In this document: piece after piece, positions 1-64,000 of the stretch | How positions within the stretch are numbered: the first letter of the stretch is position 1 | Layout: the number at the start of each line of letters is the position of its first letter | Source of the DNA: Ignavibacteria bacterium | Lineage (GTDB): Bacteria > Bacteroidota > Ignavibacteria > Tepidaquicellales > Tepidaquicellaceae | Assembly: GCA_036262055.1 (NCBI GenBank) | Contig: DATAJP010000002.1 | Span: forward strand, 124,001-188,000 | Length of the DNA stretch: 64,000 bases | Direction of reading: 5' to 3' | Program-made: the position numbers and the translations under genes | The notes under the pieces: model-generated | Told to the model about the DNA's origin: nothing | The model's input: the letters and a program-made list of their open reading frames with translations, nothing else | The model's database searches: none

Positions 1-1
1 T

Positions 2-304
2 TTATACCCGTGTATCGTAGAAAAAAATTCTCTTGCCTTCAAATGCTACCAAAAAGAATTTGTGAATGAGAGGCACAGACACAGATATGAAGTAAATAAT
101 TATTTCAGGAAAGATTTATCGGATAAAGGACTGATATTTTCGGGAGTTTCACCGGACAGCACATTGATTGAAATGATTGAGCTTTCCCAGAAGACACATC
201 CGTTTTTTATTGCAACGCAGTTCCATCCTGAATTTAAATCGAGAGTCGTAATACCTCATCCTATTTTCAGAGAATTCGTAAAAGCTGCAAAGAGCTACAG
301 CTAA
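2..304 (+). CDS. pyrG: CTP synthase, C-terminal end (partial)
   Basis: This is the last 100 codons of CTP synthase, which aminates UTP to CTP with glutamine as nitrogen donor; the gene is cut by the window edge. The reading frame is open from base 2 (LYPCIVEKNSLAFKCYQKE), so a GTG at 62 is an internal valine and not a start. The visible part is the end of the class I glutamine amidotransferase domain. ERHRHRYEVN and QFHPEFKSR are hallmark CTP synthase segments, and the His and Glu of FHPE belong to the Cys-His-Glu triad. PHPIFREFVKAA is the usual C-terminus. A P-type ATPase follows after 32 bases. The family is certain; only the 5' part is missing. Confidence 0.95.
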   Translation, partial: LYPCIVEKNSLAFKCYQKEFVNERHRHRYEVNNYFRKDLSDKGLIFSGVSPDSTLIEMIELSQKTHPFFIATQFHPEFKSRVVIPHPIFREFVKAAKSYS

Positions 305-336
305 GATGTTTGCAAATGTTTGCAAAATATTTATAA

Positions 337-2772
337 TTGAAACTATTGGAATTAAAAGGATTAAATACGAACGAAGTTGATGAGAGAATACGAAAAGGAT
401 TAGTCAACAAAACCTCCAAAGCCAAATCAAAAACAATCCGTGAAATTATAGTTGAAAATATTTTTTCCGTTTTCAATTATATTATCTTCGCAATACTTCT
501 TGCCATTATATATTTTTATTACCGCTCAGGTGATGTTAATTTACTTCTTGATTCCATCGGAATAGTTACCATTGCATTTACAAATACATTCCTTGCGATA
601 TTTCAGGAAATAAAAGCCAAACGCGCGCTTGATAAGGTCAGCTTGCTTTTAAAGAAGGAAGTAACCGTTGTGCGCGACGGCAGAGAAATCATTATCAATC
701 AGGATGAGATTGTTACAGATGATTTAATTTTTATCCAGCGCGGAGACCAGGCGGCTGTTGACGGGAAGGTTGTTTCTGCCAATCATCTTGAGATTGATGA
801 ATCGTTATTAACGGGAGAATCCTTACCTGTTGATAAAATTAAAGATAATGAAATTTTATCAGGAAGCTTTTGTGTTTCGGGAAACGGTTATTACGTTGCG
901 GAAAAAGTCGGTGATGAGAGTTATGCTGCGAACGTTACTGTGATGGCAAAGAAATATAAGTTTACGGTAACACCGCTTCAAAGGAAACTGGATTTTATCG
1001 TTAAGTCGCTTTTCGGAATTGCTCTTTTTCTTATTGTCTTAAATCTTTTTTTTGACAACAATGCAAGCCTGGACAATGTCAGTTTTATCCGTAAGATGGC
1101 GACGATTTTAATTTCACTTGTGCCGCAGGGATTGGTGCTTATGAGCTCGGTTACTTTTGCTTTAGGTGTTTACCGCATCAGTAAGATAGGGGCTATCATT
1201 CAGAAGCTGAATGCAATAGAATCATTCTCGAATGTGAAAATTGTCTGCATGGACAAAACAGGAACGTTGACGCAGAACAAATTGGAAGTAGAGATGGTGA
1301 ATTGTTATGAAAATGTAAGTGAAGTTAACGCGAAAGAGCTTTTAGGAGATTATGCAAAATATTCTTCCGATAAAAACATGACCATAAGAGCAATTGAGAG
1401 TATTCCTGCCGTTGATAAAATGGAAATTCTGGACGAGATTCCTTTCAGCTCGGAAAACAAGATGAGCTTGCTTAAAATTAAATTTGACGGAAAAGAAAGA
1501 ATTTTAGTTCTCGGAGCTTATGATATTCTTGTTGAGCGACTTGATGAAAAATCAAAAAATTATTCAAAAGAACTTTTTGATAAAAATAACTTAAAACTTT
1601 ACAGAAATTTATTGTTTGGTGAGGTAACCAATAAAAACAGTTTTGAGAACTCGCAGGAATACTTAGACAGTCTTGAGATAACTCCATTTTGCATTATGTC
1701 GATTTCCGATCAGGTACGCGATGACGTGATGGATGCAATAAATTTGTTCAGGGATAACGGAATAAGCTTTAAAATTCTTTCAGGTGATGCGCCTTATGCG
1801 GTGCAGGCGATTGCAAGCAGAATCGGCTGGGAGATAAATGACGATGAGATGATTACCGGAGGTCAACTGGAAAAGCTTAACGATGCTGATTTTAAAACTG
1901 CTGTTTTAAAAAATCAAATTTTCGCGAGATTAAAGCCCGAGCACAAGCTAAGAATCATCAAATGCCTGAAAGAAGAAAAGATTTATACAGCAATGATAGG
2001 CGACGGCGTGAATGACCTGCCTGCAATCAAGGAAGCCGATATGGGTATTGCGATGGAGGAAGGAAGCCAGATAACAAAAGAGATTGCGGATATCGTATTG
2101 CTGAAAAATAAATTTTCTCTTCTGCCTGAAATATTTAATGAGGGAAATAAAATTGTCAATACTGTAACGGCAATTTCAAAACTATTCCTTACAAAGAACT
2201 TCATTGTTATTTATACAACATTATTCAGTCTGATATTTCTTCTTGAGTTTGCACTCACACCCCGAAGAATTGCGTTAATAAACATTTTTATAATAGGGCT
2301 TCCGTCATTCATAATTGCATTAAAAAATTCCAACACTACTCGTCCGAAAAACTTTCTTGGAGAATTGTTTTCTTTTGTTTTGATTTCCGCTTTGATAATA
2401 GTTGTAGCGGGATATTTAGGTACATACATATCCGGTATGTACTTTACAATAAATGAGACTGAAGACCAGATGATTTTGCTGACAACGATGATCATAACAT
2501 CGATTGCTAATTTTTATTCGGTTGCAATTCATAATGAGGACAAAAATAATAATACATATTTAATTTACGGATTATTAATTATTTTCATTTATCTGTTTTT
2601 AGCGGCTACGAACTGGGATTTTGTGGTAATAAACATTCTGAAAAAGTTCTATGAAATTTCTTACCTGAGCTTTGATTATTGGGTTCTGACGATTGTGATA
2701 GGTGTCGGCTCGGCTATTTTGTTATTCATTGCTCAATATATAAGAAAAAGAATTTTCAGCAGCTTTGGTTAA
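337..2772 (+). CDS. CtpE-like cation-transporting P-type ATPase
   Basis: An 811-residue integral membrane P-type ATPase. In order it has an N-terminal region with two membrane segments (about 45-90), an actuator domain with TGES at 159-162, segment M4, the phosphorylation site DKTGT at 306, a nucleotide-binding domain, the hinge GDGVND at 555-560, and C-terminal membrane segments. The segment around M4 to DKTGT and the M6 segment IIGLPSFIIAL resemble the CtpE/Exp5 group (calcium-related transporters in mycobacteria and streptococci), so Ca2+ is the most likely substrate, but the ion is inferred. In M4 the usual PEGL is PQGL (Q264), replacing the glutamate that is an ion ligand in SERCA. The start is TTG at 337, 32 bases after pyrG; no better ATG is available upstream. 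Confidence 0.9.
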   Translation: MKLLELKGLNTNEVDERIRKGLVNKTSKAKSKTIREIIVENIFSVFNYIIFAILLAIIYFYYRSGDVNLLLDSIGIVTIAFTNTFLAIFQEIKAKRALDKVSLLLKKEVTVVRDGREIIINQDEIVTDDLIFIQRGDQAAVDGKVVSANHLEIDESLLTGESLPVDKIKDNEILSGSFCVSGNGYYVAEKVGDESYAANVTVMAKKYKFTVTPLQRKLDFIVKSLFGIALFLIVLNLFFDNNASLDNVSFIRKMATILISLVPQGLVLMSSVTFALGVYRISKIGAIIQKLNAIESFSNVKIVCMDKTGTLTQNKLEVEMVNCYENVSEVNAKELLGDYAKYSSDKNMTIRAIESIPAVDKMEILDEIPFSSENKMSLLKIKFDGKERILVLGAYDILVERLDEKSKNYSKELFDKNNLKLYRNLLFGEVTNKNSFENSQEYLDSLEITPFCIMSISDQVRDDVMDAINLFRDNGISFKILSGDAPYAVQAIASRIGWEINDDEMITGGQLEKLNDADFKTAVLKNQIFARLKPEHKLRIIKCLKEEKIYTAMIGDGVNDLPAIKEADMGIAMEEGSQITKEIADIVLLKNKFSLLPEIFNEGNKIVNTVTAISKLFLTKNFIVIYTTLFSLIFLLEFALTPRRIALINIFIIGLPSFIIALKNSNTTRPKNFLGELFSFVLISALIIVVAGYLGTYISGMYFTINETEDQMILLTTMIITSIANFYSVAIHNEDKNNNTYLIYGLLIIFIYLFLAATNWDFVVINILKKFYEISYLSFDYWVLTIVIGVGSAILLFIAQYIRKRIFSSFG

Positions 2773-2813
2773 TCAACATTCAATTTTTTATAGTTCACTA
2801 ATCAAAAAAACCG

Positions 2814-4313
2814 GTGAAGAAAAAATTTAAGATTGCCTTACATACACAGATAGTAATCGGGTTAATTCTCGGCGCGGTATTTGGTTCTATCTTCGCAATC
2901 AGTCCGCACAAGCTTGAAGTTATAAGCAGCGGGAATGAATTTGAAATTCAGAATTGGCAGGAGTTTAGTTTCTTCAAAGGTGATTCGCTTGTCAAAACTT
3001 ATGGCAATGATGCTCAGATTTCCATAATTAAATATTTTAAAACTTCAAAAGAAAAGGCAGCATTAAGAGCTTTTGTTAAATATCCTGACGGAAGAACGGA
3101 TAATTTTGAAAACATTGCAGCAATTGAAAAAGTAAAAACAATCGGGATGGTTTTTAAGCCGCTTGGAGATTTATTCATACGCCTTTTGAATATGATTGCT
3201 GTTCCGCTTGTTCTCGCATCGCTTATTGTCGGAGCTGCCTCCTTATCGGATTTAAAACATATTGCAAAAATCGGCGGGAAGACAATCGGGTTTTATGCTT
3301 TGACTGCGGTGATTGCAATTACTATCGGTCTGACGCTTGCTAATCTTATTCAGCCGGGAACATCAATGCCTCCTGAAACGCGGGACAGGCTGATGGAAAC
3401 TTTTCAGGATGAAGCGAAAACGAGAATCGACCAGAATGTTTCACTGAACATTGTTGATTTTCTTGTGAACATCGTTCCAAAAAATCCTTTCAAAGCAATT
3501 GCTGACGGGGATTTTCTTCAGATAGTTTTCTTTTCAATAATGATAGGAATTTTTCTCACGCAGATTCCCAAAGATAAATCAGCCACCGTAATAAATTTTT
3601 TCAGCGGGCTTTCGGAAGCATTAATTGTGCTTGTGGAAAAAGTCATGTATATCGCACCTTATGCAGTGTTTACTTTAATTGCTGCAACTGTATCGGAGTT
3701 TGGGTTTAATATACTGCAAACTTTGCTCTTGTATTCTCTTACGGTAATTTTAGGTTTAACAATTTTAACTTTTGTCGAGTATCCTTTGCTTCTGAAAGCA
3801 TTTACACGAATGTCAGTAATAGATTTTTTCAAAACTCAAAGACAGGTAATAGCAGTTGCGTTTTCGACAAGCTCATCAGCCGCAACTCTGCCTGTTACAA
3901 TGGAGGTTTGCGAGAAGAAATTAGGTGTTCCGAATAAAATAGCGAGCTTCGTTTTACCGCTTGGAACAACAATAAATATGGACGGAACAGCGCTTTATCA
4001 GGCGGTTGCAGCAATGTTCATTGCGCAAGTTTACGGATTTGATTTGAGTTTAACACAGCAACTTACAATTGTTTTAACTGCATCTCTCGCAGCAATAGGG
4101 ACTGCGCCTGTGCCGGGTATCGGACTTATTATGCTGATTATTGTGTTAAAGTCTATAGGGGTTCCCGAAGAAGGTATTGCATTGATTATTGGTGTTGACA
4201 GATTGCTTGATATGTGCAGAACTGTCCCTAACGTTATTGCCGATTCGCTTGCATGCGTGGTTATTGCTAAATCAGAGAAAACTTTGGGAAAACTTAATTT
4301 AGAAGGAACATAA
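2814..4313 (+). CDS. Dicarboxylate/amino acid:cation symporter (DAACS family)
   Basis: A 499-residue GltP/DctA-type sodium- or proton-coupled symporter for glutamate, aspartate or C4-dicarboxylates. The family signatures are all present: the serine-rich hairpin FSTSSSAATLP (from 350), NMDGTALYQ (from 388), and DRLLDMCRTVPN (462-473), which supplies the substrate-binding Asp, Thr and Asn. The protein is longer than usual because about 65 residues (roughly 30-95) with a hydrophilic, beta-like composition lie between the first and second membrane segments. The start is GTG at 2814, 41 bases after the ATPase; the glutathione peroxidase follows 7 bases after the stop, so the three genes may be co-transcribed. 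The exact substrate cannot be read from the sequence. Confidence 0.92.
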   Translation: MKKKFKIALHTQIVIGLILGAVFGSIFAISPHKLEVISSGNEFEIQNWQEFSFFKGDSLVKTYGNDAQISIIKYFKTSKEKAALRAFVKYPDGRTDNFENIAAIEKVKTIGMVFKPLGDLFIRLLNMIAVPLVLASLIVGAASLSDLKHIAKIGGKTIGFYALTAVIAITIGLTLANLIQPGTSMPPETRDRLMETFQDEAKTRIDQNVSLNIVDFLVNIVPKNPFKAIADGDFLQIVFFSIMIGIFLTQIPKDKSATVINFFSGLSEALIVLVEKVMYIAPYAVFTLIAATVSEFGFNILQTLLLYSLTVILGLTILTFVEYPLLLKAFTRMSVIDFFKTQRQVIAVAFSTSSSAATLPVTMEVCEKKLGVPNKIASFVLPLGTTINMDGTALYQAVAAMFIAQVYGFDLSLTQQLTIVLTASLAAIGTAPVPGIGLIMLIIVLKSIGVPEEGIALIIGVDRLLDMCRTVPNVIADSLACVVIAKSEKTLGKLNLEGT

Positions 4314-4320
4314 AATTTTT

Positions 4321-4896
4321 ATGAAAACAATAATTTTTATATTAACAATTTTTGCTCTGCTTGGGTGTTCAAAAGCCGAGAATAATTATAATTCAACTTT
4401 ACAAAATATGACTGATACAATTAACATATCCGACGTTAAAGTTAAAGACATGGACGGCAAGGAAGTTTCTTTGTCGTATTATAAAGGAAAAGTTTTGCTC
4501 ATCGTGAACGTTGCGACATATTGCGGCAACACTCCGCAGTATGAAGGGCTTGAAGCGATTTATGAGAAATATAATGCAAAGGGATTTGAAGTACTTGCAT
4601 TTCCATGCAATGATTTCGGCGAGCAGGAACCGGGAACCAATGACGAGATAAGAACTTTTTGTGAAAACAAATATAAAGTTTCGTTTCCGTTATTTGACAA
4701 GATAGCAGTTTTAGGTGACAACAAAAATCCATTGTATGCAAAAATGATAAACTTTGCTCCCGGCGGTGATGTGAAATGGAACTTTGAAAAGTTCTTAGTC
4801 GATAAAAACGGTAACGTTGTCGGAAGGTTTCATAATAAGACAAAACCCGAGAGTGAAGAGATAGTCAGCGCAATTGAAACGGAGTTGAAGAAGTGA
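4321..4896 (+). CDS. Glutathione peroxidase family lipoprotein
   Basis: A 191-residue thiol peroxidase that reduces peroxides, probably with thioredoxin rather than glutathione as electron donor. The N-terminus is a lipoprotein signal with lipobox LLGC (Cys16), so the enzyme should be membrane-anchored outside the cytoplasm. The catalytic set is visible: peroxidatic Cys68 in NVATYCGNTPQYEGL, Gln102 in FGEQEPG, and Trp153-Asn154 in VKWNFEKFL. Cys114 in IRTFCENKYKVSFPLFD sits where thioredoxin-dependent members have the resolving cysteine. The usual NQFG is NDFG here. It follows the symporter by 7 bases. Confidence 0.93.
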   Translation: MKTIIFILTIFALLGCSKAENNYNSTLQNMTDTINISDVKVKDMDGKEVSLSYYKGKVLLIVNVATYCGNTPQYEGLEAIYEKYNAKGFEVLAFPCNDFGEQEPGTNDEIRTFCENKYKVSFPLFDKIAVLGDNKNPLYAKMINFAPGGDVKWNFEKFLVDKNGNVVGRFHNKTKPESEEIVSAIETELKK

Positions 4897-4907
4897 AATT
4901 TAGTATT

Positions 4908-4936
4908 GGGATTCCCGCTTTCGCGGGAATGACTTC
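4908..4936. repeat. dRS3-like dispersed palindromic repeat, copy 1
   Basis: A 29-base element between two convergent genes, starting GGGATTCCCGC and ending GCGGGAATGACTTC. Its core is ATTCCC-N8-GGGAAT. It can form a hairpin and might act as a bidirectional terminator here. Near-identical copies lie at 56855, 58827 and 63685. Confidence 0.85.
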
Positions 4937-4957
4937 GGTTTATGCTTAACGATAATT

Positions 4958-7900
4958 TTACTTCAATATCACCAGTTTTTGAGTTGAGGTTTCGATTTTT
5001 GAGTCGCCTTCGATAATCATTTTATATAAGTAAACTCCGTTTGCCATGTTGTCGCCGTCTGAATCTCTGCCATCCCACGGAATCTGATTGTAGCCGATGT
5101 TGGCATTTGCTGAAATCTGCTTTACAAGTCTTCCCGCAACAGTGTAGATTTTAATCGTGCATCTTCCGGGATTAACTCCTCCGCGCAAGCTGAACATAAA
5201 GCTCGTTTCGTTTTTCATCGGGTTCGGATAATTCGTAAGGTCAAGGATTTTTAAGTTGTCATCCACACTAAGCGAGTGTTTCACCGTATCGCCGGGATTT
5301 CCTGATTTATCTTTTGCTATGTATTCAAACCTATAGTTTCCGTTTGTAAGTATCGGCTTGTAAATTATCTTAGCGAGAAGTTTATAATCGTCAGGAATGA
5401 TAAATTGCAGCTCAGGATTTGGAGTTGAGTTTATATAATAAGGAATGAATTGTCCGTTAAGCTTTATTCTTACGAGTGACGTATCAATGCCTGTGATTAC
5501 CAAACGTGAATCATCAAAAAAATCAATATTAATGTCGGGTTTTGACTGAATGAAATCGCCGTTCTGAACTTCGATGCCGTTGTAGGTAATTTCCATTTCC
5601 GGCTGAAGCGAATCACCCTGAACAAAAACGGATGTTACGGCAGTATTATTATAAGTAAAAAACTCATTCTGATTATTAAACGGAGTAACATCAAAATAAA
5701 TATTTACCGTATCGCTGTATCCGGCTGTATTGAAAGCAATTTCAGACTGATAAACCGAATCGATAAACGCAAAAGTATTTACAGTATCAACTTTCAAATC
5801 GGTTATCTTGCCTTTGTTGTAAACATACCAGGTTGCGATATAATCTTTAATATTTATGTAACCGACGTTCTGATATTTTATTTTTATATTAATGGTATCA
5901 CCTTCCTGAACGGCAGTATCAGATAACTGAAAAGAATAATTATCGGGAATAAGTTCAGCCGGAGGCACCAATGACAACTTGAAGTTGTTTAATACGGGAG
6001 ATTCGGTTGATGTCGAATCAATTTTTAAATTTGCTCTTAAAAGAAGAGACGGATAATCATAAGAATTTATTGATGACAAATCAAACGAGTTATTGCTTGA
6101 AACATTTGAGAACAAATTTACCTGCTTATTGTCGCGGTTGATACCATATATATCAAATTTTACCGAATCATATGTATTGTTAAGCTCCTGCGCCCAGCTT
6201 AGATTAATCCAATTATTTGAGGGAGAAATCATTTTTGAAATATATCCCGCAGTATCGGAGAAATTTCTAAGTTTTGTGCACTCGGCATAACATGTTCCCG
6301 GCTCAACGGGATATTGGCAAAACGTTCCGTTGCGCCAGTATGCTTCGCTTGTTATGTTCTGGTTATTTACTTTATACGATAAGAAACTCCACTGATTGTA
6401 ATATCCAAATGAACCAATTGAATCTGCATATTCACTGCCAAGCTGATGAAGCTTATCCAATGCAGCAGGGCTTAACTCAAAATTTTGTCCAGGAGTAAAA
6501 TGTGCTTTGGCAATCATAAGAATGTGTGTGGTATCAAAAGTATTGAGTATATTAACCAGTGAATCTGACGATTGAGCGGTGCTCATCCTAACGTTTTTGA
6601 ATTCAATAAAATTACCTGTAAACTTATTCAGCTTTAAAATAAACAATCCCGCTGCAAAACGTGTTACATCATCTATTCTTATTATGCTTCCGTTAAACTC
6701 GAATTCAGTTGCTGCCTCACCGCGGTTTCCATAGGAACGGACGCGCAGATTTCCTTCATAAGTATTCAACTCAAATCCGTTACCGGTATATTGCAAATTG
6801 TTTATTTCACTTTTCTCAAATTGTTTTGGATTCATACCAATGACGGAAACAAGTGAATCTGCCGCTGAATTGTCTTTGCTTAAACTGTTTGAGTAAACAA
6901 AATTTTGAACAGGTGACCAGCCGGAAGAATCAATATTGTTAATCAGCGCATTCATCCGCCAGAAATAAATTTTATTTTCGGTTTTGTATGGAATTTCGAG
7001 CTTGAATTTTGTTTTTATGTCTCCCGTAACTGTTTTGAAATATGTCATAGGAGAGGTAAAACCTGAAGTAGTATCAAGCTGCAAATAGACTTTTACGTTA
7101 TTTGAATAAGGATTCACATTCGGATTTATTCCGACAAATTCGACCGAATCGGTTCTTATAATTGAATTGGGATATGGCTTTAACGGCACATAAGAAATAT
7201 TTCTCAGAGGAATATCAAACGTGATTGTGTTATTAGGTTTATATTCGACAGGATACCAGTTATCGGAATCAACCGTAACTTTCATTTTATAATATCCGTT
7301 TGTGTTTATGGACAAGCCATAGCTGACTGTGTCTCTGTAATATCCGAAGTTTCTTATGATAGTATCGTATTCATTCTGCAGTGCATTATTTTTAAAAAGC
7401 TGAAAGCTGATTTTACATGAGTCGGCATTAATACCATAGTTATTCGGATAAGCATAAATCGTAAATTGCTCACCGACCGCAGGGAATGGATTTGACAGCG
7501 AGTAATCCGCAGGTCTGATAACGAACTCAGGATGATTGGGAATTAAAACTTTGGAAGCAGGGTCTCCCAAAAGATTATAAGTATTAACTGTAAAGATTGA
7601 GGGGTAACTTGAATTGAGAGAATCCGAAACGGATGCAAACCTGAACATATCCCCCACTCTTCTTGAACCGCCTTTGAATGATTCAAGAAATTTCTGGTTC
7701 ATAAAAATTCCCGAAGAAGCAAAAGTCCAGCCGGTATTTCCAATAAAACCGATTGCGCCTTTATCAGGAAGATAAATAAACTTTTCACCGAATCCTCTAT
7801 CTTCCGGAATTGAATTTTTTCCTGTGAAGCAGGTCATGCTAAAGAGCACGGGAAGTTTGTTCCCGTTGTTTATGATATTCGGATTTTCAAGACCATTATC

Positions 7901-9805
7901 CCAGGTGCCGTTTCCGGCGTGCCCGATATAATTCATGAACATCGCTCCTTCATTGAAGCTATTTTTAATCGAATCTGAAAAGGCAAAAGTTATACCGCTT
8001 CCGTCATCATCACGATAAATTCTTTTTGAACTTAATCTTAACGGATTCCCTGCCATGTAAGTATTTATCATGCTGTTCGAAGTACTTTTAAAGCTGTTCT
8101 GTTCGTTTGAGTCAAGTCCACCCGTTATAAACACCGAAGTTTTCCACCAACTGCTGAAGTTGTTTCTTTCGTTATCGTATGCAATGATTTTCTCGACTGC
8201 ATTATTTGCTTCATCAATATCATATGCAGGAATTCTGCCGACAGGAATCTGCTGGAAATATTTATATCCGGTTGCGTTTATGTTAGCAAAGTAACCATCG
8301 GAAGGCGGATTACCATAAGTGGGTATGTAATTTTTATAATAAACTGTGTTCGATGCATTTTTCTTCGGGTCAAGCGATGCTCTGCCAAACAGGCAAATGT
8401 ATTTAAGCTTCGGTGCCTGCCAGTTTGCATAAGCATTTCTCACAAAGTTTCTTACTGCAATTGCATTATCAATTCCATAATTGAAAACATCCATCACGTC
8501 TTCGATGTCTATTTTTTTTGCAATGAGAGTATCATAAGACTGGCGATGCGCTCTAAGAAGCTCTGCCTGTGATTCAAAAAGTTTGTGATATATTACAATA
8601 TAATTTGCCTGATTGCTTACAAGATTGGTTACCATTCTTGTTCTCAGCTTTACAGGTTTTTTTGTAATTGTTTTGTTCTCAACAAAAAACTTTCCGTTCT
8701 GCTTTCCGCTGAAAATTAAGGTGTCACCACTTACGGAATAATTAACTATACGCTGATTATTCCTGACGTCATATATATTAACCTGATTTGCGCCATTAAA
8801 TCCTTTTATCTTAAAGACTCTTCTTGTGGTATCTGTGCTTTTTGTTTCAAAACTGATACGGTTATTATCAAACGTAAATGAAATAGGCAGGTTTAATGAC
8901 ATCAAATCAAAATAAACATTTCCGAAAATATTCGGGTTTGATGAACCGTGAGTATAAAAAACTTCAAACACATTATTTGTCGAACCAGTTAAAATGTTTG
9001 AAGGAAATGTAATTGTAGTGTCTAAACGGTTATAAGAAATCTTATTAATCTGTGATACAGTCTGGGAATTAACTCTTATGTTATATTTATGTGTATCAAG
9101 CGAATTGGGGTAAATAAACAATCTCATTTCGCATAAGTTTTGCGGAGAACTAAAAAAATTAGGATTAGCAGCAGAATCTTTTTGAGATGTTCCGTCTGTC
9201 AGTTGTTTCCAATACCAAGTTTCACCCTGAACTCTTTCTGTATTAAAAATTCTGAAATCTGTCGGGTTTATTTTTTCACCAAGACTGTAAATCTTATCCT
9301 GTTCGAAATGATAATTTTTTAAATAATACTGTTTATCATAAAGAGTTAAATTATTCTGTGAGTTCACGATGTTATAACGCAAGCCGTTGTCACCGCCCCA
9401 GTCAATCCAGTAAGCATTTGTATCTGAATATTCATTATAATATTCGTTGGTTGTATATTTTAGCTGAAAACTATAACCGTCGAGATAATTTGTCGGACCT
9501 CCATAATTTCTCTGAGCAAAAAAATCAAAATAATCGTTATCACCGAATACGCCATCGTTTTCACCTTCGAAATAAATAGGAATTTGAGCACCTTTGTAAA
9601 TTACTTTTACTGTCCTTGGGTCTATGTTTGATGTGTTAATGCTCAGGTTTGTAAAATCGGATTTATCTATGCGGTAAATACCGTCTTCTGTAATTGAGAG
9701 CTTAATGTAAAGCTTATTTGGTGTTATCCAGTTTGGATTCTGAGCTGATATGCTGCCTGATAAAAAAAGAAAGTATAAAAATGCAGAGCTGAAAAAAAAC
9801 TTCAT
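4958..9805 (-). CDS. C25 (gingipain/PorU-like) cysteine peptidase with FlgD-like/T9SS C-terminal domain
   Basis: A very large secreted protein of 1615 residues. It starts with a signal peptide (MKFFFSSAFLYFLFLSG, cleavage near SAQ). An N-terminal beta domain with PorU-like SITEDGIYRIDKSDF is followed by the C25 peptidase domain, with the probable catalytic dyad His629 (NYIGHAGNGTW) and Cys659 (FSMTCFTGK). Several beta-sandwich domains follow, then a C-terminal FlgD-like Ig domain (IPWDGRDSDGDNMANGVYLYK) ending in KLVILK, typical of type IX secretion cargo. PorU itself is the T9SS sortase and usually lacks such a tail, so this could be a PorU-like enzyme or a secreted cargo peptidase. I chose ATG 9805 over TTG 9820 because it begins the signal peptide directly. 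It is the last gene of the polysaccharide unit, 22 bases after wecG. Confidence 0.88.
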   Translation of the reverse strand: MKFFFSSAFLYFLFLSGSISAQNPNWITPNKLYIKLSITEDGIYRIDKSDFTNLSINTSNIDPRTVKVIYKGAQIPIYFEGENDGVFGDNDYFDFFAQRNYGGPTNYLDGYSFQLKYTTNEYYNEYSDTNAYWIDWGGDNGLRYNIVNSQNNLTLYDKQYYLKNYHFEQDKIYSLGEKINPTDFRIFNTERVQGETWYWKQLTDGTSQKDSAANPNFFSSPQNLCEMRLFIYPNSLDTHKYNIRVNSQTVSQINKISYNRLDTTITFPSNILTGSTNNVFEVFYTHGSSNPNIFGNVYFDLMSLNLPISFTFDNNRISFETKSTDTTRRVFKIKGFNGANQVNIYDVRNNQRIVNYSVSGDTLIFSGKQNGKFFVENKTITKKPVKLRTRMVTNLVSNQANYIVIYHKLFESQAELLRAHRQSYDTLIAKKIDIEDVMDVFNYGIDNAIAVRNFVRNAYANWQAPKLKYICLFGRASLDPKKNASNTVYYKNYIPTYGNPPSDGYFANINATGYKYFQQIPVGRIPAYDIDEANNAVEKIIAYDNERNNFSSWWKTSVFITGGLDSNEQNSFKSTSNSMINTYMAGNPLRLSSKRIYRDDDGSGITFAFSDSIKNSFNEGAMFMNYIGHAGNGTWDNGLENPNIINNGNKLPVLFSMTCFTGKNSIPEDRGFGEKFIYLPDKGAIGFIGNTGWTFASSGIFMNQKFLESFKGGSRRVGDMFRFASVSDSLNSSYPSIFTVNTYNLLGDPASKVLIPNHPEFVIRPADYSLSNPFPAVGEQFTIYAYPNNYGINADSCKISFQLFKNNALQNEYDTIIRNFGYYRDTVSYGLSINTNGYYKMKVTVDSDNWYPVEYKPNNTITFDIPLRNISYVPLKPYPNSIIRTDSVEFVGINPNVNPYSNNVKVYLQLDTTSGFTSPMTYFKTVTGDIKTKFKLEIPYKTENKIYFWRMNALINNIDSSGWSPVQNFVYSNSLSKDNSAADSLVSVIGMNPKQFEKSEINNLQYTGNGFELNTYEGNLRVRSYGNRGEAATEFEFNGSIIRIDDVTRFAAGLFILKLNKFTGNFIEFKNVRMSTAQSSDSLVNILNTFDTTHILMIAKAHFTPGQNFELSPAALDKLHQLGSEYADSIGSFGYYNQWSFLSYKVNNQNITSEAYWRNGTFCQYPVEPGTCYAECTKLRNFSDTAGYISKMISPSNNWINLSWAQELNNTYDSVKFDIYGINRDNKQVNLFSNVSSNNSFDLSSINSYDYPSLLLRANLKIDSTSTESPVLNNFKLSLVPPAELIPDNYSFQLSDTAVQEGDTINIKIKYQNVGYINIKDYIATWYVYNKGKITDLKVDTVNTFAFIDSVYQSEIAFNTAGYSDTVNIYFDVTPFNNQNEFFTYNNTAVTSVFVQGDSLQPEMEITYNGIEVQNGDFIQSKPDINIDFFDDSRLVITGIDTSLVRIKLNGQFIPYYINSTPNPELQFIIPDDYKLLAKIIYKPILTNGNYRFEYIAKDKSGNPGDTVKHSLSVDDNLKILDLTNYPNPMKNETSFMFSLRGGVNPGRCTIKIYTVAGRLVKQISANANIGYNQIPWDGRDSDGDNMANGVYLYKMIIEGDSKIETSTQKLVILK

Positions 9806-9827
9806 AAAATTATTTCTCAATCGTATA

Positions 9828-10562
9828 TTATTGCGTGTGTTCTTTGCCGAACTTAATTTTTAAAATATGATAAACAAACAAAGGGATTCCAATTATATAC
9901 CTTTTCCATAACCGTTTTGGTTCCTTTGACAATCTATAAACCCATTCAAAACCGCTATTGCGCAAATATTGCGGGGCTCGTTTTATGTTTCCGGTTAAAA
10001 ACTCAAAAAAATTTCCTACACAAATAATTTTGGGATTCTTCAGATATTTTGTCAATTCAAGAGCAACCTTTTCTTGAAGCGGAACCCCCATTCCAAGAAA
10101 AATTACATCTGCCCCGCTTTTTTTAATATGTTCCGCAACTGACCCGAGTTCATTTGTTTCAAAAAAACCGTTTTCATATCCGGCTAAATTTGCTCCGAGC
10201 GAAATGAAATTTTCATTCAATTGCGCTTGCTGAAAATTGCCGCCGACAACGAATATCTTTAAATTTAATCTTGAAAACAATTGCAATAATTTAAGATTTA
10301 AATCAGATGCGTTAAACTTATTTAACTTCTGTTTTTTTAGTAATTTAAATGCGCAATAAATACCAAACCCATCTTTATAAACATAAAAAAATTTATCAAT
10401 TATATCTTTATACTTTTTATCTTTAATATAAACATTAAAACAAAATTGATTAAAATATGTAAGAAGAAAACTTCCCGGCTGCTGAACAGATTTATGAACG
10501 AGAGAAAATAAATCATCCTCATTAAATATGAGCTTATTAAAAATATAACCGTTACCGCTCAT
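9828..10562 (-). CDS. WecG/TagA/CpsF family glycosyltransferase (GT26)
   Basis: A 244-residue membrane-associated glycosyltransferase that adds the second sugar, typically an N-acetyl-mannosamine(uronic acid) or glucose residue, to an undecaprenyl-linked sugar. Family marks: YKDGFG with Asp64 at the position of the proposed catalytic base of TagA, FVVGGNFQQA (104-113), and IFLGMGVPLQEK (154-165), followed by the basic C-terminal appendage RAPQYLRNSGFEWVYRL that docks on the membrane. The start overlaps the end of the preceding glycosyltransferase by 11 bases, so translation is probably coupled. The sugar specificity is not visible. Confidence 0.93.
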   Translation of the reverse strand: MSGNGYIFNKLIFNEDDLFSLVHKSVQQPGSFLLTYFNQFCFNVYIKDKKYKDIIDKFFYVYKDGFGIYCAFKLLKKQKLNKFNASDLNLKLLQLFSRLNLKIFVVGGNFQQAQLNENFISLGANLAGYENGFFETNELGSVAEHIKKSGADVIFLGMGVPLQEKVALELTKYLKNPKIICVGNFFEFLTGNIKRAPQYLRNSGFEWVYRLSKEPKRLWKRYIIGIPLFVYHILKIKFGKEHTQ

Positions 10563-11613
10563 AGCAATTTTGAATTTTTAAAACAAATTTTTGCTCATCA
10601 AATTTATCCATGAGAGAATTTTTCAGGTTAATTCCAATTTGATTCAGGTTATCAAAATTTATGTATGCATGCTGAATTTTTTCAGCAAGGTCAAGATAAT
10701 TTCCGGATTGAAACAGCAGTCCATTTTTTTTATCCTGTATGAAATTTCTGATATTACCGATTTCGGAACCAATGAAAATTTTTTCTAGATATCCTGCTTC
10801 TAATATGATATTCCCAAAAGCTTCATCACGTGAAGGAAGAATGACAAGATCAGCAATATTCAGGTAATCAAAAATATTTTCAACAGGTTTAGAAAATATT
10901 ATATCTAAATTTTTTTCATGGTTGAGTTGTTTATAATAATTTTCTTCCGGACCTCCGCCGATTAAAACCAGCTTCATTCCCGAAAATTTTTCTTTTAATG
11001 ATTCATAAGCATTAATTAATATATCAATTCCCTTTTCTTCACTAAATCTGCCGGCATATAATAACACAAAATCAGTTTGTTTTAATTTAAGGGAAGCTCT
11101 TATAAAATCGGGATATTGAGTGATTTTAATAAAATCTTTATTTATAAAATTTTCAATGATCTCGATTTTTGCATCGTCTTTTTTATAATGATTTTGCAAA
11201 TGCTCAGCTACATATTTGCTGACAGCAATAATTTTATCCGAGCTGTAACTTATAAATTTCTTATCATACCTGATATTATGAACGGTTACAATAGTTTTTG
11301 TTTTTCTTACCTTATTAACCAAAAAGCTTAAAGCATCAAACGTTCTGTGATGCGAATGAATTATGTCAACCTTATTCTTATCACAATAGTTTGTTATGAA
11401 TTTTATTGTATCATATGAATTAAATAAACTGATTTTTTTATGAGGAAAAAGCTCGGGATAAAAACCTGCTTTATTGAATTTTTCTTTTGCATCTTCGGTT
11501 AATGCAAGGAAATGATGTTTGTATTTATTACGTGTTGTGTAAGCAAGATTAAAAATGGAATTTGATACTCCGCAGGCAAGATTAAGCTGATTATTTAAAT
11601 GCAGAATATTCAT
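10552..11613 (-). CDS. Glycosyltransferase family 4
   Basis: A 353-residue GT-B-fold retaining glycosyltransferase acting on the growing lipid-linked oligosaccharide at the cytoplasmic face. The C-terminal donor-binding half shows LLYAGRFSEEKGIDILI (185-200), LIGGGPEE, and the EX7E motif with Glu264 and Glu272 in SRDEAFGNIILEAG. The N-terminal half has CGVSNSIFNL, which binds the acceptor in this family. It overlaps the next gene by 11 bases, and its own start overlaps the preceding stop by 4 bases. Donor and acceptor sugars are unknown. Confidence 0.92.
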   Translation of the reverse strand: MNILHLNNQLNLACGVSNSIFNLAYTTRNKYKHHFLALTEDAKEKFNKAGFYPELFPHKKISLFNSYDTIKFITNYCDKNKVDIIHSHHRTFDALSFLVNKVRKTKTIVTVHNIRYDKKFISYSSDKIIAVSKYVAEHLQNHYKKDDAKIEIIENFINKDFIKITQYPDFIRASLKLKQTDFVLLYAGRFSEEKGIDILINAYESLKEKFSGMKLVLIGGGPEENYYKQLNHEKNLDIIFSKPVENIFDYLNIADLVILPSRDEAFGNIILEAGYLEKIFIGSEIGNIRNFIQDKKNGLLFQSGNYLDLAEKIQHAYINFDNLNQIGINLKNSLMDKFDEQKFVLKIQNCYER

Positions 11614-12587
11614 CGAACACTATTTAATGTTTGCTTAAATAATTTTCTCAATGTGCTGTTTTTTTGAGAAAAATATTTTAAATAATATTCAATTCTATAC
11701 CTTAGCATAAAAGATTTAAATTTTACAACAAAACTTTCAGGAAAATATGTTAATACATATGCAAACAATATTTTTAGATTAAAAATTTTAAAACCTATTT
11801 TTTGCCAGTATTTACGCGCATTTTGAGGTGTACCGTAAAAATATTCCCTCCAACCTTTCAGAATATTTAATTCTTTTTCTGAACTATTTTTACTTTCTAC
11901 AGAATAATCAATACTCTTACCCTGAATATCATATACGGCTTTATTTTTCTCCTTAAAGTTTTTTTGATTAACTACAGACAATGAATTTTCATCTAACCGC
12001 ACAAACATTAATACATTCTGAATATTATAAAATTCCGTGTCATTCATTATTTTCAACCACAGCATATAATCTTCTGCTAAAACATTTTCATATCCGCCGG
12101 ATTTGAGAATATGTTCTCTGTTATACATAACACCAGAATTCATAATTCTACAATGTTTTGCTAAGCTTTTTTTTATATCTTTAGAATGCTCGGGGTTTTG
12201 TATCTCATACAATAACTTGTTGTTTCTGAAGCATGCAAAATTTGTTGACACAACAAAATTATCAGGTTTATTTTTTAAATAATTCTGCTGAGTTGACAAT
12301 CTAAACGGTACAGAAATATCATCGGAGTCATTCAAAGCAATATATTTTGAATTTGATACATTCAATCCGAAATTTAAAGCATTACCTCTGCCTTTTTTAC
12401 TGTTCTTAAAAAGCTTAATTCTTTTGTCATTAATACTTTCAATGATATTCATTGTATTGTCTTCTGAAAAATCATCAACGATTATTAACTCAAAGTCTTT
12501 ATAGTCCTGATTCAAAATACTGTTTATCGATTCTTTTAAATATTTACCTGAGTTATATGTAGTCATTAACACACTAAGCAAGCTCAT
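11610..12587 (-). CDS. Glycosyltransferase family 2
   Basis: A 325-residue GT-A-fold inverting glycosyltransferase. The N-terminus SVLMTTYNSGKYLKESINS and ELIIVDDFSEDNT form the nucleotide-binding part, and NDSDD (86-90) is the metal-binding DxD region. About 100 C-terminal residues are basic and partly hydrophobic, consistent with membrane association. The gene overlaps both neighbours (14 and 4 bases) in a tight glycosyltransferase cluster. Specificity is unknown. Confidence 0.92.
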   Translation of the reverse strand: MSLLSVLMTTYNSGKYLKESINSILNQDYKDFELIIVDDFSEDNTMNIIESINDKRIKLFKNSKKGRGNALNFGLNVSNSKYIALNDSDDISVPFRLSTQQNYLKNKPDNFVVSTNFACFRNNKLLYEIQNPEHSKDIKKSLAKHCRIMNSGVMYNREHILKSGGYENVLAEDYMLWLKIMNDTEFYNIQNVLMFVRLDENSLSVVNQKNFKEKNKAVYDIQGKSIDYSVESKNSSEKELNILKGWREYFYGTPQNARKYWQKIGFKIFNLKILFAYVLTYFPESFVVKFKSFMLRYRIEYYLKYFSQKNSTLRKLFKQTLNSVR

Positions 12588-14016
12588 AATTTTCTTTACC
12601 GTTAAAAAAATATTTTGTAAACAAAAAAATATGAATTGGAATTACCGGTATAATGAACCTGTCGCTGCCAAAAAACACAATCATTAAGAGTAATGTATAT
12701 CCATAAAACAAAGCCATCAAGTAATTAAACTTCGAATTAATTTTTATTCCTTTTTTCAAAACATAGAAAAAATTGAAAAATAAAATTAAAAAGAACAGTG
12801 CATTTGAAAAATAAAAAAATATGCTTAATATAATATCAGGAATTTGATTATTTGTTTTTTTAAAAGTCCAGATGAATGAACTGTCAAATCTATAGTATGC
12901 TCTGAAAATTTTTACCGGAGTTCTTAAAATTGATTTTACAGGGTTATTCCAAATATCATCTAAACCTTTTTGAAATGCTATTTTGTCTTCAGCAACTTCG
13001 GTTTTAGCGGACGGAAAAGAAGCAGTATCAAAATTGTAACCCCCGTTTGCGTTTACATGATTTCCTATTAAAAAGTTTGTTCCTGTATTTGCAGATACTA
13101 CTATTATAGAATCAAATAAATTATAATTTCTCAAAATCCATGGAAGAATTACAAGAAGCATAAAAATTGCGATTACTCCAAATTTAAGAATCACCGATTT
13201 TTTATCAAATTTTATAAAATACAATAAAAATAGTAACGGAAAAGCTAATGCAAGAGGTCGAATATAAGCCGTTAAACCGATTAGGATGCCTATAATGATC
13301 AAATGAGGAAATTTAATTTTTTCTCTAAGTACTATAAAGAAAATCAGCCAAGCCATAAATAAGAACAGATAATCTGTCATTAAAACATTTGAACTGAAAA
13401 AATTGTTCGGTAAAAATGCAAAAGTTATAAGAAAAATTATGAGTTGGTTTTTATTTAATTTAGATTTAAATAGATTGTAGAGTATTATCAGGGTTCCACT
13501 AAAAATAATAATGTTAAATATCTTTCCTACTAATACAGGATCCAAGGATACTCTAAAAAATATGCTCAATATAAATGGGTATCCTACCGGAAAGTAAACA
13601 GAATAATCACCACTATTATTTAAATATGATCCCGTTTCATATAAGCGTTTTGCCAGGTTTACATATAAGTCCGCGTCACTAAACGGCAGGGTTTGAACAA
13701 ATGTAAGAAGCAATATTTTCAAAAATGTTACTCCTATTAATAAATAGATAAAGAATTTATTTATATTAGTTACTGAAATAATCAATTTTTTTATTTTGTC
13801 CCATAATATTAATATTACAATTAAAAATATTGAAAAGCTGATTATTGCAATTTCGAGATTATTGAATATTCCAAAATAAAAAATATAATCCGGTTCCTCT
13901 TGAGTTAATTCTATTTTTTCTAATAAATAATTTTTCAAAAATAATATATATATAAGAAGAAAAATGATATTGAGATAAAGAAAATATTTTAAAAGAGATT
14001 TAGGGTTTGTTTTCAA
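12574..14016 (-). CDS. Integral membrane glycosyltransferase (GT39/ArnT-like, GT-C fold)
   Basis: A 480-residue polytopic protein with about 11-12 predicted membrane segments. After the first segments the external loop carries SDADLY (Asp114/Asp116), the acidic motif at which GT-C enzymes bind a polyprenyl-phosphate sugar, followed by YFPVGYPFILS (141-151), typical of the PMT/ArnT group. It should transfer a sugar from a polyprenyl-phosphate donor on the outer face of the inner membrane. It overlaps the GT2 genes on both sides. It could be mistaken for a Wzy polymerase, but the DxD in the first external loop argues for GT-C. Confidence 0.8.
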   Translation of the reverse strand: MKTNPKSLLKYFLYLNIIFLLIYILFLKNYLLEKIELTQEEPDYIFYFGIFNNLEIAIISFSIFLIVILILWDKIKKLIISVTNINKFFIYLLIGVTFLKILLLTFVQTLPFSDADLYVNLAKRLYETGSYLNNSGDYSVYFPVGYPFILSIFFRVSLDPVLVGKIFNIIIFSGTLIILYNLFKSKLNKNQLIIFLITFAFLPNNFFSSNVLMTDYLFLFMAWLIFFIVLREKIKFPHLIIIGILIGLTAYIRPLALAFPLLFLLYFIKFDKKSVILKFGVIAIFMLLVILPWILRNYNLFDSIIVVSANTGTNFLIGNHVNANGGYNFDTASFPSAKTEVAEDKIAFQKGLDDIWNNPVKSILRTPVKIFRAYYRFDSSFIWTFKKTNNQIPDIILSIFFYFSNALFFLILFFNFFYVLKKGIKINSKFNYLMALFYGYTLLLMIVFFGSDRFIIPVIPIHIFLFTKYFFNGKENYELA

Positions 14017-14930
14017 TTTGATATTATCTCTTTAATTTCTTTGTTAATTTCAGATTTTTGCTTCGAAAACATCGTTTTTAAAATTAACATTCTCCAATAA
14101 AGCCATAAGTCAATTTTTTTATTGTAAATAAATTTGGGCATAAAGCTGTAAAAATAACGAAACAAATATTTCAGGTTTAACTTCGGAAGTTTCAATCCAC
14201 GAAGCTGCTCCTTATTTCCATAAAGATATGTCGAATCAAATTTCGTTTCAGCACTGCCATAAAGCGATAAATATTTGTTCGTTAAATCAAATAAAATTTG
14301 TTTGTTATTTTTATTAATTTCTTTTTTTCCGTAATCATTAACGCAATACAGCACCTGCGGAATATTTTTGAAAGTAAATTCGTTTAATCCGCGAAGCCAT
14401 AGTTCATAATCTTCAAGACCCTCATATTCGGGATTATACAATCCAATTTTTATTATGTCAGACTTTTTTAAAATGCTTGAAGCATGGCAGATAACGCTTT
14501 GCTTTAATAAATCTCTTTTGATTTGTTCATTTGATAAAGGGGTTTGCACGACTCTGAAAACTTTATAATTCTTCATATGAGCATACCAGTTTGATAAAAT
14601 CGAAATTGATGAATCTTTTTTAATTTCTTGCACTTGCAATTCCAATCTGCTAAGAAGCGAAATATCATCGCCATCCATACGGGCAATGTAATCGCCTGAA
14701 GAATTATTAATTCCATAATTCAACGCATTTGAAATCCCCAAGTGCTCAATTTTTTTATAATTTATCCGGGAATCTTTAAATGATAAAATTACTTCTTCGG
14801 TAATGTCGGTTGAGCCGTCATTGACAATCAAAAACTCAAAGTCTTTATAAGTCTGTTTTAATATGCTTTTTATTGCAAATTTTGTCTTCTCACCTCCGTT
14901 ATATACAGGCATTAAAACTGTCAGATTCAT
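14013..14930 (-). CDS. Glycosyltransferase family 2
   Basis: A 305-residue GT-A glycosyltransferase. It begins NLTVLMPVYNGGEKTKFAI, has FLIVNDGSTD (34-43), and a metal-binding DGDD at 86-89 in YIARMDGDDIS. ExL/W-type acceptor residues appear in GLEDYELWLRG. It is related to, but clearly different from, the GT2 at 11610. It overlaps both neighbours by 4 bases. Sugar specificity is not visible. Confidence 0.93.
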   Translation of the reverse strand: MNLTVLMPVYNGGEKTKFAIKSILKQTYKDFEFLIVNDGSTDITEEVILSFKDSRINYKKIEHLGISNALNYGINNSSGDYIARMDGDDISLLSRLELQVQEIKKDSSISILSNWYAHMKNYKVFRVVQTPLSNEQIKRDLLKQSVICHASSILKKSDIIKIGLYNPEYEGLEDYELWLRGLNEFTFKNIPQVLYCVNDYGKKEINKNNKQILFDLTNKYLSLYGSAETKFDSTYLYGNKEQLRGLKLPKLNLKYLFRYFYSFMPKFIYNKKIDLWLYWRMLILKTMFSKQKSEINKEIKEIISN

Positions 14931-16048
14931 AGCATATTTTCATAAATTTTCACATATGACTCACAGACTTTAGTCCAGCTTAATTCATTATATATTTTCT
15001 TTGATTCGGATGAAATGCGGTTTTGTAATTCTTGATTTCCGTTTAGCTCAATTAAAATATTTATTAGAGAATTTTCGTCATTAAAATTAAATGCAAACCC
15101 ATTAACATTGTTATCAATTAATTCTGAGCTTCCTGTTTGGTTGGTTAAGATTGGAATTAGCCCTGCCGACATACACTCAACTGCTGTTATTGAAAACGAA
15201 TCGCTTTTACTTGCAGAAACATATACCGTTTTGTCTTTTAGAAAATTAGCAAAATCAACAGTATCCATTCTTTTATGAAATGTAAGTATAAGTTTCTCTG
15301 AGTTACTCGTTTCAATTCTTGAATCACTAATGACATACAGCTCTACCGAAAAATTTAGTTTTCGCAATGCGTTAAGCAAGAAATCAAAACCTTTTAGTTT
15401 ATTTATGACTTCTCCGACAAAAACAATTTTCAAAACATTATTTTTGAAATTCTTATTCACGGATATTTTGTGAAAAATTTCATCGACACCGTTTTTGATA
15501 AATTGAGTTTTAGCTTTATTCAATTGATAATATTTCGAAGCTAAGTTGAAAGAGTTTTGCGATAAAAATAAGAGCTTATCAGAACGCTTAAAAATTAATT
15601 TCTCGCAGGTTTTATCCTTATGTTTCAATGAAGTCGATATGCTCGACCCATTAATTTCATTCTCATAAATTCTTATACCATGCACATTATAAATTATTTT
15701 ATAGCGAAATAATGGTCTTAAAAAAAATAAAATAGAATAGAATCTTTCATATGTAATAAGGTGGATAATACGAGGCCTGCATTTCAAAACAGTCAAAATC
15801 AGCTTGAAAATCCCTGTTTTTAACACCGGACTGCCATTCACTTCCTGAACCAGTTCGTGTCCGAATAGTTTTTTTATAATACCATATTTTTTACCGTCGA
15901 GAAAATAATCTATAAAAACGGACTGATGATTTTTTGTATAAGCTTCAAATATTCTCTTCGCTACTTTTTCTGAGCCGGAAAGTTTTTCCTGAGGATTAAA
16001 CGTTCCTGCAAAGATTACTTCGGTTTTATTTCGATTTAATTTTCTCAA
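14927..16048 (-). CDS. Glycosyltransferase family 4
   Basis: A 373-residue GT-B glycosyltransferase. The N-terminal half includes FAGTFNPQEKLSGSEKVAKRIF, and the C-terminal donor site includes VFVGEVINKLKGFDFLLNAL and SASKSDSFSITAVECMSAG. In the latter the first acidic residue of the EX7E motif is replaced by Asp/Ser (SDSFSITAVE), leaving the second Glu. It overlaps the upstream methyltransferase by 23 bases and the downstream GT2 by 4, so all are probably one transcript. Confidence 0.9.
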   Translation of the reverse strand: MRKLNRNKTEVIFAGTFNPQEKLSGSEKVAKRIFEAYTKNHQSVFIDYFLDGKKYGIIKKLFGHELVQEVNGSPVLKTGIFKLILTVLKCRPRIIHLITYERFYSILFFLRPLFRYKIIYNVHGIRIYENEINGSSISTSLKHKDKTCEKLIFKRSDKLLFLSQNSFNLASKYYQLNKAKTQFIKNGVDEIFHKISVNKNFKNNVLKIVFVGEVINKLKGFDFLLNALRKLNFSVELYVISDSRIETSNSEKLILTFHKRMDTVDFANFLKDKTVYVSASKSDSFSITAVECMSAGLIPILTNQTGSSELIDNNVNGFAFNFNDENSLINILIELNGNQELQNRISSESKKIYNELSWTKVCESYVKIYENML

Positions 16049-16676
16049 TAAAATCTTTTAGACCTAATTTATATTTTAAAATATTCTTAGCGTGCTCAAT
16101 ATCATATTTCCTAAGATTAATTTTCTCGTTTGAAAATAAAATAACTGCAAATTTACGTTCAACGTAATCTTTGAAAATCTTCATTTTCTTATGCTGAAGA
16201 AAATCAAAATCGGAAATCTCCCAGCTGCTCAAATGATTTTCATATTCATTATAGTCGCATTTCTGCTGCCAGTTGGTTCCTATCGGAATATTAACGAGAG
16301 AATACTTTCCCTTCTCAAGAGCAAGCTTCATAATTTCATAAGCTTTGTCTTTGGTAAAATGTTCTATAACATCGCCGAAATTTATTAAGTCATATTGATT
16401 TTTTGTCTCACGTAAAAAATCATATGCATCCTGAGTATAAATATTATTATAAAAATATGAATGGTATGGTTTCAGATAATCCGGAAAAATTTCTATGCCA
16501 TCGATCCTTCTTTTCCATTCTCCTTTATAATTATTGTTATCCCATACTTCAAGAAATTCGCGCATTAAGATGCCCCATCTTCCGAAGCCGACTCCAACAT
16601 CAAGAATTGTCTGAGGGTTAATCTTCCTGATTAACTCAATATTATAAGAAATATTTTGCCAGTTAGATGTAGGCAT
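16026..16676 (-). CDS. SAM-dependent class I methyltransferase
   Basis: A 216-residue Rossmann-fold methyltransferase. Motif I is ILDVGVGFGRWG (24-35), and a later acidic motif is LINFGDVIEHF, as in UbiE/Methyltransf_11-type enzymes. In this setting it probably methylates a sugar or an intermediate of the polysaccharide. A longer reading from 16703 is open, but I chose ATG 16676 because it forms a TAATG stop-start overlap with the flippase gene, as is common in this operon. The target is unknown. Confidence 0.85.
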   Translation of the reverse strand: MPTSNWQNISYNIELIRKINPQTILDVGVGFGRWGILMREFLEVWDNNNYKGEWKRRIDGIEIFPDYLKPYHSYFYNNIYTQDAYDFLRETKNQYDLINFGDVIEHFTKDKAYEIMKLALEKGKYSLVNIPIGTNWQQKCDYNEYENHLSSWEISDFDFLQHKKMKIFKDYVERKFAVILFSNEKINLRKYDIEHAKNILKYKLGLKDFIEKIKSK

Positions 16677-17934
16677 TATGCTTGGGCAGGAGCTTCCCGC
16701 CAATGTTTGTTTAATAAATAATATCCTCCGAAGAAAATAAAATACTCCGTTATCAGCGTGATTACAGCAGCCGCTGCAATTCCATATTGAGGAATAAAAA
16801 TTAAATTAAGTAAAACATTTATCACAAGTCCGATCAGGGTTACATACATGTTGCCCTTAAAGTCACCGATTCCGTTAAGAATAACACCAGTCAGATTATT
16901 TAAGCTGATACCCAATACCGCAAATGAAAGAATTTTTATGACAAAATCAGAGGCAGCAAACTTATCGGTATAAATTATAGAAATTATTGTTCCACCTCCA
17001 AAGAATAGTATTAAGTTAAGAATTATGGATATAAATATTAATAGAGAAGCGTATTTATTGAATAAAATCTTTAGAGCTGTTTTATTAGAGCTTAAGTTCG
17101 ATGCTTTGTTTAAGCCGACAATTAATAAAAACGCAAACACTAAAGTTGCCGATTTATAAAGACCGTATCCGACGCTGTAATAACTCGTCTCATAAAAATT
17201 TGTGAATTTTGAAATAAGCACAATATCAATTTTATCATAAAGAAAATTAAAAAGCACTGCAAGCGCAAGTGGAAAAGATATTTTTAAAATTTTAATAACT
17301 GATTTGAATGGAATGGATCTATATTTAGTCTGCAAGGATTTAATTACAAATACTAATAAGTAAAGAGTTAAAATGAGGTTGCCGATAAGATAAAAACCAA
17401 GACTGAACTCAATCTGGAAATCAAGCAGAAGCGTTTCCAAAAATACGCATAAAAGAATTGCAAATCTTATGATGTTTTGAACATAAAACAGTTCTTTAAA
17501 TTTATTTTTTGCAAATAAAATTTTGCTGAAGAGGTTAATGAAATTCGACAAGAAAATTATCAAAACAATCTCAATAACAAGAAGCGGACTGAAGAACGGA
17601 TAAATAATAAGAAATGAAATAAAACTTATTAATATATAAACAGGGAAAGAATAAAAAATTATTTTAACGGAAGCATAAACTAAGTCAGTCGAAGCTTTTG
17701 CATCCTGCGCAATGGTTTTTTGCAGATAAATCGGGAGCCCGAAGTCAAAGAAGAGAATTACAATGTTGGATAATGCAAACGATGAGATGATTATTCCGTA
17801 ATCATCGACGGGATAGAAGCGGGCAAAGATGAGAAAAAGCAAAAAAAAAATATTTTATCCGAAACGGTCAGAAAGAAAACATATTTGCTTTCCAGAAACA
17901 GCTTTACAATTTTATTTAAGGAAAATTTACCCAT
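16676..17934 (-). CDS. Wzx-type polysaccharide flippase, apparently frameshifted
   Basis: A membrane protein of the MOP exporter/oligosaccharide flippase family with about 12 predicted helices; it would flip the undecaprenyl-linked repeat unit. The main reading frame covers 17842-16676 (LFLIFARFYPVDDYG onward), but that starts inside helix 1. An ATG at 17934, in TAATG overlap with the wzi-like gene, opens MGKFSLNKIVKLFLESKYVF, the expected N-terminus, in another frame. The two frames meet in a run of ten A (plus strand, 17841-17850). One extra base there, or a -1 slip, restores a continuous protein of about 419 residues. It may be a sequencing error, a pseudogene, a slippery site or a phase-variable switch. 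Confidence 0.85.
17841..17850. repeat. Ten-base A/T homopolymer at the flippase frameshift
   Basis: Ten consecutive A on the plus strand (T on the coding strand) within codons 29-32 of the flippase gene. Eleven bases (or eight) would keep the frame; ten breaks it. It is the longest homopolymer I noticed in the window. Confidence 0.9.
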
Positions 17935-19625
17935 TAAATGTAGAAATAAAAATATCCGTTAAAATAAAAATCTTTATACTTTTGGTTTTTGTAAACATAA
18001 TCAGATAACCAATACTGAAAATTTAAGTCTATAAACAACTGTTTCAACGGTTGGAAATTAAGTGAAAATGAAATATTATTGCTGTTAATTCTGTATCCCT
18101 GTAGAAAAGTATTTTTTACAGGAACTGTCTGGTCTCCTTCACCAAAATTTATGTCTCCACCGAAGTTACGAACGAGATTTCCCAAGCTGTCAAGAATAAA
18201 TCCCGAGCCGTGCCTTGTGTAGCCGTATCTTAATTTTACATTAAATCTATTTGAGATAAAATACTGAAGTTCTCCCGCAATTTCATCTGAGTTGGACTCA
18301 ATGTGGTGTCCAAGCGGCAAAGCCCAGTTTGTGTAATTGCTCTTGTTGCTTCTATGAGAGTAAACAAACGGGTCGAGACGAGTGTATTCAGTTGTGAATG
18401 TCAAGCCGGGTAAGGTGAAAGCATCATTCCAAAATATTCCAAGCTGATAACCAAATTTATTATCGTTATATGTCGAATCATCTTTGAACACCGTTTTCAG
18501 ATTTATGTCATCGATTAAAAACGTCCATTGCAAGCCCAGATTTTTTACAGGAATGTATTCAAAATCCAGTCCCAAGCTTGTATTACTGCTTTCCGTGCTT
18601 GCCTGACCTGTGTTTAAATCTGCCGATGTTAAAAAGCTAATCGGGTTAAGATATGTTATGCTAAACGGTGTAGCTGTTGAAACTATGCTTTCAAAAAAAC
18701 CTAGCTTAAAAGTTTCAAATAAGTTTAAGTTTAATCTATGCGATGCAATTATTTTTGTCGGAATGTCCCGGCCGAGCGAATCTCCTTTTAACGAACCGAA
18801 GCTGAAAGAGTAATTTACTTTTTTGAAGTTCAAATCAAGCTTAACCAAATCAAACGGTATTGTATTATTCGAGTAATATAATTTATCCATATATCCAAAT
18901 CCCTGATTTATCTGTTCACGTCCAATCATCACAGATATCCACTCATCATTTTTAGGTGCATAACGCAAATATCCTCTGAAAGAATCGAAGTTTTTCTTTT
19001 CAAGAACAAATTTATTATTTGCTTTATATTTTATGTCGTTGTTGATTGCAAATTGAATATCGGCGGAATCGCCTATTAGCTTTTCACCGTTTGTTGCCTT
19101 CAAATAAAATCCGAGAATATTTCTGAACGTTACGCGAATGACAATTCCTGCTTCACCTAAAGTAATTTTATGATTCCCGAGCGAATCGCCGTTACCGACT
19201 TTTTGGTTTACACCGAAATATAAATTTGTGAAAAGCGAATTAGAAGAATCGGCATCATAATATAAATATTTATTTTTGTTGCTTAAAATATTGCCTCCTT
19301 GGAGAATATTTTCTGCTTTTACTTTACCTGTAAGCTCGTAACTATAATCAACTAAATATTCGTCCAGAATATTTTTATCAGTGTTTGCTAATTTACTTTT
19401 TTGGAAGCCAATCTGTTTTAAAAAATTCGAGATTTGATTGCGTGATAAAGGAAGATTTGAAGAATTGTATTGAGGAATCAATCCTTGCAATTGCATACGT
19501 TTAAGAAAAATGTAAACATTATCCTGAACGGGAGTCAAATCCTGCTGAGAAAAAGAAATAGAAGTAACTAAAAAAAGAAATCCGGTTAAAAATAAATAAA
19601 ATGATGTTTTATTTTTCAGATTCAA
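17934..19625 (-). CDS. Capsule assembly Wzi-like outer membrane beta-barrel
   Basis: A 563-residue secreted protein with an N-terminal signal peptide (SFYLFLTGFLFLVTSISFSQQ). A short helical region, with TPVQDNVYIFLKRMQLQG as in the Wzi N-terminus, precedes a long run of alternating strands (aromatic-hydrophobic/polar) ending in aromatic YFYFYI, a typical outer-membrane barrel end. The central GREQINQGFGYMDKLYYSNN matches the Wzi signature region. E. coli Wzi is a lectin that attaches group 1 capsule to the cell surface; a similar anchoring role fits this locus. The stop overlaps the ATG of the flippase. Confidence 0.8.
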   Translation of the reverse strand: MNLKNKTSFYLFLTGFLFLVTSISFSQQDLTPVQDNVYIFLKRMQLQGLIPQYNSSNLPLSRNQISNFLKQIGFQKSKLANTDKNILDEYLVDYSYELTGKVKAENILQGGNILSNKNKYLYYDADSSNSLFTNLYFGVNQKVGNGDSLGNHKITLGEAGIVIRVTFRNILGFYLKATNGEKLIGDSADIQFAINNDIKYKANNKFVLEKKNFDSFRGYLRYAPKNDEWISVMIGREQINQGFGYMDKLYYSNNTIPFDLVKLDLNFKKVNYSFSFGSLKGDSLGRDIPTKIIASHRLNLNLFETFKLGFFESIVSTATPFSITYLNPISFLTSADLNTGQASTESSNTSLGLDFEYIPVKNLGLQWTFLIDDINLKTVFKDDSTYNDNKFGYQLGIFWNDAFTLPGLTFTTEYTRLDPFVYSHRSNKSNYTNWALPLGHHIESNSDEIAGELQYFISNRFNVKLRYGYTRHGSGFILDSLGNLVRNFGGDINFGEGDQTVPVKNTFLQGYRINSNNISFSLNFQPLKQLFIDLNFQYWLSDYVYKNQKYKDFYFNGYFYFYI

Positions 19626-19634
19626 TTGGATTAT

Positions 19635-20333
19635 TTAAATTTTATATCCTGCAGCTTTTGCATCATCATAAAACATCTTAACGGTATCGAGTGAAAATTC
19701 ATCAAGGTCTTTTCCGAGTGTCGGGAGTTTTTTCAGAATGTCATTTGTAACGGTAATGATATGACATCCGATTCCATCTGCCTGAACTATGTTAAGCAAC
19801 TCACGCGGACTTGCCCAGATTAATTCCATTTGCGGATACGGCTTCAAAAGCTCAACAACCTCTTTCATAATGGGAATAGGGTCAACGCCGGCATCTGCAA
19901 TTCTTCCCGCAAAAACCGAAACATACGAAGCGGGACTGTGCTTCAATGCAGGTAAAATATCTTTCACCTGCTGAACGGTCATTATAGCAGTGATGTTCAG
20001 CTTAACGCCTTTCTTAGCAAGCTTTTCTATGAGATTAACCGCTGACTCGCGCTTAGTGTTTGTTATCGGAATTTTTACATAAACGTTATCTCCCCAAGAA
20101 TTTATTTCGAGCGCCTGTCGTTCCATTTCATCGAAGTCATCCGAAAAAACTTCGAGTGAAATCGGCTTATCTTTTATGTTTGACAAAATATCTTTTGAAA
20201 AATCGACATAGCTTTTTATTCCAACTTTCTTCATCAATGTCGGATTTGTAGTAAATCCCGAAATTTGCGGATTCGCATACATCTCCAGCATGCCTGCTTT
20301 CTCAGCCCCGTCTGCAAAAATTTTTACTTTCAA
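19635..20333 (-). CDS. Transaldolase-family protein in heptose cluster
   Basis: A 232-residue TIM-barrel enzyme of the transaldolase/fructose-6-phosphate aldolase family. The N-terminus KVKIFADGAEKAGM and FTTNPTLMKKVG carry the conserved Asp and Asn, and VYVKIPIT contains the Schiff-base lysine (Lys87 from this start). GVKLNITAIMT and VSVFAGRIADAG are family segments. TTG 20333 is preferred to ATG 20348: it gives MKVKIFADG, overlaps the previous stop, and has GGGAG about 8 bases upstream. Placed next to the sedoheptulose-7-phosphate isomerase gene, it may supply or remove sedoheptulose 7-phosphate for heptose synthesis; this is inference. Confidence 0.88.
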   Translation of the reverse strand: MKVKIFADGAEKAGMLEMYANPQISGFTTNPTLMKKVGIKSYVDFSKDILSNIKDKPISLEVFSDDFDEMERQALEINSWGDNVYVKIPITNTKRESAVNLIEKLAKKGVKLNITAIMTVQQVKDILPALKHSPASYVSVFAGRIADAGVDPIPIMKEVVELLKPYPQMELIWASPRELLNIVQADGIGCHIITVTNDILKKLPTLGKDLDEFSLDTVKMFYDDAKAAGYKI

Positions 20334-20926
20334 CTTACTGACTCCCATTTTGTTTTGTTTATTTGTAGCTCAGGGTGAGATACTATTAAATGCCAGACTA
20401 TTGCCTGAAAACCTTCAGTGTGCGGTGTGATTCTGCTTTCATTTACTGTCGGAATTAAAATTACTGCATCACCTGCTTCTTTTGTGTAGCCGCCATCCTT
20501 CCCGACAATACCAACAACTTTTGCGCCGATTTCTTTTGCGTGTTTGATAACATTCACGAGATTCATGCTGATTTGTTTGTCTGCATTTCCGCCGCCGACT
20601 GAAAAAACCAGAACACAATCTTTGCTGTTGAATCTGCTTCCTTTAATCCAGTTCACATAAGAAACGTCCCAGCCCTCGTCGTTCACACGTGCGGTAAGCT
20701 CTGATACATTATCAGATGGAGAGTATGTTTCCATGCCGCAGATTTTTCTGAAGTCGCAGACAGCATGCGATGCATGACCTGCGCCGCCGCCTGAACCTAT
20801 GATGAAAAGTCTTCCGCCGTTCTCGCGGGTCTGCTTTAAGATAGCAACAGCTTTTTCAAGCTCGGTTTTATCCAGCTTGTTTATAATGTCGATTGATTCT
20901 TTCAGAAACTGTTCAGAAAAACTCAT
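20330..20926 (-). CDS. SIS-domain phosphoheptose isomerase (GmhA-like)
   Basis: A 198-residue SIS-domain protein that probably converts sedoheptulose 7-phosphate to D-glycero-D-manno-heptose 7-phosphate, the first step of NDP-heptose synthesis. Phosphosugar-binding segments are IGSGGGAGHASHAVCDFRK and VFSVGGGNADKQISMN; the C-terminal TPHTEGFQAIVWHLIVSH carries a histidine where GmhA has a catalytic one. Length matches GmhA (about 190-200). The neighbours (HAD phosphatase, GHMP kinase, nucleotidyltransferase) support the heptose role. Confidence 0.87.
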   Translation of the reverse strand: MSFSEQFLKESIDIINKLDKTELEKAVAILKQTRENGGRLFIIGSGGGAGHASHAVCDFRKICGMETYSPSDNVSELTARVNDEGWDVSYVNWIKGSRFNSKDCVLVFSVGGGNADKQISMNLVNVIKHAKEIGAKVVGIVGKDGGYTKEAGDAVILIPTVNESRITPHTEGFQAIVWHLIVSHPELQINKTKWESVS

Positions 20927-20932
20927 TTATAT

Positions 20933-21463
20933 TTACTCTTTGTTTAATTTATTTATGATATCTTCAACTTCGTGCAAAGTATCAACTTCGAAATCAGGCA
21001 GATACGAATTTAACTTATTATAATTATTTTTAATATATATAGTTTTTATCCCTGCTTTGTGTGAAGCTTCAATGTCTTTCCAGGTATCGCCGACCATGAT
21101 GGTTTCATCGCGGTTAAGATTGTATCTTTCGATTAAGCCGAGAAGCATTCCCGGGTTTGGTTTTCTGTTGAAGCTTGTGTTTTCGCTGTCGTAGCAGTAA
21201 ACAATCTCCTTGAAATCAAATTTATCCGTTATGACCTTTGTGATTTTGTCAAGCTCTTCCTGTTTCATATCACCGCGAATGACATCGGGCTGATTTGAAA
21301 CAACAAACATATTATAATCTTTGTGTTTCAAGGAATCATAAAGCTCAACGAAGTCTTCTCTTATTTTGAACTCATCAAAAGTCCATGGAGCAGTTTCGAA
21401 CTTCTCTCTGAAAACTACGTGATTGATTACACCGTCTCTGTCAAAAAAAATATTTTTTATCAT
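20933..21463 (-). CDS. HAD-IIIA phosphatase (GmhB-like)
   Basis: A 176-residue HAD phosphatase, probably removing the 7-phosphate of heptose 1,7-bisphosphate. Motif I is FFDRDGVIN (Asp8, Asp10), motif II VVSNQPDV, motif III RKPNPGML, and motif IV VGDTWKDIEA. Classical GmhB has a zinc loop with several Cys/His just before RKPxPG; here that loop (YCYDSENTSFN) keeps a single Cys, so it probably binds no zinc. It lies 3 bases from the Gfo/Idh gene and 6 bases from gmhA. Confidence 0.87.
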   Translation of the reverse strand: MIKNIFFDRDGVINHVVFREKFETAPWTFDEFKIREDFVELYDSLKHKDYNMFVVSNQPDVIRGDMKQEELDKITKVITDKFDFKEIVYCYDSENTSFNRKPNPGMLLGLIERYNLNRDETIMVGDTWKDIEASHKAGIKTIYIKNNYNKLNSYLPDFEVDTLHEVEDIINKLNKE

Positions 21464-21465
21464 TC

Positions 21466-22482
21466 TTATTTTATACTTACAGTTTTACCAAGCTTGTTAG
21501 ATTTATAAATGTTCTCGATTATCATATTTGCTTTGAGTCCATCGATACCGTCACCTAAAACAGGTCTGTTATCTTTAATTGCCAATTTAAATTCGCGCCA
21601 TTCGCGGTTCCAGCTTTTGTCTTCTTTCGGAAATGAATATTTTTTTATGTTGGGTCTTCCGCCTTCGGATTTTCTGATACCAACTTCAAGAGTTTCCTTG
21701 CCGTAGCTTCCACCAAAACCTGAAATTTTTAGATAACCTTTTGTACAGAAAATCTCAAATGAAAAAATATTTTTCCAGTTTGTCCAGCTTACATTGAAAT
21801 GAACATCTGCGCCTGATTTTGCAGTCATGTGCACAAAAGCATTGTCCTCGACTTTCATGTTCCAGAACTTCGTTTTGGAAATACCGAATATTTTTGCAAT
21901 GTCACCCGCGAACCAACGGCTTAAATCGATTATGTGCACGCCCTGGTCGAGAAGCTCGCCGCCACCGCAAAGGTCTTTCGAGGCGCGCCATTCTTTTTCC
22001 ATGCCGTTTCTTCCGCCGTGTCCGTAAGCTGCGCGGATGAACATAAGCTTTCCGATTTCACCGCTGTCAAAAATGCTTTTTGCTTTCAGTAATGCGGGAT
22101 GAAAGCGATGATTGAATCCTGTTTTAAGAACGAGCTTTCGTTTTCTATTTTTGTTTGCAGCATTTAAAGTCTTTATCATCTGTTCCGCTTCTTTTGCATT
22201 TCTGCCGAGAGGTTTTTCAGCGATTACGTGCTTGCCTTTTTTCAAAGCATAAATGACAATTTTTTTTATGTATTTATTCACAACTGCAACAATAACTGCA
22301 TCGCAGTTTGAGTCATCGATTAATTTTTTATAATCAGAATAAAACTTGCATTTGAAATCATCTGCAAATTTTTTCCCGATTACTGAATTCGTGTCGCAGC
22401 ACGCAATAAGTTCATCCTTTTTTTCCAAAGCTAATGTACGTTTACGTCCAATCAATCCACAGCCAATTATACCAACTCTCAT
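21466..22482 (-). CDS. Gfo/Idh/MocA family oxidoreductase
   Basis: A 338-residue NAD(P)-dependent sugar oxidoreductase. The Rossmann start is VGIIGCGLIGRKR; the catalytic-lysine motif is AEKPLGR (88-94), and GGELLDQGVHIIDLSRWF carries the conserved acidic and histidine residues. It probably oxidises or reduces a sugar (or nucleotide sugar) in the heptose pathway, between the SDR gene and the HAD phosphatase gene. The exact substrate is unknown. Confidence 0.9.
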   Translation of the reverse strand: MRVGIIGCGLIGRKRTLALEKKDELIACCDTNSVIGKKFADDFKCKFYSDYKKLIDDSNCDAVIVAVVNKYIKKIVIYALKKGKHVIAEKPLGRNAKEAEQMIKTLNAANKNRKRKLVLKTGFNHRFHPALLKAKSIFDSGEIGKLMFIRAAYGHGGRNGMEKEWRASKDLCGGGELLDQGVHIIDLSRWFAGDIAKIFGISKTKFWNMKVEDNAFVHMTAKSGADVHFNVSWTNWKNIFSFEIFCTKGYLKISGFGGSYGKETLEVGIRKSEGGRPNIKKYSFPKEDKSWNREWREFKLAIKDNRPVLGDGIDGLKANMIIENIYKSNKLGKTVSIK

Positions 22483-22489
22483 CTAATAT

Positions 22490-23341
22490 TTATTTTTTAT
22501 AAAATCCTTTGTTATCTATTCTTCTTAGTGTCGCAAAATCTTTGTCCGACTTCAATAAATCCTGAAAATCTTTTTCTGTCCATGCATCCCAGGGTGCCGA
22601 AATAAATTTGCCTGTGATTCCATCGGACTCATCAGAAAGCAGAAATGCCGTTAGGTCAGCGGCTTTTTCAGGAGGAACACCGCCGCTTTCCATTTGCTTT
22701 TGCGTTCCTTCAAAAAATGCTTTGCCTGCCTTGCCTGCACCTTCCTGAATTGTCTGCTCATGCAATCTTGTAATCACAAAACCCGGAGCAATGCAATTTA
22801 TGTCGAAGTTTTCGTCGGCAAGCTCTATTGATAAGTTTTCAGTGAATCTCACGATTGCAACTTTGCTTGTAGCATAAGCGGAATAATTTGCAAAAGGAGT
22901 TGCAGCGCCGCCGCCGGAATAGTTAACAATTTTTTTCTTTGTAGCTGATTTCAGTACCGGCGCAAAAACATTGCACATATATACAGTGCCGAGAAAATTT
23001 ATCTGAATCGCCTCGGTAAATTTTTCCATATCAACTTCGGTTGTTTTACCGATAGGACCATAAACACCTGCGCAATTTACCAAACCGTTTATTTCAAGAT
23101 TCTGTGACTTACACCAGTCAGCAAATTTCACAACTTCTTCGTAGTTGCCGATGTTAAGTGAATATGATGTATGAGGTTTATCTGAAATTTGTTTTAACTC
23201 TGTTAACGCATTTGCTAAATCGGTTTTATTTCTTGCGGCTATAATAACTGTTGCGCCTTCCTGCGCACATTTTTTTGAAATCGCAAGTCCTATGCCCAAG
23301 CTACCGCCTGTTACAATAATTGTTTTGTCTTTTAAAATCAC
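22490..23341 (-). CDS. Short-chain dehydrogenase/reductase
   Basis: A 283-residue classical SDR. Cofactor motif TGGSLGIG (11-18), NCAG at 89-92, Ser142 and the catalytic pair Tyr156/Lys160 (YATSK) are all present. About 40 residues extend past the core (SAPWDAWTEKDFQDLL), a feature I associate with SDRs of sugar clusters. It overlaps the upstream dehydrogenase gene by 4 bases. It probably works on the same heptose or modified sugar as the flanking Gfo/Idh enzyme. Confidence 0.9.
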   Translation of the reverse strand: MILKDKTIIVTGGSLGIGLAISKKCAQEGATVIIAARNKTDLANALTELKQISDKPHTSYSLNIGNYEEVVKFADWCKSQNLEINGLVNCAGVYGPIGKTTEVDMEKFTEAIQINFLGTVYMCNVFAPVLKSATKKKIVNYSGGGAATPFANYSAYATSKVAIVRFTENLSIELADENFDINCIAPGFVITRLHEQTIQEGAGKAGKAFFEGTQKQMESGGVPPEKAADLTAFLLSDESDGITGKFISAPWDAWTEKDFQDLLKSDKDFATLRRIDNKGFYKK

Positions 23342-24651
23342 TTGTTCCCTCTTTTTAAATCTTCACCTGCACCTAACGAATAAAAATTAAATCCGATTTC
23401 TTTCATTTTTTTCTTATCAAGAAAATTTTTGACATCCAAAAAATTCTTTGAGTTCATTGAAGAAATTATTTTTGACCAATCATAATTTTTGAAATCGGGC
23501 CAGTCAGTCAGAATAACAAGTATATCGGATTTATCTGCAACAGCTTCTATGCTATTCTCGATTTTAAATTTTGGCTTAAACGTAAGTTCAGCATAATCAG
23601 CTTTTGGGTCAAAAACTTTTACTTTGGCTTTGCTCTTTATAAGCAAATCAACAATCTCAAGCGGCAAGCTGCGTCGCAAAGTACTTGTACCCGGTTTATA
23701 TGTAAGACCAAGAATACCGATGTTTTTTCCTTTGAGCTTTTTTAAAATCTTTTCGATTTTTTTAACGATTACTTTTTTTCTTTCAAAGTTTGTTTTGTGA
23801 ATAAATCCGAAAAGCTTTGCGTAACCATCCATTTCATTATTAACGGTTTCAAGAACTTTCAAATCACGTCCTAAGGTACCGCCTGAAAAGCCAATACCGG
23901 GCGCAAGATATGCCTTCTGACCGATTCTTACATCGGATTTCATTCCTTTTATAACATCAGTGATATTTGCACCTTTTTCTTCACAAAGGTCAGCAATGTG
24001 ATTTGCAAAAACTATGCTCGTAGAAAGAAAAGAGTTGATTCCGTGTTTCACCATTTCGGAGCTTTCGAGACTCATCGCAAGAATATCGTTTGTAATTTTA
24101 CCGAATAGCTCGATGCATTTTTGTTCAGTGTCTTTTGATGCGGTTCCGAGAATAATTCTTCCCGGATTCAAATAACATTCGATAGCCTCTCCAAGACGCA
24201 AGTTCTCAGGTGAGTAAGCAAGCTCTAAAGTTTTATTTTTCTTTTTAAGAAGATTTCTCAATTCCTCACAATATCCGACCGGCGACTGCGAGCTGACAAT
24301 CAAGATTGAATTATCTTTCATTACACCGCGTACATCTTTGACAGATTTTTTTAAAATGCTCGTATCACTCGAATCATCATCACGAACGGGAGTATCATAA
24401 GTCAGAAAAACAAAATCGCATTCGGATAAATCTTTTATGTTATAGGTAAAAGAAAGTAATCCTTTTTCTGTTAAATCTTTAATTTCATCTTCTAAGCCAG
24501 GCTCGAAAATCGGAGGTTTGTTTTGTTTAAAGTTTTCAATACGTTTTTTGTCGTAATCAAATCCGATTACTTTATAGCCAAGCTTTGCCCAGCTGACCGC
24601 TATCACACTTCCCAAATGCCATAAACCAATTATTCCAATCGTTTTGTTCAT
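23338..24651 (-). CDS. Nucleotide-sugar dehydrogenase homologue lacking the catalytic Cys
   Basis: A 437-residue protein with the three-domain layout of UDP-glucose/GDP-mannose dehydrogenases: an N-terminal NAD domain (IGIIGLWHLGSVIA), a central helical domain (SSEMVKHGINSFLS with Lys202), and a C-terminal UDP-binding domain (GILGLTYKPGTSTLRRS). The segment that normally reads GFGGSCFPKD is GFSGGTLGRD, placing Thr259 where the catalytic Cys belongs, and SPEFLREG is SPENLRLG. A four-electron oxidation to a uronic acid is therefore unlikely; a two-electron redox step or epimerisation is possible. It lies 9 bases after the nucleotidyltransferase gene. Confidence 0.88.
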   Translation of the reverse strand: MNKTIGIIGLWHLGSVIAVSWAKLGYKVIGFDYDKKRIENFKQNKPPIFEPGLEDEIKDLTEKGLLSFTYNIKDLSECDFVFLTYDTPVRDDDSSDTSILKKSVKDVRGVMKDNSILIVSSQSPVGYCEELRNLLKKKNKTLELAYSPENLRLGEAIECYLNPGRIILGTASKDTEQKCIELFGKITNDILAMSLESSEMVKHGINSFLSTSIVFANHIADLCEEKGANITDVIKGMKSDVRIGQKAYLAPGIGFSGGTLGRDLKVLETVNNEMDGYAKLFGFIHKTNFERKKVIVKKIEKILKKLKGKNIGILGLTYKPGTSTLRRSLPLEIVDLLIKSKAKVKVFDPKADYAELTFKPKFKIENSIEAVADKSDILVILTDWPDFKNYDWSKIISSMNSKNFLDVKNFLDKKKMKEIGFNFYSLGAGEDLKRGNK

Positions 24652-24660
24652 TAAAATATA

Positions 24661-25356
24661 TTATGAAATATTTTTATTATAAAATTCTTTTGTATCAAAA
24701 TAAAGCACGTCGTCTTTGTAGCAGACTCCGTAAAGAAACTGATTTTTTTTCATTAAATCAGGAAAAATATCTCTTCCAAAATCAGAATACCCTTCAGGAA
24801 TAAAATTTAAAACTTCAGGACTGAAATAATAAATACCTGCATTCACCCAATTAGTACCAACGTCTGTTTTAGGTTTTTCAATGAACTCTTTTATTTTAAA
24901 ATTCTCATCAAACAACGCAACACCGCTTGAGCTTACGTCTTCTCGGTAATGAAACCCTATAACACCGAGAGGATTTACTTCGTCAAACTTATTTTTTAGC
25001 ATGCTCAAATCTAAATCCGAATAATTATCACCATAAATTACAAAAAAATCTTCTTTACTGTTTTGCAAGAAATTATTTGCGATTTTTTTTACTGCGCCTG
25101 AAGTCCCGAGAAGCTCATCTTCAAATGAATATTTTATACTCACTCCGAATTTTGAACCGTCACCAAAATAATTTTTGATGACATCAGGAAGATGGTGAAG
25201 ATTTATATATAAATCCGTTATTCCGTATTTTTTGCAGAGCAAAATATTATGTTCAAGAACGGGCTTGTCTTTATAGACAAGCATCGGTTTTGGAATCGCG
25301 TCTGTTACTTCCCTGAATCTTTCACCTTTGCCTGCAGCAAGAATTACAGCTTTCAT
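24661..25356 (-). CDS. Sugar-1-phosphate nucleotidyltransferase (HddC-like)
   Basis: A 231-residue nucleotidyltransferase that activates a sugar 1-phosphate to an NDP-sugar. The N-terminal signature AVILAAGKGERF followed by IPKPMLVYKDKPVLEH is diagnostic, and VIYGDNYSDLD (about 117-127) carries the metal-binding Asp. In a cluster with GmhA-, GmhB- and HddA-like genes it most likely makes GDP-D-glycero-alpha-D-manno-heptose, as HddC does, but the nucleotide (GTP, CTP, ADP) cannot be read from sequence. It abuts the epimerase gene with a 1-base overlap. Confidence 0.88.
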   Translation of the reverse strand: MKAVILAAGKGERFREVTDAIPKPMLVYKDKPVLEHNILLCKKYGITDLYINLHHLPDVIKNYFGDGSKFGVSIKYSFEDELLGTSGAVKKIANNFLQNSKEDFFVIYGDNYSDLDLSMLKNKFDEVNPLGVIGFHYREDVSSSGVALFDENFKIKEFIEKPKTDVGTNWVNAGIYYFSPEVLNFIPEGYSDFGRDIFPDLMKKNQFLYGVCYKDDVLYFDTKEFYNKNIS

Positions 25357-26291
25357 TAAATCTTACCTTTCGCCATTTCGGATTTAATAAAATCAATAGA
25401 ACGGTTCAATCCGTCTTTTAAATCAACTTTTGGAATCCATCCTAATTTCTTTGCTTCGGTGATGTCAGCAAGATTCTGAAATGCCTCACCCGGTAAATCA
25501 TTTTTATAAACAGGTTCAATATCCGAACCAAGTAAACCTGCAATCATTTCATAAATTTCCTTAACGGAAAAATTTTCACCGCTTCCGAGATTAAAAACTT
25601 TATTGTCAGTACGGTTATCGGTCATGCACTGAAGGTGAAAATCATTTATGTCATCGACATAAATAAAATCACGGCGTTTATCACCCGTGCCGTATATAAT
25701 AGGTTGCTCGCCTTTGAGTAACTTAATTATGAAAGCAGAAAAAACAGGAGGAACCGTTCTGCGGTAATCCTGACGCGGGCCATAAACGCAGAAATATCTT
25801 AACGCAGTCGAGTCAACATTAAAAAATCTTTTATATCCTTCAGCAAAAAGCATTCCTCCAACTTTGCTGATTGCGTAAAAGCTTTGCGGCCTAACTTCGG
25901 TTTCAGGAGTCGGAATTACATCGCTTCCTTCATACAAAGCCGAGCTTTCGGCGTAAATAACTTTTTTCACGCCTGCAAGACGCGATGCTTCAAAAACATT
26001 TATTGTGCCTGTGATGTTTATATCAGAAGTTTCAAGCGGGTCATTCTGGCAGTCAATAATGCTGTTTTTCGCTGCGAAGTGATAAACAAAATCAACATCA
26101 TTAAAAACTTTGTAAATATCTTTTGACCTTATGTCGAGCTTGTGAAATTCCACACCATCGGGAATCTGTTCCTTAACGCCATACGCAAGATTATCGATGC
26201 CGATGACTCTGTAGTTTTTGTCATTAACAAGACGGTCGGCAAGATTGGAACCGATAAATCCGGCGACACCTGTGATAAGAACGTTAATCAT
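25356..26291 (-). CDS. NAD-dependent sugar-nucleotide epimerase/dehydratase
   Basis: A 311-residue extended SDR. NAD motif GVAGFIGSN (8-16), DIRS, HFAAKNS, and the catalytic Tyr139/Lys143 (YAISK) are visible, as are RYFCVYGPRQ and RRDFIYVDDIN, typical of UDP-glucose 4-epimerase relatives. It probably epimerises the NDP-heptose or another nucleotide sugar for this locus. It overlaps the GHMP kinase gene by 4 bases. Confidence 0.9.
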   Translation of the reverse strand: MINVLITGVAGFIGSNLADRLVNDKNYRVIGIDNLAYGVKEQIPDGVEFHKLDIRSKDIYKVFNDVDFVYHFAAKNSIIDCQNDPLETSDINITGTINVFEASRLAGVKKVIYAESSALYEGSDVIPTPETEVRPQSFYAISKVGGMLFAEGYKRFFNVDSTALRYFCVYGPRQDYRRTVPPVFSAFIIKLLKGEQPIIYGTGDKRRDFIYVDDINDFHLQCMTDNRTDNKVFNLGSGENFSVKEIYEMIAGLLGSDIEPVYKNDLPGEAFQNLADITEAKKLGWIPKVDLKDGLNRSIDFIKSEMAKGKI

Positions 26292-27298
26292 ATATTCACT
26301 AAAACCTTTGCACCTTCAAAATCAAATTTAAAATCCATGTATTTTAATCCTGCGCTTTCCATTGTTTTGCGCAGATGTTTGCGTTTACCGTTTTCGGTAC
26401 ATAACAATAAAAATCCGCCGCCGCCTGCACCCATAATTTTTCCGCCAATCGCACCGTTTTTCATTGCCAAATCATACCAATCATCAATTTTGGAGTTACT
26501 CATTTTATCCGAAACGCTTTTTTTAGTCAGCCAGTGTTCATGAAGCAGCTTTCCGAATGAATCAATGTCATCATCGAGCAAAGTCTCTTTTATCTTGTAA
26601 CCTATGTTTTTTATTTTGTCCATATAATCAAGTGCAGAAGACTTGTTTTTTTCGGGCTTAGCCTCCGAGATTTTTTTTGATTGTTCGCCAAGGATCTGGT
26701 TTGCATCTCTTTCCATATCGGTATAAAACATCAATAATCTGTTCTCAAGCTCGTATATAACTTCGTGGTCTAAATCAAGAGGGGTAACAGTAACATTTCC
26801 GAGCCGGTCGATATCAAGCTGAATAATTCCTCCGAATGCTGATGCAAACTGGTCTTGCTTCCCGATAGGTTTGCCTATCAATTCAATTTCAACTTTGCAT
26901 GCTTCTTCTGCAAGCTCGTGGGTAGAAATATCACGTCTCAGCATTGCATTAAGCGCTTTTAAAAGTCCGACAGCATATGAGCTTGAAGAGCCCATTCCCG
27001 TTCCCGCAGATAAATCAGCCATTGAGCTAATTTCCATTGGTCTTATAGCTTTGAGATACTTCAAAGATTCGCGGACAATTTCATGCTGAAGAGAATCAAT
27101 ATCCTGCGGACAGATAATTTCTACTTTGGAATAATTTATTTTTATTTTATTGACAATGGCAGGTTCATTAATGTTGATGAACATATACTTATTTATTGCT
27201 GCCGTTATCAAGAACCCTTCATTTTTTTGATAATAAGAAGGAAGGTCTGTGCCGCCGCCGCCAAGAGGAAGACGGAAAGGCGCTCTAACTACAATCAT
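26288..27298 (-). CDS. GHMP-family sugar kinase (HddA-like)
   Basis: A 336-residue GHMP kinase. The start MIVVRAPFRLPLGGGGTDLP is the typical HddA-type N-terminus; the phosphate-binding loop is SAGTGMGSSSSYAVG (97-111), and the C-terminal motif is MGAGGGGFLLL. HddA phosphorylates D-glycero-D-manno-heptose 7-phosphate at C1, which fits the flanking isomerase, phosphatase and nucleotidyltransferase genes. It shares one base with the upstream WbaP-like gene. A fucokinase-type role is an alternative. Confidence 0.9.
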   Translation of the reverse strand: MIVVRAPFRLPLGGGGTDLPSYYQKNEGFLITAAINKYMFININEPAIVNKIKINYSKVEIICPQDIDSLQHEIVRESLKYLKAIRPMEISSMADLSAGTGMGSSSSYAVGLLKALNAMLRRDISTHELAEEACKVEIELIGKPIGKQDQFASAFGGIIQLDIDRLGNVTVTPLDLDHEVIYELENRLLMFYTDMERDANQILGEQSKKISEAKPEKNKSSALDYMDKIKNIGYKIKETLLDDDIDSFGKLLHEHWLTKKSVSDKMSNSKIDDWYDLAMKNGAIGGKIMGAGGGGFLLLCTENGKRKHLRKTMESAGLKYMDFKFDFEGAKVLVNI

Positions 27299-28728
27299 TA
27301 ACTTGCTCCCTTACCCAGCAAAACCGATGGAATAGTTTTCAAAAGAATTTTTATATCCAGCCACACGTTCCAGTTATCTATATAAAATAAATCAAGTTTT
27401 ACCCACTCATTGAAATCCGAAATATCATTTCTGCCGTTTACCTGCCACAAACATGTGAGTCCGGGTTTTACGCTTAATTTTCTTCTCTGCCAGCTTTGAT
27501 AGTTCACAAGTTCCTGATAAAAAACAGGCCGCGGACCAACCAAGCTCATATCGCCTTTTAGTACACTGAATAATTGAGGAAGCTCATCGATACTCCATTT
27601 TCTTAAAAATCTTCCGAACGGAAAAATGCGCGGGTCATTTTTAATTTTAAAAACAGGTCCCGACATTTCATTTTGTTTCATCAACTCTTCTTTTATGTTA
27701 TCTGCGCCGTTATACATTGTCCTGAATTTCCAGCTTTTGAAAGGTTTTTTATTGTAACCTATTACATTCCAGTTATATAAAATCGGTTTGCCGTTGGAAA
27801 GATAAATTCCGATGAAAGCAAGAAGCATAAAAGGTGAAAAAAGAATTATTGCAATACTTGCACCAATGATATCAATTGTTCGTTTCAAAAGATGCTGAAG
27901 CTCGTTATCATGTGTCATTGTTATGCTGATAATCTGCATCTCAAATACTTCATCTGCACGAAGTTTTTTGGCAACTTTGCCAAGGAAGTTAGAAATTATT
28001 CTTATCTGAACCCCTTCGACTTCGCAAATTTCGATGATTTCCTCAATTTTACTGAATTCATTTAATGACAACGTTACAATTACGTCATCAATTTTAAACT
28101 GAGTAAGAAAGTGTCTGAAATCTTTTATTTCTCCTAATATCGGATAATCAAGTATGCTGTCACTTGCAAGTTTTTTATCTGTTAGTATGCCTTTAATATG
28201 CAGACCAAAATTCGGATTGTTCTTTGCTGTTCGTAAAAATTTTACAGTCAAACTTTCCGAACCTATTACAAGAACTTCTTTTATGTCCTTACCTTTTGCT
28301 CTGATTTTATTTGCAATGATAAACATTAAAAATTTCTGAATGCAAATAAATATTAACAGTGTGATTGAGAAAATTAAAAGATACGTCCGCGAAACGTTTC
28401 CCATACGCGCAAGGGACATAAAGAATATAAACAGCAAGTCAATGAGCAGAACTGATTTGATAATGATTTTGAATTCGGATTTTATGGAAGTGAACCGCTG
28501 GTATGAATACGCACCGAAATATTTAAAAATATAAACGCCTATGAATGGAATTAAAATTGAAATTGCACCCGCTTCAAGACTAAAAAGCTCGATGTTACCA
28601 ATAAGGTTTTCGCCGATTCTTTGGTCAAGCAAACTCCAGAAAAAATATGCAATATAGAAAGTAATAAAGATTGTAAAATAATCAATTATCCTTACTATAC
28701 CGCTTCTGCTTGTAGATTTCCAAATCAT
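27298..28728 (-). CDS. WbaP/WcaJ-type polyprenyl glycosylphosphotransferase
   Basis: A 476-residue membrane enzyme that starts repeat-unit synthesis by moving a sugar 1-phosphate to undecaprenyl phosphate. Four or five N-terminal membrane helices are followed by a CoA-binding-like domain (EVLVIGSESLTVKFLRTA), and the C-terminal catalytic domain of about 190 residues begins KRTIDIIGASIAII. Its marks are KFRTMYNGAD, DELPQLFSVLKGDMSLVGPRP and PGLTCLWQVNGR. It is the first gene after a 224-base gap, so it probably begins a transcription unit that runs to the C25 peptidase. The first sugar is unknown. Confidence 0.94.
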   Translation of the reverse strand: MIWKSTSRSGIVRIIDYFTIFITFYIAYFFWSLLDQRIGENLIGNIELFSLEAGAISILIPFIGVYIFKYFGAYSYQRFTSIKSEFKIIIKSVLLIDLLFIFFMSLARMGNVSRTYLLIFSITLLIFICIQKFLMFIIANKIRAKGKDIKEVLVIGSESLTVKFLRTAKNNPNFGLHIKGILTDKKLASDSILDYPILGEIKDFRHFLTQFKIDDVIVTLSLNEFSKIEEIIEICEVEGVQIRIISNFLGKVAKKLRADEVFEMQIISITMTHDNELQHLLKRTIDIIGASIAIILFSPFMLLAFIGIYLSNGKPILYNWNVIGYNKKPFKSWKFRTMYNGADNIKEELMKQNEMSGPVFKIKNDPRIFPFGRFLRKWSIDELPQLFSVLKGDMSLVGPRPVFYQELVNYQSWQRRKLSVKPGLTCLWQVNGRNDISDFNEWVKLDLFYIDNWNVWLDIKILLKTIPSVLLGKGAS

Positions 28729-28952
28729 TAATTATGATTTTGTAATATAAATATACTAATTATCGATAATAAAAAAATAAAATAAGTTGGGGATGAAAGA
28801 TGTTAAAAATATGCTTAACTGCGAAGGCGACTTACTGATGTAAACTTTCTATTCCGATATCCCCAATAAAGGCTTATAAAATAAGGAATTTAAAAGTAGC
28901 AAAAAACATATAAATATTTATCAATTTTAAATATAAATAATTGTTTTTTTAA
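28729..28952. other. AT-rich intergenic gap with long-range inverted repeat
   Basis: A 224-base gap between the two halves of the polysaccharide locus, with no convincing gene. TTGGGGAT at 28787-28794 is exactly complementary to ATCCCCAA at 28859-28866. In the minus-strand transcript this would pair and be followed by a T-rich tract, so it may be a terminator of the upstream unit or a structured leader of the WbaP gene. The loop contains GCGAAGGCGACTTACTG (28821-28837), resembling a conserved 16S rRNA segment. Confidence 0.5.
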
Positions 28953-30074
28953 TTATTTAACGTTCAAATTGGTTAACATCTCGAAATACTTTTTTTCAAT
29001 CAAATCCCAATTATAATAATTCTTAATTCTTTCGGTAGTTTTTGATTTCATTTCTTTAACAAGTTCAGGATTTTTATCAATAAAATTAATTTTTTCAGTT
29101 AGATTTCCAGTTTTTAAATTAAAATAAAGACCGTAATTTTCGTCCTGAAGCATTTCCCTGTTGAAAACCGTATCCAATGCAATTATTGAGCACGAGTTTC
29201 CCATTGCCTCCAGCATTGTCGGATTTGTGCCTCCCATTGAATGACCATGAATATAACAATATGAATGCCTGTAAAAAGCAAGGAGTTCTTTTCTATTTGC
29301 TATATGCCCTAAAAACCTGACCCGCGGGTCTGAAATATCTTTGATACTGTTCTCATATTCAGAGCCATAATAATTTTTTCCAAGAACTATGAGCTGTTTA
29401 CCGGTATTTGATTTTATGAATTCTTTGATTACATGTTTCGGATAATTTTCTGGAATGAATCTTGTGGCGAGTAAATAATAATTATTTTGTTCAACTCCGT
29501 ATTTTTCAAGCAAACTAAAAGGAATATCGTCATATAATTCCGCACCGTATGAAATTACAACACTGTCACGCTTAAATTTATCGAGATAAATTTTGCGTAT
29601 CGCTTCAGCATCTGCTATCAGAACATCTGCCATTTTTACGTTGAAGTAAGCTCCTGTCTTAAACATCATTTTTGCAAGCTTGCTCCATTTACTTCGTTCC
29701 CACTCTATACCATCGAGATTAGTAACAATTTTAATTCCGAATAATTTTAATAAAGGAATATATATTCCAAGACCAATATTAAAAAAAAATACGACATCGG
29801 TTTTGTTTTTAATTGCGCTTAGCACTGCGGCGAATGAATTTGAAAGTGTACCGAAGTTTTTTGTTTCGATACTTCCCAAAAACTTCAAATTAACACCATC
29901 GATTTTATCAGGATAGGTTTTTGTTTTATAAAGCTTTTTTCTGCAATAAACAGTAACATCATAATCTTTCTTAATTAATCTTGGCGCAAGTTCGGTAATT
30001 ACGGTTTCAAATCCGCCAAAGGCATCTTCACCAAAATTAAAACCTTTTGTCCCTATGAAAGCTATCTTTTTCAA
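28953..30074 (-). CDS. Glycosyltransferase with DUF1972 N-terminal domain (GT4-type)
   Basis: A 373-residue GT-B glycosyltransferase. The N-terminus IAFIGTKGFNFGEDAFGGFE is the DUF1972 signature found in rhamnosyl- and glucosyltransferases of capsule and S-layer glycan clusters. The C-terminal half shows FLGHIANRKELLAFYRHS and HSMGGTNPTMLEAMGNS, with one Glu kept in the EX7E region. It is the last gene of the Wzc-led unit, 11 bases after the FkbM gene. A rhamnosyltransferase role is possible but not shown. Confidence 0.9.
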   Translation of the reverse strand: MKKIAFIGTKGFNFGEDAFGGFETVITELAPRLIKKDYDVTVYCRKKLYKTKTYPDKIDGVNLKFLGSIETKNFGTLSNSFAAVLSAIKNKTDVVFFFNIGLGIYIPLLKLFGIKIVTNLDGIEWERSKWSKLAKMMFKTGAYFNVKMADVLIADAEAIRKIYLDKFKRDSVVISYGAELYDDIPFSLLEKYGVEQNNYYLLATRFIPENYPKHVIKEFIKSNTGKQLIVLGKNYYGSEYENSIKDISDPRVRFLGHIANRKELLAFYRHSYCYIHGHSMGGTNPTMLEAMGNSCSIIALDTVFNREMLQDENYGLYFNLKTGNLTEKINFIDKNPELVKEMKSKTTERIKNYYNWDLIEKKYFEMLTNLNVK

Positions 30075-30085
30075 TAATTTCTAAA

Positions 30086-30901
30086 TCAAACCCATGCATG
30101 GAGCATAACAGGACTGCCGGTTTCCTGATAAATGCCTTTTGTTTTTATTTTATAATTAGAATTAAGCGACAATAAATATTTTTTTATCTGTTCGGCGTGC
30201 TCGTATTTATGATAGGTTGTAATAGCAATCTTCGGAGCATTTTTTGTTATTAAATTCTTTGCACCTAATAATGTTGCGTAATCATAACCTTCTAAATCTG
30301 CTTTTATATATGTAATTTTTATATTTTTATCGTAAAACAACTGGTCAAGTGTTTCAATTTTGGTTTTAGTTCCCGAACCGGTATCAAGGTTTGCGCAAAT
30401 TCCATCTTCTGAAATGAATGATTCTCCCGGTTTATCCGATAATGCACAATTTATTACATCAACATTATCAGAACCGGCAAAAGTTTTTTTCAATGCGCTT
30501 ACAAATTTCGGAAGCGGCTCTATCAGGTATGCTTTTTTAAATTTTCCTAAATTAACAAAGGTGAAAATTCCTTCAGATGCTCCGCAATCTGCAATGACAT
30601 CATCGGCACTAACTTTTGTTTCGGGGATTGTATAATAATGCCAGTTTTCCGGATAAAATGTTTCAACCACAACCTGATTAAGCATTTTTAGATCAAAAGA
30701 GACCGGAAAAAATAAAGGTTTGTCAAATCCCTGAAAATAAACTTCATAGAATCCATCGTTTTCGGAAATGTTTTTAATTTTCTTTGCCGCTTTACTTCCA
30801 TAAGATGAAGCGAAGAAAAAATTAAGGAGTTCAAAAAAAGATGTATTATTTTTTTTGCCATCCAAATAATATTTTACAACTTGTAATCTGTCTTTGGTCA
30901 T
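30086..30901 (-). CDS. FkbM-family methyltransferase
   Basis: A 271-residue SAM-dependent methyltransferase of the FkbM type. Motif I is IADCGASEGIFTFVNLG, the acidic motif after strand 2 is YLIEPLPKFV, and the late signature ITYIKADLEGYDYATLLGA corresponds to the usual KIDVEGAE segment. In glycan loci such enzymes O-methylate sugars. It differs from the FkbM protein at 42062 by a longer N-terminal part (about 100 residues before motif I). The target is unknown. Confidence 0.9.
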   Translation of the reverse strand: MTKDRLQVVKYYLDGKKNNTSFFELLNFFFASSYGSKAAKKIKNISENDGFYEVYFQGFDKPLFFPVSFDLKMLNQVVVETFYPENWHYYTIPETKVSADDVIADCGASEGIFTFVNLGKFKKAYLIEPLPKFVSALKKTFAGSDNVDVINCALSDKPGESFISEDGICANLDTGSGTKTKIETLDQLFYDKNIKITYIKADLEGYDYATLLGAKNLITKNAPKIAITTYHKYEHAEQIKKYLLSLNSNYKIKTKGIYQETGSPVMLHAWV

Positions 30902-30904
30902 TAT

Positions 30905-32071
30905 TTAATTATTAAGTATCTGATTATACATATTCATCAAATTATTATAAAAAATATCCGGTGAAAATTTTCTTGAAAATTTATAGCAGTATTGCTTGTC
31001 ATAATTATCCGGAAGTTTTTCATATAAATTCTGAACTCTTTCCATCAATGAATTAATCTCGAGAGGTTCATACAGGAACCCGTTTTTATTTTCGGTAACA
31101 AGCTCTTCCAAGCCGCCTCTTCTTGAAGCCAATACAGGTTTTCCGAAGCAATTTGCCTCAATAACAATGAGTCCGAATGTTTCGTAGCATAAAGACGGAG
31201 CTATAATTAATTTTGCATTTGTCAGAAGCCTTTTTTTAGATTCCCCGTCAACTTCACCAACATATTCAATATTAGATTCATTTTGAATTAATTTCAATAC
31301 TTCCGGAAGGTCTTTTCCATCACCTGCAATAATGAACTTAATATTTTTTAAATTTTTAGCAATACTGACATAATCAAAAATTCCTTTTGCTTTTATTATG
31401 CTACCCATAAACAAAACATAGTCACCTACAGATTGGTCTATCTTTTCTTCCGTTGACTCTACCGGGTTGTAAATTACCTCTAAAATGTTTTTAGAAAAAC
31501 CTAATTCGACATATTTTGTTTTAACAAAATTACTGACAGCTATATACTTGTCTATATTAAATTTATTTTCAATCCAATCAAAAACCGATGCTCTGTTTTT
31601 TGAGACAAATAAAGATTGTGAATATGATTCGTTATAACATTTTTTATCCACGCCGGGGTTAAATGATTTTTTGTCGTAACAGTCGAAACATATTTTTTGA
31701 TTGTCATAAAAATATGAGTTCAGACAGAATGGATAAAAATTGTGGAGGTGATAAACTTTTTTAATATTTTTTGTTTTGAAAAAATTCAGTACCGAGGAAT
31801 GCATAAAAGGATACAAGTTATGGAAATGCACAATATCCGGCTTGAATGAATCACAAATTTCTTCAAGCTGGTTCACAAATAATTTCTTTGCAAAATAATT
31901 TTTCAAAAAAATTGCTTTTTGAAAAGCATTCATGTCATCAAACTCTTTATTAAGGAACGAAAATAACTTGTAGTCTATTTTGTTTTTTTCAAAGCTTTGA
32001 ACCTGACTATTCACAATTTTATCGACACCGCCAATGCCCCTCGTAAACTGATTAATTATTAATACTTTCAT
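30905..32071 (-). CDS. Glycosyltransferase family 4
   Basis: A 388-residue GT-B glycosyltransferase. N-terminal NQFTRGIGGVDKIVNS and a cysteine-containing loop (KICFDCYDKK and a later Cys) belong to the acceptor half; the loop may bind a metal. The donor half has VLFMGSIIKAKGIFDYVSIAK, FIIAGDGKDLPE, and the EX7E motif ETFGLIVIEAN. It lies 3 bases from the next GT4 gene and 3 bases from the FkbM gene. Sugar specificity is unknown. Confidence 0.92.
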   Translation of the reverse strand: MKVLIINQFTRGIGGVDKIVNSQVQSFEKNKIDYKLFSFLNKEFDDMNAFQKAIFLKNYFAKKLFVNQLEEICDSFKPDIVHFHNLYPFMHSSVLNFFKTKNIKKVYHLHNFYPFCLNSYFYDNQKICFDCYDKKSFNPGVDKKCYNESYSQSLFVSKNRASVFDWIENKFNIDKYIAVSNFVKTKYVELGFSKNILEVIYNPVESTEEKIDQSVGDYVLFMGSIIKAKGIFDYVSIAKNLKNIKFIIAGDGKDLPEVLKLIQNESNIEYVGEVDGESKKRLLTNAKLIIAPSLCYETFGLIVIEANCFGKPVLASRRGGLEELVTENKNGFLYEPLEINSLMERVQNLYEKLPDNYDKQYCYKFSRKFSPDIFYNNLMNMYNQILNN

Positions 32072-32074
32072 AGC

Positions 32075-33331
32075 TCAGCTTAATAAATTAATTAGTTTTT
32101 CATTCTGATTCTTTCTGTCAAATTTTTCTATCATATCATTTGAAAGCCGTTGTGATTTCAGGAATCCTGAATAATCAGAAAAGATTTTATCCATCAATAA
32201 TTTAGATGCATTAACATCATTATATCTGATTGTTTTTAATCCGAGCGTATTTAAAAAATCCGTCATTGCACCCTCATCGTCATCATAACAAAGAACAGGT
32301 TTTTGCATAGCCAAATATTCGTATAATTTTCCTGGAATCGCAGTTTTTCCGCCATCTGAGTTCCTTTGAAAAACAAGCAGCACATCCGCATTTTTAACAA
32401 GATAGTCATAACTTTCCTGAAATGTTTTTGAGCCGAGAACATCAACTTTTTCTTTCAACCCGTATTTGTCTATTAAACTGTAGTGCTCAACATCAAAGAA
32501 GCCAAGAAAAGAAATTTTAAAGTTATATTTTTTAAATGACTGCAAAGCTTCAAAGAAATATTCTGGGGTTCTGTTTTTGGTGAGACTTCCGGAATAAACA
32601 ATATTTATAAATCCTGAGTTATTCAAAAACGGATATGCAATTTCTGTGATTGATGGTTTATAAACATATCCATTATGTATTACGTTAATTTTTTTTGCAA
32701 TTTTTGGTTCAAAGTTCCTTAACTGAGTTTCTGCTTTTGGGTTAGTTGTAATAACATATTTTGCTTTCCTCAAAATTTTTCTTTCTAAAAATCTGTTTAG
32801 CTTATTTGCAAGAAAAGATTTTTTTAGAAAGGGATTCTGAGTCCACAAATCTCTGTAATCAAGCATTAAATCACAGTTATAAAATTTTGAAATCAAATAT
32901 CCTGATAAAAACGCAGAGAATGGAGGTCCTGTGCAAAAAAGAACATCGATTTTTTCTTTTTTACAAAGCTTAATCCCCGCACGGGCAGATTTAAAAGCCC
33001 AGAAAGCATATTCATCGGGCACAAAAAAACTTTTAATTTTCTTTTTTATATTTGAACCGGAAGAAGTTTTTGTAGTTGAGACAATATGTTTGTTCATACT
33101 TCCAACAATGTTTTTACTAAAAGGGAGCTTAATGCGGGTAATTTTTTTTGATTCAGAGTTTTCCGGTTCCAATTCGTAAAATGCAGGATAAGAATCACTT
33201 GTGGCAGTCAGCACGGAAACATTATAATTTTTTTCAATCAGGAAGTTAAAAATGCTTTTGATTCTTACAACACCTCCGCCTGCAAAAGGAGGAAAGAAAT
33301 ATGAAATGAGAAGTATATTTTTTTTATTCAA
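32075..33331 (-). CDS. Glycosyltransferase family 4 (WbuB-like)
   Basis: A 418-residue GT-B glycosyltransferase. It starts NKKNILLISYFFPPFAGGGV, with the glycine-rich acceptor loop, and has VYSGSLTKNRTPEYFFEAL and GGKTAIPGKLYEYLAMQKPV in the donor half, the pattern of WbuB/amino-sugar transferases. The frame is open back to 33439, but that would overlap the O-antigen ligase gene by 116 bases. TTG 33331 overlaps its stop (TTGAATAA) and gives a normal N-terminus, so I prefer it. Donor sugar is unknown. Confidence 0.87.
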   Translation of the reverse strand: MNKKNILLISYFFPPFAGGGVVRIKSIFNFLIEKNYNVSVLTATSDSYPAFYELEPENSESKKITRIKLPFSKNIVGSMNKHIVSTTKTSSGSNIKKKIKSFFVPDEYAFWAFKSARAGIKLCKKEKIDVLFCTGPPFSAFLSGYLISKFYNCDLMLDYRDLWTQNPFLKKSFLANKLNRFLERKILRKAKYVITTNPKAETQLRNFEPKIAKKINVIHNGYVYKPSITEIAYPFLNNSGFINIVYSGSLTKNRTPEYFFEALQSFKKYNFKISFLGFFDVEHYSLIDKYGLKEKVDVLGSKTFQESYDYLVKNADVLLVFQRNSDGGKTAIPGKLYEYLAMQKPVLCYDDDEGAMTDFLNTLGLKTIRYNDVNASKLLMDKIFSDYSGFLKSQRLSNDMIEKFDRKNQNEKLINLLS

Positions 33332-34775
33332 CTTCTTTTTGTGTTGAATAATATTTTTCGGAAAAGACGAGTCCAAAAATAAGCATGAAAAAATAATCAT
33401 AATGTATATCACCCATAAAACCCTGAACAAAGGACGCAATCAGATAAAAAGTAAGGAAACCAAAAAAAACATTTCTGTCTTTTAGATATTCTTTGAACGT
33501 ATAAATAATTGCCATAACCAACATAATCAAAAACAATATGCAGGCGGGAATTCCCCACGTGTAGGCGAGAGAGAAAAATACATTATGCAATCCCCCCGAA
33601 TAAACCAGACTTTCAAAGTGATACTCATCTTCGCCAACACCGGGATTATAACTATTCTCAATACCGTTTCCAAAAAATGGGTTTTTATTTATCCCTTCCA
33701 TTGCAATTATCCATGCAGTCAGCCGTCCAAAAGAACTTCCGTAAGTATCACCAAGATTATCACCGGTCGTAAACACGTTAAAATTCTTCGTATCATAGTT
33801 TGAAGTTATTGCAGAATATATTGTTTCAAAATCGCTAAACTCCATTGCGCGACGAATGTTATTCGGTAATTCGTTTTCTATACCAAGCTGTTTATAACTT
33901 ATGACAAAAAGTATTAGTCCGGCAGTAACGCCAATTTTAACAAACTTACTTATAGAATCCGAAACAAGGAAATATATACACACAATAACTAAAAGCGCAA
34001 TAAATGATGCCCGCCCGCCGCCGAATAATGTTCCTAAAACCCCAAGAAGGAAAAATAAATATCTTATTTTTTTTTCTTTCATAAATCCGGACACAATAAA
34101 AATACAAACAATTAATCCCGAGTTCGATAAAATCCCAAAGCGGTTAAACTCAATGTTGTTACTCCATACAAATGAATTGAAGAAAGGAATTTTCTCAATG
34201 TTAAGAGCATACATTACTAAAGAGACGGAAAGCACTGTGAGGAAGAAATAAAAAATGAATTTAATGAACTTATTTCTATCAAGATTTTCGGTAAATAAAT
34301 ATCCGATTAAAAAACAGATAAGTGATGAAATAATCCACCACCTCGATTGAAAGCCTGTAGATTGGTCAGATGATACCTCAAAATAATTAGGCATTTCGAA
34401 ATTAGTGAAAAAAGCTATCATTCCGAAAATTGCATATAAAATAAAAAGAAGAGGAAGCGGTTTTAATTTATTTTTTTTGAAGATCAAAAAGCAAATAAAC
34501 AGAGGAACTAAAACTATTTCTTTTAATTCTCTTCCTGCAAATCCCGTTATAATGGATGAAGCTGCAATAAATAATGCAGTAATGTAAAACTCATCAGTAT
34601 GTAATTTTGTAACTGCATAGAAAAAAAAGAAAGCAACCGAACCAATCGATATCAATCTAAAAATATCAGTATCATTGCTGAAATAATAAGCCTGCGCTAT
34701 CAATGACAACAATAGAAAAATGAGGATAGCTTTTATGTCGTTGTTGCTTGTTTTATTTAATTCGAAATATGCCAA
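33324..34775 (-). CDS. O-antigen ligase/polymerase family membrane protein (Wzy_C)
   Basis: A 483-residue polytopic membrane protein with about 12 helices. The Wzy_C/WaaL-type core shows GGGRASFIALLVIVCIY, then a long external loop with NPFFGNGIENSYNPGVG, and GGLHNVFFSLAYTWGIPA, whose HN is conserved in O-antigen ligases and polymerases. It should polymerise the repeat units (Wzy) or ligate the chain to a carrier (WaaL); sequence alone does not separate these. It is the only such protein in the window, which favours Wzy. Confidence 0.85.
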   Translation of the reverse strand: MAYFELNKTSNNDIKAILIFLLLSLIAQAYYFSNDTDIFRLISIGSVAFFFFYAVTKLHTDEFYITALFIAASSIITGFAGRELKEIVLVPLFICFLIFKKNKLKPLPLLFILYAIFGMIAFFTNFEMPNYFEVSSDQSTGFQSRWWIISSLICFLIGYLFTENLDRNKFIKFIFYFFLTVLSVSLVMYALNIEKIPFFNSFVWSNNIEFNRFGILSNSGLIVCIFIVSGFMKEKKIRYLFFLLGVLGTLFGGGRASFIALLVIVCIYFLVSDSISKFVKIGVTAGLILFVISYKQLGIENELPNNIRRAMEFSDFETIYSAITSNYDTKNFNVFTTGDNLGDTYGSSFGRLTAWIIAMEGINKNPFFGNGIENSYNPGVGEDEYHFESLVYSGGLHNVFFSLAYTWGIPACILFLIMLVMAIIYTFKEYLKDRNVFFGFLTFYLIASFVQGFMGDIHYDYFFMLIFGLVFSEKYYSTQKEVE

Positions 34776-34783
34776 ATATAATT

Positions 34784-36829
34784 TTAAGCTTTAGTTTTTT
34801 TTAATTTTCCGTATCCGTCGGAAAAATATTCAAATTTATTAAAGTTCTGCTCAAAATCAACAGAACAAAAGTCTTTTACTATAATAGAATCGTCGTTAAT
34901 AATAATTTCTCTCATATGCTCAAAATATTCATACTTTATCTTTAAAAATAAATGAGAACTATTTACTTCAATAAACTCAACAGCATATTTCAGATTAAGC
35001 ATAAATGGATTAATTTTCAATGAATTCCGTAATTTAGACATAATGTTTTCATCTTTAATTATTATTCCGTTATGAGCTTCCATTGCTCTGAATTTATTTC
35101 TCATTTCGAGATTTGAAGTATATAGATAAGAACCCGGGTCTGAAAAAATTTCCTTGCCGTTTAAAAATAATTCGATGCTCCCTTTATCGAGATGCGTGTG
35201 TCCTCCGATTCCATTTTGTCCGGGTGTAGTTGAATAAACTATCATATGCAATGCATCTGATTTATAAACAACGATTCCGCTTTCAGGATAAAATCTGAAT
35301 TCAAGTCCGTCTTTTAAAGAAAGATTGCCTGAGTTTTTTATTACTGTTTCTTTACTAAAATAATTATCAAAATTAATTTTTAATTCTGTTGTTATACTTT
35401 CAGCATTTTTATAATCTACAGATTTTGATTTAATAATATTTTCACCAGTTAATGATTTAATAAAAGAATACTCAAGAGGATATAAGTTTTTATATTCTGA
35501 CAGTTCTTCGATAGCTATTAAACCGAAAGCAGACGATAAAGTATTTCTGCATTCTAAATTATTTTCATTAAAATAATTCCGTGAATCAAATTTTTTATCT
35601 ATAAGATTTAAATATTCTTTTAACTCAATATCATTTAAAATATTTCCTGATGGAGTTAATTTAACAAATCTGCCACTGTCATTGTCGCCTATCTGCGCGA
35701 TGTTTCCGTCAGGTTTTATCAAATCGTTTAAGAAATTTATTGCTTTCCCGAGTTTTTCAATAAAATTATTTCCTAAGAAATTATTAATGTCATTAAAACT
35801 CTTATCATCAAAAATTCTAGTGAATCTTTTTTTATCTATATTATAAAATGCAGTTATATACCCAACAGAATAAATAACCATTTCAAGACTTAACCTGTGA
35901 TAAGAGCTTGACGATTCAAAATTTCCACCGTCATTATAAAATTGTTTATCAAATTCTGAAATAATTTCTGTAACCGAAAAATAAATCCAGTGATTTGTTT
36001 CTGCGTTCTCTTTAAGATAAAGCGAAGCAATTAAAAGCCCTGCAATGTTTGCGAGATAATGATTGGTTGTCAGTTTATCGGAATATTCGAGATTATTGGA
36101 TACAAATTTACAATGTTCGAACAAGCAATTGTAAAACATAACCTTGAATGATTCCGTAAATAAATTTTCCGTATCAAGCTGATTAAATAAATCATAAGCG
36201 ATAGCCATATTAGCAGCTCTTATTCCTACATCCATTGCACAAGTCCAGTTGACGCCATACCCCGCGGGGTTATTAATATAAAAATCTGAAATCTGATTTT
36301 GAAACTCAGTGATGCATTGATTTGTAAACTTAGTTTTTTTGATAGAAAATACCGCTAATTGAACCAGATGGTGAAGTCTTGCGAGCTCCCATGGAATTTT
36401 TATATCGACACCTTGTTGTTTTCCTATTTTTATTTTTTTACAAAAAACTTTTGAATCCCATTCATAACCACTCTTAAAATCTTTATGCCAATTAATGAAT
36501 TTATATTCATCTGAAAATTCCGGTAAAATATTTTGTTCGATATCAGCAAGATTATTTCTAAACAATGTCTGATGTTCTGCACTGTGATTAACATCGACCC
36601 AACCCGAACCAAGAATATCGAACTTGTGTGTTAGATAGTTTTCAATTAGTATACTTGTAATATTCGAATTAAGTCTTTCAACACTTAATAAATTAATATC
36701 GACATATGAAGCAGAAACAGTTTCATTATAGTTTTTATATGAACTGCCGAATACCGTTTTTAAATGGTCAATGTTATTATTTAAAATAACATTAACTTTA
36801 TTTACCGCTCTGTTTACTATATTCACCAC
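34784..36829 (-). CDS. Heparinase II/III family protein
   Basis: A 681-residue protein of the alginate lyase/heparinase II-III family. The N-terminal half is an alpha/alpha toroid (WELARLHHLVQLAVFS, NHYLANIAGLLIASLYL), and the C-terminal half a beta-sandwich starting near GGHTHLDKGSIELFLNG with SDPGSYLY and MEAHNGIIIKDE. The family cleaves uronic-acid polysaccharides by beta-elimination. No signal peptide is evident, so it may act in the cytoplasm or be exported otherwise. Inside a synthesis operon it may trim or proofread the polymer, as AlgL does for alginate. It lies 9 bases from the ligase gene. Confidence 0.88.
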   Translation of the reverse strand: MVNIVNRAVNKVNVILNNNIDHLKTVFGSSYKNYNETVSASYVDINLLSVERLNSNITSILIENYLTHKFDILGSGWVDVNHSAEHQTLFRNNLADIEQNILPEFSDEYKFINWHKDFKSGYEWDSKVFCKKIKIGKQQGVDIKIPWELARLHHLVQLAVFSIKKTKFTNQCITEFQNQISDFYINNPAGYGVNWTCAMDVGIRAANMAIAYDLFNQLDTENLFTESFKVMFYNCLFEHCKFVSNNLEYSDKLTTNHYLANIAGLLIASLYLKENAETNHWIYFSVTEIISEFDKQFYNDGGNFESSSSYHRLSLEMVIYSVGYITAFYNIDKKRFTRIFDDKSFNDINNFLGNNFIEKLGKAINFLNDLIKPDGNIAQIGDNDSGRFVKLTPSGNILNDIELKEYLNLIDKKFDSRNYFNENNLECRNTLSSAFGLIAIEELSEYKNLYPLEYSFIKSLTGENIIKSKSVDYKNAESITTELKINFDNYFSKETVIKNSGNLSLKDGLEFRFYPESGIVVYKSDALHMIVYSTTPGQNGIGGHTHLDKGSIELFLNGKEIFSDPGSYLYTSNLEMRNKFRAMEAHNGIIIKDENIMSKLRNSLKINPFMLNLKYAVEFIEVNSSHLFLKIKYEYFEHMREIIINDDSIIVKDFCSVDFEQNFNKFEYFSDGYGKLKKTKA

Positions 36830-36845
36830 TAAATTCTTTAAAAAT

Positions 36846-38102
36846 TTAATTTAACTTAAAAACATATAAAAACAAAAATCCGTTAATCGTAAGGTAAGAT
36901 ATCAGGGTAGAGATTGCTGCGCCGTCTGCACCAAATCTGCTGGTGATAAATGTATGGCAAAGAAATGCCACAACAAGAAGCATAATACCTGATAGAACCA
37001 AGACCCGTACTTTTGAAACTGCAAATAAAATGTTTGCGGACGGACTTAATATTAATGAAAAACCGGCGGATACTGACAAAATTATTAACGGCACCTGTGC
37101 TTCCTCATATTGACTGCCGGCAAATATCCTAATAATCCAATTTGATGTCAGCAAAACGATGATGACAAGCCCAAAAGCAGCGGGGACAGTGAAACGCATA
37201 GATTTTACTAAAAGCGCTTTCATTTCATTAATGCTTTTCAAAGAAGAAAATTTTGGAAGAAGAACCGTGTGAATGGAAGCAAGACCGATAATGAAAAAAG
37301 AATAAAGCTTCGATGCAACACTGTACTCACCCACATCTTTAAATGAAAAAAATCTTGACATCATTAATATATCAAGCTGGCTTGCAATCACAAGAAGCGA
37401 GCTGTATAAAATATAATAGCGAGAACCGTAAATCTCTTTTTTAACAATATTAAAATTAAAGTTACTGCTTAATAAAACTTTCCTATTCATAAAAGCAGTA
37501 AACAAAAAAAACATACACGGTGTTGCTGCTATCACAATCAAAACTGCAGGTAAAGAAATTAAATCGAGATAAATTAAAATCAGATATGATAAAATTATAA
37601 ACAACGCCTGCAGAAAAGTAATCGCTGCAGAAAACCTGAAAAGCTCTCTCCCTTGATAATAAGCAGTTATGAAATTAACCAATGAAGTTCCGAGTATCCC
37701 CGCTATGATTAATAAAGAATAAACATTTTGTCTGCCATATTCTTTTAATATCTCAGGCTTAACCATTATAACAAGATAAAAGCATATTGAAAGTACAATA
37801 CCTATAAGGATTGTCGAATAAAAATTCGAAGCAGAGAACTTTTTTTGTTCTTCGATATTTGATTTAGCACCAGCTAATTTTGTTATGAAAGAAAAATTCA
37901 ATCCCTGCAGGAAGACTCCTGAACCAATTACGATAAGCGACTGAATAAGAGATATCATTCCAAACTCATCCTGAGTAATATACCTGAGAACAATGACTAA
38001 AGATAAGGCAATTAAGATTTTTGAACCGATCTGAGAAACAAACACCATGCTGATGTTGTGCAGTGTTTTATTTTTTATCAGTCCCGTTAAACTTTGTTTC
38101 AT
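36846..38102 (-). CDS. Oligosaccharide flippase (Wzx-like, MOP superfamily)
   Basis: A 418-residue membrane protein with 12 or more predicted helices. The N-terminus ISMVFVSQIGSKILIALSLV and YYQGRELFRFSAAITFLQ are typical of polysaccharide flippases, and the C-terminal FGADGAAISTLISYLTI matches the conserved GxxGAA segment. It should flip lipid-linked oligosaccharide across the inner membrane. It is intact, unlike the flippase at 16676, and lies 1 base from the asparagine synthase gene. Confidence 0.9.
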   Translation of the reverse strand: MKQSLTGLIKNKTLHNISMVFVSQIGSKILIALSLVIVLRYITQDEFGMISLIQSLIVIGSGVFLQGLNFSFITKLAGAKSNIEEQKKFSASNFYSTILIGIVLSICFYLVIMVKPEILKEYGRQNVYSLLIIAGILGTSLVNFITAYYQGRELFRFSAAITFLQALFIILSYLILIYLDLISLPAVLIVIAATPCMFFLFTAFMNRKVLLSSNFNFNIVKKEIYGSRYYILYSSLLVIASQLDILMMSRFFSFKDVGEYSVASKLYSFFIIGLASIHTVLLPKFSSLKSINEMKALLVKSMRFTVPAAFGLVIIVLLTSNWIIRIFAGSQYEEAQVPLIILSVSAGFSLILSPSANILFAVSKVRVLVLSGIMLLVVAFLCHTFITSRFGADGAAISTLISYLTINGFLFLYVFKLN

Positions 38103-38103
38103 C

Positions 38104-39924
38104 TCAGCTTACTTTCTCAAGCCATTTATTTAATGAATATAGACGCCATAGATTTTCATTTCTCAGATTTTGCTGGCAATTTTTAAGGAAATTCTGAGAA
38201 ACGTAATTTTTTATCGGGCAATCTTTTTGTAAAATCTCGGAATTAAAAATATCAGGCAATTCTTTCGAAAAGAAATCCGAAAATATTTCGGTAAAGCCGA
38301 CTTTCGGATGGCTGTAAACCTCTTCAGGTAGATGTTTCCTTGCAAGTTCTTTTAAAATACTTTTTGCTGTTCCGTTCTTTGTTTTTACATTCCAGTTCAA
38401 CGACGAGTTATACTCAATTAGTTTATTATCCATATAAGGAGCACGAATTTCAACTGAGGAAGCCATCGAAGGGTAATCAATTCTTGCAAGTATGAGTTCA
38501 GGCAAACGGATTTTGTACTCAATGTTCGAAATCTTTTTAAGATATAAATCCATTTCATCGGTATTGCAGTTGATTTCGTTCATATACGGAAGCAGTTTCT
38601 CGTATGTATTAAAAATTTTTCCCGCCCAGAAATTTTTTTTCTGATATTCATAAAATCCAAACAGTGCATTTTTTGGCATTACATCGTTCTTATATTTTAA
38701 ATCGGCAAATATTTTTCCTTTGTCTGCAATTTTTAAAAACGGCAGCAACATTCTGAAAAGATATAAGTTATGGTATTTTGCAATCTGAAATGACCTGAAG
38801 TATGAAGGATATGCACCAAGCTCATCACCGCCTTCGCCGACAATGCAAACTTTATAATTATTTTCACGCAAATACTTAGATAGAATAAAAATTAAAATGG
38901 TATTTATGTCACCGATAGGAACGTCTTTCTGAATTTCGATATATTCATCAAAGTATTCTCTGAAGGAATTAGGATTTATGCTAAGCTCTAATATATCGAG
39001 ATTAAATTTCTTCGCAACCTTAGCAGCAATTCTTGATTCATCAAAAACATTGACACCTTCCCACTTCATTGTGACTGCAAGAGGTTTCAAGTTCCTGCAA
39101 TAATAAGCATTCAACGACGAATCAATGCCTCCGCTGAGTGTAATGCTTACAGGAACGTCAGCAACAAAACGGTATTGAACCGATTCGTCAAGCAATCGCT
39201 CGAAATTATTAAAATAATCTTTATCTTCTATTGATTTATTAAGATAATCAGCGATGTCAAAATATTTATAGGTAATATATGAATAATTTTTTGTGTCGTA
39301 TTCTAAAATATGTCCTGATTCAAGCTTGGAGATACCCTCAAAAAATGTTTGCGGAGCAATGTTCGAGCCGATAGAAAAATAATCATAGATGCTTTCATCA
39401 TTAACCTTAAATTTTTTTAACTTTAAGAAAGGATGAAGCTCGGAGCAAAAATAAAACTTATTGTTTATGGTTGTATAATGAAGCGGTTTTTTTCCGAATC
39501 TGTCTCTTACAATAAAAAGCTTATTTATGTTTTCATCATATATTGCAAATGCGAAAAACCCGCGGAATTTTTCGAGAGATTTTTTCAATCCCCATTTTAA
39601 ATATGAGTATATAACTACTTCAGCATCAGATGACGTTCTGAATTCATAATCTTTTTCAAGCTGAGATTTAATTTCCTTATAATTATAAATCTCACCGTTG
39701 AATATTAACTTAATTTTTCCGGATGCATCGGACATAGGCTCGTTTGCTCTCTCGCTAAGGTCAATGATTGCAAGCCGTCTGTGAACAAGTCCGATATTTT
39801 TTTGAGGTGAAAACCAGATACCCTGATGGTCAGGACCTCTGTGCTGAATTGAAAATCCTAATGAAAGTAATTCATCATTATTTACATCAAAGCCGGGCGA
39901 TATTATTCCTGCTATGCCGCACAT
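38104..39924 (-). CDS. asnB: Glutamine-hydrolysing asparagine synthase-like amidotransferase
   Basis: A 606-residue AsnB-type amidotransferase. Cys2 (MCGIAGII) is the glutaminase nucleophile, followed by QHRGPDHQG, LVHRRLAIIDLS and FNGEIYNY. The synthetase domain has the PP-loop SGGIDSS (264-270) and GEGGDELGAY. In polysaccharide loci such enzymes often amidate the carboxyl group of a uronic acid (as proposed for WbpS) rather than make free asparagine. The neighbouring heparinase-family protein, which acts on uronic-acid polymers, supports this reading; it remains inference. Confidence 0.9.
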   Translation of the reverse strand: MCGIAGIISPGFDVNNDELLSLGFSIQHRGPDHQGIWFSPQKNIGLVHRRLAIIDLSERANEPMSDASGKIKLIFNGEIYNYKEIKSQLEKDYEFRTSSDAEVVIYSYLKWGLKKSLEKFRGFFAFAIYDENINKLFIVRDRFGKKPLHYTTINNKFYFCSELHPFLKLKKFKVNDESIYDYFSIGSNIAPQTFFEGISKLESGHILEYDTKNYSYITYKYFDIADYLNKSIEDKDYFNNFERLLDESVQYRFVADVPVSITLSGGIDSSLNAYYCRNLKPLAVTMKWEGVNVFDESRIAAKVAKKFNLDILELSINPNSFREYFDEYIEIQKDVPIGDINTILIFILSKYLRENNYKVCIVGEGGDELGAYPSYFRSFQIAKYHNLYLFRMLLPFLKIADKGKIFADLKYKNDVMPKNALFGFYEYQKKNFWAGKIFNTYEKLLPYMNEINCNTDEMDLYLKKISNIEYKIRLPELILARIDYPSMASSVEIRAPYMDNKLIEYNSSLNWNVKTKNGTAKSILKELARKHLPEEVYSHPKVGFTEIFSDFFSKELPDIFNSEILQKDCPIKNYVSQNFLKNCQQNLRNENLWRLYSLNKWLEKVS

Positions 39925-39930
39925 AAGAAA

Positions 39931-42060
39931 TTAACCGCTTAATTTAAATGTCACTGCTGTGGTCTGAAACATATCCTGAAGTTCAATAGGAAAGTTTTTT
40001 GATACACCGCTTAGAGTATCATATAACGCATTCAACTCGTCAATATGACCTTTATCAGGTGATGATGAGGTTATTTCATTTATCTTAACGCCGTACCCTT
40101 TAAGCGATTTAAAATCATCGAGCACAATCGATTTTTCATCGAAGTGAATCTCAACACATTCCTTTGGCAATTCTTTATTTCCTGATGCAATATAATTTAT
40201 GTTACAAATAGAGCCATCAGAATATTTAAGTATGATGGAAGCATTATCTCCGGGATTAAACTTTGAGCTATCAGCCGGCGACATATTAAGTGTTGTATAA
40301 GATTCTATTTTAGCACCGGTTAAAAAATTCATAAAATCTATAAAGTGGCATGCTTCACCGATTATTCTGCCGCCGTCTTCATGAATCCAGCTGTTTTCAG
40401 GAACATATCCCGCATTAATTCTGTATGAAACGAATAAAGGATTAACTCTTTTATTAACATGTTTTTTTATTTCCCGTGCATATTTGCTGAATCGTCTATT
40501 GAATCCAACCATCAATACCGGCTTTGGAGAAGAATCGGATGATGAATAAAATTCTTCAATTTTTTTAAGCTCATCATTATTTATTGCCAAGGGTTTTTCG
40601 ACAAAAACATTTTTACCTGCCTGCAATGCCTCAAGAGTCAATGCTCCGTGATTGCCATGACGCGTGCAAATCATTATAAGGTCAATATCTTTATCGTTCA
40701 AAACCTCTTTATAATCGGTTGACGCATAATTTGCTCCATATTGCTCAGCTGCTTGCTTCGCTTTTAATCCTTTACTGCTGACAATAGCTCTGATATGAAA
40801 TTTATCTTTTAATTTTCTTAAGTTTGGAAGATGGACTCCTGTTGCAAAGTTACCTGCGCCAATAAGACCGACATTAATAACTCCCTGCTTTGCTTTAAAA
40901 TCAGAAACCTGTACTTTTTTTGAAATTAAATTATCTTTAAATGAAGCATTAGCATAATCGAGAATTACCATTAATGGTTTTGGCTGTGCTTCGGTCAATG
41001 ATTTAAACGCAGCAGGAGCATCCTGAATTTTGAAGATGCCGTTTATCATCTTATCTATGTTCACGAGACCTTTATCAAGCAGACGCAAATACTCCGACAT
41101 ATTTCTATTCTCAGTCCAGCGAACATAATCATAAGGATAATCAATTCCTTTTTCTTCATAACTTGAATCATACCTGCCCGGACCTGTAGAAGTGGAAACT
41201 ATGTAGTCAAGTTCTTTCATATACATATCATCACGCTTGATTGTATCGCCTGCAACTCCGACGAGGACAACTTTCCCTTTTCTCTTGCACATTTTAAACG
41301 CTTGTGAAATAACATCCGGCTCTGTGGTAGCCGCAGTGAAAAGCACCGCATCTGCGCCGTGCGCGCCTGTTACGAGCTCGACTTCTTTAAGAGAGTCGAT
41401 ATTTGAAGAGTTAATAACTAACTCGGAGCCGTATTCCTTTGCTAAGCCAAGGCGATGCTCGTCCCGGTCGATTGTGATTACTCTTACACCCGATGATGCA
41501 AGCATCTGAACAGCAAGAAGCCCCAGAATACCCGCGCCAATAATGACACAGAATTCACCGAGCTTTAAATCGGCTCTTCTCACACCCTGAAGTGCAATAG
41601 CGCCGAGCGTAACGGATGATGCTTTTTCAAAATCCAATGTTCCAGGAATCTTCACCGTAAGATTTTCAGGTACTTCCACAAACTCAGCATGATTTGCATA
41701 AGCTGAACCTGCTGCTGCGACTCTGTCACCAAGCTTAAATTTTTTAATACCGCTTCCAACCTCAACAACAATTCCAGAGACAGAATAACCTGTAGGCTTC
41801 GCAGAATTTTCCGTATCGATTTTATCAAGAAAACCTTGCACTCCGAAATTTGAAATATAATTTATGGCTTTATTAATTTTTTCAGGCTGTTCGATGGCGC
41901 GCTTAATTAAAGACTTGCCGCTATGCGCTATACCGCTGAGTTCAGTTCCGGCGGAAATGCAGCTATTGACAACTTGTATGATAAGAGTTTTTTCTCCGGC
42001 TACGGGTGCCGGAACATCTTCCGTTAAAACATTTCCCTTTTTTACCGTTACCTGTAACAC
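39931..42060 (-). CDS. Bi-domain oxidoreductase: MDR alcohol dehydrogenase-like fused to Gfo/Idh/MocA
   Basis: A 709-residue fusion. Residues 1 to about 370 are a medium-chain dehydrogenase fold (VSGIVVEVGSGIKKFKLGDRV, FCVIIGAGILGLLAVQM). The zinc-ligand cysteine is missing (SCISAGTELS in place of a CGSD-type motif). From about 390 a Gfo/Idh domain begins (NVGLIGAGNFATGVHLPNL) with the catalytic motif EKPLAIN and GEACHFIDFMNFLTG. Such fusions are common next to asnB and heparinase genes in polysaccharide loci and are thought to make or modify a nucleotide sugar. Both Rossmann domains look able to bind NAD(P). It lies 6 bases upstream of asnB. Confidence 0.9.
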   Translation of the reverse strand: MLQVTVKKGNVLTEDVPAPVAGEKTLIIQVVNSCISAGTELSGIAHSGKSLIKRAIEQPEKINKAINYISNFGVQGFLDKIDTENSAKPTGYSVSGIVVEVGSGIKKFKLGDRVAAAGSAYANHAEFVEVPENLTVKIPGTLDFEKASSVTLGAIALQGVRRADLKLGEFCVIIGAGILGLLAVQMLASSGVRVITIDRDEHRLGLAKEYGSELVINSSNIDSLKEVELVTGAHGADAVLFTAATTEPDVISQAFKMCKRKGKVVLVGVAGDTIKRDDMYMKELDYIVSTSTGPGRYDSSYEEKGIDYPYDYVRWTENRNMSEYLRLLDKGLVNIDKMINGIFKIQDAPAAFKSLTEAQPKPLMVILDYANASFKDNLISKKVQVSDFKAKQGVINVGLIGAGNFATGVHLPNLRKLKDKFHIRAIVSSKGLKAKQAAEQYGANYASTDYKEVLNDKDIDLIMICTRHGNHGALTLEALQAGKNVFVEKPLAINNDELKKIEEFYSSSDSSPKPVLMVGFNRRFSKYAREIKKHVNKRVNPLFVSYRINAGYVPENSWIHEDGGRIIGEACHFIDFMNFLTGAKIESYTTLNMSPADSSKFNPGDNASIILKYSDGSICNINYIASGNKELPKECVEIHFDEKSIVLDDFKSLKGYGVKINEITSSSPDKGHIDELNALYDTLSGVSKNFPIELQDMFQTTAVTFKLSG

Positions 42061-42061
42061 T

Positions 42062-42973
42062 TTAGCTTTTAATCCTATCTTTATGTTTTGGGCTTACAAA
42101 TAAAACGTTATCACCGTGAGAAAAATCAGCTTTATCTTTCATCTTTGTCAAGTTTCCTCTTGCTGAAGGAAATTTATATAAAATATAATCATTTGAACCT
42201 GAAAGCATATCCATTAATTCACTGCACTTATATCCGCTTGCTTCACAGGTTTCAAAATTCATTTCCATAAGAACCGAAGGGTGGAATTTCATAATTGATT
42301 CTTTCGCGCCTTGAAGAACTTTCTTTTCCGCGCCCTCGACATCAATTTTTATTAAGTCCACAGAATTAATTTTATTCTCTGAAACAAATTTATCCAATGT
42401 TGTGCCATGAACATCAAAACCAACTGCGTCACTTCTGCCCTGAGTAGATATCGAACTATATCCGTGATGAAGTTCTTTGAATAAATAAATCTTCAAGTCT
42501 TCGTCTTTGTCGCTCAGCGCTATATTGTTAATGTTAATGTTGTTTTGTTTGGAGTTTAGAAAGACATTTTGTTTCAATCTCTCAAATGTAACAGGCATCG
42601 GTTCGAAGGAATAAATTTTTGTATCGGGTCCTGATGTTGAAAACAACAGAGAATAAAATCCGATGTTTGCTCCGACATCAAAAACCATATCACCGTTTTT
42701 TACAAATGATTTTAAAAAATTCACGGTGCCTTTTTCTATTGTTCCGAGTATAAGAAGCTCAGCATATAAATTATCATACGGTGCCGATATGGTTATATCA
42801 AAACTGTTATGAGTTCTCTTATTGTCATAATGTACGGTATATTTTCCGGTAGATTTTGAAAGCAGCTTATACCCGCGGATAACAGCTTTCCCTTTAATCG
42901 AATCGTTTCCGATTCCATTTGAAATTAATGACAGCAGATTTAATTCTATGTTGGTATAAAAATTCCGGCTCAT
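42062..42973 (-). CDS. FkbM-family methyltransferase
   Basis: A 303-residue SAM-dependent methyltransferase. Motif I is VFDVGANIGFYSLLFS; SFEPMPVTFERLKQNVFLN and LIKIDVEGAEKKVLQGA complete the FkbM pattern. It follows the Wzc gene by 52 bases and ends 1 base before the bi-domain oxidoreductase gene. It probably O-methylates a sugar of the polymer. It is a second FkbM protein in the locus, only distantly similar to the one at 30086. Confidence 0.92.
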   Translation of the reverse strand: MSRNFYTNIELNLLSLISNGIGNDSIKGKAVIRGYKLLSKSTGKYTVHYDNKRTHNSFDITISAPYDNLYAELLILGTIEKGTVNFLKSFVKNGDMVFDVGANIGFYSLLFSTSGPDTKIYSFEPMPVTFERLKQNVFLNSKQNNININNIALSDKDEDLKIYLFKELHHGYSSISTQGRSDAVGFDVHGTTLDKFVSENKINSVDLIKIDVEGAEKKVLQGAKESIMKFHPSVLMEMNFETCEASGYKCSELMDMLSGSNDYILYKFPSARGNLTKMKDKADFSHGDNVLFVSPKHKDRIKS

Positions 42974-43025
42974 TAGTTATAATTTATAACAGGGCAGTTA
43001 AAATGCCCTGATAATAAATTTAAAA

Positions 43026-45287
43026 TTATTTGACTTTAGAAGGAATCTTTCCGCTTGCATCGGGTTTAGCATAATAATAATAATAATTATAGTAGTATCC
43101 ATAAACGTTCTTGTAGCTGAAGTTGTTTAAGACGACTCCCAGGAAGTTATGAGGATTCATATTATGCAGCCTCTCACATGATTTCATAAATACATCTATA
43201 GGTGTTTTGTTTGCTAAAACAACCAAGGCGGTACCGTCGGTTATTCTGGAAAGGATTTCAGAATCAGTAACTGAGATAAATGGAGGAGAATCTATTATAA
43301 CATAATCGTATAAAGTTTTAAGATGCTCAATTAAATTAAGCATCTGCTTTGAACCCAATAATTCGGAAGGATTCGGCGGAATGGTGCCGCTTGTAATATA
43401 ACTTAATGTTGATATCTTAGTAGGCTTAATAATATCATCCAGCTGAACATTTCCAAACAAATAATCACTCAATCCGGGGAATCTTTCTGTTTCAAACACA
43501 GAGTGCACTCTTGGTTTACGCAAGTCGCAGTCAATCAATAACACTTTGTTATCCGATAACGCAAAAGAACCTGCGAGGTTTAATGCAACGGTAGTCTTAC
43601 CTTCCGAAGGAATTGAACTCGTAACAAGAATTGTTTTCAACTGTCCGCCGTCAAGCTTAGCAAACTGAATTCTTGTTCTAAGCGCTTTAAAAGATTCGGA
43701 CTCTGAAGATTTCGGATTGTTTGCTACAAAGAATTCCTCAGAAGAAGAACCTGAGGCTTTCAAGTCTGCGATAGAAGGAATCCATGCAAGCAAGCTGACA
43801 CCTTTTGATTCGATATCTTCAGGGGATTTGATTGTTCTGTCAAAATAATTTCTTGCCATTGCATAACCGATTCCAAGCAATACACCAAATATGCACCCTG
43901 TTATTAAAATAAACATTCTGTGGGGCTTTGTCGGCTTTAATGCTTCAATAGCAGGGTCTATAATGCTGACATTACCTAACAACGATTTTTCATTTATGAT
44001 TGCTTCCTGATATTTTTCTTCCAGAAGAAGGAAAAGTTTTTCGTCGGCTTTTTTATTTCTTTCAAGCTTTGCAAGCTCAATTGCCTGCGCAGGAAGTTTT
44101 GAAAACTCGACTTCATATTTTCCAAGTAATCCTTTTAAAGAATTAAACTTTGCATTTGAGGATTGAACTTTAATGTTTGATAACAAAAGCTGCTGAACAA
44201 TTTCTCTCCTGATATCGGGTGTGCTTGCATATACTCCTGTTTTTAGAACATCTATTTTTTCATTTAAATCTTTTTTTAACAAATCCAATTTTTTATCATA
44301 CTCTGCAGCTACTCTATCTATTAATTTCTGTTCTTTGGGTATTGTTATTTCTTTGATTTTTTCAGCTTCCAGCTCTGCTATATTTTTTTGTAATTGATCT
44401 ATATAACTTTGAGTAACCTGTGACTCAACATAAGTTATGAGCTGAGGGTCTATTTTCTCAAGTTCGCTTCTTAAAGCATCATATGTTTTTCTTGAGGTTG
44501 TGAGTTCAACTTCCGATGCGTTTTTTTCTGCCTCCAAAGTTGCAATTTGTTCAACTATCGAGCTTGCCTGGTTATCAAGAAAAACTATATTTCCGCGCTG
44601 CTGAAAATCCTGCAAAGCTGCTTCAGAGTTATTTAAATCCTGTAATTTTTTATTTTTAATTTCTACAAGATAATTACTTATGTTTATTAATCCCTTCCGG
44701 TTAAATTCGAGATTGTATGAGAGATATGCGTTTGCATATGCGTTTGCGATTAGCTTAGCTTCATATTTTGAAGGGTCCTCAACTTCCAACGTTACTATAT
44801 CAAGTCCTCGTTTTTGTTCAACGGTGACAATTTTTGCAAGTCCTTCCGTCAGTTCTTCCGCGTTGACAGGTTCAAGCGCATCTTTTTTCTTTTGATTAAT
44901 GACAAAATAAAAACGGTTTTTTTCATTACTTACATTAAAAGAATCAAGCAGCGCATCCGCAGCTTTTCTTCTTATGGTATAACTCTTTAAAATTTCAATT
45001 TCGTTGGATACAAATCTGTCATTTGCAAAATCCTGAAGACCCGGAATTATATTGGATGAAAGAAGACTGCCCTGCGGTTTCTGAATAAGAATGGAAGTGC
45101 TTGACTTGAATATATCTTTTGCATTAATTACATAAAAAATAGTCACTATCACGCAGACCAAAAAAATAATAATTATGGGAAGTATATTTGCTTTAAGGAT
45201 AGAAAGATAAATCTTAAAGTTATCCTTTGATGTTTCAAATTTTGCCTGAGAGCTGTTTAAGTCTTGTTTTCCGTTCTGTCTTGACAT
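43026..45287 (-). CDS. Polysaccharide co-polymerase with tyrosine autokinase domain (Wzc-like)
   Basis: A 753-residue inner-membrane protein that controls chain length and export. The first membrane helix (about 30-55) opens the Wzz domain (INAKDIFKSSTSILIQKP), followed by a long periplasmic coiled coil and a second helix (about 455-475, MFILITGCIFGVLLGIGYA). The BY-kinase domain has Walker A SIPSEGKTT (Lys564), Walker A' LLIDCDLRKP, and Walker B DYVIIDSPP. The C-terminus is a tyrosine cluster for autophosphorylation, with nine Tyr in YGYYYNYYYYYAK. It leads the transcription unit that ends at 28953. No cognate tyrosine phosphatase or Wza channel is seen in the window. Confidence 0.94.
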   Translation of the reverse strand: MSRQNGKQDLNSSQAKFETSKDNFKIYLSILKANILPIIIIFLVCVIVTIFYVINAKDIFKSSTSILIQKPQGSLLSSNIIPGLQDFANDRFVSNEIEILKSYTIRRKAADALLDSFNVSNEKNRFYFVINQKKKDALEPVNAEELTEGLAKIVTVEQKRGLDIVTLEVEDPSKYEAKLIANAYANAYLSYNLEFNRKGLINISNYLVEIKNKKLQDLNNSEAALQDFQQRGNIVFLDNQASSIVEQIATLEAEKNASEVELTTSRKTYDALRSELEKIDPQLITYVESQVTQSYIDQLQKNIAELEAEKIKEITIPKEQKLIDRVAAEYDKKLDLLKKDLNEKIDVLKTGVYASTPDIRREIVQQLLLSNIKVQSSNAKFNSLKGLLGKYEVEFSKLPAQAIELAKLERNKKADEKLFLLLEEKYQEAIINEKSLLGNVSIIDPAIEALKPTKPHRMFILITGCIFGVLLGIGYAMARNYFDRTIKSPEDIESKGVSLLAWIPSIADLKASGSSSEEFFVANNPKSSESESFKALRTRIQFAKLDGGQLKTILVTSSIPSEGKTTVALNLAGSFALSDNKVLLIDCDLRKPRVHSVFETERFPGLSDYLFGNVQLDDIIKPTKISTLSYITSGTIPPNPSELLGSKQMLNLIEHLKTLYDYVIIDSPPFISVTDSEILSRITDGTALVVLANKTPIDVFMKSCERLHNMNPHNFLGVVLNNFSYKNVYGYYYNYYYYYAKPDASGKIPSKVK

Positions 45288-45378
45288 AAATACGATAGTT
45301 TTGGTTATCTGCTTATAATGTGTTGGAAGAATACTACCTTCAGGAATAATAATCTTTTAGAGCATTGATAAGACAAAT

Positions 45379-45406
45379 AAAAAACTCGGCAGATACCGAG
45401 TTTTTT
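45379..45406. terminator. Bidirectional intrinsic terminator
   Basis: A perfect 11-base-pair hairpin: AAAAAACTCGG (45379-45389), loop CAGATA, CCGAGTTTTTT (45396-45406). It has a T-run on both strands. It lies 47 bases past the stop of the outer-membrane protein gene, which it should terminate, and so separates that gene from the Wzc unit. The Wzc promoter must then lie in 45288-45378. Confidence 0.9.
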
Positions 45407-45453
45407 ATTTATAAATTAATAATGATTATTTTAAAACTTTTTTAAAACTTATA

Positions 45454-46161
45454 TTATTTACCAAAGTAAAAATTTATTCCGGCATTAGCTGTAACAATGC
45501 TGAAATATCTTTTGAATCCCGGACCGCCAGCATTAGGACCATCATTCAAATTTGTACTACCAAGTAAAGCACTATTGTCATCATTAAACATATTCATAAC
45601 ATTATATTTAATACCGATGTTCAATCCGATATTTCTGTTAGCTCCAAACACCCATTCATAACCGCCTGTTAATGCAAGACCGAATCTCATTGAGCTTTCA
45701 ACTTCACCATAGTAATTGTAATTAGGAGCTGATATGTTGTTCACGGTTAACATTAATCCAAGATATTGTCTGTCCGGACAGGTTGAACGGAAGACATATT
45801 CATATCCGACTGAACCTGAAATTATATCGTAAAATGTATGAGGAGGATTAGGATTCATAAGCAACGGAGTTTTGTTCTCTTCATTGCTGTTAATCATCTT
45901 ATTATATTCTGCACTGACAACAATTCTGCTTGAACGTTTTTGACCTAAACCGAATTTACCGGTCAATGAAACTCCTCTTCCCCAGATAGCACCGTAGTTA
46001 TATCCTGAACCGAATGCTGCACCGTATGCATCATTAGTTGCGAAATCAGCATTCAAATATAGACCTACGCTGATTGGAGCAGGAGTTCGGCTTTGTGAAA
46101 AGGCATTATTTACAACAAAAAAAATAAAAACAATTGACAAGGTAGTAAATATTTTTTTCAT
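45454..46161 (-). CDS. Small outer membrane beta-barrel protein
   Basis: A 235-residue secreted protein with a clear signal peptide (KKIFTTLSIVFIFFVVNNA, cleavage after AFS). The mature part has alternating strands rich in Gly, Tyr and Asn (SAEYNKMINS, GYEYVFRS, LTGGYEWVFGANRNIG, IGIKYNVMNMF) and ends in an aromatic strand NAGINFYFGK, typical of barrels inserted by BamA. I cannot name the family. It is monocistronic: a 171-base gap lies upstream and a strong terminator downstream. Its position beside wzc may mean a role in envelope or export, but it is not a Wza homologue. Confidence 0.75.
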   Translation of the reverse strand: MKKIFTTLSIVFIFFVVNNAFSQSRTPAPISVGLYLNADFATNDAYGAAFGSGYNYGAIWGRGVSLTGKFGLGQKRSSRIVVSAEYNKMINSNEENKTPLLMNPNPPHTFYDIISGSVGYEYVFRSTCPDRQYLGLMLTVNNISAPNYNYYGEVESSMRFGLALTGGYEWVFGANRNIGLNIGIKYNVMNMFNDDNSALLGSTNLNDGPNAGGPGFKRYFSIVTANAGINFYFGK

Positions 46162-46332
46162 ATGTTTTCCCTTAAGATTGATACAATTTAATATTAATAT
46201 ATGGTAAATTCAAGATTTTTAATTGAAAAACTGCAATTTTAACGTAATTTAATACTGCGCCGCTTTTTTACAAACTTTTCTCCAAAAATAAGGACTGTAA
46301 TTTAAATACTATAAAATTAAATGTAAATAATG

Positions 46333-48258
46333 TTATTTTGATACAGTTTCTTTCAATTCTGCATGAAATGCAGGTTCATATTCCTTTATAATCTTCTTTA
46401 GCATATATACAATTTGAGATTTGTTTGAATTATTGGAAATTTCAATCAAATCCTCAACCATATTGTCAAAGTTTTCCATGCATACATTGCTGGCATTTGT
46501 TGCAATTAAAATTTTCTCGTGAAGAGTCTGTTCGTATTTTTCTTCTTTTATGAATAATTCTTCGAAAAGTTTTTCCCCGGGACGCAAGCCGGTAATTTCA
46601 ATTTTTATGTCTTTGTCAACCTCATATCCTGAAAGACGAATCATATCGGCTGCAAGGTCAATAACTTTTATCGGCTCCCCCATATCAAGAACAAATACTT
46701 CCCCGCCTTTACCAAGAACCGATGCCTGCAAAACCAATTGTGATGCTTCAGGAATCGTCATGAAATATCTTGTTATATCGGGGTGTGTGAGTGTTACTGG
46801 TCCGCCGTCTTTTATTTGTTTTCTGAAAGTATGAATCACGCTGCCGCGGCTTCCGAGAACATTACCGAACCTGACTGCAACATAATTTTTATTAAAGTTC
46901 TTTGCATAGTTAAGAACAATCATTTCGGCAACACGCTTCGATGCTCCCATTATGCTTGTCGGATTTACTGCTTTATCAGTCGAGATAAGAACAAAATTTT
47001 CAGTGCCGTTGCGCAATGCGCTTTCAACAAGAATCTTTGTTCCGAGAACATTGTTAGTGATTGCCTCGCTCGAGTTCACTTCCATAATAGGAACGTGTTT
47101 GTGGGCTGCGGCATGGAATACTACCTCGGGTTTATATTTTGCAAAGATTGCATCTATTCTGTGCGGAAATCTTATATCGGCAATTAAGGTCTTAATAACA
47201 GGATTATGGCCGTTTGATAAAAATCCTATTCTCCTCATCAATTCCTGTTCAACATCAAAGATGGAGTTTTCACCATGCCCAAGCAGCACAAGTTCCTTGG
47301 GTTTAAATTTCAAAATCTGGCGGCAAAGCTCGCTGCCGATTGAACCTCCCGAACCGGTTACTAAAATTCTTTTGCCTTTTATAAATCTTTCAACCTCGTT
47401 AATGTCCGTATCAATTACGTCTCTTCTTAGTAAATCTTCAATCTGTACTTCACGAACAGAGTCAATTCTGACAGTCTCATCGAGCAATTCATATATACCG
47501 GGGATAATTTTTGTTTTAACACCAATCTTTTTACAAAGAGCAACAATTTCGCGTATGTCACTTCCTGATGCCGTAGGTATGGCAATCCATATTTTATCTA
47601 TGTTATATTCCTTTGCAATTTCCTTAATCTGTCCTCTTTTGCCTAATACCGGAACACCCCTTATCTTAACTCCCTGTTTCTGAGGGTCATCATCAATGTA
47701 TCCGATAGGCGCATACCCAAGCTGCGGATTTCTTTGCATCTCCTGAACAATTGAAATCCCTGCTTTACCTGCACCTACAATAAGTATCTTTTCAAAGTTA
47801 TGTTCGCTAAATACTCTTTCGTTAAATCTTTCAATGATTCTTATGCTTAATCTTGTTATGCCTATAAACAATAAAGTTAATACGCCATCAAGAAGCGGCA
47901 ATGAAAGCGGAAGTTTATTAAATTGAAGCACTTGAGCATAATAAAATATGCTGAACAATGCTGTCTGGCATATCAAAACGGTTATCCCTATGACAATCAA
48001 GCGTATAAGCTCATCGATACTTGCATACTGCCAGTATCTTCTATACAAACCTAACGGAATAAATAAACTGACTTTAAGAGCAATAAATACTACAGTTGCA
48101 AAAAGAAGCGCGGGATAATAATCAGACATATTGAAACTCCAGTCTAATCTGATTAAAAGCGCAATATAGGGAGTAATTAGAAAAGCAATTATGTCCAATC
48201 CGAAGAAATGACGATTTCTGACCTTTAGTATCTTGTTATATAGTGACTGTATTGGCAT
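46333..48258 (-). CDS. Membrane-bound nucleotide-sugar 4,6-dehydratase (PglF/CapD/WbpM type)
   Basis: A 641-residue protein with four N-terminal membrane helices (about 20-140), a first Rossmann domain (LIVGAGKAGIS, 160-169), and the catalytic second domain with TGSGGSIGSE (301-310). The active-site region STDKAVNPTSIMGASKR (426-442) has Met437 where ordinary SDRs have Tyr, as in PglF, FlaA1 and WbpM. It should convert UDP-GlcNAc to the 4-keto-6-deoxy sugar, the entry to QuiNAc, FucNAc or bacillosamine. It is the most upstream gene of the polysaccharide locus; 96 bases separate it from acpS. Confidence 0.94.
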   Translation of the reverse strand: MPIQSLYNKILKVRNRHFFGLDIIAFLITPYIALLIRLDWSFNMSDYYPALLFATVVFIALKVSLFIPLGLYRRYWQYASIDELIRLIVIGITVLICQTALFSIFYYAQVLQFNKLPLSLPLLDGVLTLLFIGITRLSIRIIERFNERVFSEHNFEKILIVGAGKAGISIVQEMQRNPQLGYAPIGYIDDDPQKQGVKIRGVPVLGKRGQIKEIAKEYNIDKIWIAIPTASGSDIREIVALCKKIGVKTKIIPGIYELLDETVRIDSVREVQIEDLLRRDVIDTDINEVERFIKGKRILVTGSGGSIGSELCRQILKFKPKELVLLGHGENSIFDVEQELMRRIGFLSNGHNPVIKTLIADIRFPHRIDAIFAKYKPEVVFHAAAHKHVPIMEVNSSEAITNNVLGTKILVESALRNGTENFVLISTDKAVNPTSIMGASKRVAEMIVLNYAKNFNKNYVAVRFGNVLGSRGSVIHTFRKQIKDGGPVTLTHPDITRYFMTIPEASQLVLQASVLGKGGEVFVLDMGEPIKVIDLAADMIRLSGYEVDKDIKIEITGLRPGEKLFEELFIKEEKYEQTLHEKILIATNASNVCMENFDNMVEDLIEISNNSNKSQIVYMLKKIIKEYEPAFHAELKETVSK

Positions 48259-48354
48259 TAAATTGTATAAAAATTACAATAATTACGAAGTTTTAGTATA
48301 AATGGTTTTCAAAATCTAATTAAAAATATAAAATAATTCCATATAAATCAAATA

Positions 48355-48717
48355 TTAATCTTCGCAGACAACTACGGCAGAGGCGTACTCTTCGGTATGG
48401 GAAATGCTGACGTGAAACTTATATAAGAAGAACCCCCTGTCAACTAACTGATGAATATACGGTTTGCCTTTTTTATCGTGAACAATTTCGATGTCTTTCC
48501 ACGAAAATTCCTTGCCCACACCCGTCCCGATGGCTTTAGAGTAAGCTTCTTTAGCGGTGAAATTCCCTGCAAGATGAATTTCGGGCTTGGAAAAAGATTT
48601 GCAGTATTTTATTTCATTCTCAGTTAGAATCCGCTCGTAGAATTTATCTCCAAATTTTTCAACTATCTCGCGGATGCGCTTAATATCAATAATATCAATA
48701 CCAATTCCAACTATCAT
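48355..48717 (-). CDS. acpS: Holo-[acyl-carrier-protein] synthase
   Basis: A 120-residue 4'-phosphopantetheinyl transferase that activates acyl carrier protein from CoA. GIGIDIIDIKRI contains the Mg-binding Asp8, and NFTAKEAYSKAIGTG contains Glu57 and the CoA-binding lysine. Length is normal. The ATG overlaps the stop of the HAD gene by 4 bases, so the two are translationally coupled. Confidence 0.95.
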   Translation of the reverse strand: MIVGIGIDIIDIKRIREIVEKFGDKFYERILTENEIKYCKSFSKPEIHLAGNFTAKEAYSKAIGTGVGKEFSWKDIEIVHDKKGKPYIHQLVDRGFFLYKFHVSISHTEEYASAVVVCED

Positions 48718-49403
48718 TTTACAGAATTATTTAGTTTTTTAACTATGTTTATTAGTTCGGATATTTCATTTATTTCATAATCTGAATCAGGATGCTGTGT
48801 ATTAAAAGTATCTCCATATCTTGCAAAAACCGTTCTCATACCAACGGCTTTAGCCCCGACCATATCTCTGTCAGCCCAGTCGCCAACCATCAGGCATTCA
48901 TCTGCAGTAAGATTTAATTTTTGCAGAGCTAAATTAAATGGAGCTTTTGATGGTTTTCTTTCTCCCGAATCATCGTATGTTACTACGACATCAAACAGGT
49001 AATGAAAGTTTAAATAAGACAATCTCAGCCACGCTTCTTTAACAGGTGCATCCGAAACAACTGCAAGCTTAATTCCCATTTTAATCAATTCTATTAAAGT
49101 CGGGAAAACTTTCGGGTAAGGACTTAATGCCGCTTCCCGCGCAGTCCGATATGCAACTATGCCTGCCGAGAGTATTTTGTAATCAATTCTGCCGAGAACA
49201 TTTTCGAGCATTGTGTCAAAAACTTTCTGATATTCAATTCCTTCTGCTTTATATATTTCATCAATCCGTTTGTGCGTTTCTTCAAAGGATAAGTTAAGCC
49301 CGGCATCAATCATTGCACCGATTGCCGCAGCTATTGCTCTTTCTTTAAGAAGCATAAAGTCAACAAGCGTGTTATCGAGGTCGAAGATGATTGCTTTTAT
49401 CAT
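48714..49403 (-). CDS. HAD-superfamily hydrolase
   Basis: A 229-residue HAD phosphatase with a helical cap (subfamily IA). Motif I is IFDLDNTLVDF (Asp8, Asp10), motif II AVVSDAPVKE, motif III Lys in GERKPSKAPF, and motif IV VGDWADRDMVGAK. It resembles phosphoglycolate or pyrophosphate phosphatases and the TIGR02253-type archaeal HADs; the substrate is unknown. It lies between the Fur gene (16 bases) and acpS (4-base overlap). Confidence 0.9.
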   Translation of the reverse strand: MIKAIIFDLDNTLVDFMLLKERAIAAAIGAMIDAGLNLSFEETHKRIDEIYKAEGIEYQKVFDTMLENVLGRIDYKILSAGIVAYRTAREAALSPYPKVFPTLIELIKMGIKLAVVSDAPVKEAWLRLSYLNFHYLFDVVVTYDDSGERKPSKAPFNLALQKLNLTADECLMVGDWADRDMVGAKAVGMRTVFARYGDTFNTQHPDSDYEINEISELINIVKKLNNSVK

Positions 49404-49419
49404 TTAATCATCTCCGGTT

Positions 49420-49845
49420 TTATTCCGCGCAATCCTGACAAATTCCAAAGAACTCAAGTGAATGAGATATGTTTTTATATCCCCGTTTCTTTAAATCTTT
49501 TTCAATGTTATTTCCAACACAAAAATCAACGTTCTCAACTTTCTTGCAAACTTTGCACACAACATGGTGATGATGATGCCTGTCAAAAATTAATTCGTAA
49601 CGCTTAAACTCGTCTTTAAAATCTACTTCATTAACAATATTAAATTTTAAAAAAGAGTTTATGGTTCTGTAAACAGTTGCAAGGTCTGTTCCCTTAGATT
49701 TTATTTTTGAATGAATTTCAGATATTGTCAGAGGGTTATGATTTGCTCTTAAGATCTGCAGTATTTCCACTCTCGGGCTGGTAACTCTGAGTGAATGAGT
49801 GCATAATACTTCCAACAATTCCTTATCTTTTTCTTTACTTCTCAT
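49420..49845 (-). CDS. Fur-family transcriptional regulator
   Basis: A 141-residue metal- or peroxide-responsive repressor. The winged helix contains LRVTSPRVEILQIL and the recognition helix DLATVYRTINSFLK. The C-terminal dimer domain has the His-rich metal site FDRHHHHHVVCKVC (five consecutive His at 90-94) and two CxxC pairs (97/100 and 136/139) for structural zinc. Fur, Zur and PerR cannot be separated from this. ATG 49845 is preferred; the frame is open to 49890 but that overlaps the hydroxyacyl-CoA dehydrogenase gene by 56 bases instead of 11. Confidence 0.93.
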   Translation of the reverse strand: MRSKEKDKELLEVLCTHSLRVTSPRVEILQILRANHNPLTISEIHSKIKSKGTDLATVYRTINSFLKFNIVNEVDFKDEFKRYELIFDRHHHHHVVCKVCKKVENVDFCVGNNIEKDLKKRGYKNISHSLEFFGICQDCAE

Positions 49846-50704
49846 AACTGTAAAATCCCTTATCCGTCTTTCTGCCAAGCAAGTTAGCATCTACCATTTT
49901 CTTCTGAATGAAGTTTGGTCTGTATTTAGAATCATAGAAAAACGCATCAAAGACGGATTTTGTTACTGAAAAATTAACGTCAATACCGATTAAGTCCATA
50001 AGTTCAAATGGTCCCATTGCAAACCCTCCGCAGTTCTTCATCACCTTATCAATTGTCTTAAAGTCTGCTGTTCCTTCGCTGTACATTCTGAGTGCTTCGC
50101 CGTAAAATGGTCTCGCGATTCTGTTCACAATGAACGCCGGGGTATCTTTCGCCATTACAGGAACCTTGCCGATTTTTTTTGAAAGATTATAAGTTATATC
50201 CGAAACTTCATCGGTTGTAAAATCACCTTTAATAACTTCGACAAGCTTCATAATGTTCGCGGGATTAAAAAAGTGCATCCCGACAACGCGTGACGGATTA
50301 TTTTTCACGAACGTCGAAATCATTGTAACGGACATTGAAGAAGTATTAGTTGCAAGAATCGCAGTCGGTGAACAGTTAGCATCAAGCTTTTCAAAAATAT
50401 CTTTTTTGATTTCATAATTTTCAGGAACAGCTTCGATAAAAAAATCACACTTTGCAAGCTCAATGAACTTCGATGAAAAATCCAGGTTGTCCAAAGCATC
50501 TTGTTTTGCTTCAGTGGTGAGTTTGTTTTTTTCGACTGCTTTATTGAGAGTTTTTAATATTTGATGACCCGCTTTACCGAGTATCTCGTCGTTTATGTCA
50601 TAAATAACGACTTTATAGCCGTTGGTTATGCAGGATATAGCAATGCCCGCTCCCATCGTTCCTGACCCAAGAATTCCAATAGTTTTAATGCTATTTAAGT
50701 TCAT
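49835..50704 (-). CDS. 3-hydroxyacyl-CoA (3-hydroxybutyryl-CoA) dehydrogenase
   Basis: A 289-residue NAD-dependent dehydrogenase that oxidises 3-hydroxyacyl-CoA (or reduces acetoacetyl-CoA). The NAD motif is GILGSGTMGAGIA (10-22), the catalytic His144 lies in GMHFFNPANIMKLVEVI, and the C-terminal domain includes FIVNRIARPFYGEALRM and DKGFYSYEK. Length is that of the free-standing Hbd/PaaH type. Its stop overlaps the Fur gene, which is unusual because the functions differ. Confidence 0.95.
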   Translation of the reverse strand: MNLNSIKTIGILGSGTMGAGIAISCITNGYKVVIYDINDEILGKAGHQILKTLNKAVEKNKLTTEAKQDALDNLDFSSKFIELAKCDFFIEAVPENYEIKKDIFEKLDANCSPTAILATNTSSMSVTMISTFVKNNPSRVVGMHFFNPANIMKLVEVIKGDFTTDEVSDITYNLSKKIGKVPVMAKDTPAFIVNRIARPFYGEALRMYSEGTADFKTIDKVMKNCGGFAMGPFELMDLIGIDVNFSVTKSVFDAFFYDSKYRPNFIQKKMVDANLLGRKTDKGFYSYEK

Positions 50705-50767
50705 TAACTAATATACTTTTTAAAAACGTTTATTTATACTCATTTATTTATCAGAATTGATAATAAA

Positions 50768-52000
50768 TTACTGTTTTTTATATGTTTTTAAGAAATCTGA
50801 CACAACAAAAAATGAGCCTGTGATAAGCAGTAAATCATCTTTTTTAAATGCAGTTTTTATGAAATTATATGATTCTTTTAAGTCTGGTTTTGTGATAATG
50901 TTTTTCGTTGAATTAAAAAATTCTGCGAGCTCTTCCGGCTCTGCGGCGCGTTTGTACTCCGGCTTAGTTAAAATAATTTTTTCCGCTTTGAGCTTTTTAA
51001 TCTGAGAAATGCATTGGGCAATTTGCTTGTCTTTCATTAAACCGAAAATCACATAAAGATTTTTATACTGAACCTGTTTTAAATTATCTGAAAGATTTTT
51101 TAAGCTTTGTTCGTTGTGCGAAACATCGATTATGATTTTCGGATTCTTATTTATTAACTCAAATCTTCCGTGAAAATTTGAGTTCGAAACAATATTTTTC
51201 AATCCGCGTTTGATGTTCTTTTTTATATGCGGAAGTTTTTCCTTCTTCAAAATTTCTTTTAATGCAGCAACGGCGGTTCGTAAATTATTTTGTTGGTAAG
51301 CGCCGATTAACGGCAAAGTTAAATTTGAAATTTTTGTTTTATCTGAATCAATAAACTTTGCATTTTGTTTTTTGCAAACTTGTTTAATTATTTTTTTGCT
51401 GGTTGCAGAAACATTACCGATAATGCAGACAGAATTCTTTTTTATAATGCCGGCTTTTTCTTTTGTGATTTTTTCGATTGTGCTGCCGAGAAAATTTGTG
51501 TGGTCAATGGAGATGGATGTAATAATTTCTATAATAGGGTTTAAGACATTTGTAGAGTCGAGCCGACCTCCTAAACCTGTCTCAATTACTGCAAATTTGA
51601 CCTGTTTTTGACGAAAATACTCGAATGCAAGAGCAGTTGTAACTTCAAAAAAACTCGGTTTAATCTTTTGAATTAATGGAATAAGTTTATTCGTGAAATC
51701 AACTATAAATTTTTTTGAAATGAGTTTTCCATCAATTAAAATTCTTTCTCTGAAATCTAAAATATGCGGTGATGTATATAAACCTGTTTTAAAACCACTC
51801 TCGATTAAAATGGAGTTTGTCATCGCGGATACGCTACCTTTACCGTTTGTTCCTGCAATATGAATTGCCTTAAAAGATTTTTCGGGACGACCGAGCTTGT
51901 CTAAAATAAGATTGATATTTTTTAAATCATATTTTATTCCTACCCGCTCGAGTGAGAATAAATAATCTATGCACTTGTTATATGAAGTAAATTTTTTCAA
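50768..52000 (-). CDS. folC: Bifunctional dihydrofolate/folylpolyglutamate synthase
   Basis: A 410-residue Mur-ligase-family enzyme that adds glutamate to dihydropteroate and to folates. The ATP loop is HIAGTNGKGSVSAM (47-60), followed by the folate-binding TGLYTSPHILDFRERI, ETGLGGRLDSTN, SISIDHTNFLG with the metal-binding residues, and a C-terminal domain with IIDVSHNEQS. The start is ATG at 52000. It ends 63 bases before the dehydrogenase gene. Confidence 0.95.
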   Translation of the reverse strand: MKKFTSYNKCIDYLFSLERVGIKYDLKNINLILDKLGRPEKSFKAIHIAGTNGKGSVSAMTNSILIESGFKTGLYTSPHILDFRERILIDGKLISKKFIVDFTNKLIPLIQKIKPSFFEVTTALAFEYFRQKQVKFAVIETGLGGRLDSTNVLNPIIEIITSISIDHTNFLGSTIEKITKEKAGIIKKNSVCIIGNVSATSKKIIKQVCKKQNAKFIDSDKTKISNLTLPLIGAYQQNNLRTAVAALKEILKKEKLPHIKKNIKRGLKNIVSNSNFHGRFELINKNPKIIIDVSHNEQSLKNLSDNLKQVQYKNLYVIFGLMKDKQIAQCISQIKKLKAEKIILTKPEYKRAAEPEELAEFFNSTKNIITKPDLKESYNFIKTAFKKDDLLLITGSFFVVSDFLKTYKKQ

Positions 52001-52013
52001 TTATTATTTGACA

Positions 52014-52035
52014 ATAAAAAAGGGGCATTGCCCCT
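52014..52035 (-). terminator. Probable intrinsic terminator of the ccm operon
   Basis: A GC-rich hairpin AGGGGC-ATT-GCCCCT (52021-52035) followed, on the minus strand, by a run of T (plus-strand A at 52015-52020). It lies between the end of ccmF and the start of folC and should end transcription from the ccm genes. Confidence 0.75.
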
Positions 52036-52066
52036 AATCTCATAGTTTTGTTTTAACACACCCCGT

Positions 52067-52151
52067 CTCCGATTTCATCGGAGCCACCCCTCTCAAGAGG
52101 GGATTTTTAAAACAACAACTTTATAACTTTAAAAATCCCGACAGGTCGGGA
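52067..52151. repeat. Cluster of three short perfect palindromes
   Basis: Three hairpins in a row between ccmF and folC: CTCCGAT/ATCGGAG (52067-52083), CCCCTCT/AGAGGGG (52087-52102) and TCCCGAC/GTCGGGA (52136-52151). Each has a seven-base stem and a 2-3 base loop. No coding capacity is evident. They look like insertion-prone repeat DNA or REP-like elements. Confidence 0.75.
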
Positions 52152-52167
52152 CTTCGCTTCGCTCAGC

Positions 52168-52221
52168 TTTATAAACTTTACGAACCTTATAAACTTTACG
52201 AACCTTATGAACTTTATAAAC
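52168..52221. repeat. Six tandem 9-bp units, YTTAYRAAC
   Basis: Six consecutive nine-base units fit YTTAYRAAC: TTTATAAAC, TTTACGAAC, CTTATAAAC, TTTACGAAC, CTTATGAAC, TTTATAAAC. The array ends exactly at the ccmF stop codon. Read on the minus strand each unit would code for Val-Tyr/Arg/His-Lys, so read-through of the ccmF stop would add a basic repeat. Confidence 0.85.
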
Positions 52222-54501
52222 TTATAGAATCTCTTTTCTTCTTCTTATAATGGAAATAAAAAATCCGGCTACGAGAATTATTGTGCCTGCCCAGAGAATG
52301 TTAATGAACGGTTTTATGGAAGCGGTTATTACAAGCGCTTCTTCTGTTACCTGATGTTCGTCATGTTCTTTCTTAACTCTGTTATCAACTATTGCAAACG
52401 TGCCTGCGGGTCCGCCTTCTTCCTCACCTTTGATAGCCATCTTAGTAAAGTAAAAACTATAGTTATCATTACCGGTCATTTTGGCTTCATAATACTCAGG
52501 ATTCCCGTCAGTATATTTTATTTTTGTCAAAATGTTTTCGGTAAATTTTGAATCTTTTACTTTCAAAATTGCACCCATTTCGAAATTTCCTGATTGAATT
52601 TCTTCTCCGCCCTTTTGCATATTTCCGAAATCGAAATCAACGAACTCAACCGATAAATCTCCAACTTGTTTTACTTCGCCTTTTTTAAACTCATGCAGGT
52701 CTTCCTGTGCAAACGTTTCCGGCTCGACAAGCCCCATTGGTGAAATATATAAATCCTTTGTTGCAAAGTTTGCAATATCGGGATTTTTCATAACTCCCTG
52801 TGAAAAGGCGCTGTAATACATAACTGGCTGTAAGACCATTTCTTTTCCGTCCTTCTCGAGCAGAATATTGAAATGATATTTTGTATCGGTTTTATTGTTT
52901 GCATCTTCAAACGGGGATGCTCCGACATAAGTCATTGTATATCCGAATGCATTGACCGGCTTGTTAAGCTCAAGAGTAAGATTTTCCTCTTTGCTGTATT
53001 TTGCCGAAGCAATAATGCCGAGAAAAACAAGCGCAAGCCCGACGTGAGCAATGTATGCGCCGATGTTGTCTCTTTGTTTTTTGAAAAGACGAACCGCAAT
53101 TTCTATATTAACGAAGAATGCAAACAGCGCAGCGAGAGCAAAGAGCGCAAAAAGAAAATCCTGAACGCCGACCAGTACAAGACCGATGGTTACAATAACG
53201 GCAAGTATGAGAGGGAAAAACAATCCCTGTATAAATTTTTCATCACTCGATGTTTTCCATTTCAGCAAGAGACTGATACCGTTTATGAATGCAATGAGAA
53301 TAGCTACAGGCAGATTCATCCTGTTGTAAAATTCAGCATCAATCGAACCCTTTGCAATTATAGGCCAGCTTGTTCCTGCAAGAATTATCACTGCCGCTGC
53401 ACAAAGCGTAAGCGAGCCGACGAATAAAGCATTTTCACGAGTTAATAACTTTTTATTTTCGGGAGCATATTTTTTTAAGGTCTTAATCCTGAAAACAAAA
53501 GCAAAGATTGCAATTAAAATAAAGAGCGAGATGAAAACTATCAGAGATAAATAAACTTCCTGCCCGGGGTCAACAAATGAATGAACGGATGAATCGCCGA
53601 GCACACCGCTTCGAGTCAGGAACGTTGAATAAAGCACAAGCAAATATGCAATGATACATAAAATCAAATTTGTTTTTATATAACCACCGGTTCGTTTCTG
53701 CGCAACCATTGTATGAATTGCGGCAACGATTATAAGCCATGGAATGAATGAGGAATTTTCTACGGGGTCCCAAGCCCAGTAACCGCCCCATCCCAGAACT
53801 CCATAAGCCCAGTAACCGCCCATCATAATTCCAAGCCCGAGGATACCGCCTGAAAACAAAAGCCACGGCATAGCAAATCCAATCCAGTCTTTATAACGGT
53901 TTTTCATTAATGTCCCTATGGCAAAACAAAACGGGACAGCCATTGATGAAAAACCTACGAAAAGTGTAGGCGGATGAATAGACATCCAAAAGTTCTGGAG
54001 TAATGGATTTAATCCTCTGCCATCCGGAGGAATGAAACCGTATTCAACTTCACCCGGAAAAGAATCCCATACATAATTAAATGGCGATTTTAAAATCAGA
54101 ATGAATGCAAGGAATGCAAGCACTAAGCTATAGACACTCATTACCTGCGGTTCAAGACGGTCGCCTTTGCCGAGATAACGCATCAGGAAAATCCCAATAA
54201 CTGCAGTCATGAAAGTCCAGAGCATAAAGCTTCCTTCCTGACCTGCGTAAAACGTAGAAATCAGAAGTGGCAATCCGAGCTCACGGTTGCTTTGTTCCCA
54301 AACGTAAGTATATTGAAACTGATGCGATAAAATATTGTACAACATAAATGCCGATGCACCAATGACGCTGAATGCACCTGCATAATAAAAAATTCTTCCG
54401 AACTTCAGATATTTTTCCTGTTTAAAATGAACCAGCAAAAAAGAGATTATCGAAAGGACTGAAACTGCAAACGCTATGTATATTAAAAACTTTCCGAGCA
54501 A
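52222..54501 (-). CDS. ccmF: Cytochrome c haem lyase subunit CcmF
   Basis: A 759-residue inner-membrane protein that, in system I cytochrome c maturation, takes haem from CcmE and attaches it to apocytochrome. It has about 15 membrane helices. The periplasmic WWD haem motif is WGGYWAWDPVENSSFIPWL (238-256), and SIHPPTLFVGF carries a conserved His ligand. A large soluble domain (about 510-725) before the last helix is longer than in E. coli CcmF (647 residues). It is the last gene of the operon; 91 bases with a repeat separate it from ccmE. Confidence 0.95.
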   Translation of the reverse strand: MLGKFLIYIAFAVSVLSIISFLLVHFKQEKYLKFGRIFYYAGAFSVIGASAFMLYNILSHQFQYTYVWEQSNRELGLPLLISTFYAGQEGSFMLWTFMTAVIGIFLMRYLGKGDRLEPQVMSVYSLVLAFLAFILILKSPFNYVWDSFPGEVEYGFIPPDGRGLNPLLQNFWMSIHPPTLFVGFSSMAVPFCFAIGTLMKNRYKDWIGFAMPWLLFSGGILGLGIMMGGYWAYGVLGWGGYWAWDPVENSSFIPWLIIVAAIHTMVAQKRTGGYIKTNLILCIIAYLLVLYSTFLTRSGVLGDSSVHSFVDPGQEVYLSLIVFISLFILIAIFAFVFRIKTLKKYAPENKKLLTRENALFVGSLTLCAAAVIILAGTSWPIIAKGSIDAEFYNRMNLPVAILIAFINGISLLLKWKTSSDEKFIQGLFFPLILAVIVTIGLVLVGVQDFLFALFALAALFAFFVNIEIAVRLFKKQRDNIGAYIAHVGLALVFLGIIASAKYSKEENLTLELNKPVNAFGYTMTYVGASPFEDANNKTDTKYHFNILLEKDGKEMVLQPVMYYSAFSQGVMKNPDIANFATKDLYISPMGLVEPETFAQEDLHEFKKGEVKQVGDLSVEFVDFDFGNMQKGGEEIQSGNFEMGAILKVKDSKFTENILTKIKYTDGNPEYYEAKMTGNDNYSFYFTKMAIKGEEEGGPAGTFAIVDNRVKKEHDEHQVTEEALVITASIKPFINILWAGTIILVAGFFISIIRRRKEIL

Positions 54502-54532
54502 CTTATATTATTTATGATGTTAGAAATGCAAG

Positions 54533-54581
54533 GGGATTCTTTCCCAAAGGGACGACTATGCCGCGCTTCGCTCAGAATGAC
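54533..54581. repeat. Degenerate member of the GGGATTC...GAATGAC repeat family
   Basis: Begins GGGATTCTTTCCC and ends CGCTTCGCTCAGAATGAC, sharing the outer ends of the dRS3-like repeats but with a longer, altered middle. It sits between ccmE and ccmF. Confidence 0.65.
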
Positions 54582-54592
54582 ACCTTTATGAT

Positions 54593-54991
54593 TTATAATT
54601 GTGATTTCTTTATTTCGTCAGGATGCGCTTCATACTTGGAAGGACATTTTGTTAAAATATCTTTCGCCATAAAGCAGCCGTCTTTGACTTTACCTTTTAC
54701 TACAACAGCTTCAGCAACTTCAAAATTATTCGGTTTTGCTCCGTCAAAAATAACTTTCATTTCGTTGTTGTGATCATCGCGCATATAAAAACTGAAAGTA
54801 TTTGTATTACCGTCAAACTTTGTTTCCTTATCTTTCAGCCAGTATCCTTTTACCTCGACAGTCTTGAGTCTGTTTTGCGCTTCTGCAAAATCAACATATT
54901 CAATTTTGCTGTCCATAAATGACATAAAGCCGACAACAAGAAATGCAAGTATTATGATTCCGCCGATAATGTATTTTGCTTTACCATTCAT
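54593..54991 (-). CDS. ccmE: Cytochrome c maturation haem chaperone CcmE, CxxxY type
   Basis: A 132-residue periplasmic haem chaperone anchored by an N-terminal helix (about 7-25). The OB-fold strands include VEVKGYWLKDKE and AEAVVVKGKVKDGCFMAKDILTKCPSKYE. The haem-binding motif is Cys116-x3-Tyr120, not the His-x3-Tyr of E. coli. A cysteine at this place is known from Desulfovibrio and archaeal CcmE ('system I*'), where it binds haem. The gene starts 3 bases after ccmD ends. Confidence 0.93.
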   Translation of the reverse strand: MNGKAKYIIGGIIILAFLVVGFMSFMDSKIEYVDFAEAQNRLKTVEVKGYWLKDKETKFDGNTNTFSFYMRDDHNNEMKVIFDGAKPNNFEVAEAVVVKGKVKDGCFMAKDILTKCPSKYEAHPDEIKKSQL

Positions 54992-54994
54992 AAA

Positions 54995-55150
54995 TTAACT
55001 GTCCTGTTTCTTTTCTGAAATTCTTTCCAGATTTTTTAATTTCTTTGAAATGCCGCTGAGATACATAAATAATCCGAGCCAAATGATTAGCGTAATAATA
55101 AGAACAACATATATTGAATTGGTTTCTAAAAAGCTATAAAGACTATCCAA
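54995..55150 (-). CDS. ccmD: CcmD-like small membrane protein
   Basis: A 51-residue open frame between ccmC and ccmE. It has one membrane helix (IYVVLIITLIIWLGLFMYL, about 13-31) followed by a basic, coiled-coil-like tail (ISKKLKNLERISEKK), the layout of CcmD, which releases holo-CcmE from the CcmABC complex. The likely start is TTG at 55150, three bases after the ccmC stop; the stop is three bases before ccmE. Position, size and topology all agree. Confidence 0.85.
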   Translation of the reverse strand: MDSLYSFLETNSIYVVLIITLIIWLGLFMYLSGISKKLKNLERISEKKQDS

Positions 55151-55153
55151 ATA

Positions 55154-55810
55154 TTATCCGTTTAATTTGTAGTTTAACAATTCGCTTCTGATTTTAAGTC
55201 TCAGCATCCACCAAAATAACACCGTAAAACTTACCAATGAAGTCAAAAATATTATAAGCATAGAGCTATCCATATTAATTTTACCCTGAGAATTAACGAT
55301 CGGATCCGGATGCAAAGATTCCACGATTCTCGGCATAATAAACATAAAAAACGGGACGGTTACAAACGCAATTATTGCATAAACAGAGCTTAATCGGGCT
55401 TTTTGTTCGTAAGAATCAAGTGAGGCTCTGAGCACAAAATATGCTCCGTAAATCAGGAGTAATATGAAAATGGAAGTCTGACGCGGGTCCCAGTTCCAGA
55501 AAGAACCCCAGCTGAATTTTGCCCATACTGCTCCGGTTACAGTTGCAAGAATGCAGAATAAAAATCCGAGATGTGCCGATGAATATGCTTTGATATCATA
55601 TTCGGGATTTCGTGTTCTCAGATATTTAACTGCATAAATCATCGACATTAAAAATGCAACGAAGCTAATCCATGACATAGGAACGTGAAAATATAAGACT
55701 CTTGCTTTATCGCCTAACGCGGGGATGTATGGGATGGGAACAAGAAATCCCAAAAGAATTACAAGTGTGATTAAAATTAATGAAGCATATTTGAGAAATG
55801 TGTCAGTCAT
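55154..55810 (-). CDS. ccmC: Haem exporter/CcmE-loading protein CcmC
   Basis: A 218-residue protein with six membrane helices that loads haem onto CcmE. The WWD motif is WGSFWNWDPRQTSIF (101-115), flanked by His residues in YFHVPMSW (His42) and in the C-terminal loop (ESLHPDP). It resembles both CcmC and CcsA; the surrounding ccmA, B, D, E and F genes settle it as CcmC. It lies 13 bases after the PH-domain gene. Confidence 0.94.
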   Translation of the reverse strand: MTDTFLKYASLILITLVILLGFLVPIPYIPALGDKARVLYFHVPMSWISFVAFLMSMIYAVKYLRTRNPEYDIKAYSSAHLGFLFCILATVTGAVWAKFSWGSFWNWDPRQTSIFILLLIYGAYFVLRASLDSYEQKARLSSVYAIIAFVTVPFFMFIMPRIVESLHPDPIVNSQGKINMDSSMLIIFLTSLVSFTVLFWWMLRLKIRSELLNYKLNG

Positions 55811-55823
55811 AATTATTATTTCA

Positions 55824-56294
55824 CTATTCTACGTCGAGCTCCCGAACTCCCTTTGCGGTTTTCATTTTCTCAACATTTTCCCTGATGATGTCAATTAATT
55901 CTTTTGGATTTTTCACCGCGGGAATTAAAACGTGCGGTGAAGATTTATCAATTGTGATTAATTCAATAGTCCCTAATCCGAACAATCTTAAAAAAAACGG
56001 CTGGAGAATTTTGTAATCACGCACCCTGTAAAGCTCAAGGTCTTCTGTCTGCTTGCTGAATATTCCCGTAGTTTTTCTCAAACGCTGTGTTGTAACTTCA
56101 AAGACTTCGGATTTAACCTTCAGATAATTAATTATAAGCATAACAAGAGGTACGATTAATAAAATCAAGAGAAGCGGAAGAAACAATATAGAAACAACAA
56201 CTACCGCAGCGGCTATTATTAGTATTAAGATGAACGCGCCTAAGTTTAAAACCTGTGAAGGCGAGCCGGTCCAAAGTGTTTTTTCTTTATCCAT
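55824..56294 (-). CDS. Membrane protein with bacterial PH domain (bPH_2/DUF304)
   Basis: A 156-residue protein. Two adjacent hydrophobic segments (about 17-60) are followed by a soluble domain that fits the bacterial PH-like DUF304 fold: FEVTTQRLRKTTGIFSKQTEDLELYRVRDYKI and FGLGTIELITIDKSSP. It may form oligomers at the inner face of the membrane; no enzymatic site is seen. It lies inside the ccm operon, between the lipoprotein gene and ccmC, without a known role in cytochrome c maturation. Confidence 0.85.
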   Translation of the reverse strand: MDKEKTLWTGSPSQVLNLGAFILILIIAAAVVVVSILFLPLLLILLIVPLVMLIINYLKVKSEVFEVTTQRLRKTTGIFSKQTEDLELYRVRDYKILQPFFLRLFGLGTIELITIDKSSPHVLIPAVKNPKELIDIIRENVEKMKTAKGVRELDVE

Positions 56295-56308
56295 TTTTAT
56301 GAATTTTG

Positions 56309-56773
56309 TTAGTCCTGCGGAACCGGTTTGCCCATCATAGTATAAATCTCTTCGATTTTTTCTTTGTTCTCTTTTGCGTCTTTGTTATTCGGATCAAGCT
56401 CAAGCACAACTCTGAAGAATCTCAGCGCAGGTCTGTATTTATCCTTCGGGGGCAAATCGGCATCATAGGTATAATACATCCCGGCTGCCATATTTTTATT
56501 TATTGCATCCTGCTTATTAAAATCACTCGATTCCTTTTTATATACAGTATAGCTATCCTCTGCTTGCTGCTTCAAATTTTCTGCCTGCTGGTCGCCTGAG
56601 TTTGAAGTTTTTGAATCAAAATTACTGTGAGGATTTTGAATCCCGTCCTGCTGATTAGTTTGATTTTGATTTTGCTGACCGCCCGGCGTAACAGTTGGTT
56701 TTTTTTCTTCCATTTTAGAACAACCGGCGAATGCGATAAATATAAATAATGTTAGTATTAAAAAACTTTTCAT
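56309..56773 (-). CDS. Hypothetical lipoprotein with single TPR-like C-terminus
   Basis: A 154-residue protein with a lipoprotein signal (lipobox FAGC, Cys18). A low-complexity Gln/Asn-rich linker (about 30-65) is followed by a helical part, whose DKYRPALRFFRVVLELDPNNKDAKENKEKIEEIY reads like one TPR repeat (written here only as: KYRPALRFFRVV then LDPNNKDAKENKEKI). The function is unknown. Located between ccmB and the PH-domain gene, it could be a divergent assembly factor of the TPR type, like CcmI, but there is no direct evidence. Confidence 0.75.
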   Translation of the reverse strand: MKSFLILTLFIFIAFAGCSKMEEKKPTVTPGGQQNQNQTNQQDGIQNPHSNFDSKTSNSGDQQAENLKQQAEDSYTVYKKESSDFNKQDAINKNMAAGMYYTYDADLPPKDKYRPALRFFRVVLELDPNNKDAKENKEKIEEIYTMMGKPVPQD

Positions 56774-56793
56774 GATTTCTTTAAACTGTTGTA

Positions 56794-56834
56794 GAACCCT
56801 TCAGGGTTCGTTAGAACGAAAGCTAAAGCTTTCG
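56794..56834. repeat. Two short palindromes
   Basis: GAACCCT-TC-AGGGTTC (56794-56809) and CGAAAGCT-AA-AGCTTTCG (56817-56834) lie back to back in the 159-base gap between ccmB and the lipoprotein gene. They are followed by a dRS3-like repeat. They could interrupt or tune transcription within the ccm operon. Confidence 0.75.
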
Positions 56835-56854
56835 GCTACTTTATTAATGTTTAT

Positions 56855-56883
56855 GGGATTCCCGCTTCCGCGGGAATGACTTC
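56855..56883. repeat. dRS3-like dispersed palindromic repeat, copy 2
   Basis: Same 29-base element as at 4908, with core ATTCCC-GCTTCCGC-GGGAAT. It lies between ccmB and the lipoprotein gene, inside what otherwise looks like one operon. Confidence 0.85.
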
Positions 56884-56932
56884 TTTTGGTTTATTACAAA
56901 ATTACCTTATTTGTTTAAATAATTAAATGTAG

Positions 56933-57604
56933 CTATTCTTCCCAAATGAATTTAAAAAGCATAATAGAAGCAGTAAAAACGACGATTATATAACAAATCA
57001 TTATTATAAATTCATCAACAAGAGCAAAAATCTGCGCTCCCGAAGCAAAAAGCTTTGATGAATGAATTATTGTTATAAGCAATGGAATCAGAATTGGAAA
57101 CGCTAGCACAGGATAAAGCGTTCCTTTTGAGTTAGCTTTTGAAATAATTGCTGCGATTACTGTAAGACTGATTACCAGACCTTTTATTCCTATCAGAAAA
57201 ACCAAAACATAACCGAATATATTCATAATTTGATAATCCATTATCATAACAAACAAAATAAGAGTCAGGAATCCCGTAAAGTAACTTAACACCAGGTTGA
57301 ACATTAACTTACCAATGAAGACAGCTTCAGGAATTGAACTTAGCTTCAGTGCGTTAACAGTATCCTTGTCCTGTTCTTTTATAAATGTTCTTGCAAGACT
57401 GCTGACCGATGCAAAAAAAATCACAACCCAAAAAAGCCCCGTCGTAATATCCTCATCAAGTTTTTCATCACCTGCTGCGAACCTGATAATTGCCACGCTT
57501 ATGAGAACGAACATCAAAAGCGAGTTAAGAACATATTTTGTTCTGAATTCGGATTTTAATTCTTTTCTGAATACTTCAATTACGTTTTGTATAAACTCAT
57601 TCAT
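56933..57604 (-). CDS. ccmB: Haem ABC exporter permease CcmB
   Basis: A 223-residue permease with six predicted helices that works with CcmA and CcmC in the release of holo-CcmE. The N-terminus FRKELKSEFRTKYVLNSLLMF is the typical CcmB entry, and FLIGIKGLVISLTVIAAIISK and LYPVLAFPILIPLLI match conserved segments. It lies 19 bases after ccmA. Length equals that of the family. Confidence 0.92.
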   Translation of the reverse strand: MNEFIQNVIEVFRKELKSEFRTKYVLNSLLMFVLISVAIIRFAAGDEKLDEDITTGLFWVVIFFASVSSLARTFIKEQDKDTVNALKLSSIPEAVFIGKLMFNLVLSYFTGFLTLILFVMIMDYQIMNIFGYVLVFLIGIKGLVISLTVIAAIISKANSKGTLYPVLAFPILIPLLITIIHSSKLFASGAQIFALVDEFIIMICYIIVVFTASIMLFKFIWEE

Positions 57605-57623
57605 TTGTAATCTTCTGTAATAT

Positions 57624-58262
57624 TCATTTATAATCTTCGATGTTTAAAGAAGCATCACAAAGTTTCTTCTCTTCATCATCATTTGTTGCAAGAAGTATAA
57701 GACAGTTTTTCTTTCTGTTTTGTATAATATTGAAAAATATATCGCGTCCCTCGTTATCAAGATTGCTTGTTGGTTCATCAAGCAGCAGCAATTCAGGGTC
57801 ATTCATAATCGCAAATGCAAATTTCAGGCGCTGCCTCATACCAGATGAATAATTTTTTACCTGTTCATCTTTTGCGTTCGATAAATTCAGTTCTTCAAGA
57901 TATTTATTAATAATACTTTTCTTTTGCGGGTTTAATTTATTTACACCTGTTTTCAGATTATAAAAAAATAATAAGTTTTCATAACCTGTAAGCTCGTCGT
58001 ACAAATTCAGATAAGGCGCAATGAGCCCCGTTGCTTTATATAATTTATTTTGAGGAAGCCCGTAACCGTTTTGTGAAATTTTATATGAACCTGAAGTAGG
58101 ATTTATAAAATTTGCGATGATTTTAATAAGGGTGGATTTTCCGGAACCGTTTTTTCCGGTGATGGCAAGCGACTGCGAGGTTTTTAAATCAAATGAAACA
58201 TTTTTAAATACATTTTTTCTGTCAAAGTCCTTTGAAATCTTATCGCATATTAGTTGAATCAT
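57624..58262 (-). CDS. ccmA: Haem ABC exporter ATP-binding protein CcmA
   Basis: A 212-residue ABC ATPase. Walker A is GKNGSGKST (36-44), the signature is YSSGMRQRLKFAFA, Walker B is LLLLDEPTSNLD, and the H-loop His is replaced (LLATNDDEE in place of a conserved His). It powers the release of haem-loaded CcmE. ATG 58262 is chosen; the frame is open to 58313 but that part reads through a palindromic repeat. It is probably the first gene of the ccm operon. Confidence 0.92.
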   Translation of the reverse strand: MIQLICDKISKDFDRKNVFKNVSFDLKTSQSLAITGKNGSGKSTLIKIIANFINPTSGSYKISQNGYGLPQNKLYKATGLIAPYLNLYDELTGYENLLFFYNLKTGVNKLNPQKKSIINKYLEELNLSNAKDEQVKNYSSGMRQRLKFAFAIMNDPELLLLDEPTSNLDNEGRDIFFNIIQNRKKNCLILLATNDDEEKKLCDASLNIEDYK

Positions 58263-58281
58263 GGTGGAAAATTTACTTCGT

Positions 58282-58303
58282 GGACAGATAGGAATGTCTG
58301 TCC
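58282..58303. repeat. Short inverted repeat upstream of ccmA
   Basis: GGACAGA (58282-58288) pairs with TCTGTCC (58297-58303) across an 8-base loop. It lies between the thioesterase stop and the ccmA start and could be a weak terminator or an operator-like site; no T-run follows on the minus strand. Confidence 0.6.
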
Positions 58304-58323
58304 TGCCCAACAATTTAGTTGAG

Positions 58324-58815
58324 TTATATATCCATTACGATGCCGTGTTTCTGGCGTAATCTTTGCTCGCGTCGTTTCAACGCCTGGTCATAGCGTCTTA
58401 TTTCTTCAGGGGTTTCAGGAAGAACTTCGGGAACGAGTATCGGTTTCTGTGTAACTTTATCTATTGCAACGAAAGTCAAATAAGCGCTGTTTGAGTGAAA
58501 AACTTCTCCTGTATAAAAATCCTCAATCTCGACTTTTACACCAACTTCCATAGAAGTTTTAAAAGCTCGGTTGACTGATGATTTGAGACGGACAATTTCG
58601 CCAAGTTTGATTGAACGATGAAAAATCAGGTTGTCAACTGCAACGGTTACGCAAATAGTGTTAGCATGCTTTGCTGCAGAAAGCGCAGCTGCAATATCCA
58701 TAAAGTGCATTAAGCGTCCGCCTGCAAGATTGCCGAGAACGTTTGTATCGTTCGGCATTACAAGCTCAACCATCTGGATTTGAGAATCCTGAACTGTTTT
58801 CTTTTTTTGGGACAT
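58324..58815 (-). CDS. Acyl-CoA thioesterase (hotdog fold)
   Basis: A 163-residue hotdog-fold thioesterase of the YciA/BFIT type, hydrolysing acyl-CoA. NVLGNLAGGRLMHFMDIAAALSAAKHA contains the conserved Asn, GG pair and catalytic Asp40; DNLIFHRSIKLGEIVRLKSSV is the second conserved block. It ends 61 bases before ccmA starts and begins 43 bases after bamD, with a repeat between. The chain-length preference is unknown. Confidence 0.92.
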   Translation of the reverse strand: MSQKKKTVQDSQIQMVELVMPNDTNVLGNLAGGRLMHFMDIAAALSAAKHANTICVTVAVDNLIFHRSIKLGEIVRLKSSVNRAFKTSMEVGVKVEIEDFYTGEVFHSNSAYLTFVAIDKVTQKPILVPEVLPETPEEIRRYDQALKRREQRLRQKHGIVMDI

Positions 58816-58826
58816 TGGAAAAGAAT

Positions 58827-58855
58827 GGGATTCCCGCCTGCGCGGGAATGACTTC
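58827..58855. repeat. dRS3-like dispersed palindromic repeat, copy 3
   Basis: A 29-base copy with core ATTCCC-GCCTGCGC-GGGAAT, in the short gap between bamD and the thioesterase gene. Confidence 0.85.
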
Positions 58856-58858
58856 CCT

Positions 58859-59620
58859 CTATCTAAGATTCGAAGCGATTTCGCTTTTCAAGCTTCGCAC
58901 TCTTGCAAGAAGAGGACTGTCTTTAAATTTTGTTTCGAACTTTGTTACTTCTTCAGCAGCTTCGGAATATTTTTTTCTTTTTATGAGCGCTTGAATTTTC
59001 CCGAGCGCAGCGTCATCGGCATATTCGGTATCAAAGTAATCATTAAGCACATAGTCGTAATAAACAGTCGCAGCTCTGTAGTCATCCATATCCATATAAA
59101 GATTTGCACTTGCATAAGCTTTTAAAGCGAGCTTAGTTCTTAATTCCTTAATGCGTGATTCAGCCTGAGACGTATATTGATTGTCAGGAAAAAGCTCAAG
59201 GAAAAGCTGAAATTGTGATATGGCGAGCTTTGTATATGTCTGATCAAGATTATATGCAGGCGACAAACCGTAGTAGCACATTGCAAGATTATATGCGGCA
59301 TTTATTACCTCCGGTCCTGAAGGATAATTCTTTATATACATTTCAAACTCATATGCAGCAAGAATATATTCTTCTCTTTTATAATGGCTCATAGCGAGGT
59401 AATACTGCGCCTTGTCTGCGACCGTGGTTCCTGAGAATTTTAGCTTTATCAAAGAAAAATCTTCGATTGCCTGAAGATAATCACCCTCATTATAGCTTTT
59501 CATCGCGATGGCGAGAGCTCTTTCGGGGTCGTCTGTGTTTATGTTGCTTTTGCTTGCAGATGAACATGAATACAGCACTGCGGAAATTAATAAAATAATT
59601 ATATAAGTATATCTTTTCAT
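58859..59620 (-). CDS. bamD: Outer membrane assembly lipoprotein BamD-like
   Basis: A 253-residue lipoprotein (lipobox LYSC, Cys19) with tandem TPR repeats: ALAIAMKSYNEGDYLQAIEDF, ADKAQYYLAMSHYKREEYIL and AAYNLAMCYYGLSPAYNLDQ, then FPDNQYTSQAESRIKELRTKLA. This is the BamD/YfiO layout; BamD works with BamA to insert barrels such as the Wzi-like and small barrel proteins encoded here. ATG 59620 starts the signal peptide; a GTG at 59635 is in frame but adds an unlikely N-terminus. Confidence 0.9.
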   Translation of the reverse strand: MKRYTYIIILLISAVLYSCSSASKSNINTDDPERALAIAMKSYNEGDYLQAIEDFSLIKLKFSGTTVADKAQYYLAMSHYKREEYILAAYEFEMYIKNYPSGPEVINAAYNLAMCYYGLSPAYNLDQTYTKLAISQFQLFLELFPDNQYTSQAESRIKELRTKLALKAYASANLYMDMDDYRAATVYYDYVLNDYFDTEYADDAALGKIQALIKRKKYSEAAEEVTKFETKFKDSPLLARVRSLKSEIASNLR

Positions 59621-59641
59621 ATTATATTGTAGCACAAAAAG

Positions 59642-60289
59642 TCAGTTGCTTCTTATTGCGAAAAATAAAACAATTGTTACTGCCGAGATGACAATCAATC
59701 CTGCCGGAATCAGGTATTTGTTAAAAAAGTTATCTTCGGGAAGATTAGAACTTAAAAAAGAATAATTACTGTTTTCGATTTTTTGTTTTAATGAAATATC
59801 AACTTCGTCCGAATATTTATCTTCAATTCTCTTTGTATATATTACTGTATTATCACTTAACCTGTTATAACTCACATCAAAGCTAACGCTTATAACTCTG
59901 TTAAAACTTTTATTGCCCAGAACTCCTGTTCCGCCAAATCCGGGATAACTTACATTTACCTTTACATTCCTCACTTGAAGCTTTGCAGGAATATAAGCCA
60001 GGTCTGCGTTAAAAGGACGGAGACTATACTCATCAAGACTGTTTCTCAGCTTTCCGTTAATAAAATTTCTAAGTGAAGAATTCTCTTCATTAATCTCAAC
60101 ATATATAGTATCCGACTCAAGAAAATTTTTCAGCTCATCAATATTCTTATTTATTAGGTCTCTAACAATTTCATCGTTAGTTTTTACATTAACATTGATA
60201 TTCGTAGAGTCAACCTGAGCATAAGAATTATTAAAAAGAACAAAAGAAAATATTAAAGAGAAATAAAATAAAATTATCCTGTATATCAT
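59642..60289 (-). CDS. Hypothetical exported protein with C-terminal membrane helix
   Basis: A 215-residue protein I do not recognise. It has an N-terminal signal peptide (IILFYFSLIFSFVLFNNSYA, cleavage after YAQ), a central region of about 150 residues with beta-rich segments (AKLQVRNVKVNVSYPGFGG, RVISVSFDVSYNRLSD), and a C-terminal membrane helix (YLIPAGLIVISAVTIVLFF) ending in a basic residue. The topology suggests a periplasmic domain anchored in the inner membrane. It lies 21 bases before bamD and probably shares its transcript, hinting at an envelope role. Confidence 0.7.
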   Translation of the reverse strand: MIYRIILFYFSLIFSFVLFNNSYAQVDSTNINVNVKTNDEIVRDLINKNIDELKNFLESDTIYVEINEENSSLRNFINGKLRNSLDEYSLRPFNADLAYIPAKLQVRNVKVNVSYPGFGGTGVLGNKSFNRVISVSFDVSYNRLSDNTVIYTKRIEDKYSDEVDISLKQKIENSNYSFLSSNLPEDNFFNKYLIPAGLIVISAVTIVLFFAIRSN

Positions 60290-60322
60290 TTATAATTTAT
60301 GTGTCACCATTTTAAAAGGAAT

Positions 60323-60355
60323 GGGATTCTTCGTCACTTCGTTCCTCAGAATGAC
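60323..60355. repeat. Degenerate member of the GGGATTC...GAATGAC repeat family
   Basis: Starts GGGATTCTTCG and ends CGTTCCTCAGAATGACAC. It shares the ends of the dRS3-like repeats with a changed middle, like the copy at 54533. It lies just after gdhA. Confidence 0.65.
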
Positions 60356-60365
60356 ACATTAAATC

Positions 60366-61652
60366 TTACCCGTATATTCCTCTGAGCTTCAATACCTGTG
60401 AAACTTTATCGATTGCATAAACATAAGCACCAAGTCTGAGTGTTGTCTGGAACTTAACCGCAGTTTCGTAAACATTATCAAAAGCTTCTGTCATCATTCT
60501 GTTCAATCTGTTATTAACATCATCTTCTTCCCAGAAATATCCGAGTCTGTCCTGAACCCATTCAAAATAGGAAACTATAACACCGCCTGAATTTGCAAGT
60601 ATGTCGGGGATAACCATTATGCCTTTGTCTCTAAGAATCTGGTCAGCTTCAGCCATCGTCGGACCGTTAGCGCCTTCAACTATAACTTTGGTTTTAATTC
60701 TTGGAGCGTTTTCAGCAGAAATCTGGTCTTCTTTTGCAGCAGGAACTAAAATGTCACATTCTAATTCGAGTAACTCTTCGTTGGTAATCTTTGTTCCGAA
60801 TTCACCGCCTTCAAGTGTTCTATTTTTCTTCACATATTCGATTGCCAAATCAACATCAATACCGTTCTTGTCATAATATCCGCCTGATATATCACTGATG
60901 GCAATAATCTTTGAACCTTTTTCTCTGAGCAATTGCGCGCTGACCGAACCGACATTTCCGAATCCCTGAATTACGGTTGTAGTATGTTTAACATCAATTT
61001 CAAGACGTGCAAGAGCGCACATTGCCGCAATCATAACTCCGCGTCCGGTTGCTTCTCTTCTACCGCGTGAACCACCGATTATAATCGGCTTGCCTGTAAC
61101 AACACCGGTTACAGTTTTTCTTCTGTGCATTGAATATGTATCCATTATCCATGCCATCACTTGTTCATTAGTATTCATATCCGGTGCAGGTATATCTGTA
61201 TCCGGTCCGAATATCTCAAGCATATTGGAAGTATATCGTCTTGTTATTTTTTCAAGCTCTGTCATTGAAAGTTTTGACGGGTCGCATTTCACTGCGCCCT
61301 TTGCTCCTCCGAAAGGAAGATTTGCAATTGCACATTTCCATGTCATCCATGATGCAAGCGCTTTAACTTCGTCAAGGTCAACGTCAGGTGAATATCTGAT
61401 GCCGCCTTTTGAGGGACCTAAAATGTTATCATGTATGACTCTATATCCTTCGAATACTTCGAGCTTGCCGTTATCCATCTGAACGGGTATCGAAACTATT
61501 ACGGTTTTGACAGGATATTTAAGATAGTTATATAATCCTTCTTCGAGATTATACATCTCTGCTGCTTTATCGAATCTAATCATCATTGATTCGAATGGAT
61601 TTGCCTCGCCTTTTCTATACGGAGCCGGTTCTTTGTATGTTGATTCTGCCAT
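60366..61652 (-). CDS. gdhA: Glu/Leu/Phe/Val dehydrogenase (probable glutamate dehydrogenase)
   Basis: A 428-residue hexameric-type amino-acid dehydrogenase, most likely catalysing glutamate to 2-oxoglutarate plus ammonia. GPSKGGIRYSPDVDLDEVKA, MTWKCAIANLPFGGAKGAV (Lys106 and catalytic Lys118) and PAPDMNTNEQVMAWIMD form the active site. The NAD(P) domain contains VIQGFGNVGSVSAQLL. Length matches bacterial and archaeal GDH of about 420 residues. The upstream region holds a strong hairpin, so attenuation is possible. Confidence 0.94.
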   Translation of the reverse strand: MAESTYKEPAPYRKGEANPFESMMIRFDKAAEMYNLEEGLYNYLKYPVKTVIVSIPVQMDNGKLEVFEGYRVIHDNILGPSKGGIRYSPDVDLDEVKALASWMTWKCAIANLPFGGAKGAVKCDPSKLSMTELEKITRRYTSNMLEIFGPDTDIPAPDMNTNEQVMAWIMDTYSMHRRKTVTGVVTGKPIIIGGSRGRREATGRGVMIAAMCALARLEIDVKHTTTVIQGFGNVGSVSAQLLREKGSKIIAISDISGGYYDKNGIDVDLAIEYVKKNRTLEGGEFGTKITNEELLELECDILVPAAKEDQISAENAPRIKTKVIVEGANGPTMAEADQILRDKGIMVIPDILANSGGVIVSYFEWVQDRLGYFWEEDDVNNRLNRMMTEAFDNVYETAVKFQTTLRLGAYVYAIDKVSQVLKLRGIYG

Positions 61653-61963
61653 TATTTAAAAAGTTAGATTTAAAATTTGGTTTTGTGAGTTTAAGCTTCT
61701 TTAAAATTTATAACATAAGAAAACCCATCAGAATTTCTAAAATAAAAAATGCTTCTTCTCATTCTGTCGCTGAAAAGAAGCATTTTCATATTAAATCCTA
61801 ATGTTTTGTTAAACTCAGTATAATCCAAAAGTTAAATATATGTCAACAATAAAATTAGCTGAAAGCGATGAGGTATTCAAGTTAATATTTGAGGATTTAT
61901 CCACAAAACCAATTAATAAATTGAATAAATTTTTTAATTAGAGTATTTTGTTAAATATAGTTT
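61653..61963. other. Divergent intergenic region between gdhA and a lipoprotein gene
   Basis: A 311-base region without a convincing gene. It must hold divergent promoters. It contains the hairpin at 61747-61787, and a perfect DnaA-box-like TTATCCACA at 61897-61905. A 33-codon open frame (61840-61941) is present but has no supporting signal. Confidence 0.7.
61747..61787 (-). promoter_or_regulatory. Terminator-like hairpin in the gdhA leader
   Basis: AAAATGCTTCTT (61747-61758) pairs with AAGAAGCATTTT (61776-61787) across a 17-base loop. On the minus strand it is followed by a T-rich tract, and it lies 95 bases upstream of gdhA. GCTTCTTT at 61695-61702 could pair with the same arm as an alternative, the usual layout of an attenuator; this is inference. 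Confidence 0.55.
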
Positions 61964-62620
61964 ATGAAAAACAAATATTTATTCATTTTACTCTTCGGGT
62001 TTATTGTGCTGAGTTCGTGTAATAAAAAAGAAGAGCCGCAGTTTGTTCCTCCGAATCAGGAATTTAATGCCGATGCTGAAAAAGAAAGATTAGCGCGTGA
62101 GGAATTTGAACGGCTGAAAAAGCTTCAGGAGATTACGGGTGATTCTACTACTCACATTGATTCCATTACATCGCATATTGATTCGACTGCAATAAGAGAT
62201 TCACTTGCCGCCGCAGAGAAAAAAAAGAAAGACGCAAAGGTTGTTCAGAAAGAAAAAGAGCTTAACAAGAAGGTTACCAATCCGAAAACCACAATCGATG
62301 ATTATCTTGAATACATAAAACGCGGAACAGATGAGGACGGCAACTTTGACAAGAACATGAATAACGCTGCAAGCTTGTGGGAAGGACGCTCCAAAGAAAA
62401 ATTCAAGTCTGCGTATAAAAACGTAAAGAAGTTTGTAATACTTTCCGAACCTGAAGTTGTTTCGCAGAAAGGAAACAGCTCAACGGTTAAAGTTAAGCTG
62501 AAGCAGGTTGAAGAAGTCAACGGCAAGGAGCAGGAAACCGAGATGACGGTAACATATAATCTTGTTTCAGACGATACAGGAAAATGGAAAATCAAGAATA
62601 ACAAAATTTCAAAAAAATAA
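61964..62620 (+). CDS. Hypothetical lipoprotein, charged linker plus NTF2-like C-terminus
   Basis: A 218-residue lipoprotein (lipobox LSSC, Cys19). Residues about 30-110 are a highly charged, Lys/Glu-rich, probably helical linker (EKERLAREEFERLKKLQEI, AAEKKKKDAKVVQKEKEL). The C-terminal half (IDDYLEYIKRGTDEDG, SAYKNVKKFVILSEPEVVS, VTYNLVSDDTGKWKIKNN) looks like the DUF4878/NTF2-like fold found in lipoproteins. No function is known. It starts divergently from gdhA and is followed after 43 bases by sucD. Confidence 0.75.
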   Translation: MKNKYLFILLFGFIVLSSCNKKEEPQFVPPNQEFNADAEKERLAREEFERLKKLQEITGDSTTHIDSITSHIDSTAIRDSLAAAEKKKKDAKVVQKEKELNKKVTNPKTTIDDYLEYIKRGTDEDGNFDKNMNNAASLWEGRSKEKFKSAYKNVKKFVILSEPEVVSQKGNSSTVKVKLKQVEEVNGKEQETEMTVTYNLVSDDTGKWKIKNNKISKK

Positions 62621-62663
62621 ATAAGCTAACTTAAAACATATTACATAACATACAAAATACTAA

Positions 62664-63680
62664 ATGAGCATTCTTGTTAATAAAAAGACTAAAGTTGTTG
62701 TTCAGGGAATTACAGGCGGTGAAGGAACATTCCACGCAAACCAAATGATTGATTACGGAACAAAAGTTGTTGCAGGCGTTACACCGGGAAAAGGCGGAAC
62801 GAAATTCAATGACAAGATTCCGATTTATAATACAGTTAAAGATGCAGTTAATGAAACAGGAGCAGATGCGTCGGTTATTTTTGTTCCTGCGCCTTTTGCT
62901 GCCGATGCAATTATAGAAGCAGCTGATGCGGGTATCGATGTGATTGTTTGCATCACCGAAGGAATTCCCACCAAAGATATGATTAGAGTTTACGATTATA
63001 TTAAACACTTAAATACAAACGGCAGAAGTGTTCGATATATAGGACCAAACTGTCCGGGGATAATAACTCCTGATGAATGTAAAATCGGCATAATGCCGGG
63101 GTTCATTCACAAAAAAGGAAGAGTGGGGTTGATTTCAAGAAGCGGAACGCTGACTTATGAAGCTGTAAATCAATTAACAAAGCTTGGTATCGGACAGTCA
63201 ACATGTATCGGTATCGGTGGCGACCCTGTGATTGGAACACGATTCATTGATGCAGTAAAATTATTCAATGAAGATAAAGATACTGATGCGATTGTTATGA
63301 TAGGTGAAATCGGCGGAAGCGCTGAAGAAGAGGCGGCATATTACATAAAGAAGAATGTAAAGAAACCTGTTGTCGGATTTATTGCAGGGAAAACTGCTCC
63401 TCCCGGAAGAAGAATGGGACACGCGGGAGCGATTATTTCAGGAGGCAAAGGAACTGCCGATGAAAAACTTGCGACTATGCGTGAGTGCGGAATCATTACT
63501 GTTGATTCTCCTGCTGACATCGGAGCAGCAATGCAGAAAGCTCTGGAGAAGTTGTATAAAAAGTCTTCGAAAAAAACTTTAAAGAAGTCAGGTAAGAAAG
63601 TTACTAAAAAATCTTCTGCAAAGAAGACGAAGAAGGTTGTTAAGAAAATGACAAAGAAAACAGCAAAGAAGAAAAGATAA
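62664..63680 (+). CDS. sucD: Succinyl-CoA synthetase alpha subunit with lysine-rich C-terminal tail
   Basis: A 338-residue alpha subunit of succinate-CoA ligase, which makes ATP/GTP while converting succinyl-CoA to succinate in the TCA cycle. [18 protein letters not shown] and [17 protein letters not shown] form the CoA domain, [20 protein letters not shown] is diagnostic, and His253 in [13 protein letters not shown] is the phosphorylated histidine. The normal enzyme would end near residue 298. Residues 299-338 add a tail of ten KKxx-like units with 21 Lys in 40 residues, like a histone-H1 or HU extension. sucC is not adjacent in this window. Confidence 0.94.
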
Positions 63681-63684
63681 GAAT

Positions 63685-63713
63685 GGGATTCCCGCCTTCG
63701 CGGGAATGACTTC
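63685..63713. repeat. dRS3-like dispersed palindromic repeat, copy 4
   Basis: A 29-base copy with core ATTCCC-GCCTTCGC-GGGAAT. It lies 4 bases after the sucD stop, in the 47-base gap before folB, where its hairpin could end sucD transcription. Confidence 0.85.
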
Positions 63714-63727
63714 AACAAAATAATTAA

Positions 63728-64000
63728 TTGACCAAGATTAAAATAAATAATGCGAAGTTTTATGCTTATCACGGAGTGCTTGAGTATGAGAAGGAATACG
63801 GCAACCAATTTGAAGTAGATATCGAGATGGACTGCTTCCTGCCGGGATTGAAAATGACTGATGACCTGAACAATACAGTAGATTATCTTGCTGTGTATAA
63901 ATTAGTTGAGAAGATTTTTACGACACATAAGTTTAACCTGATTGAAACCGTGAATGAAATGATTGGAACGGAAATACTAAATAACTTCGATAAGGTTTAT
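63728..64000 (+). CDS. folB: Dihydroneopterin aldolase, N-terminal part (partial)
   Basis: The first 91 codons of dihydroneopterin aldolase, a folate-synthesis enzyme; the window ends inside the gene. KIKINNAKFYAYHGVLEYEK contains the conserved YHGV(L)..E segment of the pterin site, and VDYLAVYKLVEKIFTTHKFN with LIETVNEM is the second conserved block. The start is TTG at 63728; the nearby ATG at 63743 is out of frame. Confidence 0.9.
   Translation, partial: MTKIKINNAKFYAYHGVLEYEKEYGNQFEVDIEMDCFLPGLKMTDDLNNTVDYLAVYKLVEKIFTTHKFNLIETVNEMIGTEILNNFDKVY

What the first reader, a model, noticed from the sequence alone, without database searches (positions are those of the whole stretch)
17839..17936. 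Flippase gene broken or switched at a run of ten A/T
The N-terminal 30 codons (ATG 17934, in TAATG overlap with the gene before) and the remaining 388 codons of the flippase are in different frames, and the frames meet at ten identical bases. One more base restores a normal 419-residue flippase. Three explanations exist: an assembly indel, phase variation of surface polysaccharide by slipped-strand mispairing, or programmed -1 frameshifting on the T run.
Basis: seen in the sequence. Interest (0 to 1): 0.62.

Follow-up and report, generated by a model that had tools for sequence, protein, structure and literature searches.

The report
Conserved slippery T-run in flippase gene
A bacterial gene for a sugar-flipping membrane protein is written in two reading frames joined at ten T's, and because distant relatives carry exactly the same ten-T break, the cell probably makes the whole protein by letting its copying machinery slip there rather than carrying a broken gene.

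Summary
On the minus strand T10 (17841-17850) separates 28 codons of a Wzx-type flippase (ATG 17934) from 388 codons in the -1 frame. An assembly artefact is unlikely: of 28 relatives whose 5' region I read, two (Ignavibacteria MAGs UBA6667 and UBA9002, another genus of the same family) also have an uninterrupted run there, and both have exactly T10 and the same -1 break. The other 26 have T runs of at most 8 and are in frame. The three broken genes form one clade (100/99) at saturated synonymous divergence. Both pieces are under purifying selection; the N-terminal piece only in its own frame (p 0.0009-0.002 per pair). In the two UBA genomes no other coding run of ten or more breaks a gene. 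The junction lies inside transmembrane helix 1. Best reading: a retained slippage site, most likely transcriptional slippage (mxiE/tssM-like), that yields a fraction of full-length flippase. Phase variation is the main rival: three of three 'off' genomes cannot exclude it, and no reads or RNA were available. It is a new member of a known kind, in a gene class for which I found no earlier report.

The parts
17841..17850 (-). T10 run at which the two reading frames meet
   Evidence: same length and place in UBA6667 and UBA9002
17791..17934 (-). zero-frame ORF: 28 N-terminal flippase codons, the run, then out-of-frame codons to a stop (47 aa)
   Evidence: purifying selection in this frame only
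16676..17842 (-). -1-frame ORF: remaining 388 codons of the MOP/Wzx flippase
   Evidence: Pfam Polysacc_synt_3 1.3e-11 and Polysacc_synt 1.6e-8; stop overlaps the next ATG (TAATG)
17934..19625 (-). upstream Wzi-like capsule assembly gene, stop overlaps the flippase ATG
   Evidence: Pfam Caps_assemb_Wzi 3.2e-17; same neighbour in UBA6667 and UBA9002
16026..16676 (-). downstream methyltransferase-like gene (MPTSNWQNISYNI..), ATG overlaps the flippase stop
   Evidence: same neighbour in relatives; no Pfam match, function inferred from a glycine-rich motif only

Best explanation
The gene is a functional Wzx-type (MOP superfamily) flippase whose frame is kept split at a slippery T10. During transcription RNA polymerase slips on the U:A hybrid over the run, so a fraction of the mRNAs have a run length that joins both frames and gives full-length protein. 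Unslipped mRNAs give only a 30-47-residue peptide. The effect would be a low, fixed dose of flippase, tied by overlapping stop/start codons to the neighbouring genes. Shown here: the split, its conservation in three genomes of at least two genera, selection on both pieces, a position inside TM1, and the lack of a start codon at the run in the two UBA genes. Inferred: that slippage happens, that it is transcriptional rather than ribosomal, and that a low dose is the benefit.
For: Same T10 and same -1 break in UBA6667 and UBA9002; in the zero frame both stop directly after the run (TAA, TAG). The three form one clade at 100/99. Synonymous sites are saturated between this genome and the UBA pair; dS 1.2-1.9 within the pair. 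The N piece is under purifying selection only in frame 0, p 0.0009-0.002 for each of three pairs; the C piece likewise. All 26 in-frame relatives examined have 26-34 residues before this point and T runs of at most 8. The first start codons of the large frame in the UBA genes are 17 and 60 codons after the run. The junction falls inside helix 16-39 of a confident model of an in-frame relative (pLDDT 88.9), whose best PDB match is WzxE (TM about 0.75). Runs of nine or more are avoided in coding sequence. Baranov 2005 takes a 9A/9T run of conserved length across homologues as very likely used for transcriptional slippage (PMC1088944). Loss of Wzx with the pathway on is lethal in E. coli (PMC11813082), which argues against a true 'off' state.
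Against: No RNA, protein or read data. Only three genomes, two of one genus, one clade. Slippage efficiency of Ignavibacteria RNA polymerase is unknown. This genome has two other N-terminal breaks at runs of ten or more (L009, L011), which could be phase variation or sequencing error. Ribosomal slippage on T_TTT_TTT is not excluded.
Confidence: 0.55

Rival explanations
1. Phase variation by slipped-strand mispairing: the run changes length during replication, T10 is 'off' and some cells carry an 'on' length, so surface polysaccharide export is switched in a subpopulation.
For: A surface-polysaccharide gene with a mutable tract near its 5' end. Polysaccharide genes are known targets: icaC in S. 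aureus (PMC4117637), siaD in N. meningitidis (cited in PMC6249986). This genome has a T12 frame break in the signal peptide of a predicted exported protein, as contingency loci would. Selection on both pieces also fits a gene that is often on.
Against: All three genomes show the same length and the 'off' state; freely varying tracts would be expected to differ over saturated divergence. Loss of the flippase alone is lethal in E. coli when the pathway is on (PMC11813082).
Confidence: 0.27
2. Programmed -1 ribosomal frameshifting on T_TTT_TTT at the end of the run.
For: The shift has the right direction and the heptamer is present in all three. In UBA6667 and UBA9002 a stop codon stands directly after the run, which could help slipping.
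Against: No conserved downstream structure: z-scores 0.20, -0.15, 0.06. No Shine-Dalgarno-like sequence just upstream (sequence). Seven T would be enough, so ten are not needed.
Confidence: 0.1
3. Assembly or consensus error: the true run has an in-frame length.
For: Long homopolymers are error-prone. In this 4-contig genome two other genes are broken at runs of ten or more (L009, L011).
Against: The same T10 in two independent assemblies of another genus. In those two genomes the other coding runs of ten or more are in frame. In this genome seven other coding A10 runs are in frame, though three of them lie near the 3' end of their gene.
Confidence: 0.05
4. Pseudogene on the way to loss.
For: The frame is broken.
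Against: Both pieces are under purifying selection, and the break is kept over saturated divergence without further disabling changes.
Confidence: 0.03

Closest known systems
Shigella flexneri mxiE (and spa13) transcriptional slippage
   Same: Two overlapping ORFs joined when a non-templated nucleotide is inserted at a run of U; slippage is needed for the longer product (PMC1088944, PMC5009743)
   Different: T3SS regulator and apparatus genes, shown by experiment. Here it is a membrane flippase with comparative evidence only
Citrobacter rodentium tssM1 A11 slippage
   Same: A membrane-protein gene interrupted after a long homopolymer, whole product made by RNA polymerase slippage (PMC4256274)
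   Different: A11 in a late part of the gene, and both products are needed; here T10 near the 5' end and the short product is a 30-47-residue peptide
icaC slipped-strand phase variation in S. aureus
   Same: Frame change in a membrane protein of surface polysaccharide synthesis through a simple repeat (PMC4117637)
   Different: Tetranucleotide repeat with observed length variation between isolates; no length variation seen here
WzxE lipid III flippase (MOP superfamily)
   Same: Same fold as a confident model of an in-frame relative (TM 0.74-0.77)
   Different: About 15% identity; WzxE serves enterobacterial common antigen, the substrate here is unknown

Membership tests
Genes expressed by programmed transcriptional slippage | Uninterrupted A/T run of about nine or more at the frame junction | tested here: met
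   T10
Genes expressed by programmed transcriptional slippage | Run length and frame relation conserved among homologues while both pieces stay under selection | tested here: met
   3 of 3 with an uninterrupted run; few genomes
Genes expressed by programmed transcriptional slippage | mRNA population with run lengths not present in the DNA | not testable with these tools
   no RNA data
Programmed -1 ribosomal frameshifting | Slippery heptamer in phase | tested here: met
   T_TTT_TTT
Programmed -1 ribosomal frameshifting | Stimulatory structure or upstream SD-like element | tested here: not met
   fold z-scores near 0; no SD-like sequence seen. Helpful but not strictly required
Slipped-strand phase-variable gene | Run length differs between cells or strains | tested here: inconclusive
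   only one genome per species held; all three T10
MOP superfamily polysaccharide flippase (Wzx-like) | Pfam Polysacc_synt / Polysacc_synt_3 above cut-off and MOP fold | tested here: met
   (fold tested on an in-frame relative)

The most novel reading that the evidence does not exclude
A lineage of Ignavibacteria sets the dose of a polysaccharide flippase by programmed RNA-polymerase slippage at a T10 kept out of frame for a very long evolutionary time, so that every wild-type gene copy looks formally broken.
Probability: 0.5. Interest if true: 0.62.

Novelty: new member of a known kind. Interest (0 to 1): 0.5.

Why it matters
Few chromosomal, non-mobile genes are known to keep a frame break for slippage, and for a flippase I found no earlier case in the papers held. 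If true, such genes are wrongly annotated as pseudogenes, and this would be a simple example of dose-setting for a transporter whose absence ties up the shared undecaprenyl carrier. It also shows how comparing relatives can separate a conserved slip site from an assembly error without reads.

Tried and rejected
Downstream RNA structure as a frameshift stimulator: an 8-bp hairpin 34 nt after the run exists only here and folds no better than shuffles. Independent start of the large ORF at TTG 17842: the UBA genes have no start codon there, and relatives carry the N-terminus. The first genome-contig scan found nothing; the second, with an alignment, named the relatives. A class-wide search (391 genomes) added no further broken homologue among its listed matches. 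My first filter for other broken runs asked for 25 codons upstream and missed two short N-terminal breaks in this genome. Orthologue searches for those two gave none close enough to test. No solved structure matched by sequence, but the fold search did.

Full report
OBSERVATION. The minus strand of the window reads ATG at 17934 (overlapping the TAA of the Wzi-like gene), 28 codons, then T10 at 17841-17850. The zero frame runs on to a stop at 17791 (47 aa). The other 388 codons, 16676-17842, lie in the -1 frame and match Pfam Polysacc_synt_3 (1.3e-11) and Polysacc_synt (1.6e-8). T10 is the longest homopolymer of the window. Runs of nine or more A or T are avoided in the window's coding sequence: 2 seen against 10.2 expected when synonymous codons are shuffled, 0 of 300 shuffles as low (the flippase T10 itself lies outside the counted ORF).

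RELATIVES. A search of related genomes found homologues in most of the order. Two of the nearest, at 46-47% identity and from another genus of the same family, had the same short open frame. Their DNA shows exactly T10 at the same codon and the same -1 relation. They are Ignavibacteria bacterium UBA6667 (DKKL01000034.1) and isolate UBA9002 (DOWN01000346.1). In both, the zero frame ends at once after the run (TAA, TAG), and the first start codon in the large frame comes 60 and 17 codons later. The neighbours, transaldolase - Wzi - flippase - methyltransferase-like - glycosyltransferase, are the same in all three. All 26 other relatives whose 5' region I read are in frame, carry 26-34 residues before the equivalent point, and have T runs of at most 8. 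So the three uninterrupted runs are exactly the three broken genes (1 in 3654 if the labels were dealt at random; relatedness makes this too strong). A wider search of 391 genomes of the class showed no further case among its listed matches.

EVOLUTION. A protein tree puts the three broken genes in one clade (100/99), with 0.9 and about 0.8 changes per site on its two sides. Synonymous sites are saturated between this genome and the UBA pair; within the pair dS is 1.2-1.9. The short N-terminal piece shows purifying selection in its own frame and in neither other frame: Fisher p 0.002, 0.0015 and 0.0009 for the three pairs, which are not independent. The large piece does too. A pseudogene or a one-off error does not predict this.

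CONTROLS FOR ERROR. In the UBA genomes I read all runs of ten or more; those inside long coding frames are in frame except the flippase. These include four sense-T10 runs in UBA6667 (L158, L162, L163, L169). In the window's own genome seven coding A10 runs are in frame, but two others sit at short N-terminal frame breaks: a T12 in the signal peptide of a predicted exported protein (L011), and an A10 after ATG CCG ACA in a small basic protein (L009). No close orthologues exist to test those. They may be phase-variable or errors of this assembly, and they weaken the case from this genome taken alone. The flippase rests on the three-genome agreement.

PROTEIN. A model of an in-frame relative (L032, pLDDT 88.9) has its first long helix at residues 16-39; the junction corresponds to residues 30/31. 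The best PDB matches are WzxE and MurJ. So the large ORF alone would lack the first part of TM1 and everything before it; I infer that it is not a working flippase by itself.

MECHANISM. The two pieces must be joined for function. RNA-polymerase slippage on A/T runs is well documented: mxiE and spa13 in Shigella (PMC1088944, PMC5009743), A11 in tssM1 with products of 10-15 A (PMC4256274), and insertion frequencies in E. coli and Buchnera that rise exponentially with run length and, within homopolymers, occur only in A or T runs (PMC5574713). Baranov and colleagues regard a 9A/9T run of conserved length among homologues as very likely used for transcriptional slippage. The flippase meets that comparative test, with T10 and only three homologues. 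Ribosomal -1 slipping on T_TTT_TTT is possible, but no conserved structure or SD-like element was seen. Phase variation would also keep both pieces under selection, but it predicts different run lengths and some 'on' genomes; three of three are T10. Three is too few to exclude it. In E. coli a Wzx block with the pathway on is lethal (PMC11813082), which speaks against switching off the flippase alone; whether this holds in Ignavibacteria is unknown.

VERDICT. A conserved slippage site in a Wzx-like flippase, probably read by transcriptional slippage (0.55), with phase variation (0.27) as the chief rival. New member of a known kind. Interest 0.5.

Noticed in passing
L011 (G000:C2:221271-224280), run at 222771-222782, minus strand: T12 inside the signal peptide of a protein with a C-terminal sorting-like region (T9SS type); start codon and mature part are in different frames. 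A second candidate slipped tract in a surface-related gene of this genome.
   Followed up: partly
L009 (G000:C1:224917-227926), run at 226417-226426, minus strand: A10 directly after ATG CCG ACA of a small Lys-rich protein (body SKRKYGKAASKYVESA..) with start and body in different frames.
   Followed up: partly
window, minus strand, about 34 nt after the T10 (near 17786-17806): Perfect 8-bp inverted repeat GATGATTA-CGGAA-TAATCATC, not conserved in relatives and no better than shuffled sequence.
   Followed up: yes
window 36846-38102: A second, intact MOP flippase gene (418 aa) in the same polysaccharide region, beside a heparinase-like and an asparagine-synthase-like gene.
   Followed up: no
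L031-L059: Most flippase relatives appear to start with TTG, often close to the end of the gene before, suggesting translational coupling across the order.
   Followed up: no
L118 (G003:C17, about 16778-16799): A22 run next to N bases just upstream of a hydrolase-like gene in UBA6667, probably a scaffold gap artefact.
   Followed up: no

Follow-up and report, generated by a model that had tools for sequence, protein, structure and literature searches.

Several bacterial proteins carry disordered, lysine-rich C-terminal domains of histone H1-like make-up, among them AlgP and PhaF of Pseudomonas: Peptides of the AlgP tail are reported to bind DNA, the spacing of granules needs this tail, and PhaF has been proposed to link granules with the chromosome (PMC9239181). 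Lineage-restricted, lysine-rich C-termini on conserved proteins are also described for actinobacteria, where the lysine repeats of TopA and the tails of HupB and Ku are reported to stabilize contact with DNA (PMC7398561). In other bacteria, disordered lysine-rich sequences, including polyacidic, serine- and lysine-rich (PASK) regions, are reported to bind polyphosphate non-covalently (PMC12345225).

The window analyzed here, a stretch of 64,000 nucleotides from an Ignavibacteria bacterium (GenBank assembly GCA_036262055.1, contig DATAJP010000002.1), encodes a predicted alpha subunit of succinyl-CoA synthetase (SCS), SucD, with a C-terminus of comparable composition. This protein shares its core, fold, and family models with known SCS alpha subunits (NF004230 and TIGR01019; E. 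coli 1jkj) and differs from them by 40 extra C-terminal residues, given that phmmer matches to solved chains stop at or before residue 298. Like the AlgP and PhaF domains, its tail is lysine-rich, H1-like in make-up, and predicted to be disordered; unlike these granule- or DNA-associated proteins with their KPAA repeats, it is of KKxx type, contains neither proline nor any KPAA-type repeat, and belongs to an enzyme of the TCA cycle. It resembles the actinobacterial tails in that a conserved protein carries a lysine-rich C-terminus restricted to one lineage, but TopA, HupB, and Ku already bind DNA whereas SucD has no known DNA role. With the polyphosphate-binding regions it shares disorder and lysine richness, yet PASK regions are also polyacidic and the SucD tail is devoid of acidic residues; the main text of that report does not mention SucD. 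Within the open-licence literature, we found no title or displayed abstract describing such a SucD tail, so that the enzyme is known while its lysine tail is apparently unreported there.

A succinyl-CoA synthetase alpha subunit with a lysine-rich tail

The sucD open reading frame runs from an ATG start to a TAA stop and encodes 338 amino acids (Table 1). Its product scores 468.9 bits with the NF004230 model (cut-off 336) and 456.7 with TIGR01019 (cut-off 353.2), and both Pfam domains, CoA_binding and Ligase_CoA, are above cut-off. His253 in the GHAG motif, which we take to be the phosphorylated histidine of SCS alpha subunits, is invariant across 29 aligned SucD sequences. A gene for the partner subunit SucC (over cut-off with TIGR01016) is present in the same genome at a location away from sucD (G000:C3:643644). 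By homology, the open reading frame is an SCS alpha subunit of predicted enzyme activity.

Table 1. Coordinates of sucD and of its parts in the window.
Feature	Position	Strand	Basis
sucD, full-length SCS alpha subunit gene including the C-terminal extension	62664..63680	+	ORF; family models
SucD catalytic core, residues 1-298	62664..63557	+	phmmer to solved chains; AlphaFold2 confident core
SucD tail rich in lysine (residues 299-338; ten units, each led by KK)	63558..63677	+	sequence, pLDDT

An AlphaFold2 model based on 29 sequences shows the core with confidence (mean pLDDT 83.8) in a fold that matches E. coli SCS alpha, extends the last helix to residue 307, and falls below a pLDDT of 50 at residues 309-333 and 335-338, so that most of the tail is predicted to be disordered. 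The tail comprises 21 Lys and 1 Arg with no Asp or Glu in 40 residues and, taken alone, has no Pfam match. A sequence-only reading of this DNA had described a 40-residue KKxx tail from position 63555; the tail is real, while this start lies one codon too early, on Tyr298. The same reading had seen a resemblance to H1-like proteins, which is borne out by tails rich in Lys, Ala, Ser, Val, and Thr, by the predicted disorder, and by regularly placed KK doublets.

The tail is exceptional within the genomes that we sampled. Among 347 open reading frames of at least 60 amino acids from 384 kb of the window's genome (the window and 16 further stretches), SucD ranks first, with Lys at 21 of the last 40 positions, followed by a protein with 11; the runner-up 40-residue stretch anywhere in these frames contains 13 Lys. 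At the background Lys frequency of the sampled frames (8.1%), the probability of at least 21 Lys is 3.6e-13 per 40-residue stretch. For G184, another member of the class, SucD again leads, with 18 Lys ahead of 11 for the next of 368 open reading frames (400 kb in 20 stretches, one of them picked to contain sucD). Among the frames sampled from these two genomes, the lysine tail is specific to SucD, and a genome-wide habit of lysine tails was discarded for them.

At the DNA level, the tail shows no tandem array by Tandem Repeats Finder and uses both Lys codons (12 AAG, 9 AAA). The DNA pattern encoding KKxxKKxxKK occurs five times in the window, each time inside the SucD tail (shuffle mean 0.07). 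Across the whole genome it has 15 matches, equal to the 15 of a backward-pattern control and thus no excess by count alone; these comprise the 5 in SucD, 4 in other open reading frames, and 6 in short frames. The four others are a secreted-looking lysine-rich protein, a bL17-like ribosomal protein, an E2 linker, and the N-terminus of a 517-residue frame, names that are our own reading except for the model-based E2.

Distribution of the tail across Ignavibacteria

We scored a SucD as tailed if its extension had at least 10 residues, a net charge of +5 or more, and at least 25% Lys plus Arg. All 29 genomes in the family of the window's genome have a SucD and all 29 carry the tail; close relatives without any tail, which the sequence-only reading had named as the observation that would speak against it, did not turn up. 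In the sister family, all 14 SucD examined are tailed (15 genomes had matches). For the class Ignavibacteria, 391 genomes were searched and 366 gave a SucD match; 125 of the 144 best matches examined, a sample biased toward window-like SucD in which families f9, f15, f20, f21, f23, f24, f27, f28, and f29 are not counted, are tailed and 19 are not. Since these 19 lack the tail by this rule, it is dispensable in some members of the class. Untailed proteins come mainly from families f10 (9/31), f22 (4/15), and f7 (2/2). Tailed and untailed orthologues coexist within f10 and within f22, which makes the role of the tail directly testable in these families. Two f5 proteins scored as untailed by the 25% rule (G056 and G074) have long Lys/Ala/Pro tails with net charges of +13 and +14 and were taken as tailed in the tree and in the tallies of polyphosphate kinase PPK1 below (127 tailed, 17 untailed).

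Outside the class, no SucD tail was found in the best 30 of 60 genomes searched from another class of the phylum, nor in six other out-of-class sequences. In a separate set of 80 named loci, 6 of the 78 that could be scored are tailed (assemblies L002-L006 and L008; four, namely L002, L004, L005, and L008, are titled Ignavibacteria or Ignavibacteriales and two Bacteroidetes) and 72 are untailed; the remaining two show no tail. On a tree of SucD cores with 164 rows, tail presence requires at least 11 changes. Many forks of this gene tree are weak, and five out-of-class rows lacking the tail nest inside the class, so gains and losses of the tail cannot be firmly counted.

The partner subunit does not share this feature. 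No basic tail was found on SucC at 28 loci of the family or at 15 further class loci readable to a normal C-terminus (20 were taken; L294, L304, L305, L307, and L308 gave no normal SucC end). As a separate observation, the SucC proteins of both genomes of genus g9 (G014 and G015; L245 and L251) bear a Glu-rich acidic extension, and SucD has a long basic tail there; the other 26 of the 28 family SucC proteins lack charged tails of either sign.

Selection on charge, lysine content, and spacing

Among the 125 tailed SucD, the tail has a median length of 35 residues (range 11-134) and a median net charge of +17, and its length shows no trend with GC content (rho 0.03). Besides Lys, these tails are rich in Ala, Ser, Val, and Thr, with more Ala and Pro in some members of the class such as L170 and L171, and they are almost free of aromatic residues (Phe 0.3%, Tyr 0.1%, Trp 0.0%). 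Lys is favored over Arg more strongly in tails (93%) than in cores (72%), with Arg equaling or exceeding Lys in two f4 tails (G117 and G091). Among orthologues, the overall composition in terms of charge, Lys content, and KK spacing is kept while length and exact sequence drift.

Lys is retained from 35% to 65% GC as the share of AAG among its codons rises from 0.20 to 0.61, and the median Lys plus Arg fraction stays at 0.46-0.50 across four GC bands, although it drops modestly with GC3 (rho -0.31, P 0.0004). We compared codons in six independent pairs of ungapped, equal-length tails with at least 50% tail identity, a choice that somewhat favors conservation. Where either side has Lys, 94 codons are identical, 33 differ synonymously, 4 exchange Lys and Arg, and 9 show other changes; the synonymous share of changes is 72% (33/46) against about 21% expected, and against a neutral range of 12-25% for kappa from 1 to 5 (P from 3e-20 to 4e-11). 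The non-Lys codons of the same pairs comprise 41 identical, 35 synonymous, and 42 non-synonymous cases. Because non-Lys positions evolve this fast, no specific contact is indicated. An origin of the tail in microsatellites or base composition was discarded in view of the missing DNA array, the persistence of Lys between 35% and 65% GC, and the selection on Lys codons.

Lysines are also arranged non-randomly. In 117 tails of at least 20 residues, KK doublets are more frequent than in shuffles (451 versus 302), and runs of at least five occur 21 times, fewer than the roughly 55 of shuffles. Spacings of 4 and 5 are mildly favored (z 3.0 and 3.7), and those of 2 and 3 are strongly depleted (z -15.8 and -14.2). 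Of the 117 tails, 109 have Lys or Arg as their last residue. It is well supported by these comparisons that the tail is under selection for charge, lysine content, and spacing rather than for exact sequence, and equally so that SucD bears a selected, polycationic appendage that is predicted to be disordered.

Possible functions of the tail

SucD belongs to central metabolism and is widely conserved. A selected, H1-like tail on it throughout the lineage implies an additional role or location for SCS in Ignavibacteria. Our preferred, tentative reading is that the tail serves as a disordered, polycationic, H1-like electrostatic tether, selected to hold the SCS complex non-specifically on a polyanion. 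The most likely partner would be nucleic acid, either nucleoid DNA or RNA and ribosomes. Such docking would localize succinyl-CoA turnover and the production of nucleoside triphosphates at the polyanion, with catalysis remaining in the ordinary SucD core. The class-wide presence of the tail, the selection on Lys codons, the retention of Lys across GC contents, the KK spacing, the specificity for SucD, the predicted disorder, and the precedents of AlgP, PhaF, and TopA all argue for a tether. Against it stand the 19 of 144 class members without a tail, the modest drop of Lys plus Arg with GC3, the fast evolution of non-Lys positions, and the nature of the precedents, which are DNA-binding or granule proteins and not metabolic enzymes.

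A tail selected for charge would also suit a TCA-cycle metabolon in which SCS is held by an acidic protein or at an anionic membrane, and the pairing of acidic SucC with long basic SucD tails in one genus points in this direction. We nevertheless regard this as unlikely, if worth keeping in mind, because SucC lacks any charged tail in the rest of the family, the near absence of aromatic residues speaks against membranes or protein partners, and the genome's E2 component that has a charged linker comes nearest, below cut-off, to the E2 of pyruvate dehydrogenase. Docking on the E2 of 2-oxoglutarate dehydrogenase was dropped for the same pyruvate dehydrogenase-like nature of the E2 that was found. 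The substrates of SCS (CoA, succinate, nucleotides, and phosphate) are all anions, and a conserved charge on the catalytic subunit could attract them to the active site or adjust solubility or assembly. That the tail alters the enzyme in this manner seems rather improbable to us, as the 30 SucD from another class and the 72 untailed named ones work with no such extension, and a length anywhere from 11 to 134 residues gives no hint of a placement fine-tuned to the active site. Polyphosphate, which the sequence-only reading had listed as a ligand, would suit a lysine-rich sequence, and PPK1 is encoded in the window's genome; still, this candidate has lost ground and now appears improbable. No PPK1 match at E 1e-60 was obtained for 23 of 127 tailed genomes, including all 7 examined from f4 (some genomes are incomplete, and the search covered PPK1 but not PPK2), while all 17 untailed genomes have one. 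A dependence of the tail on PPK1 is thus unsupported, and from gene content PPK1-made polyphosphate would not be required for the tail.

The preference for Lys over Arg could also reflect acylation of the tail lysines, as a target or a sink, by succinyl-CoA that SCS itself produces. This is very improbable in our view, because charge suffices in the two f4 tails with at least as much Arg as Lys and a sink would have no need of regular KK spacing. Finally, poor conservation of exact sequence and length would be expected of a low-complexity extension that evolves neutrally or of an artefact of assembly, an explanation that is largely refuted and to which we give hardly any credence given the selection on Lys codons, the persistence of the tail at high GC, and its presence in many separate assemblies including the six named ones.

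A bolder version of the nucleic acid tether, which we consider a long shot, would make SCS across most of the class a docked regenerator of ATP or GTP at the nucleoid or the translation machinery, with the product handed on by the nucleoside diphosphate kinase (NDPK) Ndk. Binding of succinate thiokinase by NDPK has been reported (PMC4668074), and SCS deficiency has been linked to mitochondrial DNA depletion, with the authors urging caution for their mice (PMC5126846). These links, together with the ndk and gatA neighborhoods and the PDB title described below, motivate this bolder version but do not track the tail. If true, it would mean that a TCA-cycle enzyme has been recruited as a nucleoid- or RNA-associated factor of nucleotide supply, a parallel to the connection of SCS with the maintenance of mitochondrial DNA.

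Gene neighborhood and additional observations

The loci of the window's order that we read have a lipoprotein-like gene upstream of sucD and folB and folK downstream, all named by our own reading. This lipoprotein-like gene lies directly upstream of sucD at 61964-62620 on the forward strand, likewise in L002, L003, L004, L006, L008, L087, and L103, and resembles BamM only weakly, with a score far under the cut-off. By motif searches of short flanks, ndk follows sucD in 82 of 144 class members and gatA precedes it in 46 (e.g., L005, L130, and L287). This arrangement belongs to other families and is absent from the gene order of the window; since it adjoins untailed sucD as well, it does not follow the tail. 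PDB entry 9a6e is titled as a GATB-SUCD model, going by its title alone; SucD is not mentioned in PMC10090944, which we checked for this pairing.

A secreted-looking protein of 163 residues (L219:1168-1659, reverse strand; G000:C3 near 697070) has a lysine-rich middle with KKKYSGKKKYTSKKK-like repeats and matches neither NCBIfam nor Pfam models. A palindromic element, CCCGCCTTCGCGGGAATGAC, is present in the window in four copies with at most 2 mismatches (4914-4933, 56861-56880, 58833-58852, and 63691-63710; none expected in shuffles), the last of which begins 11 bases past the sucD stop.
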